From assembly GCF_003610195.1 (NCBI RefSeq), contig NZ_RAPO01000001.1:868001-932000 (forward strand): a stretch of DNA of 64,000 nucleotides, read 5' to 3'. The notes below the pieces were generated by a model. It saw only the letters and a list, made by a program, of their open reading frames with translations. It did no database searches and had not been told where the DNA came from. Below, one piece after another: positions 1-64,000 of this stretch (the first letter of the stretch is position 1; each line of letters starts with the position of its first letter). This DNA comes from Halopiger aswanensis (GTDB lineage: Archaea > Halobacteriota > Halobacteria > Halobacteriales > Natrialbaceae). The position numbers were made by a program, and so were the translations under genes.

Positions 1-882
1 CGCGTACGGTCCCATCGCGTCGAGTCGGTCGGCGAACCGCCCGGTGAAATCGGCCGGCATGTGCTGGACGATCAGCACCGTCGCGCCGAGGCCGATCGGA
101 AGCCGCCGGAGCAGTCGTTCGACGATCTTCGGGCCGCCCGTCGAGGCGCCGACGACGATCGTCGGACCGCGGACGCCGTCGTCCGCTTCGTCACCGTTGA
201 CCGCGGAGGCCAGATCGTCGTTGCGCTCGGGGACGGGCGCCGCAGTCAATTGCGCGTCGGTTTCGGTGTCCGTCTCCGGACTGGCCGGCGCAATCGATTC
301 GACCGCCGTTTCGCCTCGCGACGTCGTCCCGGTGGCACCGGCCGTCGACGGACTCGAGCGGTCGGTGCGTGCCGGATGCGAGTGCGAGCGAGCGCGAGTA
401 GGAGCGCCCGATTGCGAGTCCGAACGACCGTTCGACTCTGACCGAGTCTCACTGCTCGTCGGTCGAGCATCAGCCAGGGACGACACGTCGACGTCGTCCA
501 GTCGATCGATCTTCTCGCGGAGGTCGTCCACGAAGTGAGCGATGTTACGCGAGCCCGAACCGTCGGGCTTCTGGAGGAAGTCGATCGCGCCGGCTTCCAG
601 CGCATCGAGGGTCGCCTCCGCGCCTGCATCGGTATACGCGCTGGCCATGATGACCGGCGTCGGCGTCGCCGCCATGATCCGCTCGACGGCCGCGATGCCG
701 TTCATGTCCGGCATCTCGACGTCCATGGTCACCACGTCGGGATCGAAGGCCGCGTTCGTCACGATTTCGACTGCTTCGGTGCCGGTCTCGGCCGTTTCGA
801 CGTCGTAGCCGGCGTCGCTGAGCGCGTTGCCGACGACTGTTCGGAAGAACTGAGAGTCGTCGACAACGAGTACTCGCGTCAT
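1..882 (-). CDS. cheB: CheB chemotaxis protein-glutamate methylesterase (C-terminus beyond window)
   Basis: Removes methyl groups from (and deamidates) chemoreceptors during adaptation. The 294 visible residues show an N-terminal receiver domain with phospho-acceptor Asp54 (TMDVEMPD) and Lys105 (QKPDG). A roughly 100-residue Ser/Thr/Asp/Arg-rich linker follows (about 135-238), then the start of the methylesterase domain with the catalytic Ser247 in GASTGG and His274 in QHMP. The catalytic Asp lies beyond the window edge. The ATG at 882 overlaps the cheY stop by four bases (ATGA), so the two are probably translationally coupled. The linker is long compared with bacterial CheB. cheA would be expected next in the unseen flank. 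Confidence 0.95.
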   Translation of the reverse strand, partial: MTRVLVVDDSQFFRTVVGNALSDAGYDVETAETGTEAVEIVTNAAFDPDVVTMDVEMPDMNGIAAVERIMAATPTPVIMASAYTDAGAEATLDALEAGAIDFLQKPDGSGSRNIAHFVDDLREKIDRLDDVDVSSLADARPTSSETRSESNGRSDSQSGAPTRARSHSHPARTDRSSPSTAGATGTTSRGETAVESIAPASPETDTETDAQLTAAPVPERNDDLASAVNGDEADDGVRGPTIVVGASTGGPKIVERLLRRLPIGLGATVLIVQHMPADFTGRFADRLDAMGPYA

Positions 883-1241
883 GCCGCAGTGACGTCCGTA
901 AGCGCTTTTCTGACGCTCGGTTCCTCGAACGGCTTCGTCACGTAGCCGTCCGCGCCCGCTTTGACCGCGAGTTTCATCTTTTCCCGCTGGCCGACGCTCG
1001 TGCACATGATAACGCTGGCGTCGGGATCGATTTTCTTTATGGCCGCGGTCGCCTTGATGCCGTTACATTTGGGCATCACGATGTCCATCATGACGATATC
1101 CGGATCGTGTTCCTTGTACAACTTGACGGCTTCAGCCCCGTTCGACGCCTCACCCAGAATGCGGTATTCCTGCTCGAGAATCTGCCGGAGGAGATTCCGC
1201 ATAAAATGTGAGTCGTCTACGATGAGCACCCCTGTCGACAT
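879..1241 (-). CDS. cheY: CheY chemotaxis response regulator
   Basis: Single-domain receiver of 120 residues that carries the phosphoryl signal from CheA to the archaellum switch (CheF/ArlCDE in haloarchaea). All receiver hallmarks are visible: acidic pair Asp9-Asp10, phospho-acceptor Asp53 in VMMDIVMPK, Thr81 and Lys103 in VTKPF. There is no output domain. It is the first gene of a two-gene unit with cheB. On the minus strand a TTTATGG element near 1278-1284 sits about 25 bases ahead of a start site close to the ATG, so the pair probably has its own promoter, separate from cheW upstream. Confidence 0.97.
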   Translation of the reverse strand: MSTGVLIVDDSHFMRNLLRQILEQEYRILGEASNGAEAVKLYKEHDPDIVMMDIVMPKCNGIKATAAIKKIDPDASVIMCTSVGQREKMKLAVKAGADGYVTKPFEEPSVRKALTDVTAA

Positions 1242-1372
1242 TCACTAGTACACCAAATTCGGGTAGAAATACAACTACCATAAATGCTGTCTCTCTATTA
1301 TCAGACGTGATAACCGACGAAAACGACGGCGAGCGGTGCGTCCGCGCGGCTACCACGACCGGTAGTTACCGG

Positions 1373-2077
1373 TCACGACCGCGGCCCAGCCGCTAACAAA
1401 AGTTTGTCGACAGTGACGACCGGCGTGAGTTCGACGACGACGGGCTCCCGGTCCTGCGGCTCGTCGACCGATGCCGCCGCACTCGTTGCGTCCGATTCAC
1501 CGATCGCGTCGGCGGATTCCGCTCCCTCGGTCGGCGAGACGACCGTCTCCCCGATCCGTCGGGTCGGACGCCGCTCCTGTTCGGCGAGCGCACTGATCAG
1601 CGGGTGCTCGAGTAGATCGGTCTCGAACTCGCGCGAGGCGACGTCGTCGGCGTCCAGTAGGTTGCGCTCGGGAACGGATTCGACGTCCAGGACCTCGTGG
1701 ACCCGAATCGCCGCCGACTGGTCGTCGGCACCGCGGTCGAAGACGAGCAATTGGTCGCGCCCGGCGTCGGTTTCGGTGGTTCCGTGGTCGGCCGTCGGGA
1801 AGTGCACGGACGGATCGATCACGGCCGTGATTTCGCCGCGGAGGTCGGTGACGCCCTCGACCGCCGACGGCGTTCGCGGGACCGGCGTCAGTTCGTCCGG
1901 GAGATCCGTCGTCGTACGAACGTCGTCGACCGGAACGGCCAGACGGTGCTCGCCGACGGTAAACAGCACGAGCCGCACGAGCTCTTCCTCGTCGTCGGAC
2001 TCGTCGGACCGTTGCTGCGAGCGGTCGTCACCGTCGATATCGATGCCGAGAAGCTTGTCGGGGAGGTCCGGGGCCAT
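1373..2077 (-). CDS. cheW: CheW-type chemotaxis adaptor with acidic insertion
   Basis: Couples receptors to the CheA kinase. The 234-residue protein starts at the ATG at 2077; the reading frame stays open upstream but that stretch is not protein-like. The CheW fold runs from about residue 30 (LVRLVLFTVGEHRLAVPVDD) through GVTDLRGEITAVID to a C-terminal VDKLLL strand. Before that last strand is an extra low-complexity segment of roughly 45 Asp/Glu/Ser/Ala-rich residues, making the protein longer than the usual 140-180. A GTTTTATC element at about 2105-2112 fits a TATA box with a short leader. It is divergent from a second CheW-like gene, which suggests paralogue specialisation; that is inference. 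Confidence 0.9.
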   Translation of the reverse strand: MAPDLPDKLLGIDIDGDDRSQQRSDESDDEEELVRLVLFTVGEHRLAVPVDDVRTTTDLPDELTPVPRTPSAVEGVTDLRGEITAVIDPSVHFPTADHGTTETDAGRDQLLVFDRGADDQSAAIRVHEVLDVESVPERNLLDADDVASREFETDLLEHPLISALAEQERRPTRRIGETVVSPTEGAESADAIGESDATSAAASVDEPQDREPVVVELTPVVTVDKLLLAAGPRS

Positions 2078-2104
2078 GTATCCGTTCGTGTATCCCAGCC
2101 CAGT

Positions 2105-2207
2105 GATAAAACGTTGACTCCCGCGGTGACGGGCCCAGCGTCCTGCGGCCGCGGCCGGTCGTGGCAATCCCGAAACAGGAGACGGCGGGACGCACAACGT
2201 TTATTTT
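2105..2207. promoter_or_regulatory. Back-to-back promoters of the two cheW genes
   Basis: The minus-strand TATA-like GTTTTATC (2105-2112) serves the cheW at 2077. The plus-strand TTTATTTT (2200-2207) lies about 33 bases ahead of the ATG at 2237, which favours that start over the in-frame ATG at 2219. The assignment rests on the archaeal rule of roughly 25-28 bases between TATA centre and start site. Confidence 0.5.
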
Positions 2208-2236
2208 CGGGTCTTTCCATGGTGAGAGCGAATACG

Positions 2237-2743
2237 ATGACCTCCCCTGCCGACCGCGCGGACCCCGACCCCGGTTCCGACGCAGCCGCCGACGACGGTC
2301 CAGACACCGTCGACGACGGCCGACTGACGGTCCTCACCTTCTCGCTCGCGTCCGAGCGCTACTGCGTCCGAACCGACGCCGTCGCCTCCGTCCTCGGGCT
2401 CTCCGAGACGGCGCCGCTCGAGGACGCCGACGATCCCTGGAACGCGGGGACCGTCACCGTCCGCGGCGAGCGCGTTCGCGTCGTCGATCTGCCCCGCGTG
2501 TTCGCCGCGGAGCGAACGCGGGAAACGGCCGCACGGATCGACGATCCGATGTTGCTGGTCATCGACGACACTGACGAGACCGACGCCTACTACGGCTGGC
2601 TGGTCGACGGCGTCGACGTCACGAGAACGGTTCGAATGGACGACCTCGAGTCGACCCGGGCTACCACTAAACACGTCGACGGGCGGTTCGACTTCGAGGA
2701 CGGAAGCGCGATCTTACTCAACGAGACGGCGATTCACGGCTAA
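2237..2743 (+). CDS. cheW: Second CheW-like adaptor
   Basis: A 168-residue CheW-domain protein divergent from the other cheW. After an acidic N-terminus of about 30 residues come the CheW strands LTVLTFSLASERYCVRTDAV, then VTVRGERVRVVDLPRVF, then a middle segment ending YYGWLVDGVDV and the closing strand GSAILLNE. Two in-frame ATGs exist (2219 and 2237); the later one is preferred because of the TATA spacing. It lacks the long acidic insert of its neighbour. Like other CheW paralogues it may feed a different receptor set into CheA. Some haloarchaea carry two CheW proteins, which is consistent with this pair. Confidence 0.85.
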   Translation: MTSPADRADPDPGSDAAADDGPDTVDDGRLTVLTFSLASERYCVRTDAVASVLGLSETAPLEDADDPWNAGTVTVRGERVRVVDLPRVFAAERTRETAARIDDPMLLVIDDTDETDAYYGWLVDGVDVTRTVRMDDLESTRATTKHVDGRFDFEDGSAILLNETAIHG

Positions 2744-2773
2744 AAGAGTCGACACCAGTGTCGACGCGAGCGA

Positions 2774-3544
2774 TTATCGCATCCCGGGCGGCGGGCCGTC
2801 GTCCGAATCGTCGATATCGATGTCGAATCCCATCTCCTCGCGTTTCTCCTGCAGTCGCTTGATCTGCCGGTAGTAGTACGCGATCCCGGCGCCGCCGAGC
2901 AACACGACCGCGCCGATCAGCCCGGCGAACAGCGGGATATCGCGCGTCTGGTAGTACCGCAACGAGAGCGGACTATCGACGCTCTCCCAGGTCAGGCGCT
3001 CGCGATCGTCGACGATTTCGCGCTCGTAGCCGCCGGGGCTGACGTCGCCGAACAGGAAGTTCGACGTCCGGTGGCCCTCGGGCAGCGTCACCTCGTAGGA
3101 GCCCTCGACGTAGGCCGGCAACTGGAAGGTTCGCCGGCCCGCGTCGCCCGAGAACGCGAGCGTCCCGTTCCCGTCGGGAACCCGGACCTGCGTGCTCGAG
3201 CGGTCCTGTTCGACCTCGAGTTCGGAGCCAGTTACCTCGGTCCCGTTGGGGTACCAGTACCGGACGCCGCGGATGTCGAGCGCCTCGTCGCGGTAGAGCT
3301 GTGAGCGGTACAGCGACAGTTCCTCGGTGTCGTTGAGATCGTAGACGGCGCGGAACTCGCCGTCGCTGATGATACCGCCGCCCTCGACGTCGACCGCGAC
3401 GTCGGCCTCGCTGTCGCGCAGATCGTCGTAGCTCGCGTTCTGATCGAGTTGTTCGTCCGAAATCCCGCCGAAGAATCCCAGACAGCCCGCTGTACCGGCG
3501 AGCAAGAAGACCGCGAGCACCGCGAGAACGAGTCGACGATTCAT
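2774..3544 (-). CDS. Membrane-anchored lipoprotein (DUF5803-like)
   Basis: A 256-residue protein starting at the ATG at 3544, one base after the stop of the upstream DUF2110 gene. A short basic N-terminus (MNRR), a hydrophobic stretch and a lipobox-like AGC give a secretory lipoprotein signal. A beta-rich external domain follows, then one transmembrane helix near residue 210 (LFAGLIGAVVLLGGAGIAYYY) and a charged cytoplasmic tail ending in PPPGMR. This matches a haloarchaeal family of unknown function that I recall as DUF5803. It is the third gene of the tfe transcription unit. No enzymatic motif is visible. Confidence 0.8.
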   Translation of the reverse strand: MNRRLVLAVLAVFLLAGTAGCLGFFGGISDEQLDQNASYDDLRDSEADVAVDVEGGGIISDGEFRAVYDLNDTEELSLYRSQLYRDEALDIRGVRYWYPNGTEVTGSELEVEQDRSSTQVRVPDGNGTLAFSGDAGRRTFQLPAYVEGSYEVTLPEGHRTSNFLFGDVSPGGYEREIVDDRERLTWESVDSPLSLRYYQTRDIPLFAGLIGAVVLLGGAGIAYYYRQIKRLQEKREEMGFDIDIDDSDDGPPPGMR

Positions 3545-3545
3545 G

Positions 3546-4220
3546 TTACGGAACGACACAGCGCAGTTCCGCCGGGAGGTACTCGCCGACGCTGGCCAGC
3601 AGTCCCGGCGGGTCCGTATCGTCGGTACAGATCACGCTCTGCTCGAGGAGGCCGAGTCGTTCGACGGTGACGTAGTCTTGAGCGTGGCCCGCGCGGTTGA
3701 GCGTCGCGCGAACCTCCGCCCGCGTGGCGCTGTTGACGTTGAGCCGCCCGGCGCCGCGGGTCCACTCGTAGAGGCGGTCGACTTCCTCGTCGGCGAGGGT
3801 CGACGCCTCGTCCTCCCCGCCGTAGACGAACCGCAGCGGCACGTGCTGGACGAGGCCGTACCGCTCGCGGATCTGCGTGGGGGATCCGGGCCCGAGATCG
3901 AGTTCGTCCGCGGGAATCCGCACCGCCTGTCCGGCGTCGAGGACGAATCCCTCGTCGTCCCACGACTCGAGCGTGCCGACGTAGGTCTCGCCGGCCTCGA
4001 GGTCGGGGACGATCTCGCCGAACTCCTCGCGGAGGACGTTGCGCGCGACGGTGGCGTCTTCGCCCTCGATCGTGACCGACGGGAAGTCGTCGTGGCGTAC
4101 CCCGAGTTCGAACTCGACTTCGAGGTCGCCGATCTCGTTGTCGACCAGCGATCGCAGCGAGTCAAGCGCTCGCTCGCGGGCGTCGCCCTCGACGTAGAGT
4201 TTGGTTGCGAGTACGACCAT
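3546..4220 (-). CDS. DUF2110 family protein
   Basis: A 224-residue soluble protein starting MVVLATKLYV. Its ATG overlaps the tfe stop by one base (TAATG), so it is translationally coupled to tfe. It resembles the archaeal DUF2110 family, which is regularly found beside tfe. The middle contains a small beta-barrel-like stretch (GETYVGTLESWDDEGFVLD) reminiscent of an OB/S1 fold. The C-terminus contains LNVNSATRAEVRATLNRAG, close to a helix-hairpin-helix. Both readings are by eye. A nucleic-acid-related role is an inference from these segments and from the neighbour. Confidence 0.75.
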   Translation of the reverse strand: MVVLATKLYVEGDARERALDSLRSLVDNEIGDLEVEFELGVRHDDFPSVTIEGEDATVARNVLREEFGEIVPDLEAGETYVGTLESWDDEGFVLDAGQAVRIPADELDLGPGSPTQIRERYGLVQHVPLRFVYGGEDEASTLADEEVDRLYEWTRGAGRLNVNSATRAEVRATLNRAGHAQDYVTVERLGLLEQSVICTDDTDPPGLLASVGEYLPAELRCVVP

Positions 4221-4747
4221 TAGGCGTCCGCGTTGTCGATGTTGAGTTCCTCCTCGAGGGCCTCGAGGCGCTCGTCCATCGCGTTGACGAGCCGGTCGTT
4301 GTCCATCGATTCGAGCGGCGAGCCGCATTCGGGACACTCGAAGCCGAAGTCCATGGCCTCGCCGAACTCGAACCGGATCGAACAGATCTCACAGAGGTAG
4401 AACTCGTGGTTCCGTTCGTACTCCTGACGGTCCTCGAGGGCGTCGTGGAGTCGGTACATCTCCTCTTCCAGATTCTCCGGGATGTTGTCGTACTCGAAGG
4501 TCCAGAGGTAGGTGAGCCAGCCCGAGTCCTCGTCGCGCAGGCGGCGATAACTCGCCAGATCGTTCTCGTAGAGAATAAACAGCGCGCGCCGCACGTCGTT
4601 CAACTCGAGGTCGAGCTCTTCCGCGAGCTCCTCGTCGGTCACTTCGCCGTCCGGCGGGGCCGCCGCGACGGGCATTCCCTTGGGACCGACCAACTCGTGC
4701 AAGTACTTCTGGATGACCGGGTCCTCGAGCAGGTCCTCAAAAGCCAT
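4220..4747 (-). CDS. tfe: Transcription initiation factor TFE alpha
   Basis: Helps TBP/TFB open promoters and stabilises RNA polymerase on the melted template strand. The 175 residues comprise an N-terminal extended winged helix (about 5-85, with DEELAEELDLELNDVRRAL), a charged helical linker, and a zinc ribbon with Cys119, Cys122, Cys138 and Cys141. The C-terminal acidic tail is typical for halophiles. An ACTTAATG box at 4772-4779 lies about 28 bases ahead of the ATG, so the mRNA would be practically leaderless. It leads a three-gene operon with the DUF2110 and lipoprotein genes. Confidence 0.95.
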   Translation of the reverse strand: MAFEDLLEDPVIQKYLHELVGPKGMPVAAAPPDGEVTDEELAEELDLELNDVRRALFILYENDLASYRRLRDEDSGWLTYLWTFEYDNIPENLEEEMYRLHDALEDRQEYERNHEFYLCEICSIRFEFGEAMDFGFECPECGSPLESMDNDRLVNAMDERLEALEEELNIDNADA

Positions 4748-4771
4748 TACCTACGTGTAACGGCATGTGGC

Positions 4772-4779
4772 CATTAAGT
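4772..4779 (-). promoter_or_regulatory. TATA box of the tfe operon
   Basis: ACTTAATG on the minus strand, centred about 28 bases before the tfe ATG, as expected for a leaderless haloarchaeal transcript. Confidence 0.5.
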
Positions 4780-4928
4780 CTTGCCAACTGCCCTTCGACG
4801 CGCGGTACTGTCGACCGCCGCGTCGGTGTCGGCGTCGCCGTCGGTGTGGATGCTAGTCGGCCTGCCGTCAGCGCTGGCGTCGGTAGCGCGCCGAAGCCGA
4901 TCGACGGGCGGACTCGGCCGCCGCTGCG

Positions 4929-5198
4929 CTACTCGATGTCTTCGGCGTTGTTGTCCCCTTTGGGGACCTCCCAGCCGATCGAGACGGTGATCTCCTCGCG
5001 GTCCCCGCGGAGCATCGGCGAGCGCTCCTCGACTTCGATGTCGTACTCGACCGTCGACGCCGGCGTGAGCGTCAGCAGCTTGTTGCCGACCTGCACCTCT
5101 GCGGGGCCCGTCCCCCGAAGCTCGGCGGCGAGGTCCGCCACCAGATCGGCGGCCTCATCGCGCGTCATATCGTTCCGGTAATTAGTCGTATCCGCCAT
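4929..5198 (-). CDS. Amphi-Trp domain protein
   Basis: An 89-residue protein starting MADTTNYRNDMTRD. It has an N-terminal amphipathic helix (DEAADLVADLAAELRG) and a beta meander that ends in ITVSIGWEVPKGD, which carries the conserved Trp. This matches the small amphi-Trp family that is widespread in haloarchaea and some bacteria and has no known biochemical role. The start at 5198 is chosen because the nine codons before it (MCPVVGPAI) look non-coding. Divergent from the membrane/winged-helix gene at 5304. Confidence 0.75.
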   Translation of the reverse strand: MADTTNYRNDMTRDEAADLVADLAAELRGTGPAEVQVGNKLLTLTPASTVEYDIEVEERSPMLRGDREEITVSIGWEVPKGDNNAEDIE

Positions 5199-5303
5199 GA
5201 TGGCAGGCCCAACGACCGGACACAAAGAAGTTCGGACGAACGGATCGGCTCGCGTTCAGCCACGGCGGTACGTTTAGGACCGGTCGTGTTGTACCAGTAA
5301 CAC

Positions 5304-6005
5304 GTGTTCCAGCAGGTCGTCCCCTGGGTCCGCAAGCGGTACGATCCGGTCGATATCGGTATTTCGATCGCGATCGCCGGCCTCCTTTCGCTGGTCGGGT
5401 TCTCGACGGATCTGATCGCGCTCTTTCTCGCGCTCGTCGTGGTCTCCCCGGTCGTCGAGACCGTCCTCGAGCGGGTCGATCCGGCGCCGGGGCTTGCGTG
5501 GATGACTTTCGGCGTCGCCTGGCTCGTCGCCGGTGGTGTGCAACTGCGGGCGAGCAATCCGTGGATCGGGAGCGGCCTCCTCGCGATCGGTTGCTGGATC
5601 TGTCTCGACGGCCTCTACAGCTGGCAGTACGGGGGTTCGGACGATGGGACTGCTCGAGACGGTGCTGGGGACGCCCCGGACGCGGACGCCGACACCGACG
5701 ACCTATCGCGAGCCGAGGTGGCCCGCATGGCGAGACACAACCGCCGCGTGGTCAAGGCGCTTCGTAACGCGGATCAGCCGCTGACCGAGGCGGAACTGCG
5801 TTCGCGAACCGGGCTGAGCGAACCCGATCTCGAGCGCGTCCTCGCCGAGCACGCCCGCGGCGAATCGGGACCGATCGAGCGCGTCGGCACCGGCTACGTC
5901 CTCGAGGATAGCGATACGGGATTCGTCCCGTTTCTCCGTACCGTCGCTCGGTTAGTCGGCGGGCGATTGCTCCGGCCGTTCCGGCTGCTGCGCCCGTCTG
6001 GCTGA
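5304..6005 (+). CDS. Membrane protein with C-terminal winged-helix-like domain
   Basis: 233 residues beginning at a GTG. A TTTAGG element at 5273-5278 is about 28 bases upstream, supporting a leaderless mRNA at this start. Three or four transmembrane helices occupy residues 15-105 (GISIAIAGLLSLVGF, LIALFLALVVVSPVV, LAWMTFGVAWLVAG, GLLAIGCWICLDGLY). An acidic linker follows, then about 80 cytosolic residues resembling a winged helix (LTEAELRSRTGLSEPDLERVL). A membrane-tethered regulator is a possible reading. I do not recognise the family. Confidence 0.7.
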   Translation: MFQQVVPWVRKRYDPVDIGISIAIAGLLSLVGFSTDLIALFLALVVVSPVVETVLERVDPAPGLAWMTFGVAWLVAGGVQLRASNPWIGSGLLAIGCWICLDGLYSWQYGGSDDGTARDGAGDAPDADADTDDLSRAEVARMARHNRRVVKALRNADQPLTEAELRSRTGLSEPDLERVLAEHARGESGPIERVGTGYVLEDSDTGFVPFLRTVARLVGGRLLRPFRLLRPSG

Positions 6006-6040
6006 CGAACCGAACGCGGTTCTCGTCGGATATCGCCCTT

Positions 6041-7384
6041 TTAGCCGTCGTCGGAGCCGTCTTTTTCTTCCGGAGCGCCGTCCGCCTTGCGGCGCTCGCC
6101 GTCCGGTGCAGGTCGCGGGAGCGCTCGGCGAGGCCGCGGCGGAACGAGGTAGCTCCCCCAGCGTCGAACCCGGAGGTACCGGAGAATGCCGTTGCCCTGG
6201 CGCGGACCGAGCCCGTACTGGCCGAACTCCTCGCCGAGCATCGCCTCCCGGACGCGGGTAAACTCCGACATTTCCCGTTGCAGGGAGACGAAGTGGACGC
6301 CGCAGACGTCGTCGTCGGTCGTGTTCACGTCCCGCCGGAGCAGCGTCGGCGTCCCGTCGTCCCGGGCTCGAGCGAGCTTCTGTGCGTGGCCGACGACGCC
6401 GTCGTCGCGAGCGTGGTCGTGGATGTCGGCGGCGACCGACGCGACGCCGGTTTCGGTCCCGAGCCGTTCGCCGACCTCGCCGACCGCCTCCCGCTCGGCG
6501 TGTGCGGGGCTGAACAGTCGCGCGACGCGTTGCTCGTGATCGCTCTCGTCGTACCACACCTCGAGATCGAGCTCGAGGGTTTCGAAGTGCTGCGTCGAGC
6601 CGCCGGCGAACGGTCCCTCCCGGATCGTGACCCGGTCCTCGGTCGCCTGGCTTTCGCGAAAGCCGGATCGAAACCCCATGAAGAAGGGCGCCTCCTCGGG
6701 CACCGGCTCACCGTCGGGAATGCCCTCTAGTCCGTCCTGTCGATCGGCCGGCAGCCCGGGCCCGACGAAGCCCGTTCGTCGAGCCGTCCGGTCGAAGACG
6801 TCCTCGAGCGACGTCGACAGCGAGCGGCCGTTGAGGCGCTCGCGCTCGCCGAACAGGGCCTGCTCGACGGCGAGTACCGCCGCCCCGTCGTCGCTCGCGA
6901 GGTGCAAGAGCGCGTCGTTCGTGTCGACCGTCACGTCGCTCTCGGCGGTGAGCGCGAGGATCGGCTCCGGCTCCGGAAGGTCGACGGCGTCGTCGAGGGG
7001 TGCGTCGAACCGATCGAAGTACGCAGGGGTGTACCCGAGCGTGAAGAGGACACCGTCGGGACCCCACTCGATCGCCCGTTCGACCTCGCGCAGCGCCGTT
7101 CGAACGGTTTCGCGGGCGGTCTCGTCCGGCTCCGCCGAGAGCGATAGGCTGAGGAAAACGTGATGTTCGGGCGGGCTGACGTTCCCGTCCCGATCTTCCG
7201 GTAGCGCGTCGTCCCAGGCGTGTTGCCGGTCGGGGAGCGACGAGGGCGCCTCGACGCCGTCGGGGGCTTTCAGTGTCGTCCCGTCCTCGAGACAGCCGAC
7301 GAGTGCGGCGCTCGCGCCGGCCGCGACCGCCGAGCGGACGAACGCCCGCCGCGATCGGCTCGGTGTCGGATCGTCGTCTTTCAT
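6041..7384 (-). CDS. Tat-exported lipoprotein, DyP-type peroxidase-like
   Basis: 447 residues. The N-terminus has a Tat motif (SRRAFV) and a lipobox with Cys31 (ALVGC), so it is probably exported folded and lipid-anchored outside. The body resembles dye-decolourising peroxidases: GIPDG at 221-225 fits the GxxDG motif with distal Asp224. The stretch around 258-290 fits the strand and W region that follows it. His333 in VVGHAQ is a candidate proximal haem ligand, and LRRD (349-352) plus GVHFVSLQRE fit the family C-terminus. The family match is by eye and the protein is divergent. It follows the amine-oxidase-like gene by 26 bases, so the two are probably co-transcribed. Confidence 0.7.
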   Translation of the reverse strand: MKDDDPTPSRSRRAFVRSAVAAGASAALVGCLEDGTTLKAPDGVEAPSSLPDRQHAWDDALPEDRDGNVSPPEHHVFLSLSLSAEPDETARETVRTALREVERAIEWGPDGVLFTLGYTPAYFDRFDAPLDDAVDLPEPEPILALTAESDVTVDTNDALLHLASDDGAAVLAVEQALFGERERLNGRSLSTSLEDVFDRTARRTGFVGPGLPADRQDGLEGIPDGEPVPEEAPFFMGFRSGFRESQATEDRVTIREGPFAGGSTQHFETLELDLEVWYDESDHEQRVARLFSPAHAEREAVGEVGERLGTETGVASVAADIHDHARDDGVVGHAQKLARARDDGTPTLLRRDVNTTDDDVCGVHFVSLQREMSEFTRVREAMLGEEFGQYGLGPRQGNGILRYLRVRRWGSYLVPPRPRRALPRPAPDGERRKADGAPEEKDGSDDG

Positions 7385-7410
7385 ATCGGTGACCCGGTCA
7401 TCTCAGACGG

Positions 7411-9342
7411 TTAGTATCCGGAGAGCTCTATCCGCCCTTTCGTGACGAAGTTCGACGTTCCCGACGGGTGGGGCATCTCACCGATCGCACCGATCATGAG
7501 GAGCCACACGATGACTCGTTCACCCTGGATCGGCTGGTCGTCGACGTACTGCGCCGGGTGATAGTGGCGGGAGGGGATCCCCTCGTCGTACAGCCGTTGG
7601 GCCTGATACTCGCCCGGTCCGATCTCCGACTCGTCCCGTCTGACGACGACGAGCTCCAGATCGTCTCGGAGGGGGATATCGATCGTTTCCGTCCCGTCGG
7701 GATTACTGAACCGGGCGATCATCCCCGGCTCGCCCTCGAGGTAGAACTCCGATTCGGGGGTCGTCCACTCGTCTCCGTCGAAGAGTTCTATCGCGACGCC
7801 GTCCGTGGTGCCGGGCGTGATGTCGATGGCCTTGGCCGACGTGTAGTGTTGGACGACCGGCTCCTCGTAGGAGCCGTTCTCGCCGTACGACTCGGCGGAT
7901 TCTTCGACCTTCTGAACGAACTGCGTGACGAATCCCGGGCCGGCACGTCGGAACACCGGCAACAGGACGCCGTCCGAGTAGAACTCGTACGCGAGATCGT
8001 AGTTGTACGGCCCGAAGCGGAACCCCGAGTGGAAGTCGATGCTCTCCTGGCCGATCGCGCTCGAGTGGAAGTGGCTCTTGAGTTGGAACCCGGTCGGCGT
8101 CTCGTCGCGAGCCGGGAAGTCGAGTTTCGCGAGCATCCCCGGGCCGCCCGGGTTCGACGAGTGGATGTCCCAGAAGAGGAGATCGCCGCTGAACACCGTG
8201 TCGTCGTCCGGGAAGTACCACTCTCGCGTGTTCCGCCCCTCCCGCGGCGGTAGGTAGTACCCCGTGAACGTGTACGGCGTGTCCATCGCCTCGAACACCG
8301 GACTCCCCTGAAACGACGCCGCGACGGTTACCCCCTGGGTGTCGGCGGGCGTCCACTCGATCTCCCATCCGTCCTGTTCGAACGACTCCGACGGCGGTTC
8401 GATCCGGTGGTACCCCTCGTTGGCCGTGTAGTACGGCCGCTGTTCGGTCGGCACGTCCGGGACGGCCTCGAGTACCGATTCCGATGCCGGCTCGATGGAC
8501 GCGGCGAGTTCGTACGGCGGAAACTCCACGGCGTGGTCGAGCACCGCGGCCTCGATGATCTCGGGGTTTTCGGGGTCCGACCCGTCGATAAACGCGCTAA
8601 TTATCCGCACTTCGTCGCCGTCCTTTACGTGCAGGACCGCGGTGCCGCCGTGGCCGTGCTGGAGATCCCCCTGGCCGAGCCCGGTGTATCCCCCGGTTGC
8701 GCCCTTCCACGAGGGGTACCAGTCCCGCTCGCTCACGTCGCCGAAGGCGTCGCGGACCACCTCGTGGTTGAGGATCGCCTGACCGATCACCATCTGGCCG
8801 GGCGTCTGAGTCACCGTCCACTCGATGTCCTGGGGATCGGTGATCTGGAGCGCGACGATCTCGTCGCGACGGCGGTCGATGAGGCCGTAGACGGTTTGTC
8901 GGTTCTTCGCGGTCACGTCGAACTGGGCTTCCTCGCCGTCGGGAAACCCGTCCACTTGAACGGTCATGTCCGTCGGCCCCTGGAGACTGATCGTCTCCAA
9001 GTGGTTCGTGAGGACTTCGTACGCTTCGAACCCGCCGACCCAGTCGCTGACGATGTCGTTGACCGCCGGATCGGCCAGCAGCGTCTCGATCGCTTGGCGC
9101 TTTCGATAGGCGTGCATTCGCTCGTAGTTCCGGTTGGAAAACTGCCGGACGGAGGCGAAGTCGGCAGTTTCCAGCCGGAGTGCCGGGACGTCCACCGCCG
9201 GCGGTTCGTCCGTCGACTCCGAGGCGTTCTGCGTCTCCTGGCCCCTACTGAAGGCGCTACACCCCGCGATCGCTGCGCTGGTGCCGCCGATCGCGGCCAA
9301 TTGCAGGTATTTTCGTCGAGTGAAATCGTCGTCCGCTGTCAC
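7411..9342 (-). CDS. Tat-exported lipoprotein, copper-amine-oxidase-like
   Basis: 643 residues with a Tat motif (TRRKYLQ) and lipobox Cys28 (AIAGC), so lipid-anchored on the outer face. The C-terminal half resembles the copper amine oxidase catalytic domain. It has Asn447-Tyr448-Asp449 followed by LAYEFYSDGVLLPV, the pattern around the tyrosine that becomes topaquinone, and a later QHY...AIDITPG strand. The usual copper HxH appears as VQH (497-499), and the final His motif is rearranged to MPHPS, so copper binding is doubtful. The start is supported by the signal sequence. It is the first gene of a pair with the DyP-like protein. Function could be oxidase or structural. Confidence 0.6.
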   Translation of the reverse strand: MTADDDFTRRKYLQLAAIGGTSAAIAGCSAFSRGQETQNASESTDEPPAVDVPALRLETADFASVRQFSNRNYERMHAYRKRQAIETLLADPAVNDIVSDWVGGFEAYEVLTNHLETISLQGPTDMTVQVDGFPDGEEAQFDVTAKNRQTVYGLIDRRRDEIVALQITDPQDIEWTVTQTPGQMVIGQAILNHEVVRDAFGDVSERDWYPSWKGATGGYTGLGQGDLQHGHGGTAVLHVKDGDEVRIISAFIDGSDPENPEIIEAAVLDHAVEFPPYELAASIEPASESVLEAVPDVPTEQRPYYTANEGYHRIEPPSESFEQDGWEIEWTPADTQGVTVAASFQGSPVFEAMDTPYTFTGYYLPPREGRNTREWYFPDDDTVFSGDLLFWDIHSSNPGGPGMLAKLDFPARDETPTGFQLKSHFHSSAIGQESIDFHSGFRFGPYNYDLAYEFYSDGVLLPVFRRAGPGFVTQFVQKVEESAESYGENGSYEEPVVQHYTSAKAIDITPGTTDGVAIELFDGDEWTTPESEFYLEGEPGMIARFSNPDGTETIDIPLRDDLELVVVRRDESEIGPGEYQAQRLYDEGIPSRHYHPAQYVDDQPIQGERVIVWLLMIGAIGEMPHPSGTSNFVTKGRIELSGY

Positions 9343-9512
9343 AATACGACCAGCTATTCCACTCTAGTACAGGAACGTTTGCATGGTTGACAGACGATGA
9401 AAATAATCGTTCCGTGGCTATCGGCGCTGATGAGTAGTTGCCGACGAGCATGCCGCTGGCGCGATGCGAGGGCGGTCCGGACCGAAAACGGCGAGCGAGA
9501 CCGACGAGTCGA

Positions 9513-10133
9513 CTATTCGGACGCGTCTTCCGCTTCCGCCGACTCGACGCGCTTGCCCGTCTCCATCGGGATCACCGTGCGGTCGGCGCCTTCCCACTCC
9601 TGTTCGAGTTCGCGGCCCTCGAACAGCCGGTCGAGGAAGACGGCGAGGCCGGCCACTTCGGAGTGGGGCTGGTTCGTGACGCCGACGTTCCAGTCGGCCT
9701 CCTCGTAGACGTCGAATGGAACTTTTTCGGACCCGACGACGATTAGCAGCGGCTCGCCCCCGCCGGTGTCCTCGTCCGCTCCCTTGCTCTCGTCCCCATC
9801 GTCGGCCTCGCCCTCCCCACCGCTCGAGTGGGCCGCTCGAATCTCGTCTTCGACGTCCTGCACGCGCTCGCCGTACATCGTGAGGTGAACGACTCGTCCC
9901 TCCCAGTTGCGGATGAGCGCCTTCGGCGAGTCAGTCAGTTCGGCCTCGAAGGGGCCGCCGAAGCGGTCGGTGATGTCCGCGACGGTCTCGAGCGACTGGC
10001 CGGCGTTGTCGGGGAACCAGACCCGATCGGCCCCCAGCGCGCGGGCCGTGAGGCCGACGTGGGTCGTCATCCTGTCGTCGCGCCCGGGCCGGTGGCCGAG
10101 CCGGAGGACGGCGACGTCGGGTTCGTCGTGCAT
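9513..10133 (-). CDS. tRNA (cytidine(56)-2'-O)-methyltransferase (aTrm56)
   Basis: SPOUT-class enzyme that 2'-O-methylates C56 in the T-loop of archaeal tRNAs using S-adenosylmethionine. The 206-residue protein opens with AVLRLGHRPGRDDRMTTHV, the family's signature N-terminus, and carries the knot segment PLLIVVGSEKVPFDVYEEADWNVGVTNQPHSEVAGLAVFLD. Between them lies an unusually acidic Gly/Asp/Glu insertion of about 25 residues (roughly 108-132), probably a surface loop. The ATG at 10133 is preferred over the in-frame GTG at 10145 because the family starts just before AVLRLGH. Confidence 0.9.
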   Translation of the reverse strand: MHDEPDVAVLRLGHRPGRDDRMTTHVGLTARALGADRVWFPDNAGQSLETVADITDRFGGPFEAELTDSPKALIRNWEGRVVHLTMYGERVQDVEDEIRAAHSSGGEGEADDGDESKGADEDTGGGEPLLIVVGSEKVPFDVYEEADWNVGVTNQPHSEVAGLAVFLDRLFEGRELEQEWEGADRTVIPMETGKRVESAEAEDASE

Positions 10134-10285
10134 GCTCGTACCCACTCCCGGGCGCGGTTAGGGGGTTTCGTTTTCGCGGTCGTGCGCTGACGACGCCGAC
10201 ACGCTGATCGCGTATCGTGATCCGACCGAGCAGTACGCTCGATCGCTCGAGTACCGTTATTTGTTCGCAGATAGCACACTCCCTC

Positions 10286-10762
10286 ATGGAGAAAATCAAC
10301 GAACGCGACCTCGAGTGGAAAACGTACGACCGCGAGGAGACGACGTTCCGCCGGAAGGAACTCTCGAGCGCCGTCGACGCCGACGAGTTGGGCTGCAGTT
10401 GCTACGAACTGCCGCCGGGCATGCGCTCGTGGCCCTACCACTACCACACCGCCAATGAGGAGGCGCTGTACGTATTGGCCGGCGACGGCCAGTTACGAAC
10501 CGAGGACGGTCCCGTTTCGCTGACGGCGGGCGACTACGTGACCCTCCCCGCCGACGAAAGCGGCGGCCACCGCGTCGTCAACGACGGCGCGGAACCGCTG
10601 CGCTACCTGGCGATTTCGACGATGAACGAACCCGACGTGACCGTCTACCCGGAGCTGAACAAGCTCGGCGTCTTCGTCGGTTCGCCGCCCGGCGGCCGGG
10701 ACGAGCGATCGCTCGAGGGCTACTACGAGATGGACGACGACGTGCCCTACTGGGACGCGTAG
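10286..10762 (+). CDS. Cupin domain protein
   Basis: 158 residues forming a single cupin barrel. The first cupin motif is visible as YHYHTANEEALYVLAGDGQL with metal-ligand candidates His-x-His and Glu. The second appears as GDYVTLPADESGGHRVVNDGAEPLRYLAI. The protein ends YYEMDDDVPYWDA, as in a conserved haloarchaeal and bacterial cupin group without assigned substrate. The ATG at 10286 is placed by a TTATTT box at 10258-10263, which gives a leaderless message. The frame is open further upstream but is not protein-like. Sugar isomerase or small dioxygenase roles are possible but unsupported. Confidence 0.85.
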   Translation: MEKINERDLEWKTYDREETTFRRKELSSAVDADELGCSCYELPPGMRSWPYHYHTANEEALYVLAGDGQLRTEDGPVSLTAGDYVTLPADESGGHRVVNDGAEPLRYLAISTMNEPDVTVYPELNKLGVFVGSPPGGRDERSLEGYYEMDDDVPYWDA

Positions 10763-10926
10763 CTGGCGCCGTCCGGTGGGGTCAATCACGATACAGCGAC
10801 GGACGGTTGCTCGAGCGCGCCGATAGGCTTTTTCCGGTGCGTGCGAGATAGTCGCACAATGATCGCCGTGGTAGCCGCACGCAGGGGACGGATACGGGAA
10901 CGAGAACGGGAACGGGTGAGCGAGCC

Positions 10927-11148
10927 ATGACTGGCGCTCGCGAGTGGCTTCAAACGGCCCGCGAGGAGCGGTGGGGAATCCTGACGGATCTGGCCTTCGC
11001 CGTCGTCTGGGTGACGATCGTCGAGACCATCAATTTCCTCCTCGGCCCGCCGACGCTGGTGTACTACATGCTCATGCTCGCCGGCATCGTCGCGTACTTC
11101 GGCTTCGTCTGGAACTTCGAACTCGCGACCGAACGCCAGAAGCAGTAG
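10927..11148 (+). CDS. Small two-helix membrane protein
   Basis: 73 residues: an amphipathic N-terminus (REWLQTAREERWG), then two transmembrane helices (LAFAVVWVTIVETINFLL and LVYYMLMLAGIVAYFGFVW) joined by GPPT, and a charged C-terminus ending ERQKQ. Codon use and amino acid composition fit a real haloarchaeal gene. I do not recognise a named family and there is no operon partner. An AT-rich gap follows. Confidence 0.65.
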   Translation: MTGAREWLQTAREERWGILTDLAFAVVWVTIVETINFLLGPPTLVYYMLMLAGIVAYFGFVWNFELATERQKQ

Positions 11149-11602
11149 GATCGAGCGTCGGTTCGGTACTGCTACCGTTCTCCGCGCCTGTAATTCGTCT
11201 CGATAGGCCACGTTGAAATCCCTAATTGGTGACGGGTTGTCGAAGCCGTGCTGAATACGGGGCGCGAATACGGAACGAATCAATGTCTATTCGATGGAGA
11301 GGCTAATCACACAGTATGGGGAACGTACATATCGTTCCGAGTGTCAATTAAAATAGTATTGGATGTGGATGGTGGTACGAGAGATAGAGATATTTCCAGC
11401 GGTCGGTGTGGTTTAGTTCTCGCCACCGGGCGCTTGATGGACTTTCATGGCGGTTCTATAACGAAGTAGAGTAATATTAGCTGCGAAGTTTCGCACACGG
11501 GGGATAGAGTATGGATGCAACAGCTTGTCATCACTTTCAACCGATTTGTGCTGAACTAGCTGTTCGGTAAATATACTTATAAAAATACAAATGCTGGTAT
11601 CG
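11149..11602. other. AT-rich stretch without a convincing gene
   Basis: This gap is visibly richer in A/T than its surroundings. It holds several short open frames on both strands (for example 11248-11469 plus and 11413-11640 minus) whose translations lack halophile composition or any motif. It may be a decayed insertion or regulatory DNA. I see no tRNA, inverted terminal repeats or transposase remnants. Confidence 0.4.
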
Positions 11603-11815
11603 TCAGCAACTCCCGAAGTAGGCGTGTGGATTCCGTTCAACGAACGTTTGAGCCATCTCAGTGGGGAGACAGAGGTCTTGTGCAGCGTTCGGACTCGAAC
11701 CTGATGGGTTCACACAAACCTCAGTACAAACTCTTGCTTGGTCTTCTACGGCAGCGCCCGTACCACTTACCAAGAGCAAGAGGACAAGAACTGCGAATAT
11801 TTTTATGGCGATCAC
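11603..11815 (-). CDS. Putative small secreted cysteine-containing peptide
   Basis: A 70-residue frame starting with GTG. It has a classical Sec signal: MIAIK, then a hydrophobic core (IFAVLVLLLLVSG) and a small-residue cleavage site near TGAA. About 47 mature residues follow with four cysteines, two of them close together (VCTEVCV) and one as the very last residue. A strong TATA element (GTTTTATATTG, 11847-11857) stands about 37 bases upstream, leaving a leader near 10 bases. The local DNA is AT-rich. It could be a secreted microprotein or halocin-like peptide, or a chance frame. I know of no family match. Confidence 0.45.
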   Translation of the reverse strand: MIAIKIFAVLVLLLLVSGTGAAVEDQARVCTEVCVNPSGSSPNAAQDLCLPTEMAQTFVERNPHAYFGSC

Positions 11816-11846
11816 TTACAACACCACGTAACACTACGATCACATA

Positions 11847-11857
11847 CAATATAAAAC
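11847..11857 (-). promoter_or_regulatory. TATA box ahead of the small secreted peptide gene
   Basis: GTTTTATATTG on the minus strand. A start site about 26 bases downstream would fall near 11825, ten bases before the GTG at 11815. Confidence 0.4.
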
Positions 11858-11936
11858 GCCACCTGTCCTAAAACAAAACCGCTAATTCTGCCACATATTT
11901 CCTAAACAAAAACGGCGTCTCGAGCGCCGACGCGGC

Positions 11937-12389
11937 TCAGTCCTCGTCGATGACCAGGACCGGCACGCGGACCGACCGGAGCGTACGCTCGGTAACGCTA
12001 CCGAGCAACGCCCGGCGGACGCCGGTGCGCCCGTGCGATCCCATGACGACGAGGTCGATCCCGTTGTCGTCGACGTAGTCGGCAATCTGGGAGTGGGGCC
12101 GTCCCGCCGAGATGTGCTCGACGGTATCGAGTCCCCGTTCGGCCGCACGATCAGCTACGTAGCCGGTGGCTCGCTCGGCGCGCTCGCGGACCTCGTCCAT
12201 CTCGCCGAAGCGTCCCTGCTCGATGCGATCGAGCTGTTCACCGCCGAGGGTGAGGCTCATCGAATCGGTATCGACCACGTACAGGGCGTGGAGCCCGGCT
12301 TCGTATTTCTCGGCGAGGTCGATCGCGTGATCGATCGCCGCCTTGGACGTCTCACTGCCGTCAGTCGGAACGAGTATTTTCTCGTACAT
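11937..12389 (-). CDS. Universal stress protein (UspA family), acetate operon
   Basis: 150 residues with the standard Usp fold: MYEKILVPTDGSETSKAAIDHA at the N-terminus, then the nucleotide-binding signature VVMGSHGRTGVRRALLGSVTERTLRSVRVPVLVI. This Gly-x2-Gly-x9-Gly-Ser/Thr pattern predicts ATP binding. It lies four bases after the symporter stop and is evidently the last gene of the DUF4212/symporter operon. Usp genes often travel with transporters, where a regulatory role is suspected; none is shown here. Confidence 0.92.
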   Translation of the reverse strand: MYEKILVPTDGSETSKAAIDHAIDLAEKYEAGLHALYVVDTDSMSLTLGGEQLDRIEQGRFGEMDEVRERAERATGYVADRAAERGLDTVEHISAGRPHSQIADYVDDNGIDLVVMGSHGRTGVRRALLGSVTERTLRSVRVPVLVIDED

Positions 12390-12393
12390 GGTT

Positions 12394-14085
12394 TCAGTCG
12401 TCCGCGGGGGTCTCGCCCCCGTCGGTCACGACGTCTTCGGCGGTCTGTTGCTGTCGCATCGGCTCGGGGCTGTGACACTGGCGGACGACCCGCTTGGTCT
12501 CCATGTCCGGCTCGTCGGTCACCAGCGAGACCGCGATGGTGACGATGAAGACGACCGGCAGCGTGATCAGCGCCGATCCGATAGCCGGCATCCACTGGGC
12601 CAGTCCCGCCGACAGCGGCGCCTCGAGCGAGGACATGTACGTCGGGACGATCTCGTTGATCATCGGGATGGACCACATGACCAGCCCGGTGGTCATGCCG
12701 GCCAGCGCACCTTCGCGGTTGGCGTTCTCCCACCACATGCCGAGGAAGAACATCGGGAACAGCACGGAGCCGGCCAGCGCGAACGCGTAGCCGACGAGCG
12801 CGGCGATCGACGACGCGGGGTCGAGTGCGGCCAGCGTGGTCAGCGCGCCCAGCGCGACGATCGAGAGGCGGCCGACGAGGATCTGCTGGCGCTGCGTCGC
12901 GTCCTCGTTGATGATGTTCGTGTAGATGTCGTGGCTGATCGCCGAGGAGCCGGCGATGAACAATCCGGCGATCGTCGCGATCGCCGCCGCGATACCGCCG
13001 GCGGCGACGAGGCCGACGAACCACTGGGGCAGTTCCGCCAGCTGGGCCGCCAGCACGACGATGACCTCACTGGCTGCACTGGCCATACCGGGATCGCCGT
13101 ACGTCGCGCGGACGTTCTCCGAGTAGAGGCTCGTCCCGAACGCCGCGAACGCCGGCGCGCTCCAGTACAGGATGCAGATGAAGAACAGCCCCCAGACCGT
13201 CGACCAGCGGGCCGTTCGTTCGCTCTCGACCGTGTAGAACCGCACCAGCACGTGGGGCAGTCCGCAGGTCCCGACGATCAGCGAGAACGTCGTCGCGACC
13301 CACAGGTAGTAACTCGAGGTCGCGAACGGTTCGCTGAACTCGCTTCCGAGACTGTCGATCAACATGCCGTACTCGAGTTGGGGCAGGACCGTCGAGTAGC
13401 CCTGCGTCCAGCCGACGGCGTACAGCCCGGCGACGAACGCGATGATGAGGATCGTGTACTGGACCGCCTGGTTCTTCGTGGCGCCCAGCATGCCCGACAG
13501 CGTCAGGTAGCCGACGGTGATGATCATCATGGCGACGACCATCACCTGATAGCCGTCGAGGCCGGGAATGAGGCCGCCGTAGTCGCCGAAGATGTACAGG
13601 CCGACCAGCGCCATCCCCTTCGCCTGCCCGATGGCGTAGACGAAGCCGATGAGGAAGGTCGTGATCGCCGCGATGGCGCGCGCGCCGTCGGAGTTGAAGC
13701 GGTCGCCGACGAAGTCCGGCGCGGTGTACTTCCCGAACCGGCGCAGTTGCGCGGCCATGAAGATCAGCAGGATGAAGTACCCCGTCGTCCAGCCGACGAC
13801 GTACACCAGCCCGTAGAAACCGGCCAGTGCGATGGAGGCTGCCATGCCGAGGTACGACGCCGCGGACATCCAGTTGGCGCCGATCGCCATCCCGTTCTCG
13901 ACGTTCCCGATCGAGCGGCCGGCGACCCACATGTTTTCGGTGTCGGCCACGCGGAAAACGAACCCGATCGCGAGGAACAGTCCCAGCATCGAGACGACCA
14001 GGATGGCCGGGAGCAGCTTGAACGAGATGTCGAGCGACTCCGGCAGGAGACTCTCCTGGAGTGGAACGGGCGGAATTCCCGTCAT
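12394..14085 (-). CDS. actP: Sodium:solute symporter, acetate permease (ActP/SSS family) large subunit
   Basis: A 563-residue polytopic membrane protein of the SSS family with about 13 hydrophobic helices. It contains VFRVADTENMWVAGRSIG and IGANWMSAASYLGMA near the N-terminus, as in acetate permeases, and GTCGLPHVLVRFYTV and IAGLFIAGSSAISHDIY further on, typical of the ActP branch. It overlaps the DUF4212 gene by four bases (ATGA), the two-gene arrangement of the small/large subunit SSS subtype. Two acetyl-CoA synthetase genes lie just upstream, so acetate is the likeliest substrate; pyruvate or propionate are possible. Confidence 0.9.
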   Translation of the reverse strand: MTGIPPVPLQESLLPESLDISFKLLPAILVVSMLGLFLAIGFVFRVADTENMWVAGRSIGNVENGMAIGANWMSAASYLGMAASIALAGFYGLVYVVGWTTGYFILLIFMAAQLRRFGKYTAPDFVGDRFNSDGARAIAAITTFLIGFVYAIGQAKGMALVGLYIFGDYGGLIPGLDGYQVMVVAMMIITVGYLTLSGMLGATKNQAVQYTILIIAFVAGLYAVGWTQGYSTVLPQLEYGMLIDSLGSEFSEPFATSSYYLWVATTFSLIVGTCGLPHVLVRFYTVESERTARWSTVWGLFFICILYWSAPAFAAFGTSLYSENVRATYGDPGMASAASEVIVVLAAQLAELPQWFVGLVAAGGIAAAIATIAGLFIAGSSAISHDIYTNIINEDATQRQQILVGRLSIVALGALTTLAALDPASSIAALVGYAFALAGSVLFPMFFLGMWWENANREGALAGMTTGLVMWSIPMINEIVPTYMSSLEAPLSAGLAQWMPAIGSALITLPVVFIVTIAVSLVTDEPDMETKRVVRQCHSPEPMRQQQTAEDVVTDGGETPADD

Positions 14086-14552
14086 TCGTCGGCACCTCCG
14101 TCAGCGGCCGTCGCACCGCCGCCGCGCTCGGTCGTCTCGACGGTCGCGTGGTCGATGCCGTACTTCTCGTCTAACGCGTCCCGCTTGCGCGAGTACCAGA
14201 ACGACAGGATCAGCGCGCTCGTCGGCGCGCCGAACGCGACCAGGAAGTAATGCAGCGGGAAACCGAGCACCGGCATCTGGGTCGTCATCGCGTCCGTGGC
14301 CAGGTACGTCAGCGTTACCGGGCCCCAGACGGCGAGCACCCAGATGGCGAAGCCGGTCCAAACGATGCGCAGATGATCGCGCATGAACGGCGTGCTCGGC
14401 TTGAGCAGGTTGACCTCCTGACTGAGGTAGTCGGTGTTTCGATGGGCCTGGCCGTGCTGTCCGGCCACCCCGCCGTCCGTCTCGAGGTTGCGAGACCCCT
14501 CCGAACGGCCGTCTTTATCTCCCGTCGAGTTGCGTGAGTTATTATCTGGCAT
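14082..14552 (-). CDS. DUF4212 small subunit of the sodium/substrate symporter
   Basis: 156 residues. After a polar N-terminus of about 55 residues come two transmembrane helices: TGFAIWVLAVWGPVTLTYLA, and FPLHYFLVAFGAPTSALILSFWY with the conserved FPLHYF and GAPTSA. A charged tail beginning RKRDALDEKYGI follows. This is the DUF4212 family, always next to an SSS permease. The N-terminal extension is longer than in bacterial homologues, which are usually near 90 residues. First gene of the operon with the permease and the Usp. Confidence 0.92.
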   Translation of the reverse strand: MPDNNSRNSTGDKDGRSEGSRNLETDGGVAGQHGQAHRNTDYLSQEVNLLKPSTPFMRDHLRIVWTGFAIWVLAVWGPVTLTYLATDAMTTQMPVLGFPLHYFLVAFGAPTSALILSFWYSRKRDALDEKYGIDHATVETTERGGGATAADGGADE

Positions 14553-14579
14553 AGTATCGTGCGTGAATCGTCTTCTCGT

Positions 14580-14595
14580 GTATATTATTAATAAT
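14580..14595 (-). promoter_or_regulatory. AT palindrome and TATA element of the acetate-transport operon
   Basis: A perfect 12-base palindrome, ATTATTAATAAT, lies at 14584-14595. It merges on the minus strand into a TATA-like ATAATATAC (14580-14588), about 32 bases before the DUF4212 ATG. It could be the TFB/TBP site alone or a regulator site overlapping the promoter. Confidence 0.45.
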
Positions 14596-14608
14596 TAATG
14601 GGGATCGA

Positions 14609-16585
14609 TTAGTCCCCGGCGACCTGTTCCTCGATGTCGTCGACGACCTCAGGGTTGCGCAGCGTCGAGGTGTCGCCGAGTTCGTTGCCGCTGGCGATGT
14701 CCTCGAGGAGGCGACGCATGATCTTGCCCGAGCGCGTCTTGGGGAGTTCGGGCGTGAAAATCACTTCTTCGGGTCGGGCGATCGGCCCGATCGCGTCGAC
14801 GACGCCTTCGATGACCCGTTCCCCGAGTTCGTCGTTGCCTTCGTAGCCGTCTTCGGGGATGGCGTAGACGTACACCGCCTCGCCTTTGACGTCGTGATCG
14901 CCGCCGACGACGGCGGCCTCGGCGACGCCCTCGACGCCGACGACCGCCGACTCGATCTCCATGGTGCCGAGTCGGTGGCCGGAGACGTTGATCACGTCGT
15001 CGACGCGGCCGAGGATGGTGATGTAGCCGTCGTCGTCGATCTTCGCCCCGTCCTCGGGGAAGTAGACCCACTCGTCGGCCTCCTCGTCCGAGTACTCGTC
15101 CCAGTACTCCTCTATGAACCGCTCGTCGTTCTTGTAAAGCGTCCGGAGCATGCCGGGCCACGGTTTGTCGACCGTGACGTAGCCGGCTTTCCCGGCGCTG
15201 ACCTCCTCGCCCTCGGCGTCGACGACCTTGGCGCTGATACCCGGCAGCGGCGGTCCGGCGGAGCCGGGTTTCATGGTGTTGATCGCCGGCAGCGTCGTGA
15301 TCATCATGCCGCCGGTCTCGGTTTGCCACCAGGTGTCGACGATCGGACACTCCTCGTCGCCGATGTGCTTGTAGTACCACTTCCACGCCCGCGGGTTGAT
15401 CGGCTCGCCCACGGTTCCCAGCAGCCGCAGCGAGGAGAGGTCGTGTTCTTCGGGGTACTGCGAGCCCCACTTCATGAACGCGCGGATCGCCGTCGGCGCC
15501 GTGTAGAACACGTCGACGCGGTTCTTCTCGACGATCTCCCACAGGCGGTCCTTCTCTGGGTAATCCGGCGTCCCCTCGTACATCATCGTCGTCGTGCCCA
15601 GCGCGAGCGGGCCGTAGACGATGTAGGAGTGGCCGGTAATCCAGCCGATGTCCGCCGAACACCAGTAGGTGTCCTCGGGTTTGATGTCCAGCACCGAGTG
15701 GCTGGTCCAGGCCGTATACGCGAGGTAGCCGCCGGTCGTGTGCTTGACACCCTTCGGTTCGCCCGTCGTCCCCGAGGTGTACATGAGGAACAGCATGTCC
15801 TCGGCGTCTCGAGAGACGGGGTCGACCGACGCGCCCTCGTGTTCTTCGACGAGTTCGTCGTAGTCGTGCTGGTTGTCGCCCAGCGAGTGGCTGAGCGCGT
15901 CGCCGAGTCGGTCGACGACCACGACGTCGGAGACCTCGTGCTCGACACCCTCGAGGCCCTCGTTGGCCTTCGAGATGTGATCGAGGGCGTCACCGCGGCG
16001 GTAGTAGCCGTCACAGGTGACCAGATACTCGCTGTCCGCGGCGTTCATCCGCGTCGCGAGTGCGTCTGCGGAGAAGCCAGCGAAGACGACGCTGTGGGGC
16101 GCGCCGATGCGAGCGCAGGCGAGCATCGCGACCGGCAGCTCCGGGATCATCGGCATGTAGAGGGTGACGACGTCGTCCTCCTCGACGCCGAGATCCCGCA
16201 GCGTCGCGGCGAACGCCTCGACTTCGTTCAGCAGTTCGCCGTAGGTGTAGGTGCGAGTCTCCCCCAGTTCGCCCTCCCACTTGATCGCCGCGCGGTTCTT
16301 CGCGCCGTCCTCTACGTGGCGATCGAGACAGTTGTACGACGCGTTCAACTCCCCGCCGGTGAACCATTCGTAGAACGGCGCGTCGCCGTCCTCGAGGACG
16401 GTGTCGTACTCCTCCTCCCAGGACAGCAGGTCGGCCGCGCGCTCCCAACACTCCGGCCAGTTCTCCTCGAACTCCTCGTATATCGACGGATCGGCGACGT
16501 TCGCCTGCTCGACGAACGACTCGGGGGGCTCGAACGCCTCTTGCTCCTCGAGTCGCGCCTCGAGACTGACTTCCTCCTGTGACAT
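14609..16585 (-). CDS. acs: Acetyl-CoA synthetase (AMP-forming)
   Basis: Makes acetyl-CoA from acetate, ATP and CoA through acetyl-AMP. The 658 residues have the adenylate-forming core motif LMYTSGTTGEPKGVKH, the TWWQTETGG loop that sets acetate-binding specificity, WVYFPEDGAKIDDDGYI, GRVDDVINVSGHRLG, and the C-terminal PKTRSGKIMRR whose Lys is the acylation target and adenylation catalyst. The ATG at 16585 follows family length; the frame runs four codons further upstream. It is directly upstream of the acetate permease operon and one gene away from a second acs. The two are close paralogues that share nearly every motif. Confidence 0.96.
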   Translation of the reverse strand: MSQEEVSLEARLEEQEAFEPPESFVEQANVADPSIYEEFEENWPECWERAADLLSWEEEYDTVLEDGDAPFYEWFTGGELNASYNCLDRHVEDGAKNRAAIKWEGELGETRTYTYGELLNEVEAFAATLRDLGVEEDDVVTLYMPMIPELPVAMLACARIGAPHSVVFAGFSADALATRMNAADSEYLVTCDGYYRRGDALDHISKANEGLEGVEHEVSDVVVVDRLGDALSHSLGDNQHDYDELVEEHEGASVDPVSRDAEDMLFLMYTSGTTGEPKGVKHTTGGYLAYTAWTSHSVLDIKPEDTYWCSADIGWITGHSYIVYGPLALGTTTMMYEGTPDYPEKDRLWEIVEKNRVDVFYTAPTAIRAFMKWGSQYPEEHDLSSLRLLGTVGEPINPRAWKWYYKHIGDEECPIVDTWWQTETGGMMITTLPAINTMKPGSAGPPLPGISAKVVDAEGEEVSAGKAGYVTVDKPWPGMLRTLYKNDERFIEEYWDEYSDEEADEWVYFPEDGAKIDDDGYITILGRVDDVINVSGHRLGTMEIESAVVGVEGVAEAAVVGGDHDVKGEAVYVYAIPEDGYEGNDELGERVIEGVVDAIGPIARPEEVIFTPELPKTRSGKIMRRLLEDIASGNELGDTSTLRNPEVVDDIEEQVAGD

Positions 16586-16901
16586 GGTACAACACAATCA
16601 ATGCACAACCATGATACTAAAAGCAGCCTCTAGTTGTACAAAATCGATCGCCGGGCCGAGCGACTCGCGACCGTGATTCCGTCATCCCAACGCGTGAAAC
16701 AATCGACCGTAGTGATACGAACGGCCGGACTAGCGAGCGACGAGAACGAGACGGTGGCGGGATTCGGGACGCTCATCGCGGTCTACGGCGGTGATTCGAT
16801 GCCCACCCTAGAGAGTTAGTATTAGATTATAGATAGTAGGGGCATTCTAGGTGCGTAGGGTCACCCCTCGGGACGGGTCGCTGGATCGGGTTGGCGACTC
16901 G
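16586..16901. other. Intergenic region between acs and the Bat-type regulator gene
   Basis: Holds the acs promoter (CTTTTAGTAT around 16613-16622 on the minus strand) and the regulator's downstream flank. There is a run of AT-rich sequence around 16815-16840. A short plus-strand frame (16634-16819) is not convincing as a gene. Confidence 0.5.
16634..16641. promoter_or_regulatory. TTGTACAA palindrome upstream of acs
   Basis: Perfect 8-base palindrome just upstream of the acs TATA element, where archaeal activators bind. Part of the motif (GTAC/GTTGTAC) recurs at the acs start codon (around 16586-16592), and TCGTACAAC occurs near 19350 in the gap upstream of the regulator. It is a candidate operator, but such a short site can arise by chance. 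Confidence 0.3.
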
Positions 16902-19262
16902 TCACTCGGCGCCGGCTTCCGCACTCGCCTCGTCGCCCTCTCGGCGCTGGCCCTCCGACGGATCGTCGAAGAACGTCCGCAGCAGTTCGTGCTGGGCCTT
17001 CCGGAGGTGATTGTGCAGCGTCGGCGAGGAGACGCCCATCGCGTCGGCGATCTCCTCGGCCGTGCTCTCGCGGGGCCAATCGTAGTAGCCGCCGAAGTAC
17101 GCCGCCCGCAGGGTCGCCTCCTGGCGGTCGGTCAGTCGATCCTCGAGTCCCTCGCGGAACTGCCGGGCGGTCTGGACCGTGCGTTCGGCCTCGCGCTTGC
17201 CGACGAGTTCGCTGTCCGGGTACGTCGCGCGGAGCCCGTCGAGGATCGTCCGGAGGTCGGCGTCGGCCGCGCACTCGCCGGTGATCGTCGCCGTTCCGTC
17301 CTCGACGACCGCCTCGCGGACGGTCACGCCGTACTCGGTGAGCGTCAGCGTCGGCGCCGATCCTTCGACGACGAACTCGAGGCGACCGCCGTTCGGCCGA
17401 GTCTCGACCAAGCGCCAGTCGGCGATCCCCGGATCCGCTTCGGCGAGTTCGAAGACCGCGGCGGGCGACGCGCCCTCGAGATCCAGGTAGTAGAGGTGCG
17501 TCGACTCCGAGACGGGGACGAGCGAGTCGAGTTCGAACCGGCAGCCGAGTTGCTTCGAGGCGTCGACGAAGAACGAACGGTCGTCCCGGCAGGCGATCTC
17601 GATCTCCACGACGCGGTCGGATAGCAGCAGGTTCCGGCGCCGAACGGCGGTGATGACGTAGCCGACCAGCCGGCCGATCGTCTCGAGCCACGCCCGCTCT
17701 TCGTCGTCGAACGCGTCCGGGCGCTCGGTCGCGACCGCGAGCGTTCCGTAGACGGTGTCGCCGTACGCGAGGGGGACGCGAGCGATCGCCCCGTCGAACG
17801 CCGTGCCGTCGATGTCTGCCCTGACGTCGGTGTCGACCGTCACCGTGGCTGCGGCTCCGTCATCCCCTGCGACCTGGGACGGTTCACCGGCTGCCCCCTC
17901 CGCCGACTCCGGTGCGTTCGGATCGAGCGTCGCGGGTTCCATTGGCGGGTCAACAGCAGGCTGTTCGCCAGTCGCCGGTCGCTGGCTCCCCTCGTCCGGA
18001 TGCAGTCGGTCGACGTCGGCGGGGTCGATACCGCTCGAGACGCGCCACTTCCGGGGCCGATCCTGTCCGGCCGGCGGTCGATCGCCGACCGTCGGCCGAT
18101 CGATCCAGGCGAACGCGTAGGCGGGCCCGTCGACGAGCGTCTCGCAGGTCGTGGTCTCGACGGTCTCGTGGTCGGTCGCATCCAGCAGCGCACGCGTCAG
18201 GTCGCGGTGTCGACGGGCGATCGCCGCGCGGCGCTCGAGGGCGTCTCGCTCGCCCCGGACCGACTCGAGTTCCTCGTGATAGGCCGAAATGTCGCGGAAG
18301 AAGACGGCGAACCCGCGGTGGCGGCCGCGGTCGTCCCGCAGCGGCGTAATCACCTCGGTCGCGCGGAACCGGGTGCCGTCCTTGTGGACCCGCCAGCCGC
18401 CGTCCTCGTAGCCCGATTCCTCGAGAGCGGCCGATAGCACCCGCTCGGGAACGCCGTCCTCGACGGCCTCGTCCGGGTAGAACGTCGAGACGTGGGTGCC
18501 GACGATCTCGCCGGCTCGGTAACCGAACATCGCGGCGGCGCTGCGGTTCCAGCGCTCGACGTAGCCGTCCTCGTCCAGCCGAACGAGAGCGTACCGGTCG
18601 CTGGCGGCCAGTAGCAGCCGAATGACGCTGTCGTCGCCGATCACGGGACCGGTGCCGTCCTCGGAACGCCCGTCGCGCGGTCCCGACGGCCGTTCGACGG
18701 TCTCGAAGGCGTCGACGAGCTCCGCCTCCGTCGGCTCGGCGAGATAGGGCTCGAGGGCCTCGAAACTCCGCCAGCCGCCGGCGGCCTTGACGGCACGGGG
18801 GTTGACGTCGTGATCGACCAGCGCCCGTCGGGCGAAATACCGGCGGAGGTCGCTCGAGGAGACGTCCTCGAGCGCGGGATCGTCGACCAGATCGCTCGCT
18901 CGATCGGCGACCTCCGAGACGAGCATCTGGAGTCGCCGCGGCGTGACCGAGAAGATCCGGTCGTCGGTCGAGAGCCCGTTACTCTTTGCGTACCGCCGAA
19001 GCTCCCGCTCGACGTGGGTCGGCAGGTAGGCGACTCGGCGGTCGCGGTCGTCGATCGCGGGCACGCGCACGAGATACCGCGGCGGGTCGATCCGCACCTG
19101 CTCGACGTCGTCGACCGTAAGCTCCGCTAACTCCGCGGGACGGAGACCGACGTCGCCACAGAGGCGAACGACGAGCGCCTCCCGATACGTCTCCGCGGCG
19201 TCGAGCAGCGCCTCGTACTGCCGCCGGGAGAGCACCGGCGAGTCGGCCCCCAACTGACTCAT
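16902..19262 (-). CDS. Bat-type regulator with N-terminal tyrosine-recombinase-like domain, PAS, GAF and HTH_10
   Basis: 786 residues. Residues about 10-180 resemble a tyrosine recombinase catalytic domain: Arg41 in GLRPAEL, SDLRR with Arg140, Trp164 in AGGW and Tyr173. The usual His of HxxR is Ser137. Then come a PAS domain (about 215-330, with WNRSAAAMFGY and FAVFFRDISAY), a GAF-like region split by a low-complexity insert, the Bat-specific beta domain, and the C-terminal HTH_10 (LTDRQEATLRAAYFGGYYDWPRE...TAEEIADAMGVSSPTLHNHLRKA). It is a transcription activator type related to bacterio-opsin activator. It sits between two acs genes on the same strand, so control of acetate use is a good inference. 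Confidence 0.85.
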   Translation of the reverse strand: MSQLGADSPVLSRRQYEALLDAAETYREALVVRLCGDVGLRPAELAELTVDDVEQVRIDPPRYLVRVPAIDDRDRRVAYLPTHVERELRRYAKSNGLSTDDRIFSVTPRRLQMLVSEVADRASDLVDDPALEDVSSSDLRRYFARRALVDHDVNPRAVKAAGGWRSFEALEPYLAEPTEAELVDAFETVERPSGPRDGRSEDGTGPVIGDDSVIRLLLAASDRYALVRLDEDGYVERWNRSAAAMFGYRAGEIVGTHVSTFYPDEAVEDGVPERVLSAALEESGYEDGGWRVHKDGTRFRATEVITPLRDDRGRHRGFAVFFRDISAYHEELESVRGERDALERRAAIARRHRDLTRALLDATDHETVETTTCETLVDGPAYAFAWIDRPTVGDRPPAGQDRPRKWRVSSGIDPADVDRLHPDEGSQRPATGEQPAVDPPMEPATLDPNAPESAEGAAGEPSQVAGDDGAAATVTVDTDVRADIDGTAFDGAIARVPLAYGDTVYGTLAVATERPDAFDDEERAWLETIGRLVGYVITAVRRRNLLLSDRVVEIEIACRDDRSFFVDASKQLGCRFELDSLVPVSESTHLYYLDLEGASPAAVFELAEADPGIADWRLVETRPNGGRLEFVVEGSAPTLTLTEYGVTVREAVVEDGTATITGECAADADLRTILDGLRATYPDSELVGKREAERTVQTARQFREGLEDRLTDRQEATLRAAYFGGYYDWPRESTAEEIADAMGVSSPTLHNHLRKAQHELLRTFFDDPSEGQRREGDEASAEAGAE

Positions 19263-19280
19263 GTTTCGCTTGTTTCGCTT
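19263..19280 (-). repeat. Tandem 9-base repeat at the regulator start
   Basis: GTTTCGCTT occurs twice head to tail (19263-19271, 19272-19280), immediately before the ATG of the Bat-type gene. On the gene's strand it reads AAGCGAAAC twice. A CAATTATG element near 19298-19306 would place the start site close to the repeats, so they could be a leader or operator feature. Confidence 0.4.
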
Positions 19281-19400
19281 GTTCCGGCGTCGCGAACATA
19301 ATTGTGTCGTCTCTCGTCGCCGTTCTCGAGCACTTCTCGTGAAAATCGCAATCGTACAACCCGACGCTATTTCGTTTCTGTAGAATCTGCGAAACGGAAT

Positions 19401-21377
<1,977 letters not shown>

Positions 21378-21466
21378 GTTTCGAACCGAAGTCGGTCAGC
21401 GGAATAAACGTTCCTCCGAATCGATTTGAATTCGCGGTGACATCGCGGCCGTCGCCGGCCCGGCCG

Positions 21467-23566
21467 TCAGTCGAATCGGAAGAACTGCCGGTCGTCGCCG
21501 CGGCCGTCGCCGGACGGGGAGACGACGATGACGTTACCGGCCGTCGTCCGCGCGAGGTCGGCGGGGAGCGTCTCCAGTTCGGGGTGCCAGCCCGTCGCGC
21601 CGCGGCGCGCGCTCACGAGGACGGCGAGGTCCGTCTCGCCGACGGCTCGGAGCCGGTCGCGAGCGCCGGGCCACCCGTCCACCCCGTCGACGGTCGCCGG
21701 TACGTCCGGATCGACCAGCTCGAAGAGGCGCTCGTACCGGTCGGGCCGCCGGTCGACGGCGAGCCCGCGGAGCGACGCGCCGATCCCGTCCGCGAGGTCT
21801 GCGAGCGTCCGGACCGTCCCGTAGAACCCCTCGTTGCGGTCGATCCCCGGCGGCAGGACCGCGACGATCTCGTCCGTCGTATTGAGCGGTTGCGAGAGGC
21901 GTGCGACCAGCACCTGCTGGCTCGTCCGCTCGAGGAGTCGATCGATCACGGTGCCGAACGTCCGCCATCGCGACGGGCTCCCGTCCCAGCCGACGATCAG
22001 CGTCGTGATCCGGTTCTCGAGGGCGGCGCGGCCGATCCCGGCGGCGACGTCGTCGTCGATCCGGGTCTCGAGTTCGATCGGGACCTCGGCGCCGGCGGTG
22101 TAGGCCTCGGTTTCGGCGAACGACGCCTCGATCTCGGCGATTTCGGCGTCCGTGTTGCGCTCGGGCTCGGGCCCGTCGGGATCCGGACGGGCGACGGTCG
22201 CGACGTAGAGCGGCTGGGCCGCTTCGGGCTCGCGGATGGCCACCCCGAGGTCCACCAGCCGCTGGCGGTTCGTCGAGGGGTCGGTCCGGCTCGGGAACGC
22301 GAGCATGAGCCGCTGGGGCGCCGTCGCCGGATCGTACGCGGCGCGGTCCGCGGCGCGAACGAGCGCCCGACCGTAGCGGTCGACGACCGCGGGACTGAAG
22401 ACGCTGACGACGAGGATCATCACCACGACGGCGTTCACCATCGCCTCGTCGAGCAGCCCCACCTCGAAGCCGATCAGGACGATCGCCAGCGCCGCCGCGG
22501 CCTGGCCGACCGAGAGGCCGAACATGACCATCGTCTCGTCGCGGGTGTAGCCGTAGCGCTCGGCCGTCAGCCACGCCGCGGCGTACTTCGTCGTCGTCAC
22601 CAGCACGAGGAACGCGACGGCGATCGTCACCGTCTCGAGGCCGGCGGTCAGGACCCGCACGTCGACGAGCATCCCGACCGACAGCAGGAAGAAGGGGATG
22701 AACAGCGCGTTCCCGACGAACTCGATCCGGTTCATCAGCGGGCCGCTCTCGGGGACGAGCCGGTTGAGCGCCAGCCCGGCGAGGAACGCGCCGACGATGC
22801 CCTCGACGCCGGCGGCCGCGGCGAGCGAGGCGGCGGCGAACAGCACGACCATCACGAACAGGAATTCGAAGTAGCTCTCCTGCTCGACCGTCCGGAAGAA
22901 CCACCGGCCGAGTCGCGGGACGAGCAGCCAGACGCCCGCGAAAAACACGGCGAGCTTGCCGGTCAACTCGAGCCAGAACAGCGGTCCGATCGCGCCCCGC
23001 TCGGCGGCGACGACGACCGCGAGCACGAGCAGGGCGAGCGTGTCGGTAACGATCGTGCCGCCGATCGTCGCGGTCACGCTCTCGACCGTCGCGATGCCGA
23101 GTCGACTGACGATCGGGTAGGCCAGCAGGGTGTGCGAGGAGAAGATCGCGGCGAACAGCGACGCGGCGCCGAACGACAGGTCGAGCGCGGCGACCCCGAC
23201 GACGGTGCCGATCGCCTGCGGGACGACGAACGAGAGCACGCCGAAGACGACGCTCCGATCCCTGTACGCGATAAACTGCGAGAGGTTGATCTCGAGTCCG
23301 GCGACGAACATCAGGTAGACGATGCCCACCTCGCCCAGCAGCACGATCGTCTCGTCGCGCTCGAGCAGGCCGGCGCCGTTGGGTCCGATCGCCGCGCCGA
23401 CGACGATGATGCCGACGATCCCCGGAAGCCGGTAGCGCTGGAGGACCAGCGGCGCGGTCAGGAAGACGAGCATCGCGAGTCCGAAGATGAGGATCGGATC
23501 GCGGACGGGGACGGGACCAGGAGCCGGTGCGGAAAGCAATACTGACAGTATCGGTAACGGGTGCAT
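21467..23566 (-). CDS. CPA2-type cation:proton antiporter with C-terminal Usp-like region
   Basis: About 699 residues. The N-terminal 400 form a Kef/NapA-type antiporter with roughly 12 helices. They include [30 protein letters not shown], the unwound-helix region [18 protein letters not shown] and [20 protein letters not shown]. The remaining 280 residues look like two universal-stress-protein-like halves ([21 protein letters not shown]...; [27 protein letters not shown]). It probably exchanges Na+ or K+ for H+, with the cytosolic part sensing nucleotides or signals. The ATG at 23566 is preferred to the GTG one codon earlier. A separate Usp gene follows upstream. Confidence 0.88.
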
Positions 23567-23813
23567 CACTCTTGCCGACGGCCCGTCGACGGTCGGGTTC
23601 GCCCGCGGCCGGCGTACCGCGGCGCGGTCCGCGTCGCTCGTGGCCGGTATCGCAGTAGTCGACGACGATCGTGGTGATTACTAAGCGCCGGTTACGGGCG
23701 CCGCTTTATCCGCCGACGGCGATCGCGGCGGTCGTTTCGTCCGTTCTACCGGCCGCCCTGGATCGTTGCGAGACGCCGGTGCTCGAGCGCGCTCGGCGGG
23801 GACGTGCTACAAC

Positions 23814-24311
23814 TTACAACTCCGACGTCGAGTCGATGTCGGAGATGTCGGCCTCGTCGACGGCCTCGCCCGGCCGGCGAACGACGTAGACGTCGTACCG
23901 CTGGTCGCTTGCGACCGGGTTTCCGACGCTCGACTGGGGTGCGATCACGGAGCCGGCGTTCTCCGAGCCGATGAACACCACGCTCGCCTCGATCTCGGCC
24001 GCAACGCGGCGGATCTCCCGGACCACGTTCGTCGTCGAGGTCGCCGTCGGCTCGTCCGAACTCACCCGCTCCGTGTGAAACGTCGCTTCAGGCGCAACGT
24101 CCATCGCCCGCTCCCGAATCCCCGATTCGATCGCGTCGGGATCGAACGGTTCTCCCTCCGTGATCCAACCGCGATCCCGCGCGTACTCGGGATCGTCCGG
24201 AATCACCGTCAGCACGACCACTTCCTCCTCGAGCGCCTCGCTGAACGTCGTGGCTCGCTCGAGCGCGTCGGTTGCGAGCCGGGACGCGTCGAACGGAACG
24301 AGCAGTGACAT
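23814..24311 (-). CDS. Universal stress protein family
   Basis: 165 residues starting MSLLVPFDASRLATDALERA, a Usp N-terminus; the frame continues upstream but is not protein-like. It ends in an atypical fashion: the ATP-binding GxxGx9GS signature is replaced by IGSENAGSVIAPQSSVGNPVASDQRYDVYVV. It therefore belongs to the subgroup with a modified loop, and nucleotide binding is uncertain. It is on the same strand just upstream of the antiporter gene, with a gap of about 250 bases. Confidence 0.85.
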   Translation of the reverse strand: MSLLVPFDASRLATDALERATTFSEALEEEVVVLTVIPDDPEYARDRGWITEGEPFDPDAIESGIRERAMDVAPEATFHTERVSSDEPTATSTTNVVREIRRVAAEIEASVVFIGSENAGSVIAPQSSVGNPVASDQRYDVYVVRRPGEAVDEADISDIDSTSEL

Positions 24312-24454
24312 ACGTCGGTCTCCGACGACCGCAGAGGTAAATGTTCGGCCGAGTTCGACGCTCCCGTTCGGTCTGTAGCGGTCCGCGTCGTTCTCTCCGG
24401 GCGCTCCCGGCGCTCGAGGGGTTTCCTTTCTCACCGGTGAAAAATTGGTTTATT

Positions 24455-24898
24455 CTACGCTCGAGCGCGGGCGTGATCGGGCGCGTCAGCCTTGCTGTTC
24501 GCGTAGGCGTTGTAGGCCGAGAGGGCTGCGACGAGCAGTCCGCCAGCGGCAGTGGTCATCGCGAGTTCGCTGCTGCCCATCTCGATTACCGCCGGCGAGA
24601 CGAGCGCCCACAGGCCGAGTAGCGCGGCCAGCGAGGCGACGCCGACGCTCGCCAGCCGGTCTTTCGACAGGCGGTAGAAGTTATAGCCGGCGAGCAGGAA
24701 GATGCCCGTCCCGACGAGCGTATCGTTCCAGGTCGCCGTATCCGTCGCCTCGAACATGAACGGGTAGGCGACCAGCCCCAGTCCGGCCAGGGCAACGATC
24801 GCGCTCACCCACTGCATCGTGTCCGTGTTGAGGGTGTTCCGGCGGCGGTCAGTCTCGGCGGTACGGTTCGCTTCCGAATCGGTCGGTGTTTCACTCAT
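24455..24898 (-). CDS. SPW repeat family membrane protein
   Basis: 147 residues from the ATG at 24898. After a polar N-terminus (about 25 residues) come four helices: WVSAIVALAGLGLVAYPFMF, TLVGTGIFLLAGYNFYRL, VASLAALLGLWALVSPAVI and AMTTAAGGLLVAALSAYNAYA. The two-helix unit repeats, with WV.AIVALAGL... matching VASLAALLGLWALVSPA, as in the SPW family. The function of that family is unknown. The frame continues 130 codons upstream into the tRNA-repeat region, which is not coding. Confidence 0.75.
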   Translation of the reverse strand: MSETPTDSEANRTAETDRRRNTLNTDTMQWVSAIVALAGLGLVAYPFMFEATDTATWNDTLVGTGIFLLAGYNFYRLSKDRLASVGVASLAALLGLWALVSPAVIEMGSSELAMTTAAGGLLVAALSAYNAYANSKADAPDHARARA

Positions 24899-25060
24899 CG
24901 TTATCTCCACACGTGGCGAGTCGCCCGCGAAGGAAAGGGGCCGAGGCTGCGCTCGCCGGGCCACGGACTCGAGGCGTTCGCGTCTGCCGATCAGTTCGTC
25001 ACCTAGCTGTACGCGAGTTCCACGACCGAGTTCGAACACCGAACAGGACTCGAGTATCGA

Positions 25061-25083
25061 TGTGCGGGACCGGATTCGAACTA
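25061..25083 (-). repeat. tRNA-Leu 3'-end copy 1 (most diverged)
   Basis: Matches the T-arm plus acceptor 3' strand of tRNA-Leu(UAG) with one mismatch at 25063 and a different last few bases. Nearby bases 25027-25033 and 25046-25052 can pair, but the loop is unlike that of the other hairpins. Confidence 0.8.
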
Positions 25084-25186
25084 CGCGAAGACGTGCTCGC
25101 TCGCGGCTTCGCCGCTCGCAATCGCGGTCGCATAGCGACCGCGCTCTCGCTGCGCGCGTCTTCCTTCCGAAGGCACGGTGCAGAAC

Positions 25187-25214
25187 CTGCGGCTCGCGGA
25201 GTTGCTCGCCGCAG
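25187..25214 (-). other. Hairpin following tRNA-end copy 2
   Basis: CTGCGGC (25187-25193) pairs perfectly with GCCGCAG (25208-25214) around a 14-base loop. The loop differs at three positions from the loop of the next hairpin, while the stem has changed on both sides together. Confidence 0.75.
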
Positions 25215-25219
25215 AACCA

Positions 25220-25244
25220 TGCGCGGGACCGGATTCGAACCGCG
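25220..25244 (-). repeat. tRNA-Leu 3'-end copy 2
   Basis: Exact copy of the last 23 bases of tRNA-Leu(UAG), discriminator base included, continuing as CGCG. On the tRNA strand it is preceded by a GAGGAC/GTCCTC hairpin (25244-25249 with 25262-25267) where the variable arm would be. Confidence 0.9.
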
Positions 25245-25292
25245 AGGACTTCGCTCCGCTCGTCCTCTGGGCCGCGAATCCGGTCGACGATA

Positions 25293-25322
25293 CTCACGGC
25301 TCACGGAATTGTTCGCCGTGAG
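25293..25322 (-). other. Hairpin following tRNA-end copy 3
   Basis: CTCACGGC (25293-25300) pairs perfectly with GCCGTGAG (25315-25322), with a 14-base loop. It starts two bases after the copied tRNA end, the same distance as behind the true tRNA. Confidence 0.75.
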
Positions 25323-25324
25323 AA

Positions 25325-25349
25325 TGCGCGGGACCGGATTCGAACCGCG
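25325..25349 (-). repeat. tRNA-Leu 3'-end copy 3
   Basis: Exact copy of the tRNA-Leu(UAG) 3' 23 bases. It is preceded on the tRNA strand by a short GCAGC-gaa-GCTGC hairpin (about 25353-25365). Confidence 0.9.
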
Positions 25350-25392
25350 GTCGCAGCGAAGCTGCTCCCTGCTTCGAATCCTCGTCGCGATG

Positions 25393-25420
25393 CTTCTCCT
25401 CGCGTAATTGCTCGGAAAAA
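25393..25420 (-). other. Hairpin directly behind the true tRNA-Leu
   Basis: On the tRNA strand, UUUUUCC and GGAGAAG pair over seven positions if two G-U pairs are allowed, around the same type of 14-base loop. On the opposite strand the same arms would mismatch, so the structure suits RNA made from the tRNA strand. Confidence 0.6.
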
Positions 25421-25422
25421 CA

Positions 25423-25507
25423 TGCGCGGGACCGGATTCGAACCGGCGGACCCCTACGGGACAGCGTCCTAAGCGCTGCGCCGTTGGCCTAGCTTGGCTA
25501 CCCGCGC
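25423..25507 (-). tRNA. tRNA-Leu (anticodon UAG)
   Basis: 85 bases. The acceptor stem is GCGCGGG with CCCGCGC and discriminator A. The D-arm is GCC/GGC, and the anticodon stem CAGCG/CGCTG encloses the loop CTTAGGA with TAG at 25471-25469. A long class II variable arm (TCCC-GTA-GGGG) and the T-arm GCCGG-TTCGAAT-CCGGT complete it. The large variable arm and anticodon agree on leucine. No intron. CCA is not encoded. A TTCTTACTC box (25531-25539) precedes it. Confidence 0.97.
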
Positions 25508-25530
25508 TCACACACGGGTTTTGCCGACCC

Positions 25531-25539
25531 GAGTAAGAA
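25531..25539 (-). promoter_or_regulatory. TATA box of tRNA-Leu
   Basis: TTCTTACTC on the minus strand, centred about 28 bases before the mature tRNA 5' end. Transcription would begin at or one to two bases before the tRNA. Confidence 0.5.
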
Positions 25540-25564
25540 GCTGTCGATCCGTAAGACCGATGCA

Positions 25565-25738
25565 CTACTGATGTTTTACCGGCTCCTCCGGCGACCAGTC
25601 CGGCGGAACGATAAACGTCACGTGCTCCGGATCGCGAAGCTGGTGTAGCTCCGCGGCCTGTTCGGCCAGCGAGCGGTCGCGGTACGGCATCTCGAGGCCG
25701 CACCCGGTACAGACGAGTTTGCAGGTTGGTTCCTTCAT
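25565..25738 (-). CDS. Small zinc-finger protein (57 residues)
   Basis: A short gene beginning MKEPTCKLVCTGCGLEMPYR and ending with stop at 25565-25567. Cys6, Cys10 and Cys13 form a compact Cys cluster, and His32 and His39 (AAELHQLRDPEH) could complete a zinc site in a C2H2-like treble clef. It ends in a conserved-looking FIVPPDWSPEEP motif. Small zinc-finger proteins of this size are numerous in haloarchaea and often missed by gene callers. No partner or function can be assigned. The gene lies upstream of tRNA-Leu on the same strand. Confidence 0.7.
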   Translation of the reverse strand: MKEPTCKLVCTGCGLEMPYRDRSLAEQAAELHQLRDPEHVTFIVPPDWSPEEPVKHQ

Positions 25739-26275
25739 GACGTGTGGCGAACAGGCCCGACGGAGCCGGGCGACGGCGGTAGACTACGGTTCGGTCCTGT
25801 CGGGCTTTAGTAGTCGTCTCCTAGTGAAACGAGGGAAGAACGGCCGATTCACCGACTCGTTACTAGCTGAACGTTGGCGGGAGTAGCACCGTCTTGCGGC
25901 GACATGGAACGATTTCGGGCAGAAACGGACGACGTTATTGGCCAGTGAATTGATTTCGGCGTGCAACGGCGAAAGGACGGCTACGGGGGCCGTTTCACCG
26001 GGATTACCCGTTTCTTCTTACGTCGTTACTCCGCAACGTGGCACGGAGAATCGTCAGTTGCGACCGGTCGTCCCGTAAAAGCGCTCTTTACGACGAACAG
26101 TACGAAATCGTTTGATAGACGATTGACTGACTGTGCCACCGCTTCGGTGACGAACCTATCGATACCGAGACGCGTCTGCTCCATTCCGGCGACCAGAGCG
26201 ATCGTACCGCGATCGAGGCGGCCGACTCGAGACCTACACCGCGGACTTATGCCGGTGGGGACGGTACCGCGTCGT
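25739..26275. other. Intergenic region, no gene seen
   Basis: 537 bases without a convincing reading frame on either strand. It contains an inverted repeat AATCGT/ACGATT (26106-26111 with 26119-26124) and, at its right end, a CTTATG element (26245-26250) that fits the promoter of the TFB-like gene. Confidence 0.5.
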
Positions 26276-26584
26276 ATGCACAGCGCCCGGGATCGGATCG
26301 AGTACGAACCGTGGCTCGAGGAACTCGAGCAGGTCGCCGAGCGGCTGGAACTGTCGACCGAGGCGCGGTCGTGTGCGGTCGATCTCTTTCTCGCGGACGT
26401 GCCCGACGACGACCGCTCCAAACGCGCGATGCTGGCCGCGAGCATCTACGCCGGCTCGCTCGTCGCTGGCGACGGCCGAACGCAGGGAGCCGTCGCCGAC
26501 GCCGCGGACGTCTCCCGGCTGTCCATCCAACAACACTGGAAGGATCGGCTCGAGACGGCCGGCCTCGAGCCGCCGGGCTGGTGA
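26276..26584 (+). CDS. One-repeat TFB-like (cyclin-fold) protein
   Basis: 102 residues starting MHSARDRIEYEPWLEELEQ. From residue 8 to the end it follows the second cyclin repeat of archaeal TFB: a first helix pair (LEQVAERLELSTEARSCAVDLF), the core helix KRAMLAASIYAGSLVAGDGR, then TQGAVADAADVSRLSIQQHWKD, which matches the DNA-contacting helix-turn-helix. The zinc ribbon, B-reader and first cyclin repeat are absent. It cannot act as a normal TFB and might modulate one or recognise BRE-like DNA. A CTTATG box upstream predicts a leaderless message beginning at this ATG. Confidence 0.7.
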   Translation: MHSARDRIEYEPWLEELEQVAERLELSTEARSCAVDLFLADVPDDDRSKRAMLAASIYAGSLVAGDGRTQGAVADAADVSRLSIQQHWKDRLETAGLEPPGW

Positions 26585-26801
26585 CCAGTCGGATCGATCA
26601 CTGGTCGGATCGGTGACCGGTCGGACCGGCGGAGGGCCGCTCGCGGAGTCGCATCTGATCGGGCCTCATAACCGTTTCCCCGGTAACGCGGTGTAGGCGC
26701 CGAGTAGAGACTCCGTTTCGACCCGTAATCGCCTGATTCAGTTACACAAAAGCCGGAATCGCGCGTCGGATCGGTCTCGATCGGCAGCGGACGAGACGGT
26801 C

Positions 26802-27482
26802 TTAGAGTCCCAGTTCCTCGAGCAGGGTCTGGGCCGCCGCGCTCGAGGATTCGGGGCCGCGGGCGGTCAGCAGGTCGCCATCGACGGTGACGCTCGTGTC
26901 TTCCTCGAGTTCGGCGTCCCACTCGCCGCCGGCGGCTTTGACCTCGTCCTCGACCCAGTAGGGAAGCTTGCGGCCGCTGGGCATCAGGTCGTTCTCGTCG
27001 ACGATGCCTTCCTCCCATTCGTTGGGGAAGCCGGTCACGTCGCGGCCGTTGACGAGGAAGGCGCCGTGGCTGTCGCGGGTGAACGCGAGGATACCGACGG
27101 CGTGACAGACGACCAGCGCCTTGCCGTCGTCGCCCTCGACGGCGTCCCGCAGGAGCCGTCGCGCGTCGTGGTCCTGATTCACGTCCCACTCGGTGCCGTG
27201 GCCGCCGGGGAAGACGACGACGTCGTACTCCTCGGCGTCGGCCTGCGCGGTCGGAATCGGATCGTTCAGTCGCTCGTCAGTCTCGTGGACCTCCTGGATG
27301 TGCTCGGCGGTCTCCTCGCCGACCTCGTCGGGATCGATCGAGCGCTCGTCGATCTTCGGCGGATTGCCCGACGGCGTCGCGACCGTGATCTCGACCCCCG
27401 CCTCGGAGAGCGTCTCGAGCGGTTCGACACATTCCTCTCCCCAGTACCCCTCTTCGCTGACGACGAACAGTGCGTCAGTCAT
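26802..27482 (-). CDS. DJ-1/PfpI family protein (Hsp31-like)
   Basis: 226 residues of the type 1 glutamine-amidotransferase-like superfamily. The nucleophile elbow is VVCHAVG with Cys126, preceded by the glycine-rich VVFPGGHGTEWDV. An early acidic residue (Glu17/Glu18, in WGEECVEP) fits the Glu that hydrogen-bonds the Cys in this fold. The length and the insertion around 40-80 resemble the Hsp31/glyoxalase III branch rather than short PfpI. Probable roles are glyoxalase, deglycase or chaperone activity in carbonyl stress. Single gene with its own promoter. Confidence 0.88.
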   Translation of the reverse strand: MTDALFVVSEEGYWGEECVEPLETLSEAGVEITVATPSGNPPKIDERSIDPDEVGEETAEHIQEVHETDERLNDPIPTAQADAEEYDVVVFPGGHGTEWDVNQDHDARRLLRDAVEGDDGKALVVCHAVGILAFTRDSHGAFLVNGRDVTGFPNEWEEGIVDENDLMPSGRKLPYWVEDEVKAAGGEWDAELEEDTSVTVDGDLLTARGPESSSAAAQTLLEELGL

Positions 27483-27638
27483 GTGTGTTCGGCCCTAGGG
27501 GCAGCAGCCTAAAAACGTCCAGCCCACCCCTCGGTTCTGCCGCAATCCGGGCACCCAACCTGTTCGAGACGGTGATCGTCAGGACGATCGCGAACAGTCT
27601 TTTTCGCCGTTCCGCGCGTAGAGACGCTAGGTGTTACC

Positions 27639-28121
27639 ATGGCAGACCGATCGGACCCCTTCGACAGCATCACGGAACTGTTCGAGAGACTCTCCCGGCA
27701 ACTCGAGACGGCCGCGCGCTCGTGGGACGCCGAGATGGACGTCCGCGACGGGGGCGGCAGCCGGTTCGACTTCTCGATGACCCACTCGTCGCCGAGCCTC
27801 GACCTCGCCGACGAGGGCGAGGAGTTCGTCGTCACCGTCGACGTTCCCGGCTACGACACCGAGGACCTCGAGATTCGGCTTTCCGGCGAGACGCTCTCGA
27901 TCAGGGGCGAACGCGAGCACGAGGCAGAACGCGGCGGAGACGGCGAGCACGAACAGTACATTCGTCGCGAGCGAGCGGTGCAGTCGTTCAACCGACGGGT
28001 GCAACTTCCCGACTCCGTCGAGGCCGACGACGTCAGCGCGACGGTCAACAACGGCATTCTGACGGTCCAACTGCCGAAGCGTGAGCCCGCGGACGAGTCG
28101 ACATCGATCGATATCGAGTGA
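27639..28121 (+). CDS. Hsp20/alpha-crystallin small heat shock protein
   Basis: 160 residues. After a variable N-terminus of about 50 residues (DPFDSITELFERLSRQLE), the alpha-crystallin domain runs from PSLDLADEGEEFVVTVDVPGYDTEDLEIRL to VNNGILTVQLPKRE, including LSIRGERE and FNRRVQLP. The final GILTVQLPK motif is the family signature. A C-terminal acidic tail follows; no clear IxI motif is present, so oligomer assembly may differ. ATP-independent holdase for unfolding proteins. Monocistronic. Confidence 0.94.
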   Translation: MADRSDPFDSITELFERLSRQLETAARSWDAEMDVRDGGGSRFDFSMTHSSPSLDLADEGEEFVVTVDVPGYDTEDLEIRLSGETLSIRGEREHEAERGGDGEHEQYIRRERAVQSFNRRVQLPDSVEADDVSATVNNGILTVQLPKREPADESTSIDIE

Positions 28122-28208
28122 GCGGGTACGTCGCCCGCGGTATCCGTCCTCGCCTTCACCTTCGTCTTCGCCCGCGGCCTCGCCCTCCGCCTTGCTCTCG
28201 AGCCCCGA

Positions 28209-29216
28209 TCAGCTCTCGCCGCCGTCGAGATTCAGCGCGTCGAAGAACCGCCGGGTCAGCCGCCCGCCGATGAACTCGAGCAACTCCTCGTCGTCGTCGG
28301 CCTCGTCGGCGAACAGCCCCAACTCGATCCGACCGCCGGCCATGTCGTGGTGGCCGCCGACCGCGCCGAGCCCTTCGAAGCCGTCCTCGAGCGTCTCACC
28401 CATGTGAACCCGCGGATCGATCGAACGGCCGCTCAGCCGGATCGCGTCGTCGACGATGCCGTAGACGAGCACCGTATCCACGCCCTCGAGATTGAGCAGG
28501 TAGTCCGCCGCCTGCGGGAGCGCGTCGGTCTCGGTCGTCTTGCCGACGCTCGCGACGAGCGACGATCCCCGCCGTTCGCGGGTCGCGATCGCCCGGCCGA
28601 TGGCGTCGATCGTCCCCGGCGAGAACGCGCTGCCGTACAACTGCTCGAGCGTCTCGAGATCCGCGTTGGGGTAGACGGCGAGCGCGGCCTCGTACTCGCG
28701 GCGGGTCGGCTCCCGGACGAAGTCCAGCCGCTCGCGGTGGAGGGCAAACAGCAACGCGGAGGCGAGTCGCGTCGTGGGTTCGACGCCGAGTTCGCCCAGA
28801 TACTCGACGAAGATCGTCGCTGTCGCGCCGTACCGCGTTCGGACGTCGGTAAAGCGAGCGTCGCCCGGCTCGCCCGGGTGGTGGTCGACCACGATGTCCG
28901 GGGTGACCGCTTCGGAAAGCTGCGTGTTCGCCCCGGGACGGGCGTGATCGACGAAGCCGATGCAGCCGTAGTCGTCGATCGCCGCGTCCTCGACCGGCTC
29001 TAAGGAGATGTCGAGCATGTTGACGAACGCGCGATTCTGCTGGTGGGAGATCTCGCCGCCGTAGACGATCGTCACGTCGTCGACATCCTGTTGCACGGCG
29101 ATAGCCTCCAGCGCGAGCGCGCTGGCGAGACAGTCCGGATCGGGGTTGTCGTGACAGACGATCGCCAGCGAGTCGGCCGTCTCGAGGACGGACGCGAGCT
29201 CGGCCGCACGGGACAT
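28209..29216 (-). CDS. DHH family phosphoesterase (NrnA/RecJ-like)
   Basis: 335 residues. The DHH domain shows IVCHDNPDPDCLASALAL (motif I, DxD), GFVDHARPG, and the name-giving DHH in DIVVDHHPGEPGD. The C-terminal DHHA1 domain ends in GAVGGHHDMAGGRIELG, the substrate-binding GGHxxAGG-type loop. Mn2+-dependent hydrolysis of short oligoribonucleotides, pAp or cyclic dinucleotide products is the usual activity. The exact substrate cannot be read from sequence. It is convergent with hsp20 and monocistronic. Confidence 0.9.
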   Translation of the reverse strand: MSRAAELASVLETADSLAIVCHDNPDPDCLASALALEAIAVQQDVDDVTIVYGGEISHQQNRAFVNMLDISLEPVEDAAIDDYGCIGFVDHARPGANTQLSEAVTPDIVVDHHPGEPGDARFTDVRTRYGATATIFVEYLGELGVEPTTRLASALLFALHRERLDFVREPTRREYEAALAVYPNADLETLEQLYGSAFSPGTIDAIGRAIATRERRGSSLVASVGKTTETDALPQAADYLLNLEGVDTVLVYGIVDDAIRLSGRSIDPRVHMGETLEDGFEGLGAVGGHHDMAGGRIELGLFADEADDDEELLEFIGGRLTRRFFDALNLDGGES

Positions 29217-29541
29217 ACCCTGTGTACGACGACGAGACGCTTGAATCCCGCGTCGCCTCTCAGGAAGGCGAGACGACGAGCGGGACGAATCGGCAGTCGG
29301 CAGGGCTGGTCGGTGCAGGCGGCCGCGCTCGAGCGGTCCGCCACATATCGTAACGACAAACGCAGGTATCCTTGCCGTACTCGAGCGACCGCTGCGTCGA
29401 TTTATGTGTCATTTCGGAACATCTTCGGCGGCATTCTCAGCGGGAGGTAACGGGTCTGAACCCCTCAAGAACGCTTCTCACACCGGAGAAACGCGCGTCC
29501 CGATTCAATACTCAAACCAGTCGAGGATTCGATGTCAGACG
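29217..29541. other. Intergenic region between the DHH gene and nirK
   Basis: Holds the two divergent promoters. A CAATAC element near 29506-29511 is a plausible weak TATA box for nirK. I could not identify a convincing paired regulator site, and no gene is seen. Confidence 0.5.
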
Positions 29542-30651
29542 ATGACCCGACGTACCCACTCCAAACCCCGACGACGGTTCCTGCAAACGGCCGGTGCGGC
29601 GACGGCGCTGGCGGTCGCCGGCTGTCTCGGTTCCGGGTCGGACGGCGACAGTGCCGACCGATCGACGGGCGACGATACCGACTCCACGGACGAGGCGAGT
29701 GCAACGGCAGCGACGAGCGTCGACGTCGATCGGATCGCCCGCGATCCGACCGATATTCCCGACCCAGTCGACTGGACGGAACCCCGCGAGCACGACATTA
29801 CGATCGAAACCGAGCGGCTGACCGCCGAGATCGAACCCGGCGTCACGTTCGACTACATGACCTTCGAGGGGCAGGTCCCCGGGCCGATGATCCGCGTCCG
29901 CCAGGGCGACCGGGTAAACCTCACCTTCGACGTACCGGAGGACCTGAACGTCGAGGCCCACAACATGGACTTCCACGCGGTCTACGGCCCCGGCGGGGGT
30001 GCCGACGCGACGACCATCGCCCCCGGCGACGATCCGGCGCAGATCAGCTTTACCGCCGAATACGCGGGCGTGTTCATCTACCACTGCGCGATCCCGAACA
30101 TGGACCAGCACATCAGTTCGGGCATGTTCGGCTCGATCCTCGTCGAACCCGAAGACGGGCTCCCCGAGGTCGATCGGGAATTCTACCTCGGCCAGCACGA
30201 GATCTACACGGACGGCGACCTCGGCGAGGAGGGCCACCACGGGTTCGACTTCGACGCCATGCTCGCCGAACAGCCGACCTACGTCGTTTTCAACGGGCAG
30301 GCCTACGGCTTCACGGAGGACGGCGTCGGTCCGATGCACGCCGAGGTCGGCGAGACCGCCCGCGTCTACTTCGCCAACGGCGGCCCGAACCTGCTGAGTT
30401 CGTGGCACCCGATCGGCAACGTCTGGAGCCGCTTCTACCGCGACGGCGACCTCCTGACCGAACCCGATCGCAACATCGAAACGGCGCCCGTCGCGCCCGG
30501 GACGACCGCCGCGGCCGAGATGGAGTTCCCCGTCCCCGGCCCGGTCAAGATCGTCGACCACGCGCTCACTCGAGCCGGCCGGCGCGGCGCGCTGGCCGTC
30601 ATCGACGTCGAGGGCGAGGAACAGCCCGAAATCTACGATCCGAACCCGTGA
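29542..30651 (+). CDS. nirK: Copper-containing nitrite reductase NirK
   Basis: Reduces nitrite to nitric oxide in denitrification, outside the membrane. 369 residues with a Tat/lipobox signal (PRRRFLQ, Cys28 in AVAGC). Type 1 copper ligands: His140, Cys182, His190, Met195. Type 2 copper ligands: His145, His181 and His289 (SSWHPIG). All are in their family motifs (DFHAVYG, IYHCAIP), so the enzyme should be active. The ATG at 29542 is chosen because the Tat motif follows directly. An HTH_10 gene lies downstream. No nor, nos or nar genes are in the window. Confidence 0.95.
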   Translation: MTRRTHSKPRRRFLQTAGAATALAVAGCLGSGSDGDSADRSTGDDTDSTDEASATAATSVDVDRIARDPTDIPDPVDWTEPREHDITIETERLTAEIEPGVTFDYMTFEGQVPGPMIRVRQGDRVNLTFDVPEDLNVEAHNMDFHAVYGPGGGADATTIAPGDDPAQISFTAEYAGVFIYHCAIPNMDQHISSGMFGSILVEPEDGLPEVDREFYLGQHEIYTDGDLGEEGHHGFDFDAMLAEQPTYVVFNGQAYGFTEDGVGPMHAEVGETARVYFANGGPNLLSSWHPIGNVWSRFYRDGDLLTEPDRNIETAPVAPGTTAAAEMEFPVPGPVKIVDHALTRAGRRGALAVIDVEGEEQPEIYDPNP

Positions 30652-30823
30652 CGGGGGTCTCCGAAGCCGCGACGAGACCCCGTCAAATACCGTCGTGCGG
30701 CGGGTGAACGACACCCGTTTCCAGCGGAGTCGGAACGATGCGAGCCGAAAAGCGATGCCACAACCAAGGTACCGGTAACAGAGCGAGCGCGACGACCAAT
30801 CGCGATCAACAGGGTGAATTCCA

Positions 30824-31303
30824 ATGACTGACGACGCCGACGGCGACCGCATCCGCGTCACAGTGGCGATCACGGACGACGACTCCATCGAGCGGCTCGT
30901 CGAGTGCGTGGACGACGTTATAGACGCCCGCATCGTCGACGACGCTGCCGACTCGAACCCGAACCGTCGGCCGCCGGTGCTGCGAATCGACGTCGGTGAG
31001 GTGACTCCGAAACAGTGGGACGCCCTCGAGTTAGCCGCCGAGTTGGGCTACTTCGACTGTCCGCGGCGAGTCGACCTCGAGACGCTCGCGACGGAGCTTT
31101 CGATCTCGAAATCGGCCGTCTCACAGCGGCTCCGCGCGGCTGAATCGACGCTTATCCGGGCGGTTATCGAAGCGGCTCGGGAGTCGACCGCGGACTCGAG
31201 TTCGGGTTCGCGTTCGAATTCGAGCTCGAGTACGGACGCCGAGCCCGAACCGACCGGCACCGACGGCGAACCGGTAGCCGAGCCCGAGCCGGGTGACCGG
31301 TAG
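30824..31303 (+). CDS. HTH_10 (Bat-type) DNA-binding protein
   Basis: 159 residues. A short N-terminal beta-rich segment (RIRVTVAITDDDSIERLVECVDD) precedes the HTH_10 domain (about 58-112). That domain runs from VTPKQWDALELAAELGYFDCPRRV to LATELSISKSAVSQRLRAAES, the pattern of bacterio-opsin-activator C-termini. A Ser/Asp/Glu/Pro-rich tail follows. It has no sensory PAS/GAF domain and only two cysteines (Cys28 and the one in FDCP). It is the same-strand neighbour of nirK, about 170 bases downstream, so regulation of nitrite reduction is a reasonable but unproven inference. Confidence 0.82.
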   Translation: MTDDADGDRIRVTVAITDDDSIERLVECVDDVIDARIVDDAADSNPNRRPPVLRIDVGEVTPKQWDALELAAELGYFDCPRRVDLETLATELSISKSAVSQRLRAAESTLIRAVIEAARESTADSSSGSRSNSSSSTDAEPEPTGTDGEPVAEPEPGDR

Positions 31304-31325
31304 CCGCCGACCGAGTGCTTCCCGG

Positions 31326-32324
31326 TCAGTCCCCGGTCAGCGCCTCGCTGGCCGGCGCGAACTCGATCTCGGTGCCGACGCCCGCCTCGAGCGCCCGCTC
31401 GTAGAGCAAGTACGCGCCGGCGACCGTCTCGATCCCCGTGCCGCCGCTGTCGAACACTGTGATCTCGTCGTCGCTCGTCCGGCCGGGCGCCTCGCCTGCG
31501 ACGATCTCGCCCAGTTCCGCGTGGATGTGATCTTCGGTGACGACACCCTCCTCGAGCGCCGCGAGGAAGGAGCCGGCGTCGAACGTCGCTCGCTCGCGGA
31601 GATCGGGGACGTAGGTCGCGCGCTCGATCGTCGTCGTATCCAGTTCGCGTTTCTCGGGGTTGTACTGGCCCATCGCCGTCACGTGCGTTCCGGGCTCGAG
31701 ATCCGACCCGTCGAACACCGGCTCGCTCGCGGTCGTCGCCGTGATGACGACGTCCGCCCCGGACACGGCCGCCGTGCTCGAGTCGACCGCCTGGACGTCG
31801 GCCGCGAGTTGGTCGTCGAACTCGTCGGCGAAGGACTCGCGGTTCTCGGGGGTCGGCGAGTAGACGCGCACGTCCGCGAAATCTCGGACGGTCGCCGTCG
31901 TCCGGAGTTGGCCGCGGGCCTGCGCGCCGGTTCCGATGATTCCGAGCGTCTCGGCGTCCTCGCGGGCGAGCGCGTCGACGCCGACGGCGCCAGCGGCGCC
32001 GGTTTTGAACGGGTTCATGCTCGCACCGTCGAGCAGCGCGAGCGGTTCGCCGCTCTCGGCGTCGAACAGCGGCGTCATGAACCAGGCGTCTTCGGCGCCG
32101 AAGCCGGCGCTGTACATGTAGCCGCCCATCGCCCCCGTGTCGGGAAGCACGGCGGCGTAACTGGTGAGCATTCCGGCCGGCTCGCTCCGGAAGAACTTCG
32201 AGCGGGGCTGAGCGGGTGCCCCTTCGCCGCGTTGTCGGTAGCCGTCGCGGACGGCCTCGACGTAGTCGGCTGGCGTCGCAAGCTCCGTTACGTCGCTACT
32301 GGTGAGAAACAGCGCGTCGGTCAT
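31326..32324 (-). CDS. Ornithine cyclodeaminase / mu-crystallin family (possible alanine dehydrogenase)
   Basis: 332 residues from the ATG at 32324. The Rossmann nucleotide-binding motif is LGIIGTGAQARGQLRT, followed by VRVYSPTPENRESFA. The substrate side shows KFFRSEPAGMLTSYAAVLP and GASMNPFKTGAAGAVG with the catalytic-type Lys. GADVVITATTASEPVFDG and THVTAMGQYNPEKREL are family motifs. Members act as NAD+-dependent alanine dehydrogenase (archaeal AlaDH), ornithine cyclodeaminase or ketimine reductase. The choice cannot be made by eye. Confidence 0.88.
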   Translation of the reverse strand: MTDALFLTSSDVTELATPADYVEAVRDGYRQRGEGAPAQPRSKFFRSEPAGMLTSYAAVLPDTGAMGGYMYSAGFGAEDAWFMTPLFDAESGEPLALLDGASMNPFKTGAAGAVGVDALAREDAETLGIIGTGAQARGQLRTTATVRDFADVRVYSPTPENRESFADEFDDQLAADVQAVDSSTAAVSGADVVITATTASEPVFDGSDLEPGTHVTAMGQYNPEKRELDTTTIERATYVPDLRERATFDAGSFLAALEEGVVTEDHIHAELGEIVAGEAPGRTSDDEITVFDSGGTGIETVAGAYLLYERALEAGVGTEIEFAPASEALTGD

Positions 32325-32456
32325 CGGCGACACTAACGAACGCAATCAGGGAAAAGCTGGCGACACCGGCCACTACGCACGAATGGTATCCAACGAAGCA
32401 GAACGACCGAAACGAACGCCGAGAAAACCGAAACCGCGAGAACGTGACTGGATCCG

Positions 32457-32672
32457 TTAGTCCGCGTTGAGCGGCGGGCGCGCGGACTGGGCCTCATCGG
32501 CGCCGTCGGACGGCGTGTTGACGAACATTGCATGGCCAATAATCCCCATCGAGACGAACGCGCCGATCGGTACCGCTGCCGTAAACGAGAGTCCCACGAG
32601 CGTCAGGGCGGCGGTGATACCGAGCAGTGCGACTGGGATGAGGCCAAGAACAATGTCGTAGTATCCAGTCAT
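32457..32672 (-). CDS. Small membrane protein under an operator-like inverted repeat
   Basis: 71 residues with two transmembrane helices (YDIVLGLIPVALLGITAALTLVGL and VPIGAFVSMGIIGHAMFV) and a short polar C-terminus. The promoter is unusually clear: a TTATAT box (32701-32706 read on the minus strand) sits inside a 9-base inverted repeat and predicts a leader of about five bases. I do not recognise the family. The regulated promoter suggests a conditional function. Confidence 0.7.
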   Translation of the reverse strand: MTGYYDIVLGLIPVALLGITAALTLVGLSFTAAVPIGAFVSMGIIGHAMFVNTPSDGADEAQSARPPLNAD

Positions 32673-32686
32673 AATCTATCCTATAC

Positions 32687-32718
32687 TATGGGAAATAGGC
32701 ATATAAGTGTTTCCCATA
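32687..32718. promoter_or_regulatory. Inverted repeat straddling a TATA box (probable operator)
   Basis: TATGGGAAA (32687-32695) and TTTCCCATA (32710-32718) are perfect 9-base arms with a 14-base spacer that contains the TATA box of the small membrane protein gene. A protein bound here would block TBP/TFB, so repression is the expected effect. Confidence 0.6.
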
Positions 32719-33093
32719 ATCGGTCGATACCAGATCCGTTTCTAACTCGTATTCAACTCAGTGAATCTGCATAACTTATGGAGCAATTATAGAGTGATCG
32801 GCCGACGCTGGATTTTACAGCACAACCGGATTTCTTCGGATCACATAGGAAAAGAGAAACGACAGTAGATCTCTAAAATCGCACGACGGAGTCGCCCTCG
32901 AGAACTGAGGGCTGCGATACACTCTCCGAAAGTCAATAACTATTGTTCATTATAGTACCGCTGGTGGATTACAGATCGGCAGCAGAGACGCTATCAAACC
33001 TGACAGGTTCCGTGTTTGTCCGAAAAGTGAAAATCAACGGCCGGAACTGACCGGTGAGACGATTGTGGGTTCGATTCCCGCGAGGATGGTCGG
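32719..33093. other. AT-richer intergenic region with a tRNA-like T-arm remnant
   Basis: No gene seen in about 375 bases. At 33064-33082 the plus strand reads like a tRNA T-arm (GTGGG-TTCGATT-CCCGC), but no matching acceptor, D or anticodon arms are present upstream. It is a fragment at most. Confidence 0.4.
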
Positions 33094-33555
33094 TTACGCT
33101 CGGCCGCTCGAGCGGGCGAAAACCGCGTAGCCGACCCGCCAGCCGACGAGAACGAGCAGGCCGAAGCCGGTCATCACCAGCGGGAACGGCCACATCGTGC
33201 TCTCGCCGAAGAGCCCGTTACGGAGGATAAAGCCCACGTTCGCCGCTGCGATCCAGGTGACTGCCGTGGTGCGGGCCGTTTGCGGGACGGACGTTGCGAC
33301 GTCGCTCGCGCTCGTGTAGAGTCCCGCGATCGCTGCGATGAGCAGCCAGCCGAGAACGAACGGTGCGACCGTCTCGAGGGCCGCGATGGGCTGTTCGATC
33401 GGCGTGACGCCGTGGCTGAGTTGGCCTACGAGTACCAACCCGGCGAGGAAGACGACGTCGCCGACGGCCAGCAACAGCGTCGTCCGATCGGCGGTGCCGC
33501 CCGCGCTCTCCGCTCGCACTCCCGTGTCCATATCGGAGGTCGGGACCGCGTCCAT
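33094..33555 (-). CDS. DUF3054 family membrane protein
   Basis: About 153 residues with four transmembrane helices: LLLAVGDVVFLAGLVLVGQLSHG, TVAPFVLGWLLIAAIAGLY, AVTWIAAANVGFILRNGLFG and PFPLVMTGFGLLVLVGWRVGYAVF. The patterns FVLGWLLIAAIAG and WIAAANVGFILRN fit DUF3054, a family of small four-helix proteins without known function. The start is uncertain: ATGs at 33630, 33555 and 33531 are in frame. A CTTAGT box near 33643-33648 places transcription near 33620, which rules out the first. Divergent from the J-domain gene. Confidence 0.75.
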   Translation of the reverse strand: MDAVPTSDMDTGVRAESAGGTADRTTLLLAVGDVVFLAGLVLVGQLSHGVTPIEQPIAALETVAPFVLGWLLIAAIAGLYTSASDVATSVPQTARTTAVTWIAAANVGFILRNGLFGESTMWPFPLVMTGFGLLVLVGWRVGYAVFARSSGRA

Positions 33556-33674
33556 ATTGGTTTCCCGGTTCCGAGGCGGTTCGAGGTGCCACCCGCCGAT
33601 CTTCCATCGATCGTCGTCCGAGCGAAACATGACAGCGGCAGAACTAAGATGGGACCGTCCAAATTACGCGTCCG

Positions 33675-34406
33675 ATGGCCGCGGGTGAAACTGGCTGTGA
33701 CGGGTGTGGCCGCTCGATCCCCTCCGAAGCGGCGACGACGGTCGCGATGCCGAACGGCGAGCAGGTGACCTGTTGTCCGCAGTGTGCGCCCCACGCTCGA
33801 GCGGTGACCGATGCCACCGCCGACGGTGAAGCGACGCTCGACCAGCGACGCGCCGCCTGCGACGGCTGTCGCGGGAGTTTCCTCGAGAGCGAACTGGAGG
33901 ACGTTCGGCTGCCCGACGGGACCGTCATCGCCTGTTGTCCGTCGTGTGCGGCCGAAGCGCCGTCGGGCGGTTCGGAGACGACGGAAACGGCTGACGGTAA
34001 CGCCGATGGCCCCGGCGACAGGACCGACACTGGTACTGCGGCCGAGGCAGACGGCGGACGGGTCGACGACGGTGGTGCCGCGCCGACTCGCTGTAGCCAG
34101 TGTTCCGACCCGATCGCGACCGAACCGTTTCGCGTGACGACCGTCGACGGCCGGACCGAGCGACTGTGCCGGTCCTGCAAGGAGGACGCGGCGGCCGACG
34201 GTATCATCAAAGACGTCGAAATGCGCGCCTCACGAGCGCGGGACGTACTCGGCGTCGACCCCGATGCCGGTCTCGCCGAAATTCGGGACGCCTACCACCA
34301 ACAGGTCAAGCGCGCCCACCCGGACCGAAAGAGCGGGAGCCGATCGGCGTTTCAACTCGTGACCGACGCCTACGAACGACTTCGCCGGGAGGCGAGCAGT
34401 CAATAG
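33675..34406 (+). CDS. J-domain protein with N-terminal zinc ribbons
   Basis: 243 residues. Three Cys4-type zinc-binding units come first (CDGCGRS...CCPQC; CDGCRGS...CCPSC; CSQCSDP...CRSC), the second and third separated by an acidic low-complexity stretch. The J-domain is at the C-terminal end (about 178-240): ARDVLGVDPDAGLAEIRDAYHQQVKRAHPDRKSG, with the HPD tripeptide that stimulates DnaK ATPase. This is not a canonical DnaJ: it lacks the G/F region and the client-binding barrels, and the order is reversed. It probably targets DnaK to specific sites. Confidence 0.85.
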   Translation: MAAGETGCDGCGRSIPSEAATTVAMPNGEQVTCCPQCAPHARAVTDATADGEATLDQRRAACDGCRGSFLESELEDVRLPDGTVIACCPSCAAEAPSGGSETTETADGNADGPGDRTDTGTAAEADGGRVDDGGAAPTRCSQCSDPIATEPFRVTTVDGRTERLCRSCKEDAAADGIIKDVEMRASRARDVLGVDPDAGLAEIRDAYHQQVKRAHPDRKSGSRSAFQLVTDAYERLRREASSQ

Positions 34407-34450
34407 CAGTCGGTTGTCGCCGGGTGATTTCTCGCCGCGAATCGGGCGCG

Positions 34451-35113
34451 TTACCGGCGTTTCTGTGACGACCTCGAGGGAGATCCGGCTTCGGATCCGG
34501 CCGTAGACTCGGGTTCACCCCGCCCGACGAAGCCGATCGTCCCCGGATCGAAGTAGTACCGCGAGCCACACCCCTCGCAGTCCGCCGAGAGTCGGCGCCC
34601 GCGCCGGTGGAGCTTCCAGAGTTTCGACTGCTCGTGCTCGATTTCGAGGGTGACCGGCTGGTCGCAGCCGGGGACCGTACAGGGGAATCGAACGTACCAG
34701 TTGGGAACGGACAGGGCACCCAGCGGCGAGAGTTCGCGGCGAAGCTGACAGAGTAACTCGAAGACGGTCGCGGGCAGATCGCTACGATCGATCGTTACGC
34801 CGTCGATATCGCTGAGATACCCGCTGTGACGGACGTCCCGGTCGGACAGTGGCAACACCGGAATGCCCTTCGCCCGCGCGTAGCCGATCTCCTGATTGAT
34901 CCACTGATCGGTCGCCGACCGCTCGGTCAACACCGCGACGACGAGGTCGCTGTTCGCGATCCGTCCCGTGAGCCGCGTCCGGGCGCGGCCGGAGTCGGTC
35001 TCCTCCGCGGCGATGTGGACCCCGATCGGGAAGTTCTCGACCGTCGAGAACAGCTCCTGAACGAGTTCGAGGTCGCCGGGGGCGTGCGAGACGTACAGCT
35101 GTTCCCGGGCCAT
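34451..35113 (-). CDS. TIR-like domain protein with C-terminal zinc ribbon
   Basis: 220 residues. The N-terminal 125 read as a TIR fold: LYVSHAPGDLELVQEL (beta A/alpha A), DLVVAVLTERSATDQWINQEIGYARAKGIPVLPL (box 2-like), with Glu75 in NQEIGYA at the place of the NADase glutamate. The last part contains a Cys4 site (CTVPGCDQP...CEGCGSRYYF), resembling a zinc ribbon. TIR domains can cleave NAD+ in immunity or signalling. No partner effector (ThsA-like or other defence gene) is adjacent, so the role is open. Confidence 0.75.
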   Translation of the reverse strand: MAREQLYVSHAPGDLELVQELFSTVENFPIGVHIAAEETDSGRARTRLTGRIANSDLVVAVLTERSATDQWINQEIGYARAKGIPVLPLSDRDVRHSGYLSDIDGVTIDRSDLPATVFELLCQLRRELSPLGALSVPNWYVRFPCTVPGCDQPVTLEIEHEQSKLWKLHRRGRRLSADCEGCGSRYYFDPGTIGFVGRGEPESTAGSEAGSPSRSSQKRR

Positions 35114-35153
35114 CGTCTCCGAGACGCGCCGCAGTTATCATTAATGTATTCAT

Positions 35154-35579
35154 TCAACGAGGCAACTCGATCGTCTCGAGCACCCGCTCGGAGAACTCGA
35201 GTTCCGAGAGCTCGTCGCCGAGACGGTCGAACCACTCGCCCTCGACGTGCCAGCGGCCCCGGAGGTCGCCGTCGGTCGTCAGCGACGTCACTTCGAGCCG
35301 CCCCGGCGTCCACTCGCGTTCGTCGGCGACCTCGAGGAGGGTGCGAACGACGGCGCCGACCTCGTCGCTCGTGACGGCGTCGACCTCCGCGATGGTCTCG
35401 TACTCGAGGCGGACGTCGGTGCCGTCCCGAGCGTCGATCCGCTCGCCGTCCGGCTCGCGTTCGTCCGTGTTTTCCGCGAGTCGTTCTACCTCGTTCACGT
35501 AGATTCCGTGGCTCATCAGTCGGTTCTCGAGGGCTACCCCGACCGGCCGCTCGTCGGACCCGGTGTCGGATTCGGTCAT
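35154..35579 (-). CDS. Conserved haloarchaeal protein, unknown function
   Basis: 141 residues, acidic, starting MTESDTGSDERPVGVALENR. It begins with a helix (ENRLMSHGIYVNEVERL) and then alternates beta strands and helices (VRLEYETIAE, SDEVGAVVRTLLEVADEREW, LEVTSLTTDGDLRGRWHVEGEWFDRL). It has no cysteine, no transmembrane segment and no recognised motif. The frame is open far upstream, but the ATG at 35579 marks the start of haloarchaeal-like composition. Same strand as the downstream TIR gene, 40 bases away. Confidence 0.65.
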   Translation of the reverse strand: MTESDTGSDERPVGVALENRLMSHGIYVNEVERLAENTDEREPDGERIDARDGTDVRLEYETIAEVDAVTSDEVGAVVRTLLEVADEREWTPGRLEVTSLTTDGDLRGRWHVEGEWFDRLGDELSELEFSERVLETIELPR

Positions 35580-35673
35580 AGCGGGCAGTTCGACGAGCGG
35601 AGAGAAAAGTGGTCGGTTACCACACCTCGTGCAACGCGGCCGAGTCGGCGAGGCGGCGAACGAACGTCGCCGA

Positions 35674-36318
35674 TCAGAGCGGCTCGACGAGGTCCTCGAG
35701 CGCCGCCCGCGGGTCGTCGGCCTTCGCGACGCCGCTGGCCAGCAGGACGCCCTCGGCCCCGAGGTCGCCCGCAGCGACGACGTCGTCGCCGGTGCTGATC
35801 CCGGCGCCACAGAGGACGTCGACGTCGTCGTCGACGTTTGCGGCGGCGTCGACGGCGTCCTCGACGATATCGGGGTCGGCCTGGCTGACCGGCGTCCCGG
35901 TCCCGATGAGTTCCGGCGGTTCGACGGCGACGGCATCGGGCCCGAGCGCCGCGGCCGCGCCGATCTGTGCGGGGTTGTTCGCGCAGACGATCGTCTCGAG
36001 GTCGGCCCGCTGGGCCGCCTGCACTGCACCGTCGATGTCGGCGAGTTTCAGGCGCTGCTCGGAGTGGTTGAGCAACGTTCCGTCGGCGCCGGCGTCGGCG
36101 ACCGTCTCCGCGAGGGTGTGGCCGGTATTACTGCCGTAGTCGATCGGATCGACGTGCTGGGCCCAGGTCTCGGCGCCCGTCTCGGCGACGCGCTCGAGGT
36201 GGGTCGCCTGCGGCGCGACTGCGATGCGCGCGTCGGTTTCGTCGTCGACGTCGCGAACGGCTTCCGCGACCTCGAGGGGGTCGCAGGGATAGGTCTTGAG
36301 GTTTACGAGAACGAACAT
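35674..36318 (-). CDS. tpiA: Triose-phosphate isomerase
   Basis: Interconverts dihydroxyacetone phosphate and glyceraldehyde 3-phosphate. At 214 residues it has the short archaeal form (bacterial enzymes are near 250). Catalytic residues are all visible: Asn6 and Lys8 in LVNLKTY, His85 in LLNHSEQRL and Glu133 in [11 protein letters not shown]. The phosphate-binding loops CGAGIS and GVLLASGV are present. The ATG at 36318 directly precedes the first barrel strand. Monocistronic by spacing. Confidence 0.96.
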
Positions 36319-36466
36319 GTATCCTCAACGGCAGTCGCCGGCAAGAAATAGCTTGCGAGTCGTCACTGTGCCGGCCGCGAATCGGCTCGCTTTTTGCTCC
36401 TCGAGTCGGCAGCCGGCGGTTGTCAGTCGATCGCCGCCGAGCAGCCGTCGGCCGCAGGGAACTGCC

Positions 36467-37018
36467 TCAGTCCTTCCGCTTGACGACGTCGCCGAGCGTG
36501 TAACTGCCCGACGAGGAGCCGCCCGACCACTCCGAGTCGTCGCCGGAACTGCCCTCGGCGCTCAGGTCGATCTCGAGGAACCGCTCGAGCTTCGACTGGA
36601 CGCGGTCGCTCGGGAGGGTGTCGCCGCGTTCGATCTTGCGGATGAGACTCGCCTTCTCGTTGAGCTCGTTCGCGAGATCGGACTGGCTAAGCCCCTTCTG
36701 CTCGCGGGCCTTGCGGACGCGCTCGTCGTAGTCGGTCGCGAGCTCGTCCATGTCGTCGAACATGTCCGAGCGGCGCTGACTCGAGGAACTGGAGGAGCTG
36801 GAACTGGTGCCGCCGGTCGACGTGCCGCCGGAGCTGGAAGCCGACGAAGACGACGAACTCGAGCCGGTCGAGTACTTCGTCGACGAGCCGGAGCTCGAGG
36901 TCTGTCTGACTTCAGTGCCGAAGTCGGTGCAGTCGGCGCACACGTCGAGCTTCGCGCCCTCGACTTTGATGGTCTTCGGAGACGACGTCTCGGCGCCACA
37001 CATCTCGCACTGAACCAT
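36467..37018 (-). CDS. mbf1: Multiprotein bridging factor 1 homologue (aMBF1)
   Basis: 183 residues. The N-terminal zinc ribbon has Cys4, Cys7, Cys27 and Cys30 (CEMC, CADC). A long serine-rich linker follows (about 40-82, with uninterrupted runs of up to nine Ser), then the conserved Cro-type HTH (about 95-150: DYDERVRKAREQKGLSQSDLANEL, ASLIRKIERGDTLPSD). A GCTTTATAGC box (37041-37050) gives a leaderless mRNA. aMBF1 binds the ribosomal small subunit and possibly TBP in archaea. Confidence 0.93.
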   Translation of the reverse strand: MVQCEMCGAETSSPKTIKVEGAKLDVCADCTDFGTEVRQTSSSGSSTKYSTGSSSSSSSASSSGGTSTGGTSSSSSSSSSQRRSDMFDDMDELATDYDERVRKAREQKGLSQSDLANELNEKASLIRKIERGDTLPSDRVQSKLERFLEIDLSAEGSSGDDSEWSGGSSSGSYTLGDVVKRKD

Positions 37019-37122
37019 GGGAGTAGCTATAGCCCGGCGAGCTATAAAGCATGCGGCGTTCCCCGGCTCGAAAAAACGGCGGCGCGGCCCCGCGTGGACC
37101 GCAATCGCGATCCCGGGGCCGC

Positions 37123-37737
37123 TCAGTCGAGCGCCGACCAGGAGTAGGCGAACCGCTGGACGGCGGTCAGGTGGCCCACGACGGCGAGGAAGACCAGCAG
37201 CCACCCGACGATCGTGAGCCCGGCGGGGTCCGCGCCCTCGAGCGGGTAGGCGAGAAAGCCGACGATCCCGATGATCGCCAGCCGGTCCGCGCGACCGACG
37301 AGGCCGCCGTAGACGCGGTCGAGGCCGACCGCCTGGGCCTGCGTCCCCAGGTACGAGGTCATGACGACGCCCGTAACCGCGAGGAAGCCGAGCAAGTAGT
37401 TCTCGATGCCTGCGGCGAGCCCGGCGATGACGACGATGTCGGCGTAGCGATCGAGGACGTGATCCAGCAGGTCCCCCGCCGCGGACGCGCGCTCCTGCTC
37501 GCGGGCGAGCGCGCCGTCGACGATGTCCAGCCAGCCGTTCAGGAAGACCAGCACCGCCGCGACGACGTACCAGACCGGCGACGCGTGCCCGCCCAGGAAG
37601 AAGGCGACGGCGGCCAGGACCGCCATTCCGAACGCGATGACGCTCACCCCGTCGGGCGTCAGGCCGATGCGGTCGAAGCCCCGCACGAACGGGTCCAGAA
37701 ACCGCGATACGTACGGGCGGAGCTGATCGAGCGTCAT
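37123..37737 (-). CDS. CDP-alcohol phosphatidyltransferase (archaetidylinositol phosphate synthase type)
   Basis: 204 residues, about six transmembrane helices. The family signature DxxDGxxARx8GxxxDxxxD is intact in DIVDGALAREQERASAAGDLLDHVLDRYAD. It condenses CDP-archaeol (or similar) with a sugar alcohol phosphate at the membrane, most likely making archaetidylinositol phosphate. The ATG at 37737 overlaps the stop of the upstream kinase by four bases, and that kinase overlaps hisC the same way, so all three form one operon. Confidence 0.9.
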   Translation of the reverse strand: MTLDQLRPYVSRFLDPFVRGFDRIGLTPDGVSVIAFGMAVLAAVAFFLGGHASPVWYVVAAVLVFLNGWLDIVDGALAREQERASAAGDLLDHVLDRYADIVVIAGLAAGIENYLLGFLAVTGVVMTSYLGTQAQAVGLDRVYGGLVGRADRLAIIGIVGFLAYPLEGADPAGLTIVGWLLVFLAVVGHLTAVQRFAYSWSALD

Positions 37738-38270
37738 CCGAGATACCCCACGAAGTCGACCTCGCCGGCGCTCGGCTCGCGGTCCCCGGTGACGACCGCC
37801 TCGAGCGCGTCCGCCACGTCTTCGGGCTCGCGGTCGGTCGTGTCGATCTCGTAGACCGACTCGAGGCCGTGCTGGTCGGCGGCCTCCGAGAGGATGACGT
37901 CGAGCGCCTCGCTCTCGGCGTTCTCGCGGGCCTTGGCCTCGGTTTCGCCCCGCTCGAGGAGGCGCTCCTCGAGCGTCGCCGGCGCACACCGCAGGACGGC
38001 CACGCGGTCGGCTTCGAAGTGGTGCGCGAGGTGGGATTCGATCACGGCCTCGTCCCGGCCCTCGAGCCAGTCGGCGAGCGCGTCGAGGTCGGCGATCTTG
38101 CTCTCCCGATCCGCATCGACCTCGGTGTACAGCTCCTCGTCCTCGAGAACCCGGTTGAGGTGGATTACCTCGAGGTCGGGCAGCGAGTCGTCGTCGGCGA
38201 GTCGCTCCTCGAGCAGTTCCGTCGCGGTCGTCTTCCCGGTGCCGGGCGTGCCGGTGACGGCGAGCCTCAC
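37734..38270 (-). CDS. Adenylate kinase of the AK6/Fap7 type
   Basis: 178 residues. Walker A is GTPGTGKTTATELL at the N-terminus; ADRVAVLRCAPATLEERLLERG supplies the family's central strand and lid helix. Archaeal and eukaryotic AK6/Fap7 proteins phosphorylate AMP and help mature the small ribosomal subunit. A C-terminal stretch of about 25 residues (GDREPSAGEVDFVGYLG) is a haloarchaeal extension. Four-base overlaps with hisC and the phospholipid synthase indicate translational coupling. Confidence 0.88.
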   Translation of the reverse strand: MRLAVTGTPGTGKTTATELLEERLADDDSLPDLEVIHLNRVLEDEELYTEVDADRESKIADLDALADWLEGRDEAVIESHLAHHFEADRVAVLRCAPATLEERLLERGETEAKARENAESEALDVILSEAADQHGLESVYEIDTTDREPEDVADALEAVVTGDREPSAGEVDFVGYLG

Positions 38271-39421
38271 GTGTCGGGCACCTCCGCTTCGGTGCTCGCG
38301 CCGTCGGCGTCCGGTTCGATGTCCAACTCCGCGAGGACCTCGTTGAGCGTTTCAACGGCCCGCTCGGTCTCGTCTTCGGTGCCGCAGGTGATGCGGATAC
38401 AGCCCGGCAGGCCGAAACTCGAGCAGTCGCGGACGATGACCCCCCGTTCCTGCATTGCCTCGGCGACCGCGGCGGCGTCACCGACCTCGACGAGGACGAA
38501 GTTGCCCTCGCTCTCCCAGACGTGGGCGTCGATGTGCTCGCGCATGTACGCGCGGGAGTCGCGGGCCGTCTCGACGGTCCGCTCGACGTGTTCTGCGTCG
38601 TCGATGGCGGCCAGCCCGGCACGACAGGCGATCTCGCTGGCGGCGAAGGGCGTATTCACGCGGGCGTAGGCGTCGGCCCACGCCTCGGGGACGACGGCGT
38701 AGCCGAGTCGCACGCCGGCCAATCCGTAGGCCTTCGAGAACGTCCGCAGGACGGCGATATCGTCGCGAGCCTCGAACCCGTCCCGGCCCTCGATCAGCGC
38801 GAGGGCGCTATCTCGGTCGGCGAACTCGCCGTAGGCCTCGTCGACGACGAGCAGCGTCTCGTCGCTCGTCTCGTCGGCGAGGCGTTCGACTTCTCCGAGC
38901 GGAATCGTCGAACCCGACGGGTTGTGCGGGCTGGTCAGGAAGACGATTCGATCCCGGTCGCCGTCGTAGTACTCGAGGACGGTGTCGGCGTCCTGGGCGA
39001 AGTCGTCGGCCTTCGAGAGTTCGTACTCGCGGACGTCGCCGTGGTGGTACCGGGAACTCATTCCGTAGTAGGCAAAGCCCGGGTCGGGCACGAGGACGGC
39101 GTCGCCGGGCTCGATCATCGCCCGGTGGAGGTAGTCGAGCGCCCCGTCGCCGCCGTTGGCGAGCCAGACCTGCTCGTCGGTGACGTCCCAGCGGTCCGCG
39201 ATCGCCGCCGTCAGATCGGCGTGGGCGGCCTTCGGATAGGAGCTTACGCTCGAGGCCGTCTCGCGGATGGCGACGGCGGCCGCGGGCGATGGCCCGTGCG
39301 GGTTCTCGTTCGAGGCGAGTTTGACGAACTCCGAGGGGTCCCGGCCGAGTTCCCGGGCGACCTCCTCGATGCCTCGACCCGCCTCGTAAGCGATATGATC
39401 GGACAGGTCGCGCGGTTGCAT
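38267..39421 (-). CDS. hisC: Histidinol-phosphate aminotransferase
   Basis: Transfers the amino group from glutamate to imidazole-acetol phosphate in histidine synthesis. 384 residues of the class I/II PLP fold: LASNENPHGPSPAA near the N-terminus, NGGDGALDYLHRA, FLTSPHNPSGS, VVDEAYGEFA, and the PLP lysine in FSKAYGLAGVRLGY. The ATG at 39421 starts MQPRDLSDHIAYEAGRG; the open frame upstream is not coding. It leads a three-gene operon with the AK6-type kinase and phospholipid synthase, which is metabolically unrelated. Confidence 0.94.
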   Translation of the reverse strand: MQPRDLSDHIAYEAGRGIEEVARELGRDPSEFVKLASNENPHGPSPAAAVAIRETASSVSSYPKAAHADLTAAIADRWDVTDEQVWLANGGDGALDYLHRAMIEPGDAVLVPDPGFAYYGMSSRYHHGDVREYELSKADDFAQDADTVLEYYDGDRDRIVFLTSPHNPSGSTIPLGEVERLADETSDETLLVVDEAYGEFADRDSALALIEGRDGFEARDDIAVLRTFSKAYGLAGVRLGYAVVPEAWADAYARVNTPFAASEIACRAGLAAIDDAEHVERTVETARDSRAYMREHIDAHVWESEGNFVLVEVGDAAAVAEAMQERGVIVRDCSSFGLPGCIRITCGTEDETERAVETLNEVLAELDIEPDADGASTEAEVPDT

Positions 39422-39680
39422 ACGCCAACCCAGTCCGTCGCGGCTCTTAAGCGTGCTTACCTGTCCCGGCGCGGTTGTGGCGTCGATCGGTGGCCCTGAC
39501 CGCTCTCGAGACACCGCCGGGCGCCTTGCATATGCGCTGGACACATTCTTACCGGCAGCAGTGAGAGAACTCCATGACGCTGTGGCGGACGGTACCATCC
39601 GGAACCATCGAACTGCCGTCCGGATTCACGCAGAGTGGCGAACGACCACGATCAACCGAACGACCTGAACCGACGGACAA

Positions 39681-42125
39681 ATGAGCGATCTTCCCCCACG
39701 AACGACGATCAAGCGGTGGCTAGTCACGACCAACCACAAGGACGTCGGCATCCTCTATCTGGTGACGGCGCTGTTCTTCCTGCTGTTCGGCGGCATCATG
39801 GCGCTGCTGTTCCGCGTCCAACTCTGGCAGCCCGGCGGACTCGGGATTCTGGACGGCATGGAGTACAACCAGGCCGTGACGAGCCACGGATTGCTGATGG
39901 TGTTCTGGTTCCTCTCGCCGATCGCGACCGGCTTCGCGAACTACTTCGTTCCGCTACAGATCGGGGCGAAGGATCTCGCGTTCCCGCGGCTGAACGCGAT
40001 GAGCTACTGGTTCTACCTCTTTTCGGGCGTGCTGTTTGCGATTTCGTACTTCCAGGGCCACACGTTCGCCGGCGGCTGGACGATGTACGCGCCGCTGAAC
40101 GTCCCGATGTACACGACGGCGATGGAAGCAGCAACCGGCGGCAACGCGGCCATCCTCGGGCTGATCCTGTTCGTCCTCTCGGTCACCATCGGGACGGTAA
40201 ACTTCCTCACGACGATTCACCGCTCGCGGGCGGAGGGGCTCGGCCTCTGGAACATGCCGCTTTTCACCTGGTCCTGGCTGCTGACCGTCTGGATGATGCT
40301 GTTCGCGTTCTCCGCGCTGCTCGCCGCTCTGTTGCTCCAACTGAGCGATCGCCTGCTGCTCACGCAGTACATGGTCACCGACGAAGGCTCGAGTCTCCTG
40401 TGGGCGCACCTGTTCTGGTTCTTCGGCCATCCGGAGGTCTACATCGTCTTCTTCCCCGCGCTGGGGATCATGTTCGAGACGTTCCAGACGTTCACCGGGC
40501 GGCGGCTCGTGGGCCGCAAGTGGGTCATCATCGCGATGGTGCTGGTGGCCGTCCAGTCCTTCTTGGTCTGGATGCACCACATGTTCCTGACGACCATCAA
40601 CCTCGAGATCAAGACGCTCTACATGGCGACGACCATCGGGATCTCGCTCCCCTTCGACCTGATGGTCTTCTCGCTGATCTATACCATGGTCAAGGGTCGC
40701 GTGCGGTTCACGACGCCGTTCCTGTACGCCATGGGGGCACTCGTCCTCTTTATCCTCGGGGGGATTACCGGGGTCTTCCTCGGGGCGGTCGTGCTCGACT
40801 ACGAGTTCCGCGGCACCTACTGGGTCGTCGCGCACTTCCACTACGTGATGGTCTCGGGCGTCACGGCCCTCATCGGCGGGCTCTACTACTGGTGGCCGAA
40901 GTTGAGCGGCAAGATGTACGACGAAACGCTGGGTAAACTCAGCTTCGCGGTCTATTTCGTCGGCTTCAACCTGCTGTACTTCCCGATGTTCCTCGCCTGG
41001 GAGACGCCCCGCCGCGTCTTCGAGTACCCCGAAAGCTACCAGATCTACCACCAGTCCGCGACGATCGGCGCGTTCGTCTTCGCGCTCTCGTTCCTGCTTA
41101 CGTTCTACACGCTCGGAAAGAGTTGGTTTACCGGCCCTGCGGCGCCGGACAATCCCTGGAAGTTCTCCCGGACGGCCGAGTGGGCGATCCCCTCGCCGCC
41201 GCCGCTCGAGAACTGGGACGGCCGCCCCTCCTACAGCAGCGGTCGCCTCGAGTTCGTCGATGACACGGCCGCAGACGGCGGCGTCGTGACGGCGGACGTC
41301 GAGCAGGAACAACACGCCGACCACGCGAGCATCTGGCCGTTCGGCATCGGCGTCGGCGTCTTCGTCCTCTTTTTGGGCCTCTCGGGGATCACGCCGTATC
41401 TCGTTAACTTCGCCGAAGCGCGCGGCCACAGCGTCCCCGGGACCGGGTCCGAGCCGAACATCGTCTATCCGCTGATCGCGATCCTCGGCGTGGCGGTCCT
41501 CGGCTACACGCTGTTCGAGTACGGCCGCGAACGGTTCAACGCGCCCGAGATGGCTATCGCCGAACGCTGGCCGTTCGGCGGGGTCGGAACCACGAAACTC
41601 GGCGTCTGGTTCTTCCTCGCCTCGGACGTGATCGTCTTCGGCGGCGCCATCGGCGCGTTCATCTTCATGCGACTCCACTCCGGGTGGGGGAACTGGGAGA
41701 TCGTGCCGCCGTCGTCGACGGTCGGGCTCGTCAACACCTACGTCCTGTTGACCTCGAGTTTCACGGTGGTCCTCGCGCTCGTCATGGCCGAACGCGAGAA
41801 CAAGCGCGGGCTCCTCACCGCGCTCGGTGCGACGCTGCTGCTCGGGTTCACGTTCCTCGGCATCAAGGGCTGGGAGTGGAACTACGAGTTCTCTCACGGC
41901 ATCTACTGGTTTACCGACCTCCACTACTCGGTCTACTTCGTGACGACCGGCTTGCACGCGCTGCACGTCATCTTCGGGCTGCTCATCGCCGGCTTCATGA
42001 TCTACCGAGTCGCGTCCGTCGACGCCTACCTCGAGGACCACCGGCCGGTGGAGTTCTTCGGGCTCTACTGGCACTTCGTCGACATCGTGTGGGTGTTCCT
42101 GTTCCCGCTGTTCTACCTGATGTAG
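39681..42125 (+). CDS. Fused cytochrome oxidase subunit I-III
   Basis: 814 residues. The first 500 are subunit I of a type A haem-copper oxidase: VTSHGLLMVFWF (low-spin haem His), FGHPEVYIVFFP (CuB His with the cross-linked Tyr), MHHMFLTT (two CuB His) and HFHYVMVSG (haem ligands). The last 250 are subunit III (GVWFFLASDVIVFGGAIGAFIFMR...; YWHFVDIVWVFLFPLFYLM), joined by a periplasmic or cytosolic linker. It pumps protons while reducing O2 to water. Subunit II (CuA) is not in the window. Fused I-III genes are known in haloarchaea. Confidence 0.95.
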   Translation: MSDLPPRTTIKRWLVTTNHKDVGILYLVTALFFLLFGGIMALLFRVQLWQPGGLGILDGMEYNQAVTSHGLLMVFWFLSPIATGFANYFVPLQIGAKDLAFPRLNAMSYWFYLFSGVLFAISYFQGHTFAGGWTMYAPLNVPMYTTAMEAATGGNAAILGLILFVLSVTIGTVNFLTTIHRSRAEGLGLWNMPLFTWSWLLTVWMMLFAFSALLAALLLQLSDRLLLTQYMVTDEGSSLLWAHLFWFFGHPEVYIVFFPALGIMFETFQTFTGRRLVGRKWVIIAMVLVAVQSFLVWMHHMFLTTINLEIKTLYMATTIGISLPFDLMVFSLIYTMVKGRVRFTTPFLYAMGALVLFILGGITGVFLGAVVLDYEFRGTYWVVAHFHYVMVSGVTALIGGLYYWWPKLSGKMYDETLGKLSFAVYFVGFNLLYFPMFLAWETPRRVFEYPESYQIYHQSATIGAFVFALSFLLTFYTLGKSWFTGPAAPDNPWKFSRTAEWAIPSPPPLENWDGRPSYSSGRLEFVDDTAADGGVVTADVEQEQHADHASIWPFGIGVGVFVLFLGLSGITPYLVNFAEARGHSVPGTGSEPNIVYPLIAILGVAVLGYTLFEYGRERFNAPEMAIAERWPFGGVGTTKLGVWFFLASDVIVFGGAIGAFIFMRLHSGWGNWEIVPPSSTVGLVNTYVLLTSSFTVVLALVMAERENKRGLLTALGATLLLGFTFLGIKGWEWNYEFSHGIYWFTDLHYSVYFVTTGLHALHVIFGLLIAGFMIYRVASVDAYLEDHRPVEFFGLYWHFVDIVWVFLFPLFYLM

Positions 42126-42239
42126 CGACGGGGCCCTCCCCGTTCGCTCACGGTTCACGGGTGTCGGCGCGCGCTACTAGCAGCCGATGCTGCCGCATCG
42201 CGTCCGTTTTCTCCCTCGAGTCGCCTACCCTGCGCCCGA

Positions 42240-43451
42240 ATGGAACGCTACCCGCAGTCGTCTCGCCGCGCCTACGCGCTCGTCGTCGCCGGGACGATGA
42301 GCTACCTCCTGCTCATGTTCGTCTGGTTCTCGCTGCCGGCGTACCTCTCGACGATCATCGACGACGTCGGATTGACGGGAACCCAAGCCGGCGTGCTGAC
42401 CGGGGCGGTGCCGCTGACCTACATCCCGCTCGCGCTGGCCACCGGGCTCGCGGTCGATCGAATCGGCCCCGGACGGATCCTCGGGGCTGGGGTGTTAGTC
42501 TACGGGACGGGACAGATCGGCCGGAGCGTCGCGCCCGACTTTCCCTCGCTGCTTTCCTGTACGATCCTGATCGGCGTCGGCGCGACGACGATCACCTTCG
42601 GCCTTCCGAAACTCGTCTCCATCCTGTTTCCGCCCGCCGAGACCGGCCGTCCGTCGGCGATCTACCTCGTCGGCGCATCGTCCGGCTCCGCGCTCGTCTT
42701 CGGCGTCGGACGCCCGATCCTCGGCCCGGCGCTCGGCGGCTGGCGACCGCTGTTTTTCTGGAGCGGCCTCGTCGCGATCGGCTACGGACTCGCCTGGCTC
42801 GCTCTCGTCCGTCGGACTCGGCTGGACGACACCGCAGCCGACGAATCCTTCGCCCTCGAGTCGATCACCACCGACCTCCGGCTGGTGCTTACCCACCGCG
42901 AACTGCAACTGGTCGTCGTGATCGGGACGATGTACCTGCTGCTCAACCACGGCATGCAGGGGTGGCTCCCGACGATCCTCGAGTCGCGCGGTCTCTCAGC
43001 GGGTCTGGCGGGCCGGGCGACGAGCCTCCTCATCGGCGCCTACGTCGTCGGCATCCTCTCGGTTCCCGAACTCGCCGACCGGTTCGGAACGCGTCGGCTC
43101 GCGCTGACGGGCTGCGGCGCCCTCGCCTGTCTCGGCGTCACGGGCGTGATCGTCGGCGGGACGAGCGCGCTGGCGGTCGCCGGGATCGTCGCGACCGGCG
43201 TCGGCACCGGCGGCGTCTCGCCGCTCGTCCGCGCGATTCCGCCAGATCTCGACGGAATCGGGCCGCGACTGACCGGCACCGCGGTGAGCTTCATCTTCGC
43301 CGTCGGCGAGATCGGCGGCTTCTTCGGGCCGGTGCTGATCGGCTTCCTGCGGGACGCGACGGGATCGTTCGGACCCGGACTCGCGATCCTCGCAGCCGGT
43401 GCGCTCGTGGTCGTGCTGGCCGGGACTGCGCTGCGGGCGCTCGATTCGTAG
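42240..43451 (+). CDS. Major facilitator superfamily transporter
   Basis: 403 residues with 12 predicted helices in two six-helix halves. The MFS motif between helices 2 and 3 appears as GLAVDRIGPGRILG, and the second-half counterpart as ELADRFGTRRLAL. The overall organisation and helix content resemble the CynX/NimT or nitrate/oxalate porters. The substrate cannot be inferred. Neighbours (oxidase, amidohydrolase) give no link. Confidence 0.85.
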   Translation: MERYPQSSRRAYALVVAGTMSYLLLMFVWFSLPAYLSTIIDDVGLTGTQAGVLTGAVPLTYIPLALATGLAVDRIGPGRILGAGVLVYGTGQIGRSVAPDFPSLLSCTILIGVGATTITFGLPKLVSILFPPAETGRPSAIYLVGASSGSALVFGVGRPILGPALGGWRPLFFWSGLVAIGYGLAWLALVRRTRLDDTAADESFALESITTDLRLVLTHRELQLVVVIGTMYLLLNHGMQGWLPTILESRGLSAGLAGRATSLLIGAYVVGILSVPELADRFGTRRLALTGCGALACLGVTGVIVGGTSALAVAGIVATGVGTGGVSPLVRAIPPDLDGIGPRLTGTAVSFIFAVGEIGGFFGPVLIGFLRDATGSFGPGLAILAAGALVVVLAGTALRALDS

Positions 43452-43628
43452 GCGGATCGACGTGAAACACCGCGGCTCGACGCGCCGGCAGTCGGTGACT
43501 CGAGGGCCCATCCGACCCCCGTCGTTCAGAGTTAAAACGCCGGTCGGCCTCGGCGCTCGAGTCCGGGTCCGAGCCCACGTCTGGTCCGACCCCGAACCGT
43601 TGAAGGGACTGCCCGCGAACACTCGCGT

Positions 43629-44666
43629 ATGGCGACGGAGTACACGGGGACGATCCTCCGCGGCAGCGAGTTCGAGCCCGTCGAGGGCCGACTGGTCGTC
43701 GACGAGGACGGTCGTATCGAGGCTATCGAGGAGGCGTCGGTCGACGGCGCCGACATCATCCTCCCGGCCTTTATCAACGCCCACACCCACATCGGGGATT
43801 CGATCGCGAAGGAGGCCGGTCGTGGGCTCTCCCTCGAGGAACTCGTCGCGCCGCCGGACGGGCTCAAGCACCGCCTGCTGCGGGACGCCGATCGCGAGGA
43901 ACTGGTCTCCGCGATGCGGACCTCGCTGCGGTTCATGCAACGGAGCGGGACGGCGGCCTGTCTGGACTTCCGCGAGGGCGACGTCGAGGGCGTCGAGATG
44001 CTCGAAGAGGCCCAAGACGGCCTCCCGATCGACGCGCTGTCGCTCGCCCGCGGCTCGGTCGAGGCGATGGAAGCGGGCGACGGGTTCGGCGCCAGCGGCG
44101 CGAACGACGCGAACTTCGACGAGGAGCGCGCCGCCACCCGCGAGGCCGGCAAACCCTTCGGCATCCACGCCGGCGAGGTCGACGAGAGCGACATCAACCC
44201 CGCGCTGGACCTCGATCCGGACTTCCTCGTCCACATGGTCCACCCGCAGCCGGTCCACCTCGAGCGCATCGAGGACAACCCGGTGCCGATCGTCGTCTGT
44301 CCGCGCTCGAACCTCGTCACGAACGTCGGGCTCTCCCCCTATTCGGAACTCAACGAGCGCACGACGCTGGCGCTCGGGACGGACAACGTGATGCTCAACT
44401 CGCCGTCGATGTTCCGGGAGATGGAGTTCCTCGCGAAACTCTCCGATCTGACGGCCGACGAAATCCTGCGGATGGCCACCGTCAACGGCGCCGAAATCGC
44501 CGGCCTCGACTACGGCGTACTCGAGCCCGGGAAGGAGGCCCGCCTGCTGGTGCTGGACGGCGACACGAACAACCTCGCGGGGGCGCGCGACCCCGTCCGG
44601 GCGGTCGTCCGCCGGGCCGGCGTCGACGACGTGAAAGAAACCGTGCTCGAGCCCGAATCGGCGTAG
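43629..44666 (+). CDS. Amidohydrolase family protein
   Basis: 345 residues with a TIM-barrel metal site: NAHTHIGD (first two His ligands), the later His in PFGIHAGEVDES and in HMVHPQPVHLERI, and the Asp in LGTDNVMLNSP. The N-terminal and C-terminal beta-sandwich strands (GRLVVDEDGRIEAI; KEARLLVLDG) are also present. This is the cytosine/chlorohydrolase-like subfamily, which deaminates purines, pyrimidines, SAH or related compounds. The precise substrate is unknown. Confidence 0.85.
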   Translation: MATEYTGTILRGSEFEPVEGRLVVDEDGRIEAIEEASVDGADIILPAFINAHTHIGDSIAKEAGRGLSLEELVAPPDGLKHRLLRDADREELVSAMRTSLRFMQRSGTAACLDFREGDVEGVEMLEEAQDGLPIDALSLARGSVEAMEAGDGFGASGANDANFDEERAATREAGKPFGIHAGEVDESDINPALDLDPDFLVHMVHPQPVHLERIEDNPVPIVVCPRSNLVTNVGLSPYSELNERTTLALGTDNVMLNSPSMFREMEFLAKLSDLTADEILRMATVNGAEIAGLDYGVLEPGKEARLLVLDGDTNNLAGARDPVRAVVRRAGVDDVKETVLEPESA

Positions 44667-44745
44667 GGTTGTTCGACGATCCGATTGAGCGCCCTCGGAT
44701 AGCGAAGTCACAGTACCTATCCGACAGAGATGTTACTTTCCCATC

Positions 44746-45432
44746 ATGACGCAGGAGTTGGGTCCTCGCGCCCGAGCGCTGGCACTGCCCTACTACGCGG
44801 ACGCCCTCCCGGCGCACGATCGGTTCCACGCCGCACGCGTTCACAACGTGGCACTGGGACTGGCGGACGAGTGCGAGCAGTCCATCGACCGAGCGGTACT
44901 CGCCGCCGCCGCATGGTTCCACGACGTCGGCCGGCCGCTCGAACGAACCGGCGAGATCGACGACCACGCCGCGTGGGGCGCTACGGAGGCGAAAGCGCTG
45001 CTCGAGCGCGAGGTCGAAGACGTCTCGGCCGACCGGATCGCGGCCGTCGAACGCTGTATCCGCGCCCACAGTATCCGACCGTCCTCCCCGGAGCCGGAGA
45101 CGCTCGAGGCGAAACTGCTCTTCGACGCGGATAAACTGGACGCCGTCGGCGCACGCGGCATCGTTCGACTCGCCTGTATCGTCGGCGAGCGATCGGGCCG
45201 AACGGGCGACGCGTACGCGGTGATCGACGATGTCGACGCCGCAGCGACCGCAGTGGTCGACGCGGAGCCGTCGGGGCAACCCGATGTTACTCTCCTCCAG
45301 GAGTGGGCGCGAGAGCGGCTGGACGCGCTATACACGTCGCCCGCTCGCCACGTCGGTGAGTCACGGTGGCAGTTCGTAGAGCAGTTCTTCGTACAGTTCC
45401 AGCGCGAACTCGAGGGGGACCCGACCCGGTAA
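44746..45432 (+). CDS. HD-domain phosphohydrolase
   Basis: 228 residues. The HD domain is at the N-terminal half: HDRFHAARVHNVAL (first His), AAAWFHDVGRPLE (the HD pair) and a following segment with IRAHSIRPSS and LFDADKLDAVG, the pattern of YedJ-type proteins. A metal-dependent phosphohydrolase on nucleotides is expected. It stands 50 bases ahead of the DNPH1-like gene on the same strand, suggesting a shared nucleotide-related role. Confidence 0.88.
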   Translation: MTQELGPRARALALPYYADALPAHDRFHAARVHNVALGLADECEQSIDRAVLAAAAWFHDVGRPLERTGEIDDHAAWGATEAKALLEREVEDVSADRIAAVERCIRAHSIRPSSPEPETLEAKLLFDADKLDAVGARGIVRLACIVGERSGRTGDAYAVIDDVDAAATAVVDAEPSGQPDVTLLQEWARERLDALYTSPARHVGESRWQFVEQFFVQFQRELEGDPTR

Positions 45433-45484
45433 TTCGGAAGTCGAGAAAGTCACAGTAATACCGCTCGAGTCCGGACGCCAGCCT

Positions 45485-45907
45485 ATGGATATCTTCTTCA
45501 GCGGCTCCATCCGCGGCGGCCGCGACGACGTCGACCTGTACGCCGACCTCATCGACCTCCTCGAGCGCCACGGGACGGTCCTCACCGAACACGTCGGCAC
45601 CGAGGACGTCGAGGAGAAGGAGGCGGAAGCGGGGCTCACCGACGGCGACATCCACGATCAGGACGTCGCCTGGCTCCGGCAGGCCGACGCCGTCGTCGCC
45701 GAGGTCACCACGCCGAGCCTCGGCGTCGGCTACGAGGTCGGCCGCGCGGTCGCGTGGGAAAAACCCGTACTCTGCCTCTACCGACCGGACGCGGAGCACG
45801 AGCTGTCCGCGATGATTCGCGGAAACGACGCCGTCGAACTCGTCGAGTACCAGCGGCCGGACGACGTGGGGGACGCGCTCGAGGCGTTCCTGACGTCGTA
45901 TCAGTAA
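45485..45907 (+). CDS. DNPH1-like 2'-deoxynucleoside 5'-monophosphate N-glycosidase
   Basis: 140 residues close in pattern to vertebrate DNPH1/Rcl. It opens FFSGSIRGGRDDVDLYADLID, continues GTVLTEHVGTED and IHDQDVAWLRQADAVVAEVTTPSLGVGYEVGRAVAWEKPVLCLYRP, and ends with LSAMIRGND. The catalytic Glu is in GVGYEVGRA. It would hydrolyse the N-glycosidic bond of deoxynucleotides, a sanitation reaction. The nucleoside 2-deoxyribosyltransferase fold is the wider family, but the length and SIRGGR/SAMIRG motifs favour DNPH1. Confidence 0.88.
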   Translation: MDIFFSGSIRGGRDDVDLYADLIDLLERHGTVLTEHVGTEDVEEKEAEAGLTDGDIHDQDVAWLRQADAVVAEVTTPSLGVGYEVGRAVAWEKPVLCLYRPDAEHELSAMIRGNDAVELVEYQRPDDVGDALEAFLTSYQ

Positions 45908-46018
45908 CTTGGACCACGGGGTCGCGCTACGCGCCCTCGCTCCTGTCACACCGAGAGACGTTCCGTCCGCGCCACGACAACGTTATTATAGATGGAGTGT
46001 GAATCGTTATCATATTCC

Positions 46019-46495
46019 ATGTACGATTGCATTCTCGTTCCGACCGACGGATCGCCGGAGGTCGAACGCGCCCTCGAGTACGCGTTCGATCTCGCGCGAG
46101 CCCACGACGCGACGATCCGGGCGGTCTACGTCGTCAACGCGGCCGGCTACGGGGGGCTGCCGATGGAGACCGCGTGGGAGGGGATCAGCGACGCGCTCCG
46201 CGAGGAGGGCCGGTCGGCCGTCGAGCGCGTCGAGGAACTCGCACCCGAGGATATCGACGTGGAAACGAAGGTTCTCGAGGGATCGCCCAGCCGCGTCATC
46301 GTCCAGGAGGCCTCGCCGGGCGAGTGCGACCTCGTCGTGATGGGTACCCACGGCCGCGGCGGCATCGACCGACTGCTGCTGGGCAGCGTCACCGAGCGGG
46401 TCGTCCGGCGCTGTGACGTCCCGGTACTGACGGTGCAGGTCGATCCCGACGCCCCGAAGGAGGCCGAAGGGGAGCCACAGGTCGCCGTCGAGTAA
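46019..46495 (+). CDS. Universal stress protein (UspA family)
   Basis: 158 residues starting MYDCILVPTDGSPEVERALEYAFDLA and carrying VVMGTHGRGGIDRLLLGSVTERVVRRCDVPVLTV, the ATP-binding loop of Usp proteins. A TTATTATAG box (45983-45991) fits a start site near 46013, with a leader of about six bases. The start at 46019 is therefore preferred over the frame's earlier entry. Monocistronic. The function of Usp proteins in halophiles is unclear. Confidence 0.92.
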   Translation: MYDCILVPTDGSPEVERALEYAFDLARAHDATIRAVYVVNAAGYGGLPMETAWEGISDALREEGRSAVERVEELAPEDIDVETKVLEGSPSRVIVQEASPGECDLVVMGTHGRGGIDRLLLGSVTERVVRRCDVPVLTVQVDPDAPKEAEGEPQVAVE

Positions 46496-46609
46496 CCGGA
46501 TTCAGGGCGGGCCGCTGGCTGCTGGAACCGGGTCGGAACGAGAATCACCGTGTTTCTTGCAAATGATCGTGTGTACAGCTAGACTAAAAGACGAACTGGA
46601 CGGGACCGC

Positions 46610-46819
46610 CTACAACTTGAACGCTATTTCCTCGACGGCAACAACCAATCGATGAAACAGATGTAGGAGATAGACGGCACTCCCGATACCAACCGCAACG
46701 AACACTCCGAGGAGGATATTCGCTGTTATGAAAGCGTAGGCGAGAATCCCGACCAGGATAATAGCGACTCCAGCACCGACTCCAGCGGGGAGTTCCCGCC
46801 GTGGCGGACTATGTGACAT
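46610..46819 (-). CDS. Small membrane protein
   Basis: 69 residues with two transmembrane helices (GVGAGVAIILVGILAYAFITA and ILLGVFVAVGIGSAVYLLHLF) and a C-terminal amphipathic segment (HRLVVAVEEIAFKL). No motif is recognised. It lies in a short AT-richer gap between a Usp and birA and has no evident operon partner. Confidence 0.6.
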   Translation of the reverse strand: MSHSPPRRELPAGVGAGVAIILVGILAYAFITANILLGVFVAVGIGSAVYLLHLFHRLVVAVEEIAFKL

Positions 46820-46899
46820 ATTACAAACCTAATACAGACTCCAGTTGAAATTTTTGTTTTGACACCCCTGTGAGCAAAGAAACCGGCCATCGACTACGA

Positions 46900-47841
46900 T
46901 TAGACCGGTCGCAAGTGTTCGCAGTCGCCCGCCGAGACCGTCACTCGCTCGCCGTCGTCCGTCTCGAGCACGAGCGCGCCCGTTTCAGTAATATCGACGG
47001 CGTCGCCGACGACCTCGCCGGACGGCCGATCGACCCGCACGCGCTGGCCGAGCGTCAGCGCGAGGTCGCGCCAGGCGGGGACGACCGACTCGAGATCGGT
47101 TCGGAGGTTGTCGAACTCCTCGAGCAGCCGCTGGACGAACCGGCGGCGATCGACGTCGCCTGCTTCCTCGCGAATGCTGGTCGCGCCTTCCGGTAAGGCG
47201 TCGACGTCGATGTTCGCGTTGATGCCGGGCCCGACGACGATCCACTCGACGCGGTCCGTTTCGCCCTCCATCTCCGTTAGGATCCCCGAGAGTTTGCGGT
47301 AGTCGCCCTCCTCGCCGACGGGGACGACCACGTCGTTGGGCCACTTGATCCGGGCGTCGACGCCCGCCTCGCGGGCCGCCGTCGCGGTCGCCACCGAGAT
47401 CGCAAGCGTATACAGCGGCGCCCGCGACGGCGCGATCGCCGGCCGGTCGACGACGCTCAGCCAGACCCCGCCGGACGGCGCCGCCCACTCGCGCTCGAGG
47501 CGGCCGCGGCCGCCCGTTTGCTCGTCCGCGAGGACGACGACGTCTTCGGCGCCGTCGACGGCCAGTTCCCGCGCGCGGCTGTTCGTACTCCCGATCGCGT
47601 CGTGATATTCGACGGAAAACGGCGCCTCGAGCCCGTACTCGACTGCCTCGCCGCCGAACTCGGGCACTCCCACGAGTTCGTAGCCCGCAGGGCCGCTGTC
47701 GATATCGAAGCCGGCGTCCCGTAGCTCGTCGACGTGCTTCCAGACGGCCGCCCGCGAGACCTCGAGCGACTCGGCCAGGTCGGGTCCCGAGACCGGACCG
47801 TCCGCGATCGCCTCGAGAATGGCTCGTCGCGTCTCGTTCAT
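46900..47841 (-). CDS. birA: Biotin--protein ligase / biotin operon repressor type BirA
   Basis: 313 residues. An N-terminal winged helix (residues 1-60: RRAILEAIADGPVSGPDLAESLEVSRAAVWKHVDELRD) precedes the catalytic ligase. It contains the biotinyl-AMP loop TGGRGRLEREW, the catalytic Lys of IKWPNDVVV, the motif WIVVGPGINAN, and a C-terminal SH3-like domain (LGQRVRVDRPSGEVVGDAVD). It biotinylates carboxylases and, with its HTH, may repress biotin genes. The start at 47841 follows from the family N-terminus. Confidence 0.93.
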   Translation of the reverse strand: MNETRRAILEAIADGPVSGPDLAESLEVSRAAVWKHVDELRDAGFDIDSGPAGYELVGVPEFGGEAVEYGLEAPFSVEYHDAIGSTNSRARELAVDGAEDVVVLADEQTGGRGRLEREWAAPSGGVWLSVVDRPAIAPSRAPLYTLAISVATATAAREAGVDARIKWPNDVVVPVGEEGDYRKLSGILTEMEGETDRVEWIVVGPGINANIDVDALPEGATSIREEAGDVDRRRFVQRLLEEFDNLRTDLESVVPAWRDLALTLGQRVRVDRPSGEVVGDAVDITETGALVLETDDGERVTVSAGDCEHLRPV

Positions 47842-48013
47842 AGGGGTGGGAGGGGAGCGCGTGTACTTCAATCGGCGGGGTTGCTGGCGGTCACGAGAGC
47901 GACTTCCATTCCGGACGACTGGTCCGTCAACTGGCCGGTCTATAGGCTTTTACGGATGCTCGTCGGAGCCCCGAACTGGGGGGAGACGCGGACCGGTGGC
48001 AGGTGACACAATC

Positions 48014-48184
48014 ATGAAACTCGGCACGATCTGTACGACCTGCGGGGAACGCATCGAAACGGACCAAGTGACCGTCTGCGAGACGTGCGGCAGGGGAATC
48101 CACGACCGGTGTCGCGAGTACGAGACGACGTTCGAGTGCCGCAGGTGCGGCGACGAACAGTGGATCGGCGCGGTCGAATTCTGA
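48014..48184 (+). CDS. Small zinc-finger protein (RING/PHD-like, 56 residues)
   Basis: A short gene, MKLGTICTTCGERIETDQVT onward. Cysteines at 7, 10, 22, 25, 33, 42 and 45 plus His30 make a C4HC3-type pattern that could fold as a cross-brace (RING/PHD) zinc finger. The sequence ends GDEQWIGAVEF. It lies between birA and tyrS, which run on the other strand. A TTTTAC element near 47949 is a possible promoter. I know of no characterised homologue. Confidence 0.7.
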   Translation: MKLGTICTTCGERIETDQVTVCETCGRGIHDRCREYETTFECRRCGDEQWIGAVEF

Positions 48185-48190
48185 CGTCGG

Positions 48191-49192
48191 TTATTCTTCC
48201 GCTCGCAGTTCGCGCAGCTTCTCCCGACCCGGCGCGATCAGTTCGTCGAGATAGGTCGCGAGCGTGCCTTTGGCGTCCGCGGGGTGAAGCTCGCCGGACT
48301 CGAGATCCTCGGCGAGGCTCTCGTACGCCTCGTAGGTCAGGTCCCCGCCGTACTTCTCGGGGCGCTCGACCGTAATCTCCTCGAAGCGCGGAAAGACGTG
48401 GTACTCGAAGAGTTCGAGGACGGGGTTCTTGCGCTCGTTGCCGTCCTCGTCCGGCTCCGGATCGCGGGTCGGGGGACAGTAGGCGGAGTTGACCTTCTCC
48501 TCGAGCTCTTCGGTCGAGTCCTCCATCGAGATGGTAACGCCCTCGCTCGAGGACATCTTCCCCTCGCCGCTGGTGAGGTCGGCGACGATGGGCGTGTGCA
48601 GCGCCGGCCGGACGTCGTAGCCCAGTTCGGGGAGTTCCTCGCGGGCGAGCATGTGGACCTTGCGCTGGTCTAAGCCGCCGACGGCCAGATCCAGATCGAG
48701 GTACTCGATGTCAAGCGTCTGCATCAGCGGGTAGACGACGTGGCTCACCTTCGCGGTCTCGCCGCCCTGAATCTCGGCCATCGCGCGCTGGGCGCGGTTG
48801 AGCGTCGTCGAGACCTCGAGTTCGTGCAGGTCGAGCACGTACTCCTCGTCGAGCTGGAACTCCGAGCCGTAGACGAACTCCGTCTGGTCCTCCTCGAGCC
48901 CGTAGGCGATGAACTGAGCCTTCATCTGCTCGGCGGTCTCCCGAATCTCCTCGAACGTGCCCTTGTCGTTCAAGTATGCGTGGACGTCCGCGAGCAGGAC
49001 GACGACCTCCATGCCGGCCTCCTGGAGGTCGATGAGCTTGTTCGCCGTCAGCAGGTGCCCCAGGTGGAGCACGCCGGAGGGCTCGTAGCCGACGTAGGCG
49101 CGCTTGCCCTCTGGGTCCTCGGCGAGTTCGCGCACCTCCTCGTCGGTCACGACCTCCTCGGCGTTGCGGGTGATCAGGTCGTATGCATCCAT
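48191..49192 (-). CDS. tyrS: Tyrosyl-tRNA synthetase
   Basis: 333 residues, the short archaeal/eukaryotic form. Class I signature HIGH appears as VLHLGHLLTANK and KMSKS as GKMSSSEG. The tyrosine pocket shows AYVGYEPSG near the N-terminus and SHVVYPLMQTLDIEYLDLDLAVGGLDQRK. The C-terminal anticodon-recognition helices follow. It charges tRNA-Tyr. Six bases separate its stop from the convergent zinc-finger gene. Confidence 0.96.
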   Translation of the reverse strand: MDAYDLITRNAEEVVTDEEVRELAEDPEGKRAYVGYEPSGVLHLGHLLTANKLIDLQEAGMEVVVLLADVHAYLNDKGTFEEIRETAEQMKAQFIAYGLEEDQTEFVYGSEFQLDEEYVLDLHELEVSTTLNRAQRAMAEIQGGETAKVSHVVYPLMQTLDIEYLDLDLAVGGLDQRKVHMLAREELPELGYDVRPALHTPIVADLTSGEGKMSSSEGVTISMEDSTEELEEKVNSAYCPPTRDPEPDEDGNERKNPVLELFEYHVFPRFEEITVERPEKYGGDLTYEAYESLAEDLESGELHPADAKGTLATYLDELIAPGREKLRELRAEE

Positions 49193-49280
49193 TGCTGTTT
49201 GACTGGAATCAGCGGACGGATTTATGACTTCTTGAACGACGGTAGTATACTGGACGGTCTCACACTCGCGCCGGCCGATC

Positions 49281-49475
49281 TCAGAACGGCGTCAGCGAGT
49301 CGACCCGGTCGCGGGCCGTCCCCGCGAGGTAGCCGGTCGCAGCCCCGACGCCGGCGCCGACCGCGCCGCCGGCCGGGCCAGCGAGGCCGCCGACCTTGCC
49401 GCCGACTTTCGCTCCCTTGGCCGCTCCTTTCGATGCGTGCTCCGATCGCAGACACGGTGGCTCGAGCGATGGCAT
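49281..49475 (-). CDS. Glycine-zipper small membrane protein
   Basis: 64 residues starting MPSLEPPCLRSEHASKGAAK. The centre is a run of GxxxG spacings (GAKVGGKVGGLAGPAGGAVGAGVGAATGYLAG) typical of glycine-zipper segments that insert into membranes. It ends TARDRVDSLTPF. A CATATTC-type TATA element near 49496-49507 fits a leaderless start at 49475. A function is not inferable. It is divergent from the gene at 49590. Confidence 0.55.
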   Translation of the reverse strand: MPSLEPPCLRSEHASKGAAKGAKVGGKVGGLAGPAGGAVGAGVGAATGYLAGTARDRVDSLTPF

Positions 49476-49589
49476 CGTCGGTTCGTTCAATCCGAATATG
49501 AATAACTGTTGTCACTGGCGCCGGTATCGATGTCGGCGCGTGACTGCCTGCCGAAGGCTCATTTGAACCTCTCGCGTAGCGACCGATCG

Positions 49590-50234
49590 ATGCTCGACTC
49601 GGAGGACCTGATCAACGCCGTCCGTCGGAGCCTCCTCCCGCAGCTCCACTACCTCCTTCGGGGCTCCTTCGGCGGCTACGCCGTCAGCCACACCACCGCC
49701 GAGGAGTACGCGCTGACCGCCCACTGTCAGGAGCAGCGCCTCGAGGAAATCCTCGACGAGATCGGCTTTTCACGTAATCCGATCGCCTCCCTGAAGGTCC
49801 GAGTCGACGGCAATACCTCCGAAGGGTCGTGGGTGTGGCGGCCGTCGCCGCTGGCCGACGGCCAGTTGCACATCGTGCTCCACGCGCTCGAGGACGGGAC
49901 CGGCGTGGACGTCTACGCCCACTGGGAGTACTCCTGGATCCGCCACCCCTACAAACACTACATCGCTCGCGGGTACGACGCCGAAATCGGCGTCCAACTG
50001 GCCCGCCGCTGGCTCACCAGCTACGGCCGCGACGAACTCGCCGGCACCGAAGTCCCCTACGAGATCGACAGTTCGTTCTCCCGGCGCGCGAGCGAAGCCC
50101 TCTCGCTGTCGTACTACCGGCTCGAGGACGTGATCGCAACGGTCGAGGACCGAGTGCCCCTACTCGAGGACGTCTCGCTCGAAATCGACCGAACTGGGAA
50201 CGACGATCTCTCCGCTTCGATCGTCGAGCGGTGA
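49590..50234 (+). CDS. Conserved haloarchaeal protein, unknown function
   Basis: 214 residues, soluble, no transmembrane segment. It shows a helical N-terminus (LINAVRRSLLPQLHYLL), a beta-rich middle (SLKVRVDGNTSEGSWVWRPSPL; QLHIVLHALEDGTGVDVYAHWEYSWI) and an acidic C-terminus. The single-copy look and lack of Cys argue for an enzyme or binding protein of unknown kind. The ATG at 49590 is chosen because the first 27 codons of the frame are not protein-like. Confidence 0.65.
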   Translation: MLDSEDLINAVRRSLLPQLHYLLRGSFGGYAVSHTTAEEYALTAHCQEQRLEEILDEIGFSRNPIASLKVRVDGNTSEGSWVWRPSPLADGQLHIVLHALEDGTGVDVYAHWEYSWIRHPYKHYIARGYDAEIGVQLARRWLTSYGRDELAGTEVPYEIDSSFSRRASEALSLSYYRLEDVIATVEDRVPLLEDVSLEIDRTGNDDLSASIVER

Positions 50235-50487
50235 GAAACGACGGACGAGAATTCGGCTCGAGCAAGGCCGATAGCTGCCATTCCGGTAATACCACCGTCA
50301 CCAACTTACATTCGATACGAAGTGACGGGAAGTAGCTCGGCGAGTCATCACCGCAGACCGATTCGTGATATCGATAATCGGTTTATTAACGGTCGATAAT
50401 ATCACAATCTGTCCGAGGAGCGGGTGCTTCGATCCGTCCCCCGCGGATCCGCAGGCTTACGGCCGTCGTACGCCAACGCCCTCCCGA

Positions 50488-51486
50488 ATGGATCTCGTGG
50501 AGAAGTACCAGTCGTTCCTCGTCTTCGCCGCGATCCTCGGCGGACTTGCAGTCGGTCAACTCCCCGGCGTTCCCGCCGTCGCGGACGCCCTGCTCCTCCC
50601 GATCCTGATGGTGATGCTGTTCGCCGCATTCACCGCGATTCCGCTCTCGCAGTTGCGCGCGGCGTTCGGCAACCGGCGCGTCGTCGGCTCGAGCCTGCTG
50701 GTCAACTTCGTCTGGAACCCGCTGGTGGCGCTTGGCCTCGGCGCGGTCTTCCTCCGTGATCATCCCGCGCTCTGGGTCGGCCTACTTATGCTGCTGGTCA
50801 CGCCCTGTACCGACTGGTACCTGATTTTCACCGACATCGCGGACGGGAACGTGCCGCTGGCGACCTCGTTGTTGCCGTACAACCTCGTGCTCCAACTGAT
50901 CCTCCTGCCGGTCTACCTCTACGCGTTCGCGGGCGAACTCGTCGAGCTCCCGCTCGGCGTGTTACTCGAGAGCGTCGCGCTCGTGCTGGTCGTGCCGCTC
51001 GCGCTGGCGGGTGGCGTGCGGTGGGTGCTGTTCCGGCGGCGGAGCAAAGAGTGGTTCCGACAACGCGTCCTTCCGAAGCTGAGTCCGCTGCAGATCGCCA
51101 GCCTCTGTTTCGCTATCGGCGCGATGTTCGCCTCGCAGGGCGAGGTCGTCCTCGAGCGCCCGGAACTGCTCGCGCTGCTCGCGGTCCCCGTGATCGGCTT
51201 CTACGCGATCAACCTCGCCGTCGGGTTCGGCGTCGGCCGCCTCCTGTCGTTCTCCTACGACGAGCTGGTCTGTTTCAACAATACGATCCTCTCGCGGAAC
51301 TCGCCGACCGCATTGGCTATCGCGGTCGTCGCCTTCCCGGACGAGCCGTTGATCCCGCTGGCCCTAGTCATCGGTCCGCTGCTTGAGCTGCCGCTGTTAG
51401 GCGTGATCGCACAGATCCACATAGCCGTCAGGAACCGCGACTGGTGGCCGCTCGAGCCGTCGACCCTACTCGAGCGATACTCGTAG
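50488..51486 (+). CDS. Acr3/ArsB-type arsenite carrier (BASS superfamily)
   Basis: 332 residues, about ten transmembrane helices. Conserved features include LLLVTPCTDWYLIFTDIADG with the Cys expected of Acr3-type carriers, LPYNLVLQLILLPVYLYAF, and FNNTILSRNSPTALAIAVVAFP near the C-terminus. Bile-acid:sodium and Acr3 carriers share this fold. The Cys and the spacing favour arsenite/antimonite export, without proof. No arsR, arsA or arsC gene is adjacent. Confidence 0.75.
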   Translation: MDLVEKYQSFLVFAAILGGLAVGQLPGVPAVADALLLPILMVMLFAAFTAIPLSQLRAAFGNRRVVGSSLLVNFVWNPLVALGLGAVFLRDHPALWVGLLMLLVTPCTDWYLIFTDIADGNVPLATSLLPYNLVLQLILLPVYLYAFAGELVELPLGVLLESVALVLVVPLALAGGVRWVLFRRRSKEWFRQRVLPKLSPLQIASLCFAIGAMFASQGEVVLERPELLALLAVPVIGFYAINLAVGFGVGRLLSFSYDELVCFNNTILSRNSPTALAIAVVAFPDEPLIPLALVIGPLLELPLLGVIAQIHIAVRNRDWWPLEPSTLLERYS

Positions 51487-51615
51487 TTGTCACAGTCTTT
51501 GCATTTGCGGAACAAAGTGCGAACTGGGCTCGTTTCGATCCGAACTTGTCGGCGATATTACCCCCGAGACGGTAGTTCAGCAATCATAACTGGCTGGCGC
51601 TGTTCTCGACGAGCG

Positions 51616-53166
51616 ATGAAGCCCGTGATTAGCATTCTTTCGAACATCGGCGGGCGGCGCGCTATCTTGGGCCTTGGAAGCGTGTATATTGTACTGAGTG
51701 TCCTGTGGCCGTTTGTAAGACTCCCGAGACCGACACCACTCGAGGAGGAACTGATCGTTTCTATCCTGGTCGGCGGGGCTGGAATCACGCTCTTCTATGT
51801 TGGCTATCGCCTGCCACAGACCGATATCCGGCCCGAATTCTTCGATACCGTCGCCAGTTGGTGTTTCCGCGCAGTCGGAGTGATGGTCGCAATTCTCGTC
51901 TTCATCGGACTCGTTGCCGATCTGAACGATCCTGCCCACAACTTCCTCATCCTACCGGCGCTTGCTGCCATCGCCGGCACTGGCGCAGGTAGGCATGATG
52001 CACGGGCCAAAACACGGACGTTTACCCTCAAACAGCGGAACCGGGAGCTACAGGAGACGCAGGCAGAACTCGAGGAAACCGTTACTCGACTCGAAGAATC
52101 TGAGCAACGATACCGAACGCTCACGGAGAACTTCCCGAACGGTGCGGTCGCGCTTTTGGACGACGAGTTACGCCATACAATTGTCGGCGGTCAGGGCTTC
52201 GAATCAGTCGATTTCGGTGCCGCAGATCTCCAAGGAGAAAGGGTTCAAGAAGTGTATTCAGGCGAAATTCTAGAAACTATCGAATCGCACTATCGCGCAA
52301 CACTCGCCGGCGAGCCGACCTCGTTCGAGTTGACGATGCAGGGACGCGTATTCGAGTTCCATACGCATCCGCTAACCGACGACGGCGACGTGTACGCCAT
52401 CTTAGCGATGTCCCAGGACATCACCGAGCGCAAGCAGCACGAGGAGAAACTCGAACAGTTAGTCGCCGACCTCGAGGAATCGAACGAACGCTTAGAGCAA
52501 TTCGCCTACGCCGCCTCCCACGACTTGCAGGAACCGCTGCGGATGGTGTCGACCTACCTCCAGCTCATCGAACGCCGATACGGAGAGAAACTCGACGAGG
52601 AGGGCGAGGAACTCTTCGAGTACGCGCTGGACGGGGCCGAGCGCATGCGCTCGATGATCGACGGACTGCTCCAGTATTCCCGAATCGAAACGATGGGCGG
52701 CGAGTTCGAGCCGGTCGATCTTGACACCGTTTTCGACGACGTCCGTGAAGACTTACGGGTACAGATCGAAGAGAGTGGGGCCGAAATAACCAGCGACCGG
52801 CTCCCTCGCGTGAAAGGGGATGCAGACCAGTTGCGCCAACTGGTCCAAAATCTGTTGTCTAATGCGATCGAGTATAGTGGTGAGGAGGCGCCGCAGGTAC
52901 GCGTCTCTGCCGAACGGAACGGCGACACGTGGGTCGTCTCCGTCACTGACCACGGAATCGGCATCGATCCCGACGATCAAGAACAGATATTCGAGGTCTT
53001 CGAGGGATTACACGGAGACGGTGACTATGCAGGCACAGGAATTGGCCTTGCAGTCTGTGAACGTATCGTCGAGCGTCACGATGGGGAGATATGGGTCGAC
53101 TCCGAACCTGATGAGGGATCGACGTTCTCGTTCACACTCCCAGCAGTGACTGATTCCGCGACGTAG
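51616..53166 (+). CDS. Membrane sensor histidine kinase with PAS domain
   Basis: 516 residues. Four transmembrane helices lie in the first 125 residues (SVYIVLSVLWPFVRL, LIVSILVGGAGITLFYVGYRL, VGVMVAILVFIGLVA, FLILPALAAIAGTGAG). Then comes a coiled coil (LKQRNRELQETQAELEETVTRL), a PAS domain (about 163-273), a HisKA domain with phospho-acceptor His302 (AYAASHDLQEPLRMV) and an HATPase (NLLSNAIEYS, DHGIGI, GTGIGLAVCERIVE). The DNA looks lower in GC than its neighbours. No response regulator is adjacent. Confidence 0.92.
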   Translation: MKPVISILSNIGGRRAILGLGSVYIVLSVLWPFVRLPRPTPLEEELIVSILVGGAGITLFYVGYRLPQTDIRPEFFDTVASWCFRAVGVMVAILVFIGLVADLNDPAHNFLILPALAAIAGTGAGRHDARAKTRTFTLKQRNRELQETQAELEETVTRLEESEQRYRTLTENFPNGAVALLDDELRHTIVGGQGFESVDFGAADLQGERVQEVYSGEILETIESHYRATLAGEPTSFELTMQGRVFEFHTHPLTDDGDVYAILAMSQDITERKQHEEKLEQLVADLEESNERLEQFAYAASHDLQEPLRMVSTYLQLIERRYGEKLDEEGEELFEYALDGAERMRSMIDGLLQYSRIETMGGEFEPVDLDTVFDDVREDLRVQIEESGAEITSDRLPRVKGDADQLRQLVQNLLSNAIEYSGEEAPQVRVSAERNGDTWVVSVTDHGIGIDPDDQEQIFEVFEGLHGDGDYAGTGIGLAVCERIVERHDGEIWVDSEPDEGSTFSFTLPAVTDSAT

Positions 53167-53286
53167 AGTATCCGTACTGAGTGCTCGCCCCGCTTTCTCG
53201 AATCAAACCGCTCGATTCACGGGCGACGGAGTCTCCGGAGTTCCTTCCGTGACCGTCCCTCGGCTGTCGTTGGAGTCGCAGCCGAT

Positions 53287-54063
53287 TCACAGCCCGTTCC
53301 GAATCCGCTCTTCCGCCGCCTCGAGCGCCCGCTCCCGGTCGAACGCCTCGACGATCGCCCGCAGTTCGTCCTCGTCGGCGTCCGCGAGGTCCCGCGCGTG
53401 TGCGGTCATGTTCGGCACGGCGCGGATGATGTTGTCGACGATCGGCACGTCTGCGACCTGCGGCGAGCGCGAAAGGGGATTCAGGTCGATCACGATCTCC
53501 GTCTTGCCCATCTCCTCGAGCGCCTCCGCGCGGTCGCCGTCCTCGAGCGGCACGAGCACCACGTCGGCCGCGTAGATACCGTCCTCATCGACCTTCGCGC
53601 GCTGGTGGTCGAGATTGGGGATGCGCGCGTCGGCCTCGAGCCCCTTCACGTCCTCGGCGCCGTGCTCGCGCAGGTGGTCGGCGATGGCCTCGAGTCGCTC
53701 CTCGGTGCGGTTGAAGAGGTTGACCTCGAGGTCGGCACCGGTGGCGTCGGCGAGTTCGACCATCTCGCCGGGCACGAGGGCGGCGACGTTGCCGTTGATC
53801 GAGAGCACGGGACGGTCGGCAAGTAGCAGGTGCGCGGCGGCGGCGCGTTCGGCCTCATCGGCGCTCGGAATCGTCTCCTCGCCGAGCAGGTAGTCGAAGG
53901 CGCTGCCCCGGCCCTCGGCGTGCATCCCCTGGAGGTGCGTAATTCCCTTCTCGACGCCCTTCTCGATCCGGTGGCGAGTGAGCAGGTCCTGGTACCGCGG
54001 GTGGTCCTCCGGAATCTCCTCCTCCTCGTCGACGTCGGCCGAGACGGTGTCGTAGTCGCTCAC
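53287..54063 (-). CDS. 4-phosphopantoate--beta-alanine ligase (phosphopantothenate synthetase)
   Basis: Archaeal step in coenzyme A synthesis joining 4-phosphopantoate and beta-alanine with ATP. 258 residues from a GTG at 54063. Family motifs include HPRYQDLLTRHRIEKG at the N-terminus, LADRPVLSINGNVAALVP, ADARIPNLDHQRAKV, IVIDLNPLSRSPQVADVPIVDNIIRAVPNMT and a helical C-terminus. It replaces the bacterial PanC order of reactions. It is separated from pantoate kinase by the DUF1508-repeat gene, although both belong to the same two-step archaeal route. Confidence 0.93.
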   Translation of the reverse strand: MSDYDTVSADVDEEEEIPEDHPRYQDLLTRHRIEKGVEKGITHLQGMHAEGRGSAFDYLLGEETIPSADEAERAAAAHLLLADRPVLSINGNVAALVPGEMVELADATGADLEVNLFNRTEERLEAIADHLREHGAEDVKGLEADARIPNLDHQRAKVDEDGIYAADVVLVPLEDGDRAEALEEMGKTEIVIDLNPLSRSPQVADVPIVDNIIRAVPNMTAHARDLADADEDELRAIVEAFDRERALEAAEERIRNGL

Positions 54064-54143
54064 GGCCGGTGTCTCGGGTCGGCTGCTAAAAAAGTCGACT
54101 GATTGCCCGTTCGTCGTCCGTTTCGAATCGTCCCGCGAGTGCC

Positions 54144-57101
54144 TTACTCCGTGAAGGTGATCCACCCGTCCGGCGCGTGGGACTTCACGTCGTTCATGGC
54201 CTCGCGGGCCGCCGTCCGACTCTCGTAGGTCTGCGTGCTCTCGGCCATCCGCGAGCCGTACTCGTCGACCAGCCGCCACACCCAGCCGTCCTCGTCCCGG
54301 TGTAGCTCGAAGGAGACGCTGTCGATCTCGAGGATGCTCGCGGCCTCGATCAGGTCCCGAACCTGCTCGAGTCCCTCGCGGGCGGCTGCGTTCGACTCGT
54401 AGGTCTCGGTGCCGGTCGCGACCGGCCGGCCGTCCTCGTCGAGCAGCCGCCAAGACCAGCGGTCGTCCTCGTCGGCGATGAGTTCGAACGAGGCGACGTC
54501 GAAGTCGACGCGGCCGGCCATGGGTGCGAGTTGTTTGACTTCATCGATCGTCGACAGCAGCTCTTCTTTCGTCGGTGCGGTGCCGGCTGCACTCGCGAGC
54601 ACGTTTCGGTCCGCGTCGACGAGATCCCAGCGCCAGGCGTCGGTTCGGGCGCCGCTGGCCGCCTCGCCGCCGTTGCTGTCGCGTTGGACGCGGATCACCG
54701 CGTCCTCGATCGCGAAGATCGGCGCAGCGTCCGCACGTTCGGTCAGGGCAGAGACCCGGCCGAGCGCGGTCTCGCGGCCATCGTAGGTTACCGTCGCGTC
54801 GGCGAGTTCCTCGCGGTCGCGATCGAGCAGCCGCCAGCTCCAGTCGCCGGTGCCGGCGTCGTAGAGTTGCACCGTCACGTCGCCGATCGTACAGCGCTGG
54901 GCCGACGCGGCGGCGTCGCGGACGCTTTCCAGCCGATCGCGGAGTTCGTCCCGCGTCGCCGCGCCGTCGGCGTCGACCGCGACCGTGTCGCCCGACGGCA
55001 GCACGAACCGCCAGTGCCACTCCTCGTCGGCGTAGGGCTGGAAGATCGCGTCGTCCATCGTCCGCACCTCGGACTCGAGGTGCTCGAGCAGGCGGTTCAT
55101 CGCCTCGCGAGCGGCGTCGCGGGTCGGATGCGTCGCGGGATCCTCGGCGACGAGTTTGCCGCCTTCGTCGATAAGCCGCCAGCCCCACTCGTCGTTCTCG
55201 TCGACGAACAGCTCGAACGCGGCGGTCTCGATCTCGAGGAGTTCGGCGTCGGGGGCCTGCTCTTTGAGCGTCATCATGGCCTCGGCGGCCTCGCTGCGGC
55301 TCGCGTGTTCCTCGCCGCTGTCCGCGAGGACGTTGCCGTCCTCGTCGATGAGCCGCCAGCGCCACTCGCCGGAGTCGGCCTCGTAGACCTGGAAGGCCGC
55401 CTCCTCGAACTCGATGAGGTCGGCCTCGCTGGCCTGTTCGCGGACGCGTTCGATCGCCGCCGTCGCGGTTTCGGCGTCGGCGTGGGGTTCGGTGCTCGCG
55501 GCGACGACCTCGCGATCGTCGGTGACGAGCCGCCAGTGCCAGTCCTGCGTCGCGGCGCCGTTGCCGTCGGGGTCGGCCCCGTCCGGGGTCGCCGTTCCGC
55601 CGTCCGTTGCCGCCGGCTCCTCGAGGACCGGCAGATCGTCGCCGTCGGACGACGACGGCGTGGTCGGGAGCTCCGAGGCGGGATACACTTCGTAGGCCGC
55701 ATCGTCGATTTCGACGACGTCGGCGTCGCGGGCGTTCTCGGCGAACTGTTCGGTTTCGCGGGTCGTCTCGCCGTGGTCGGCGTAGCTCTCGGGACCACGG
55801 GCGACGACGTGTTCGGATTCATCGACGAGCCGCCACTGCCACTCGTCGTCGGACGTGTACTGTTCGTAGGTGGGGTCGCCGGAAACCGTCACGGATGCCG
55901 AACTGAGTTCGGCGAGCAGCGTTTCGGCGGCTTCCTCGGCCCCGCGGCGCGTCTCGGCGGTGTCCGCTGCGGTCGCGATGACGGTATCCGTCTCGTCGAC
56001 GAAGCGCCACGTCCAGCCGTCGCCGGCGTCGGCTTCGCGGAGTTCGACGCCGAAGTGTTCGACGTCCAGTACGCGGGCCTGTTCGAACCGTTCGGCGAAC
56101 GTGCGGGCGGCTTCCTCGGCGCTCGCCTGATCGTCGTGGCCGCGGTCGCTCGTCGCCAGCACCGTGTGCTCGTCGTCGACCAGTTGCCAGTACCAGCGGT
56201 CTCGTTCCTCGGTGTAGGTGAACGCGGCCCCTTCGATTTCGATGATGTCCGCGTCGGGCCCGCGGTCTTTCAGGAAGCTGACGGACTCCTCGGCGCCGTC
56301 GCGGTCGTCGAACTCGCGGTCGCAGGTTCCCACGACGCTGCCGTCCTCGCGTGCGAGCGTCCACTGCCAGGTGCCGTCCCGATCCTCGTAGAGCCGGAAC
56401 GCCGACGTCGTCAGCTCTAACAGTCCCGCGGAGCTGATCTGGGACTTGACGCGTTCGATTCCTTCCCGCGCGTCCGGCCGCGTTGGGGCGCTTCCCTCGC
56501 TCGTCGCCAGCGCTTCCCGGTGCAGGACGTTCCACTTCCAGTCGCCCTGCTCGTCCCGGAAGACGGCGAACTGCGCGTCCTCGAGCGCGTCGCCGGTGAG
56601 AATCGGCGGGTCTTCGGTCGTCCCTTCCTCCTCGACGAACAGCCCCTTCTGCCCGGTGAGCACGGGGACGAGCGCCGTCACGCCGGTGATAATCGCGATG
56701 CCCGTCGTGTAGACGCTGATGACCTCGACGTCGAGCCCCATCCCGAGGTGGCGCCAGTTGTCCGGGTAGACGACGCCGAACGCCGCGACGCCGACGAGCG
56801 CGACGAACAACCCGACGACGCTGGCCTGAATGCCGCGTCTGCGCACCGGCAACATCAGTCCGATCCCGAACAGACAGATCGCCAGTCCCGCCGCCGCTGC
56901 GACGCCCGTGACCCTGATTATCGGTTCTTCTCCGAAGCTGCCGGCGTAGCCGACGACGAACGCGATGACACCGGCCGCCCCGATGATGTACCCGAGAATG
57001 AACAGCCAGTAGCCGTAGACGTCCTTTCCCGAATCCGGTTCCCCGACGTAGTGTTCGTACAGCCGAAACAGGCTTCGGTGAAGTTCACTGCTGAATGACA
57101 T
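54144..57101 (-). CDS. Giant membrane protein with thirteen DUF1508-type repeats
   Basis: 985 residues from the ATG at 57101 (an in-frame ATG at 57119 lies ahead of the predicted start site). Residues about 35-155 hold four transmembrane helices (WLFILGYIIGAAGVIAFVV; VTGVAAAAGLAICLFGIGLML; SVVGLFVALVGVAAFGVV; TTGIAIITGVTALVPVL). After about residue 175 a unit of roughly 60 residues repeats thirteen times. Each copy has an aromatic-x-Trp-x-hydrophobic strand (WKWNVL, WQWTLA, WYWQLV, and so on) and an acidic helix, as in DUF1508/YegP. Known members have one to three copies. Between the two CoA genes. Confidence 0.85.
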   Translation of the reverse strand: MSFSSELHRSLFRLYEHYVGEPDSGKDVYGYWLFILGYIIGAAGVIAFVVGYAGSFGEEPIIRVTGVAAAAGLAICLFGIGLMLPVRRRGIQASVVGLFVALVGVAAFGVVYPDNWRHLGMGLDVEVISVYTTGIAIITGVTALVPVLTGQKGLFVEEEGTTEDPPILTGDALEDAQFAVFRDEQGDWKWNVLHREALATSEGSAPTRPDAREGIERVKSQISSAGLLELTTSAFRLYEDRDGTWQWTLAREDGSVVGTCDREFDDRDGAEESVSFLKDRGPDADIIEIEGAAFTYTEERDRWYWQLVDDEHTVLATSDRGHDDQASAEEAARTFAERFEQARVLDVEHFGVELREADAGDGWTWRFVDETDTVIATAADTAETRRGAEEAAETLLAELSSASVTVSGDPTYEQYTSDDEWQWRLVDESEHVVARGPESYADHGETTRETEQFAENARDADVVEIDDAAYEVYPASELPTTPSSSDGDDLPVLEEPAATDGGTATPDGADPDGNGAATQDWHWRLVTDDREVVAASTEPHADAETATAAIERVREQASEADLIEFEEAAFQVYEADSGEWRWRLIDEDGNVLADSGEEHASRSEAAEAMMTLKEQAPDAELLEIETAAFELFVDENDEWGWRLIDEGGKLVAEDPATHPTRDAAREAMNRLLEHLESEVRTMDDAIFQPYADEEWHWRFVLPSGDTVAVDADGAATRDELRDRLESVRDAAASAQRCTIGDVTVQLYDAGTGDWSWRLLDRDREELADATVTYDGRETALGRVSALTERADAAPIFAIEDAVIRVQRDSNGGEAASGARTDAWRWDLVDADRNVLASAAGTAPTKEELLSTIDEVKQLAPMAGRVDFDVASFELIADEDDRWSWRLLDEDGRPVATGTETYESNAAAREGLEQVRDLIEAASILEIDSVSFELHRDEDGWVWRLVDEYGSRMAESTQTYESRTAAREAMNDVKSHAPDGWITFTE

Positions 57102-57107
57102 TCGTAA

Positions 57108-57128
57108 ATTCGAGTACATAACTCGAAT
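57108..57128. promoter_or_regulatory. Inverted repeat at the start site of the DUF1508 gene
   Basis: ATTCGAGT (57108-57115) and ACTCGAAT (57121-57128) are perfect 8-base arms around a 5-base spacer. They lie between the TATA element (57132-57140) and the ATG at 57101 and overlap the predicted transcription start, where a repressor would act. Confidence 0.6.
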
Positions 57129-57131
57129 GTA

Positions 57132-57140
57132 CTATAATAA
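57132..57140 (-). promoter_or_regulatory. TATA box of the DUF1508-repeat gene
   Basis: TTATTATAG on the minus strand, predicting transcription from about 57110. This places the ATG at 57101 inside the message and the ATG at 57119 outside it. Confidence 0.5.
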
Positions 57141-57368
57141 AGCTTCGGCCAAGTGTACGATTTGTTACGGATATTCTTGCACGTATTCAGCCTTGAGAAC
57201 GCGCTACTCGGCCAAATTCCCAGATCTGATAATTGGGTGGCGAAGACGTAACGGAGTACCGACAGAACAGGTGCCGCCGTCCGGTCCTCCGAAAACCATC
57301 AGCATACCGGTCGAAATCGGCAGGACCCAGCGAGCGACTGTAGTGCGCCCGCGATGAGGGCGAGGCGG

Positions 57369-58202
57369 CTACTTCAGCATCGCGCCGGCCGGATGGGTCG
57401 CACAGACGGACGGCTCGTACCCGGCGTCGGAGAGTCCCGTCCCGAGCGCGAAGACCGTCTCACCGAGCATGGCCATCGACGCCTGTCCGTCGACGGCCGC
57501 GACGTCGCCGATCGTCTCGCTCACGCGCTCGGTCAACAACTCGGCTTCGCGCGCGAACAGCCGCGACGCGTACATGAAGGAGAGCAGGGTCGGCTCCTCG
57601 ACCACCCGCGACAGCGCCTCCGTACCGGCCTCGGTCAACTGCTCGGTATCGCCCGAGAGGACGTCGGCCGTCGACAGTTCGCCGAAGGAGACGTATTCGA
57701 CTCGAGCGCGCGCGGGAATCGAATCGAGTTTGTTGTCCTGCGGCCCGCCCGGCTCGAGGCGGATCGGGACGCCGCCGCGAGCCTGTGCAACCACGTCACC
57801 CAGGCCGGTGCCCGCCTGCACTTCGGCGCCGTGAGCGATCGTCACGAGTTCGTTCATCGAGAGCTTCCGCTCGAAGACGCGGTTCGCCGCGAGCGCAGTC
57901 CCCAGCGCCAGCGCGCCGGAGACGCCGAAGCCGGCGCCCAGCGGGAGGTCCGCAGTCGCCTCCACCCGCGCGGGCGCGTCGAGCGTCTCGAGAACGGTGG
58001 TCACTGGGTCGACCTCGATTTCCTCCCCGTCGAGGACGACCGTCGGCTCCGATCCTGCTGCGGGCTCGACCGTCACCTCGACGCCGTCGGTAAGCGTCAG
58101 GCCGGCGCCTCGCGAGCCGGCTTTCGTCGGATCTTCGTCCGGATGAGCACTGAAGAAACCGGTGATGTGGCCCGGAACGAACGCCGTCGCCTCGTCGCGC
58201 AT
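57369..58202 (-). CDS. Pantoate kinase
   Basis: Phosphorylates pantoate in the archaeal CoA pathway. 277 residues of the GHMP kinase superfamily. The first motif (AFVPGHITGFFSAH) and the glycine-rich ATP-binding loop (LPLGAGFGVSGALALGTALAAN) are clear, as is GTGLGDVVAQARGGVPIRLEPGG, the third motif. The ATG at 58202 starts directly before AFVPGHITGF. The partner enzyme lies beyond the DUF1508-repeat gene. Upstream is a divergent zinc-finger gene. Confidence 0.93.
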   Translation of the reverse strand: MRDEATAFVPGHITGFFSAHPDEDPTKAGSRGAGLTLTDGVEVTVEPAAGSEPTVVLDGEEIEVDPVTTVLETLDAPARVEATADLPLGAGFGVSGALALGTALAANRVFERKLSMNELVTIAHGAEVQAGTGLGDVVAQARGGVPIRLEPGGPQDNKLDSIPARARVEYVSFGELSTADVLSGDTEQLTEAGTEALSRVVEEPTLLSFMYASRLFAREAELLTERVSETIGDVAAVDGQASMAMLGETVFALGTGLSDAGYEPSVCATHPAGAMLK

Positions 58203-58361
58203 TACCCGTGATTTCGGTCCGAGCGGTATAACGTTGAAGATTTTTCGCGTCCGTCGCTCGCGGCGGACTCGCAGCCCCCGGCGGACTGTTCCGCTCCCTG
58301 AACGTCATCAGTGAGTGAATATCACGGCACCGTATTTGTGTTCGTTCAGTGAAAGCAGAAC

Positions 58362-58751
58362 GTGACCCGAAAGCCCGATTCCACGTCAACGTCGACATCG
58401 TCCTCGCTGGGGAGCGACGCCGCCCGGTCCGCGGCGAGTACCGATCGACTCGAGCGCCGCAGTGGCGTCGACACGAGCGACAGCGACGCGTCGGCAACCG
58501 ACACCGGTGACGAGGCCGCCGACGGCCCGCTCGAGCTTACTGCAGCTGCGGATCAGTGCCGGGCCTGCGGCGAGACGATCGGTCCGCGCGAGCGCCGACT
58601 CAGTTGGGTCGTCGAGACGGAGACGGCGACGCTCGAGGCCCACTACTGCAGCGAGGCGTGCCTCCCCGATGAGCCGCCGACCGGATCGCAGTCGGCGGCA
58701 GCGAAAGCGGACGCACGGCAAGCGCCCCGCGACTGGTCGTACTGCCGCTGA
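58362..58751 (+). CDS. Protein with acidic N-terminus and C-terminal treble-clef zinc finger
   Basis: 129 residues beginning with GTG. The first 60 are Ser/Thr/Asp/Ala-rich and unstructured. The second half has a Cys-rich finger: CRACGETI, then RERRLSWVVETETATLEAHYCSEAC, a CxxC...CxxxC treble clef. A TATTTG element at 58334-58339 fits a leaderless start. The family is common in haloarchaea with unknown function. It might bind nucleic acid or protein. Confidence 0.7.
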   Translation: MTRKPDSTSTSTSSSLGSDAARSAASTDRLERRSGVDTSDSDASATDTGDEAADGPLELTAAADQCRACGETIGPRERRLSWVVETETATLEAHYCSEACLPDEPPTGSQSAAAKADARQAPRDWSYCR

Positions 58752-58788
58752 CTGTTGCTCGCCGCGTCTCGCGTCGAGTTGTCGCCGT

Positions 58789-59244
58789 CTACGCGGCCTC
58801 GGTCTCGTTGCCGACCCTGGCCTCGCCCTCGACCCCGTGCCGAATCGTCAACACCGGCACCGGTGCGTTCCGGACGACTCGCTCAGCCGTGCTCCCGAGC
58901 AAAACGCGGCTTAGACCGTTCTTTCCGCGCGTCCCCATTACGATGAGATCGATCGACGTATCGCCGGCGTACTCGACGATTCGCTCGTTCGGCGTTCCCT
59001 CGAGTACGTGCTGTTCGGCCTCGAGACCCGCCTCTTGGGCCGCCTCGAGAACCGGCTGGGTCACCTCGCTGCACTGGGCGCGTAGCTCGGCCGGTTCGTC
59101 GCCGAGATCGCCCATGTCCGCGGGGTCGACGACGTACATCGGGTGGAGAGTCGCGTCGTTCTGGCGAGCGATGTGGAGGGCGTGGTCGATCGCCGACTCG
59201 GAACTGGGGCTTCCGTCGGTCGGGACGAGAATTTCGTCGTACAT
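58789..59244 (-). CDS. Universal stress protein (UspA family)
   Basis: 151 residues, starting MYDEILVPTDGSPSSESAIDHALHIA, with IVMGTRGKNGLSRVLLGSTAERVVRNAPVPVLTI. The ATP-binding loop matches the canonical pattern. The preceding frame (59245-59289) has no recognisable sequence, so the ATG at 59244 is preferred. It is on the same strand as the antiporter gene about 90 bases upstream and may be co-expressed with it. Confidence 0.92.
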   Translation of the reverse strand: MYDEILVPTDGSPSSESAIDHALHIARQNDATLHPMYVVDPADMGDLGDEPAELRAQCSEVTQPVLEAAQEAGLEAEQHVLEGTPNERIVEYAGDTSIDLIVMGTRGKNGLSRVLLGSTAERVVRNAPVPVLTIRHGVEGEARVGNETEAA

Positions 59245-59334
59245 CTGGCGAGCATATGGAGAGTCTCGCCGTAGGGGTTGGGCCGTCACACGAAACGTGC
59301 GAACGTGCGGGGCGGATCGGGCCGAGTCAGCACC

Positions 59335-60570
59335 TCACTCCGTCGCCTCCGGCGCGGGAACCTCCTGGCCGAGATCGGACATCACCGGCGCGGCGGTGAC
59401 GCCGTGGACGACGATCGAGACGAGGACGGCGAAGCCGACGATCGACCAGACGATCCCCGAGTTATCGAATTCGGCGTTGTTCACGCCGTAGGCGAGGTAA
59501 TAGAACGAGCCGATCCCCCGAATTCCGAAGAAGGCGATGGCGTTTCGCTCCGGCGGATAGCCGACGAGTCCGAGCAAGCCCGCGACAGGACGCACGAGCA
59601 GGACCAAGGCGAGCCCGACGAGTGCAGCCTGCCACGTGAGCGGCGCGAACAGCCCCGTCGCGATCGCACCGCCGAACAGCACGAGCAACACGGCCACCAC
59701 GAGCCGCTCGACGACCTCGGCGAAGTCGTGGAGTTCTTGATGATACTCGTGATCGCGTTCGAAGCCGCGAATGGCGACCGCCGCGACGAAGACGGCGATG
59801 AACCCGTAGCCGCCCGCCAGTTCGGTCAGGCCGTAGGCGATCAGCGTCGCCGCGAGCGCCTCGGCACCGCCCATCGCCTTGGCGAGTCGGGTGCTCGCGG
59901 GGTACTGGAAGACGAACTTCGCGAGGGCGTAGCCGAACACCCACCCCACGGCGACCCCGACGACGATCTTGTAGCCGACGTCGACCGCCAGCCACTCGAG
60001 GAGCCAGTTGTCCGGCCCGACGCCGGCCGTCGCCATCGCGATCGCGAGGTACGTGAACGGAAATGCGAGCCCGTCGTTGAGTCCGGCCTCCGACGTGAGC
60101 GCGAACCGGACCTCGTCGCTCTCGCCCTTCTGGGGCGGATCGACCTGGACGTCGGCGGCCAGCACCGGGTCCGTCGGCGCGATGACTGCCCCGAGCAACA
60201 CCGCCGTGGGAATCGACAGCCCGACGGCCCACCAGCCCAGCACCGCCGCGGCGGCGATCGTCAGCGGCATCGTGATCCCGAGCAGCCGCCACGTCGTCTT
60301 CCAGCGCTTGACCCCCGGCGGCCGGTCGATCTTCAGCCCCGCCCCCATCAACGCCACGATGACGCCGATTTCGGTCAGATGCTCCGCGATCGTCCCGTGT
60401 GCGAGCGGATCGGGCGCGGGCAACTCGAGCGGCAGCGAGAAGACGAGGATGCCGAACGCGACGTAGACGATGGGAAACGAGACCGGGCGATTGTCGAGCA
60501 GCCGCGGCAGCGCGACCGTGCCGAGCACCGCGACGCCGACGATCACCAGCGCGATCTCGTAGAGGGACAC
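59335..60570 (-). CDS. CPA1-type cation:proton antiporter
   Basis: 411 residues starting with GTG. Twelve to thirteen helices with the ion-binding stretches GAVIAPTDPVLAADVQV (discontinuous helix) and ALTSEAGLNDGLAFPFTYLA, where NhaP-type carriers have ESGLNDG. It also has FFGIRGIGSFYYLAYG in the last third. Probably Na+/H+ exchange. The C-terminus is short with no regulatory domain, unlike the CPA2-type protein at 21467-23566. Confidence 0.88.
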   Translation of the reverse strand: MSLYEIALVIVGVAVLGTVALPRLLDNRPVSFPIVYVAFGILVFSLPLELPAPDPLAHGTIAEHLTEIGVIVALMGAGLKIDRPPGVKRWKTTWRLLGITMPLTIAAAAVLGWWAVGLSIPTAVLLGAVIAPTDPVLAADVQVDPPQKGESDEVRFALTSEAGLNDGLAFPFTYLAIAMATAGVGPDNWLLEWLAVDVGYKIVVGVAVGWVFGYALAKFVFQYPASTRLAKAMGGAEALAATLIAYGLTELAGGYGFIAVFVAAVAIRGFERDHEYHQELHDFAEVVERLVVAVLLVLFGGAIATGLFAPLTWQAALVGLALVLLVRPVAGLLGLVGYPPERNAIAFFGIRGIGSFYYLAYGVNNAEFDNSGIVWSIVGFAVLVSIVVHGVTAAPVMSDLGQEVPAPEATE

Positions 60571-60653
60571 GAACGCGTGTGCGACGACTCGCGGAAAATA
60601 TTCTCGGGTTGCAATACAAACAGCGCTCGAATTCGGGCCATCGCGGTCCGAAC

Positions 60654-61079
60654 TTACCTGACGATCGTCACCGGAACCGGCGACCGTCGGGCGACCGTCT
60701 CCGCGACGCTCCCCAGCAGGAGCCGCGCGGCCCCGTGGCGTCCGTGACTTCCGATCACGACCAGATCGGCGTCCGCCGCGGCGTCGATGATCGAGCGCGT
60801 CGGATCGCCGATCCCCGTCGTCGTCTCGAGGTCGCCCTCGTGGGCCGCCTCCTCGGCCAGTTCTTGCGCCCGGTCGAACACTGCCTCGGCCTGCTCCTCC
60901 ATGCCTCGCTGCACCTCGTCGTCGAATCCGAGCCCGTCATCGACGGTCAGCGTCGTCCCCTCGAGTTCGATGACGTGCAACACCGTGATGTCCGCCTCGG
61001 GGTGCATCTCGAGGACGTACTCGAGCGCCGCTTCCGCCGGTTCGGAGCCGTCCATCGGTACGAGGACTCGAGTGGCCAT
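60654..61079 (-). CDS. Universal stress protein (UspA family)
   Basis: 141 residues: MATRVLVPMDGSEPAEAALEYVLEMH at the start and VVIGSHGRHGAARLLLGSVAETVARRSPVPVTIV at the end. Typical ATP-binding Usp. Like the Usp at 58789-59244, it stands near the CPA1 antiporter on the same strand, so the three may form a stress/ion unit. Confidence 0.92.
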   Translation of the reverse strand: MATRVLVPMDGSEPAEAALEYVLEMHPEADITVLHVIELEGTTLTVDDGLGFDDEVQRGMEEQAEAVFDRAQELAEEAAHEGDLETTTGIGDPTRSIIDAAADADLVVIGSHGRHGAARLLLGSVAETVARRSPVPVTIVR

Positions 61080-61238
61080 AGGTGACCTACGGTGCAGTGA
61101 TAGATAGTTATTGGCGCGATGCCCGTCGCCGTCGGTCACCGCGACAGCTGTTCGTTCGGGCGGTTATCGCGTCCGCACTCGAGGCCAGCGCCAAAAAACG
61201 ATTTCAGTGATCCCGGTTCGCGGCTACGTTGCTATCAG

Positions 61239-62543
61239 TTACGGCGACAGCCGCTGACGGTCGCGTGGGAACAGCACAGCCTCCCGGATGTTATCGAGCT
61301 CGAGCAGCGTCATCAGCAGACGCTCGCCGCCGAGACCGAAGCCGGCGTGGGGCGGCATGCCGTACTTGAACATCTTCGTGTAGTACTCGAACTGGTCGGG
61401 GTCCAGCCCCTGCTGCTCGAAGCCCTCGATGAGCTTCTCGTGGCGGTGTTCGCGCTGGCCACCGGAGACCAGTTCCATGCGCGGGTGCATGAGGTCGAAG
61501 CCGGTCGACAGTTCCGGATCGTCGTCGTGGTCCTTGATGTAGAACGGCTTGATCTCGCTGGGCCAGTCGGTGATGAAGTAGTGGCCGCCGACGTCCTGGC
61601 CGAGCGCTTCCTCGGCCGGCGTCGAGAGGTCGTCGCCCCAGACGAGCTGCTCGTCGAGTTCGCCCGTCGCGTTGATGCGCTCGATGGCCTCCTCGTAGCT
61701 GATACGGGGGAAGTCGCCCTCCGGCACCTCGAACTCGTCGGCGATGCCGAGCGCCTCGAGTTCGTCGCCGAAGTTCTCTTCGACGGCTTCGTAGGCGGAC
61801 TTGACGATACCCTCGGCGACGTCCATGGCGTCCTCGTGGTCGCAGAACGCGCCCTCGAAGTCGATCGAGGTCGCTTCGTTGAGGTGTCGCGGCGTGTTGT
61901 GCTCCTCGGCGCGGAAGATCGGGCCGATCTCGAAGACGCGCTCGACGTTGGAGCCGGCGATCAGCTGCTTGAACAGCTGAGGCGACTGGTTCATGAACGC
62001 TTCCTCGCCGAAGTAGGTGATCGGGAACAGTTCGGTGCCGCCCTCGGTCCCGGTCGCGACGATCTTCGGCGTGTTGATCTCCGTACAGTCGAACTCGCGG
62101 AACTGGTCGCGGACGGCGTTCAGGACGCCCGAGCGGATCTCGAAGATCGACTGGACGTCGTCCTTGCGCAGGTCGAGGGTGCGGTTATCCAGCCGCGTCG
62201 AGAGGTCGGCGTCGACCTTCCCCGAGGGGTCGAGCGGCAGTTCGGGGTCGGCCGGCGCGACGACCTCGAGCGATTCGGGCGTGACCTCGACGCCCGTCGG
62301 CGCGCGAGGCTCTTCCTCGACGCCGCCGGAGACTTTGATGACGCTCTCGCGGGAGACGTCGAGTCCGGCCTCGACGAGGTCGTCGTCCATTTCTTCCTTC
62401 TCGAACTTGATCTGGATCTTCCCGGTCGTGTCGCGGAGAATCAGGAAGGCGATGCCGCCGAGGTCGCGGATCTCGTGGACCCATCCGGCGACGGTGACCT
62501 CGTCGCCCGGCTCGGCGTCGGCAGTGTAGGTTCTGTCCTGCAT
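61239..62543 (-). CDS. aspS: Aspartyl-tRNA synthetase (archaeal type)
   Basis: 434 residues of the class IIb family. The N-terminal OB fold reads [23 protein letters not shown]. The class II core shows [19 protein letters not shown] (motif 1 region), [24 protein letters not shown] (motif 2) and [32 protein letters not shown] (motif 3). Archaeal AspRS often also charges tRNA-Asn. Whether this one discriminates cannot be told here. ATG at 62543 follows the family N-terminus. Confidence 0.95.
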
Positions 62544-62673
62544 ACACACCGATTCACGCAGGCGCAACTTAAGCGCAATCGTTCGGGGTCGCCGTGTCGA
62601 GCGGCCGCAGGGCGACGAGACGTCCCGGGACGAACCGAAACAGAACGGAATGCGAGCGACGAGAACGGTCCGA

Positions 62674-63042
62674 TCAGTACGACCTGACGTCCGCCGCCGT
62701 CCGCTCGAAGACCGACGGGGTCCGCGTGAGCACCGGTTCGTCGGCTTCGATGGCGATCCCGGCGATCATCGCATCGACCGCGTCGATCGGGTGGTCCTCG
62801 CCGTGGAGGCGCTTGTGCTCGTCGACCGCCGTCCGGCCAGCCGGGAAATCGTAGGGTGCCACCTCGAGTCGCTCGACGATCGCGTCGAACTCGGCTCGCT
62901 TCGCTTCGGGCAGCCCCTCTCGAATCTGAGCCACCGTTAGCTCCGATATCGCGGCGTCGCGCCAGTCGATATCCTCGAGCGCCGCGACGGCGTCCTCGTC
63001 GCCCGCCATGAGGTCGACGACGAAGCTCTCATCAAGCAGCAC
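62674..63042 (-). CDS. vapC: PIN-domain toxin, VapC-like
   Basis: 122 residues from a GTG at 63042. Four acidic PIN positions are recognisable: Asp4 in LLDESF, Glu in [11 protein letters not shown], and Asp residues in [20 protein letters not shown] (with the usual IAGIA). It would cut tRNA or rRNA when released. The start overlaps the end of the upstream antitoxin gene by 11 bases, the normal VapBC layout. Confidence 0.85.
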
Positions 63043-63244
63043 TATCGTCGCCCTCCAGGAACTGTTCCGTATCGAGTTCGCCGTTCGAGTTGCGAAAGCG
63101 CTCGGCCTCGTCCATCTGTCCGTTTATCTCCGCGCGAAACGCCGATAGCTGTGCGCGAACCCCCTCGAGTTCGTCCGCGTCGACGAACCCGACGAGGTCG
63201 CGAAGCGGATTCTCGTCGTCGGCTGGCTCCGTGTCGGTCCCCAT
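63032..63244 (-). CDS. vapB: Probable VapB-type antitoxin
   Basis: 70 residues starting MGTDTEPADDENPLRDLVGF. It has no recognisable DNA-binding fold in the first half. The second half (EGVRAQLSAFRAEINGQMDEAERF) is helical and could wrap the toxin. Assignment rests on the 11-base overlap with the PIN gene, its size and its position. It is more acidic than typical VapB, and the DNA-binding part may be missing. Confidence 0.65.
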   Translation of the reverse strand: MGTDTEPADDENPLRDLVGFVDADELEGVRAQLSAFRAEINGQMDEAERFRNSNGELDTEQFLEGDDSAA

Positions 63245-63318
63245 CTGTGTCCGAGTACGAATGCCCCGGATATAAAGGTTAGACGGCGGTCGGCGAACGA
63301 CGACACGAGGTGTCCGCG

Positions 63319-64000
63319 CTACCGCTCGCGGACCGTCATCGGAATCTCGTGTTTCGGCCGCGCGGTGATCGTCGCGCGCAGGTCCAGGTCCGTACCGGGC
63401 TCGAGTTCGAGGTGGTAATTCTGGTAGACCGTCGCGAGGATGAGCCGCGCCTCGAGCATCGCGAACCGGTCGCCGATGCAGCGGCGCGGCCCGGCCGCGA
63501 ACGGGAAGTACGCGAGCTTCGGCAGGTCGGACTCCATCTCGTCGGTCCAACGCTCGGGACGGAAGGCGAGCGGGTCGTCGTACCAGCGCGGATCCCGGTG
63601 GACGACCCACTGGTGCATCCGAATCGACGCGCCCGCGGGAATCTCGTAGCCGCCGATGACGTCGGGTTTGACCGCCTCGCGGATGATCCCCGGTACCGGC
63701 GGATAGAGCCGCATCGACTCCTTGACGACCTTCTCGGTGTAGGTCAGTTCCGAAAGGTCCCCCATCGTCGGTGCGTCGCCGCCGAGGACGTCCTCGAGTT
63801 CGTCGACCAGGTTTTCCTCGACGCTCGGGTTTTTCGCCAGCAGGTAGAAAGTCAGCGTCAGCGACAGCGCCGTCGTCTCGTGGCCGGCCAGCAGGAGCGT
63901 GACGACCTCGTCGCGGATCTGCTCGGTCGACATCGCCTCGCCCTCTTCGTCGGTTACTTCGAGCAGTTTCGAGATGACGTCGCGGTCGGTGGGGTTCGCG
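63319..64000 (-). CDS. Cytochrome P450 (N-terminus beyond window)
   Basis: The visible 226 residues are the C-terminal half. The I-helix oxygen-activation motif is AGHETT, the K-helix ExxR is ESMR, the PERF-like stretch is FRPERW, and the haem loop is FPFAAGPRRCIGDRFA with the thiolate Cys. A haem-thiolate monooxygenase; substrate and redox partners are unknown. The initiation codon lies outside the window. Confidence 0.92.
   Translation of the reverse strand, partial: ANPTDRDVISKLLEVTDEEGEAMSTEQIRDEVVTLLLAGHETTALSLTLTFYLLAKNPSVEENLVDELEDVLGGDAPTMGDLSELTYTEKVVKESMRLYPPVPGIIREAVKPDVIGGYEIPAGASIRMHQWVVHRDPRWYDDPLAFRPERWTDEMESDLPKLAYFPFAAGPRRCIGDRFAMLEARLILATVYQNYHLELEPGTDLDLRATITARPKHEIPMTVRER

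Follow-up and report, generated by a model that had tools for sequence, protein, structure and literature searches.

Gene-less structured modules bounded by copies of the tRNA 3′ end stand behind many tRNA genes of Halobacteria

tRNA genes are the commonest landing sites of mobile DNA in prokaryotes. The tRNA-Leu(UAG) gene of the archaeon Halopiger aswanensis is followed by three copies of its own 3′ end and by a series of hairpins, and the question that the locus raises is whether such an array records repeated integration, selection on an RNA, or both. The window analyzed here is a stretch of 64,000 nucleotides (G000:C1:868001-932000, G000 being the H. aswanensis genome). An initial annotation had placed copies of the tRNA-Leu end at 25325, 25220, and 25061; these were recovered as the last 20 nt of the gene (T54 to A73), the third with one mismatch. 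Hairpins with the loops described there were found behind the tRNA and behind the first two copies. In all three the stems differ in sequence yet pair, and, as described, the hairpin behind tRNA-Leu requires U-G pairs when read on the tRNA strand.

The array consists of three modules arranged head-to-tail downstream of the minus-strand tRNA-Leu(UAG) gene (25507 to 25423). In the direction of the tRNA, each module runs in the order hairpin A, a short spacer, anti-T (a 7- to 9-nt reverse complement of the T-loop of the module’s own tRNA), palindrome B, and T copy (tRNA nt 54 to 73). The initial annotation lacked the T-loop reverse complement and each module’s second palindrome, and it did not record modules at other tRNAs. 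The features are as follows:

25423–25507, minus strand: tRNA-Leu(UAG) (ARAGORN; Rfam RF00005, 49.2 bits)
25423–25442, minus strand: T54–A73 segment of tRNA-Leu
25391–25422, minus strand: module 1 hairpin A, core CGAGCAATTACGCGAG, U-G pairs in the stem (covariance-model match G000:C1:893388-893425)
25373–25381, minus strand: module 1 anti-T GGATTCGAA, reverse complement of the T-loop TTCGAATCC (family-wide anti-T test)
25345–25372, minus strand: module 1 palindrome B, 28-nt type, GCAGGGAGCAGCTTCGCTGCGACCGCGG (same type at other tRNAs)
25325–25344, minus strand: T copy 1 (tRNA nt 54 to 73)
25291–25324, minus strand: module 2 hairpin A, identical to the hairpin adjoining tRNA-Leu in Natrinema versiforme (L152)
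25275–25283, minus strand: module 2 anti-T, shortened, CCGGATTCG
25240–25274, minus strand: module 2 palindrome B
25220–25239, minus strand: T copy 2
about 25184–25219, minus strand: module 3 hairpin A, stem CTGCGGC/GCCGCAG at 25187–25214 (orthologous to the sole module of G001)
25081–25183, minus strand: module 3 palindrome B, enlarged in the window
25061–25080, minus strand: T copy 3, one mismatch

The anti-T of module 3 is degenerate in the window and intact in G001, a genome of the same genus. The flank after T copy 3 is common to G001 (88.8% over 680 nt), and T copy 3, which has no hairpin behind it, is the displaced original 3′ end of tRNA-Leu.

The array is not peculiar to tRNA-Leu. The same architecture is found behind many kinds of tRNA, in every genome surveyed behind about a third of the tRNA genes. 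When three genomes were scored for T-half copies 25 to 210 nt from the gene, 15 to 16 of 42 to 45 tRNAs per genome carried one downstream and 1 to 2 carried one in the same window upstream, a downstream excess well above chance. A covariance model of hairpin A was adopted for wider searches since the loop pattern alone, dropped as a genome search, matched far too many coding sites. The model gave 14 confident matches in the window genome and matches in 36 of 41 relatives. Of 145 genomes sampled across Halobacteria, 102 had matches, as did 22 of 197 genomes of a phylum sample; all 22 belong to class Halobacteria, and none was found outside it in that sample. These counts are lower bounds because the model misses most variants with an extra stem-loop inside the loop. 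Such variants stand in the window genome behind tRNA-Val-GAC, Ser-CGA, Arg-GCG, and Met (L242, L258, L264, and L255). All confident matches inspected in detail adjoin a tRNA 3′ end, whole or duplicated, and the examined matches begin 0 to 2 nt past the tRNA end or past a T copy. When 84,980 species genomes were scanned with an exact pattern, 91 stretches were returned. They cover more than 20 tRNA species, and almost all bear haloarchaeal titles, one being labeled only “Euryarchaeota.” The module family is specific to Halobacteria.

Across the family, 139 modules were parsed. They are noncoding and about 100 bp long, most with 78 to 158 nt between the tRNA end and the T copy, a length into which no gene fits, and no cargo-bearing modules were seen in this survey. 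The T copy starts sharply, with identity to its own tRNA of 0.33 at position −3 and 0.97 at T54, continuing through nt 73, and a constant CGTGG, CGCGG, or CGTAG comes before it. Both ends of the module are marked in this way, one by the restored tRNA 3′ end and the other by the displaced copy. The anti-T agrees with its own tRNA at 9.1 of 11 positions (6.5 in shuffled controls and 8.0 with other tRNAs) and follows the base at position 57 of that tRNA in 98% versus 60%. It pairs with the T copy and thereby closes palindrome B. In silico, pairing of the T copy with the module is 0.81 with the anti-T and 0.28 when it is scrambled, a clear effect of the anti-T, whereas any capture of the tRNA acceptor strand by the T copy hinges on the multiloop parameters of the equilibrium fold. 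Palindrome B falls into length classes near 28, 43, 51, and 60 nt, and many of its sequences recur at different tRNAs and in different genera with 90% identity or more.

Reduced forms also exist. At the tRNA-Gln loci L192, L219, and L183, only a 9-nt B separates the anti-T from the T copy, in tandem in L192, and in L156 (the same locus as L061) and L068 hairpin A is joined straight to a shortened T copy (AATCC...) with neither anti-T nor B.

Dispersed palindromic repeats or MITEs were ruled out, since one B type (the B51 pattern) has three matches in the whole window genome, each in a tRNA module, and the inspected confident hairpin A matches are likewise confined to tRNA ends. Carriage by viruses was also considered and dropped: viral contigs contained 51 loop and 125 B-like matches, none with the stem plus T-half context. 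The combined module pattern had no match in viral contigs, and the module pattern had none in phage records. The plasmid search returned one match, a megaplasmid copy of a tRNA-Gly locus, and apart from this locus no free or extrachromosomal attP form was found in viral contigs, phages, or plasmids. In Natronorubrum bangense (L203/L168), the tRNA-Gly locus with its modules is present on both the chromosome and an 828-kb plasmid, identical over the 900 bases compared. Natronorubrum thiooxidans (L193) has two tRNA-Gly(GCC) genes ~600 bp apart, each with its own module, which suggests that gene and module were duplicated together.

To compare loci with and without modules, G001 was surveyed tRNA by tRNA against the window genome. 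T-copy units are missing from both genomes at 19 of the 41 orthologous tRNAs. Unit number as called by the parser differs at 18 of the 41, a figure that includes decayed copies and, at tRNA-Glu, a parser effect rather than an insertion. At tRNA-Asp and tRNA-Tyr, the window genome from the T copy onward aligns to G001 from the T-half of the tRNA onward, with identities of 87.5% over 56 nt and then 90% over 208 nt, and of 75% over 64 nt. The flank past the last T copy is therefore the flank found directly past the module-less tRNA, and the modules are discrete insertion units. At the tRNA-Leu gene of the window, two extra modules lie between the tRNA and the one module common to G001, and one extra tRNA-proximal module each is present at tRNA-Val in the window genome and at tRNA-Arg and tRNA-His in G001. 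The loci of close relatives thus differ in complete modules, whose junctions fall on the first base of the T-loop, and to judge from these alignments the newest module would usually be the one adjoining the tRNA. Presence or absence by itself is compatible with gain or with loss through recombination between T copies. The initial annotation had set the hairpin against integration scars. That opposition did not survive the comparison, as the empty sites show insertions with a T54 junction and the hairpin inside the inserted unit.

Selection at the RNA level, which had also been proposed, is backed by covariation. The core of hairpin A, CGARCAANTCCGYGAG, has an outer stem, then a tandem G-A/G-A step that is symmetric, then two base pairs (RC/GY), and a loop of six bases, AANTCC. 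Of the cells in the first five copies, 95% were paired, and both sides had changed in 10 of 13 pairs. In an alignment of 107 distinct copies fitted to the model, 90.8% of cells pair, the covariation score is 0.577 compared to 0.20 in shuffles (all slid registers below 0.12), and double-change cells number 304 compared to 87.5. Many of these copies were gathered with a pattern that fixes the loop, and conservation of the loop is therefore in part an ascertainment effect, to which neither the stems nor the R-Y pair (GC 64, AT 61) is subject. Among the six pairs adjoining the core, G-U is commoner than A-C when read on the tRNA strand, 47:15 (p = 6e-5, not corrected for phylogeny), which indicates selection on the tRNA-sense strand. 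Two hairpin A copies within the 94%-identical repeats of locus L178 differ by two compensatory pairs. For both hairpin A and B, the sense fold beats the antisense fold (p about 1e-13), with mean fold z of −2.6 for A and −4.3 for B compared to −0.7 behind module-less tRNAs. A kink-turn identity was rejected, as the tandem G-A pairs lie in a symmetric loop lacking the three-base bulge. Judged from these substitution patterns, hairpin A is most likely conserved as a structure, in RNA rather than in DNA. Because module-less tRNAs evidently work without hairpin A, we only infer that it has an RNA function.

How modules arrive can be approached from their boundaries. Tyrosine recombinases integrate into tRNA genes with a crossover in the T-loop, as in mycobacteriophage Ms6 (PMC1762012), and tRNA-integrating genomic islands are collected in Islander (PMC4383910). 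The modules resemble such elements in that they rebuild the tRNA 3′ end, leave a displaced 3′ fragment at the far end, and have their boundary at the T-loop. They differ in being 78 to 158 nt long, gene-less, and structured throughout, and they contain a conserved RNA hairpin besides the inverted copy of the T-loop. With tRNA nt 54 to 73 standing at either end of the module, the tRNA is rebuilt and the original 3′ end is pushed downstream; restoration of nt 54 to 73 with a displaced copy is the pattern that a tyrosine-recombinase crossover in the T-loop produces, and in this respect the module behaves as a tRNA-rebuilding insertion. The reading toward which we lean, with modest confidence, is that modules insert site-specifically, restoring the tRNA 3′ end and giving it a structured trailer. 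Entry would be through site-specific recombination, with the crossover placed where the T-loop begins on its 5′ side and a putative tyrosine-recombinase-type enzyme acting in trans. The modules may persist because the tRNA is rebuilt and the hairpin A trailer stands in for the displaced native one. The T fraction is 0.31 behind module-less tRNAs, 0.26 behind last T copies, and 0.165 far away, and in the terminator T-run comparison it is 0.21 at 35 to 60 nt inside the module. Hairpin A, standing where the native T-rich tail was, could take over 3′ end formation or trailer handling, and anti-T with B may mask the leftover T copy in a read-through transcript. Several findings speak against this reading, among them the absence of modules from the viral and phage records searched and the five module-free integrase elements described below. 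A further one is the anti-T, an inverted copy derived from the target, since ordinary tyrosine integration generates nothing of the kind. To our knowledge, such copies are not a usual product of tyrosine integrases.

Integrase-bearing elements at module-bearing tRNAs bear on a related possibility, that modules are scars left by larger integrative elements. The attP of such elements would have contained a module together with the tRNA 3′ half, and later loss by recombination between T copies would leave tandem modules. We hold this to be less likely. Two elements of roughly 2 to 3.5 kb fit it, each lying between about 160-bp direct repeats, 93 to 94% identical, that span the tRNA 3′ half, hairpin A, anti-T, B, and T copy, that is, whole modules; recombination between the T copies of an element of this type would leave two modules in tandem. 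One, in Halovivax sp. KZCA124 (L177, minus strand, tRNA-Phe), is a decayed element with a broken tyrosine integrase between two complete modules, its direct repeats measuring about 165 bp. The other, in Natronolimnohabitans innermongolicus (L178, 560–3500, tRNA-Gly), is about 2 kb long, contains a TnpB-like fragment, and likewise lies between two modules. The left end of the L178 element, past the T copy, begins with another hairpin-A-like stem-loop. Repeat-mediated deletion involving partial tRNAs is, moreover, reported in Haloquadratum (PMC3119063). Against the scar model, five other integrase-bearing elements, roughly 10 to 35 kb and traced from the far end to their own tRNA, had no module or hairpin A in attL in any of the five cases: only the tRNA 3′ end was carried, element sequence lay directly behind the tRNA, and the old module was on the far side of the element. 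These elements were rejected as module carriers, and among the five no recombinase linked to modules was found. The model accounts for tandem arrays and for transfer, but not for the origin of a fixed-layout module with an anti-T to its own tRNA.

Integron cassette arrays grow at a fixed site, and their units terminate in an imperfect palindrome that has an inverted core on one side and a core on the other (attC). The anti-T/B/T copy of the module matches this layout, in layout only, and here too the newest unit would usually be at the fixed site. By analogy, one may conceive of an integron-like haloarchaeal system in which the tRNA gene would be the fixed site, the T-loop the core, and anti-T/B/T copy a folded single-strand site; a recombinase would add modules in order beside the tRNA, the anti-T would be rewritten for each tRNA, and hairpin A would come along as a passenger RNA and keep the tRNA functional. 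We offer this only tentatively. The integron core is GTTRRRY, in contrast to the module core, which follows the local tRNA (G/TTCRAATCC), and modules, unlike cassettes, have no open reading frame and do have hairpin A. Because the core differs and no gene is carried, we class the modules as tRNA-targeted insertions and keep the integron-like reading apart.

Spread by ordinary homologous recombination of tRNA loci, with no dedicated enzyme, appears unlikely. It would agree with the finding that 22 of the 23 hairpin A matches at at least 90% identity sit at the same tRNA, and with the sharing of the module 2 hairpin A with N. versiforme; however, exchange between orthologous loci cannot yield B sequences at least 90% identical across different tRNAs together with a locally matching anti-T and T copy. 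A vertically inherited cis-regulatory or processing element of tRNA genes, its repeats a by-product of slippage, is the least probable account, since the RNA-level covariation of hairpin A and its strict placement behind tRNAs would suit it but the empty sites at tRNA-Asp and tRNA-Tyr disfavor it, as do the 19 of 41 orthologous tRNAs bare in both genomes and the 18 at which the parser’s counts differ (some through decayed copies).

Among known tRNA-associated sequences, the Haloferax t-elements, or tRNA-like elements, named in PMC4946936 and PMC4326828 come close: like these, the modules are tRNA-derived haloarchaeal sequences that could meet tRNase Z. The T copy differs in having neither a 5′ acceptor strand nor a matching 5′ T-stem strand (the 5′ T-stem bases are at background identity), and therefore no minihelix forms. 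No Rfam 15 family matches hairpin A or the module. A description of these modules was not found in the open-access literature, which was the scope of our search, and the family seems unrecorded so far.

Under the favored reading of site-specific, tRNA-rebuilding insertion, roughly one tRNA gene in three, across the genomes surveyed from a single archaeal class, is followed by tiny gene-less structured insertions. The family ties an RNA-level feature, a covarying trailer hairpin, to a DNA insertion with sharp boundaries, and it is testable in culturable haloarchaea. The modules would account for many of the tRNA fragments in haloarchaeal genomes, and their arrays are a record of past insertions at essential genes.
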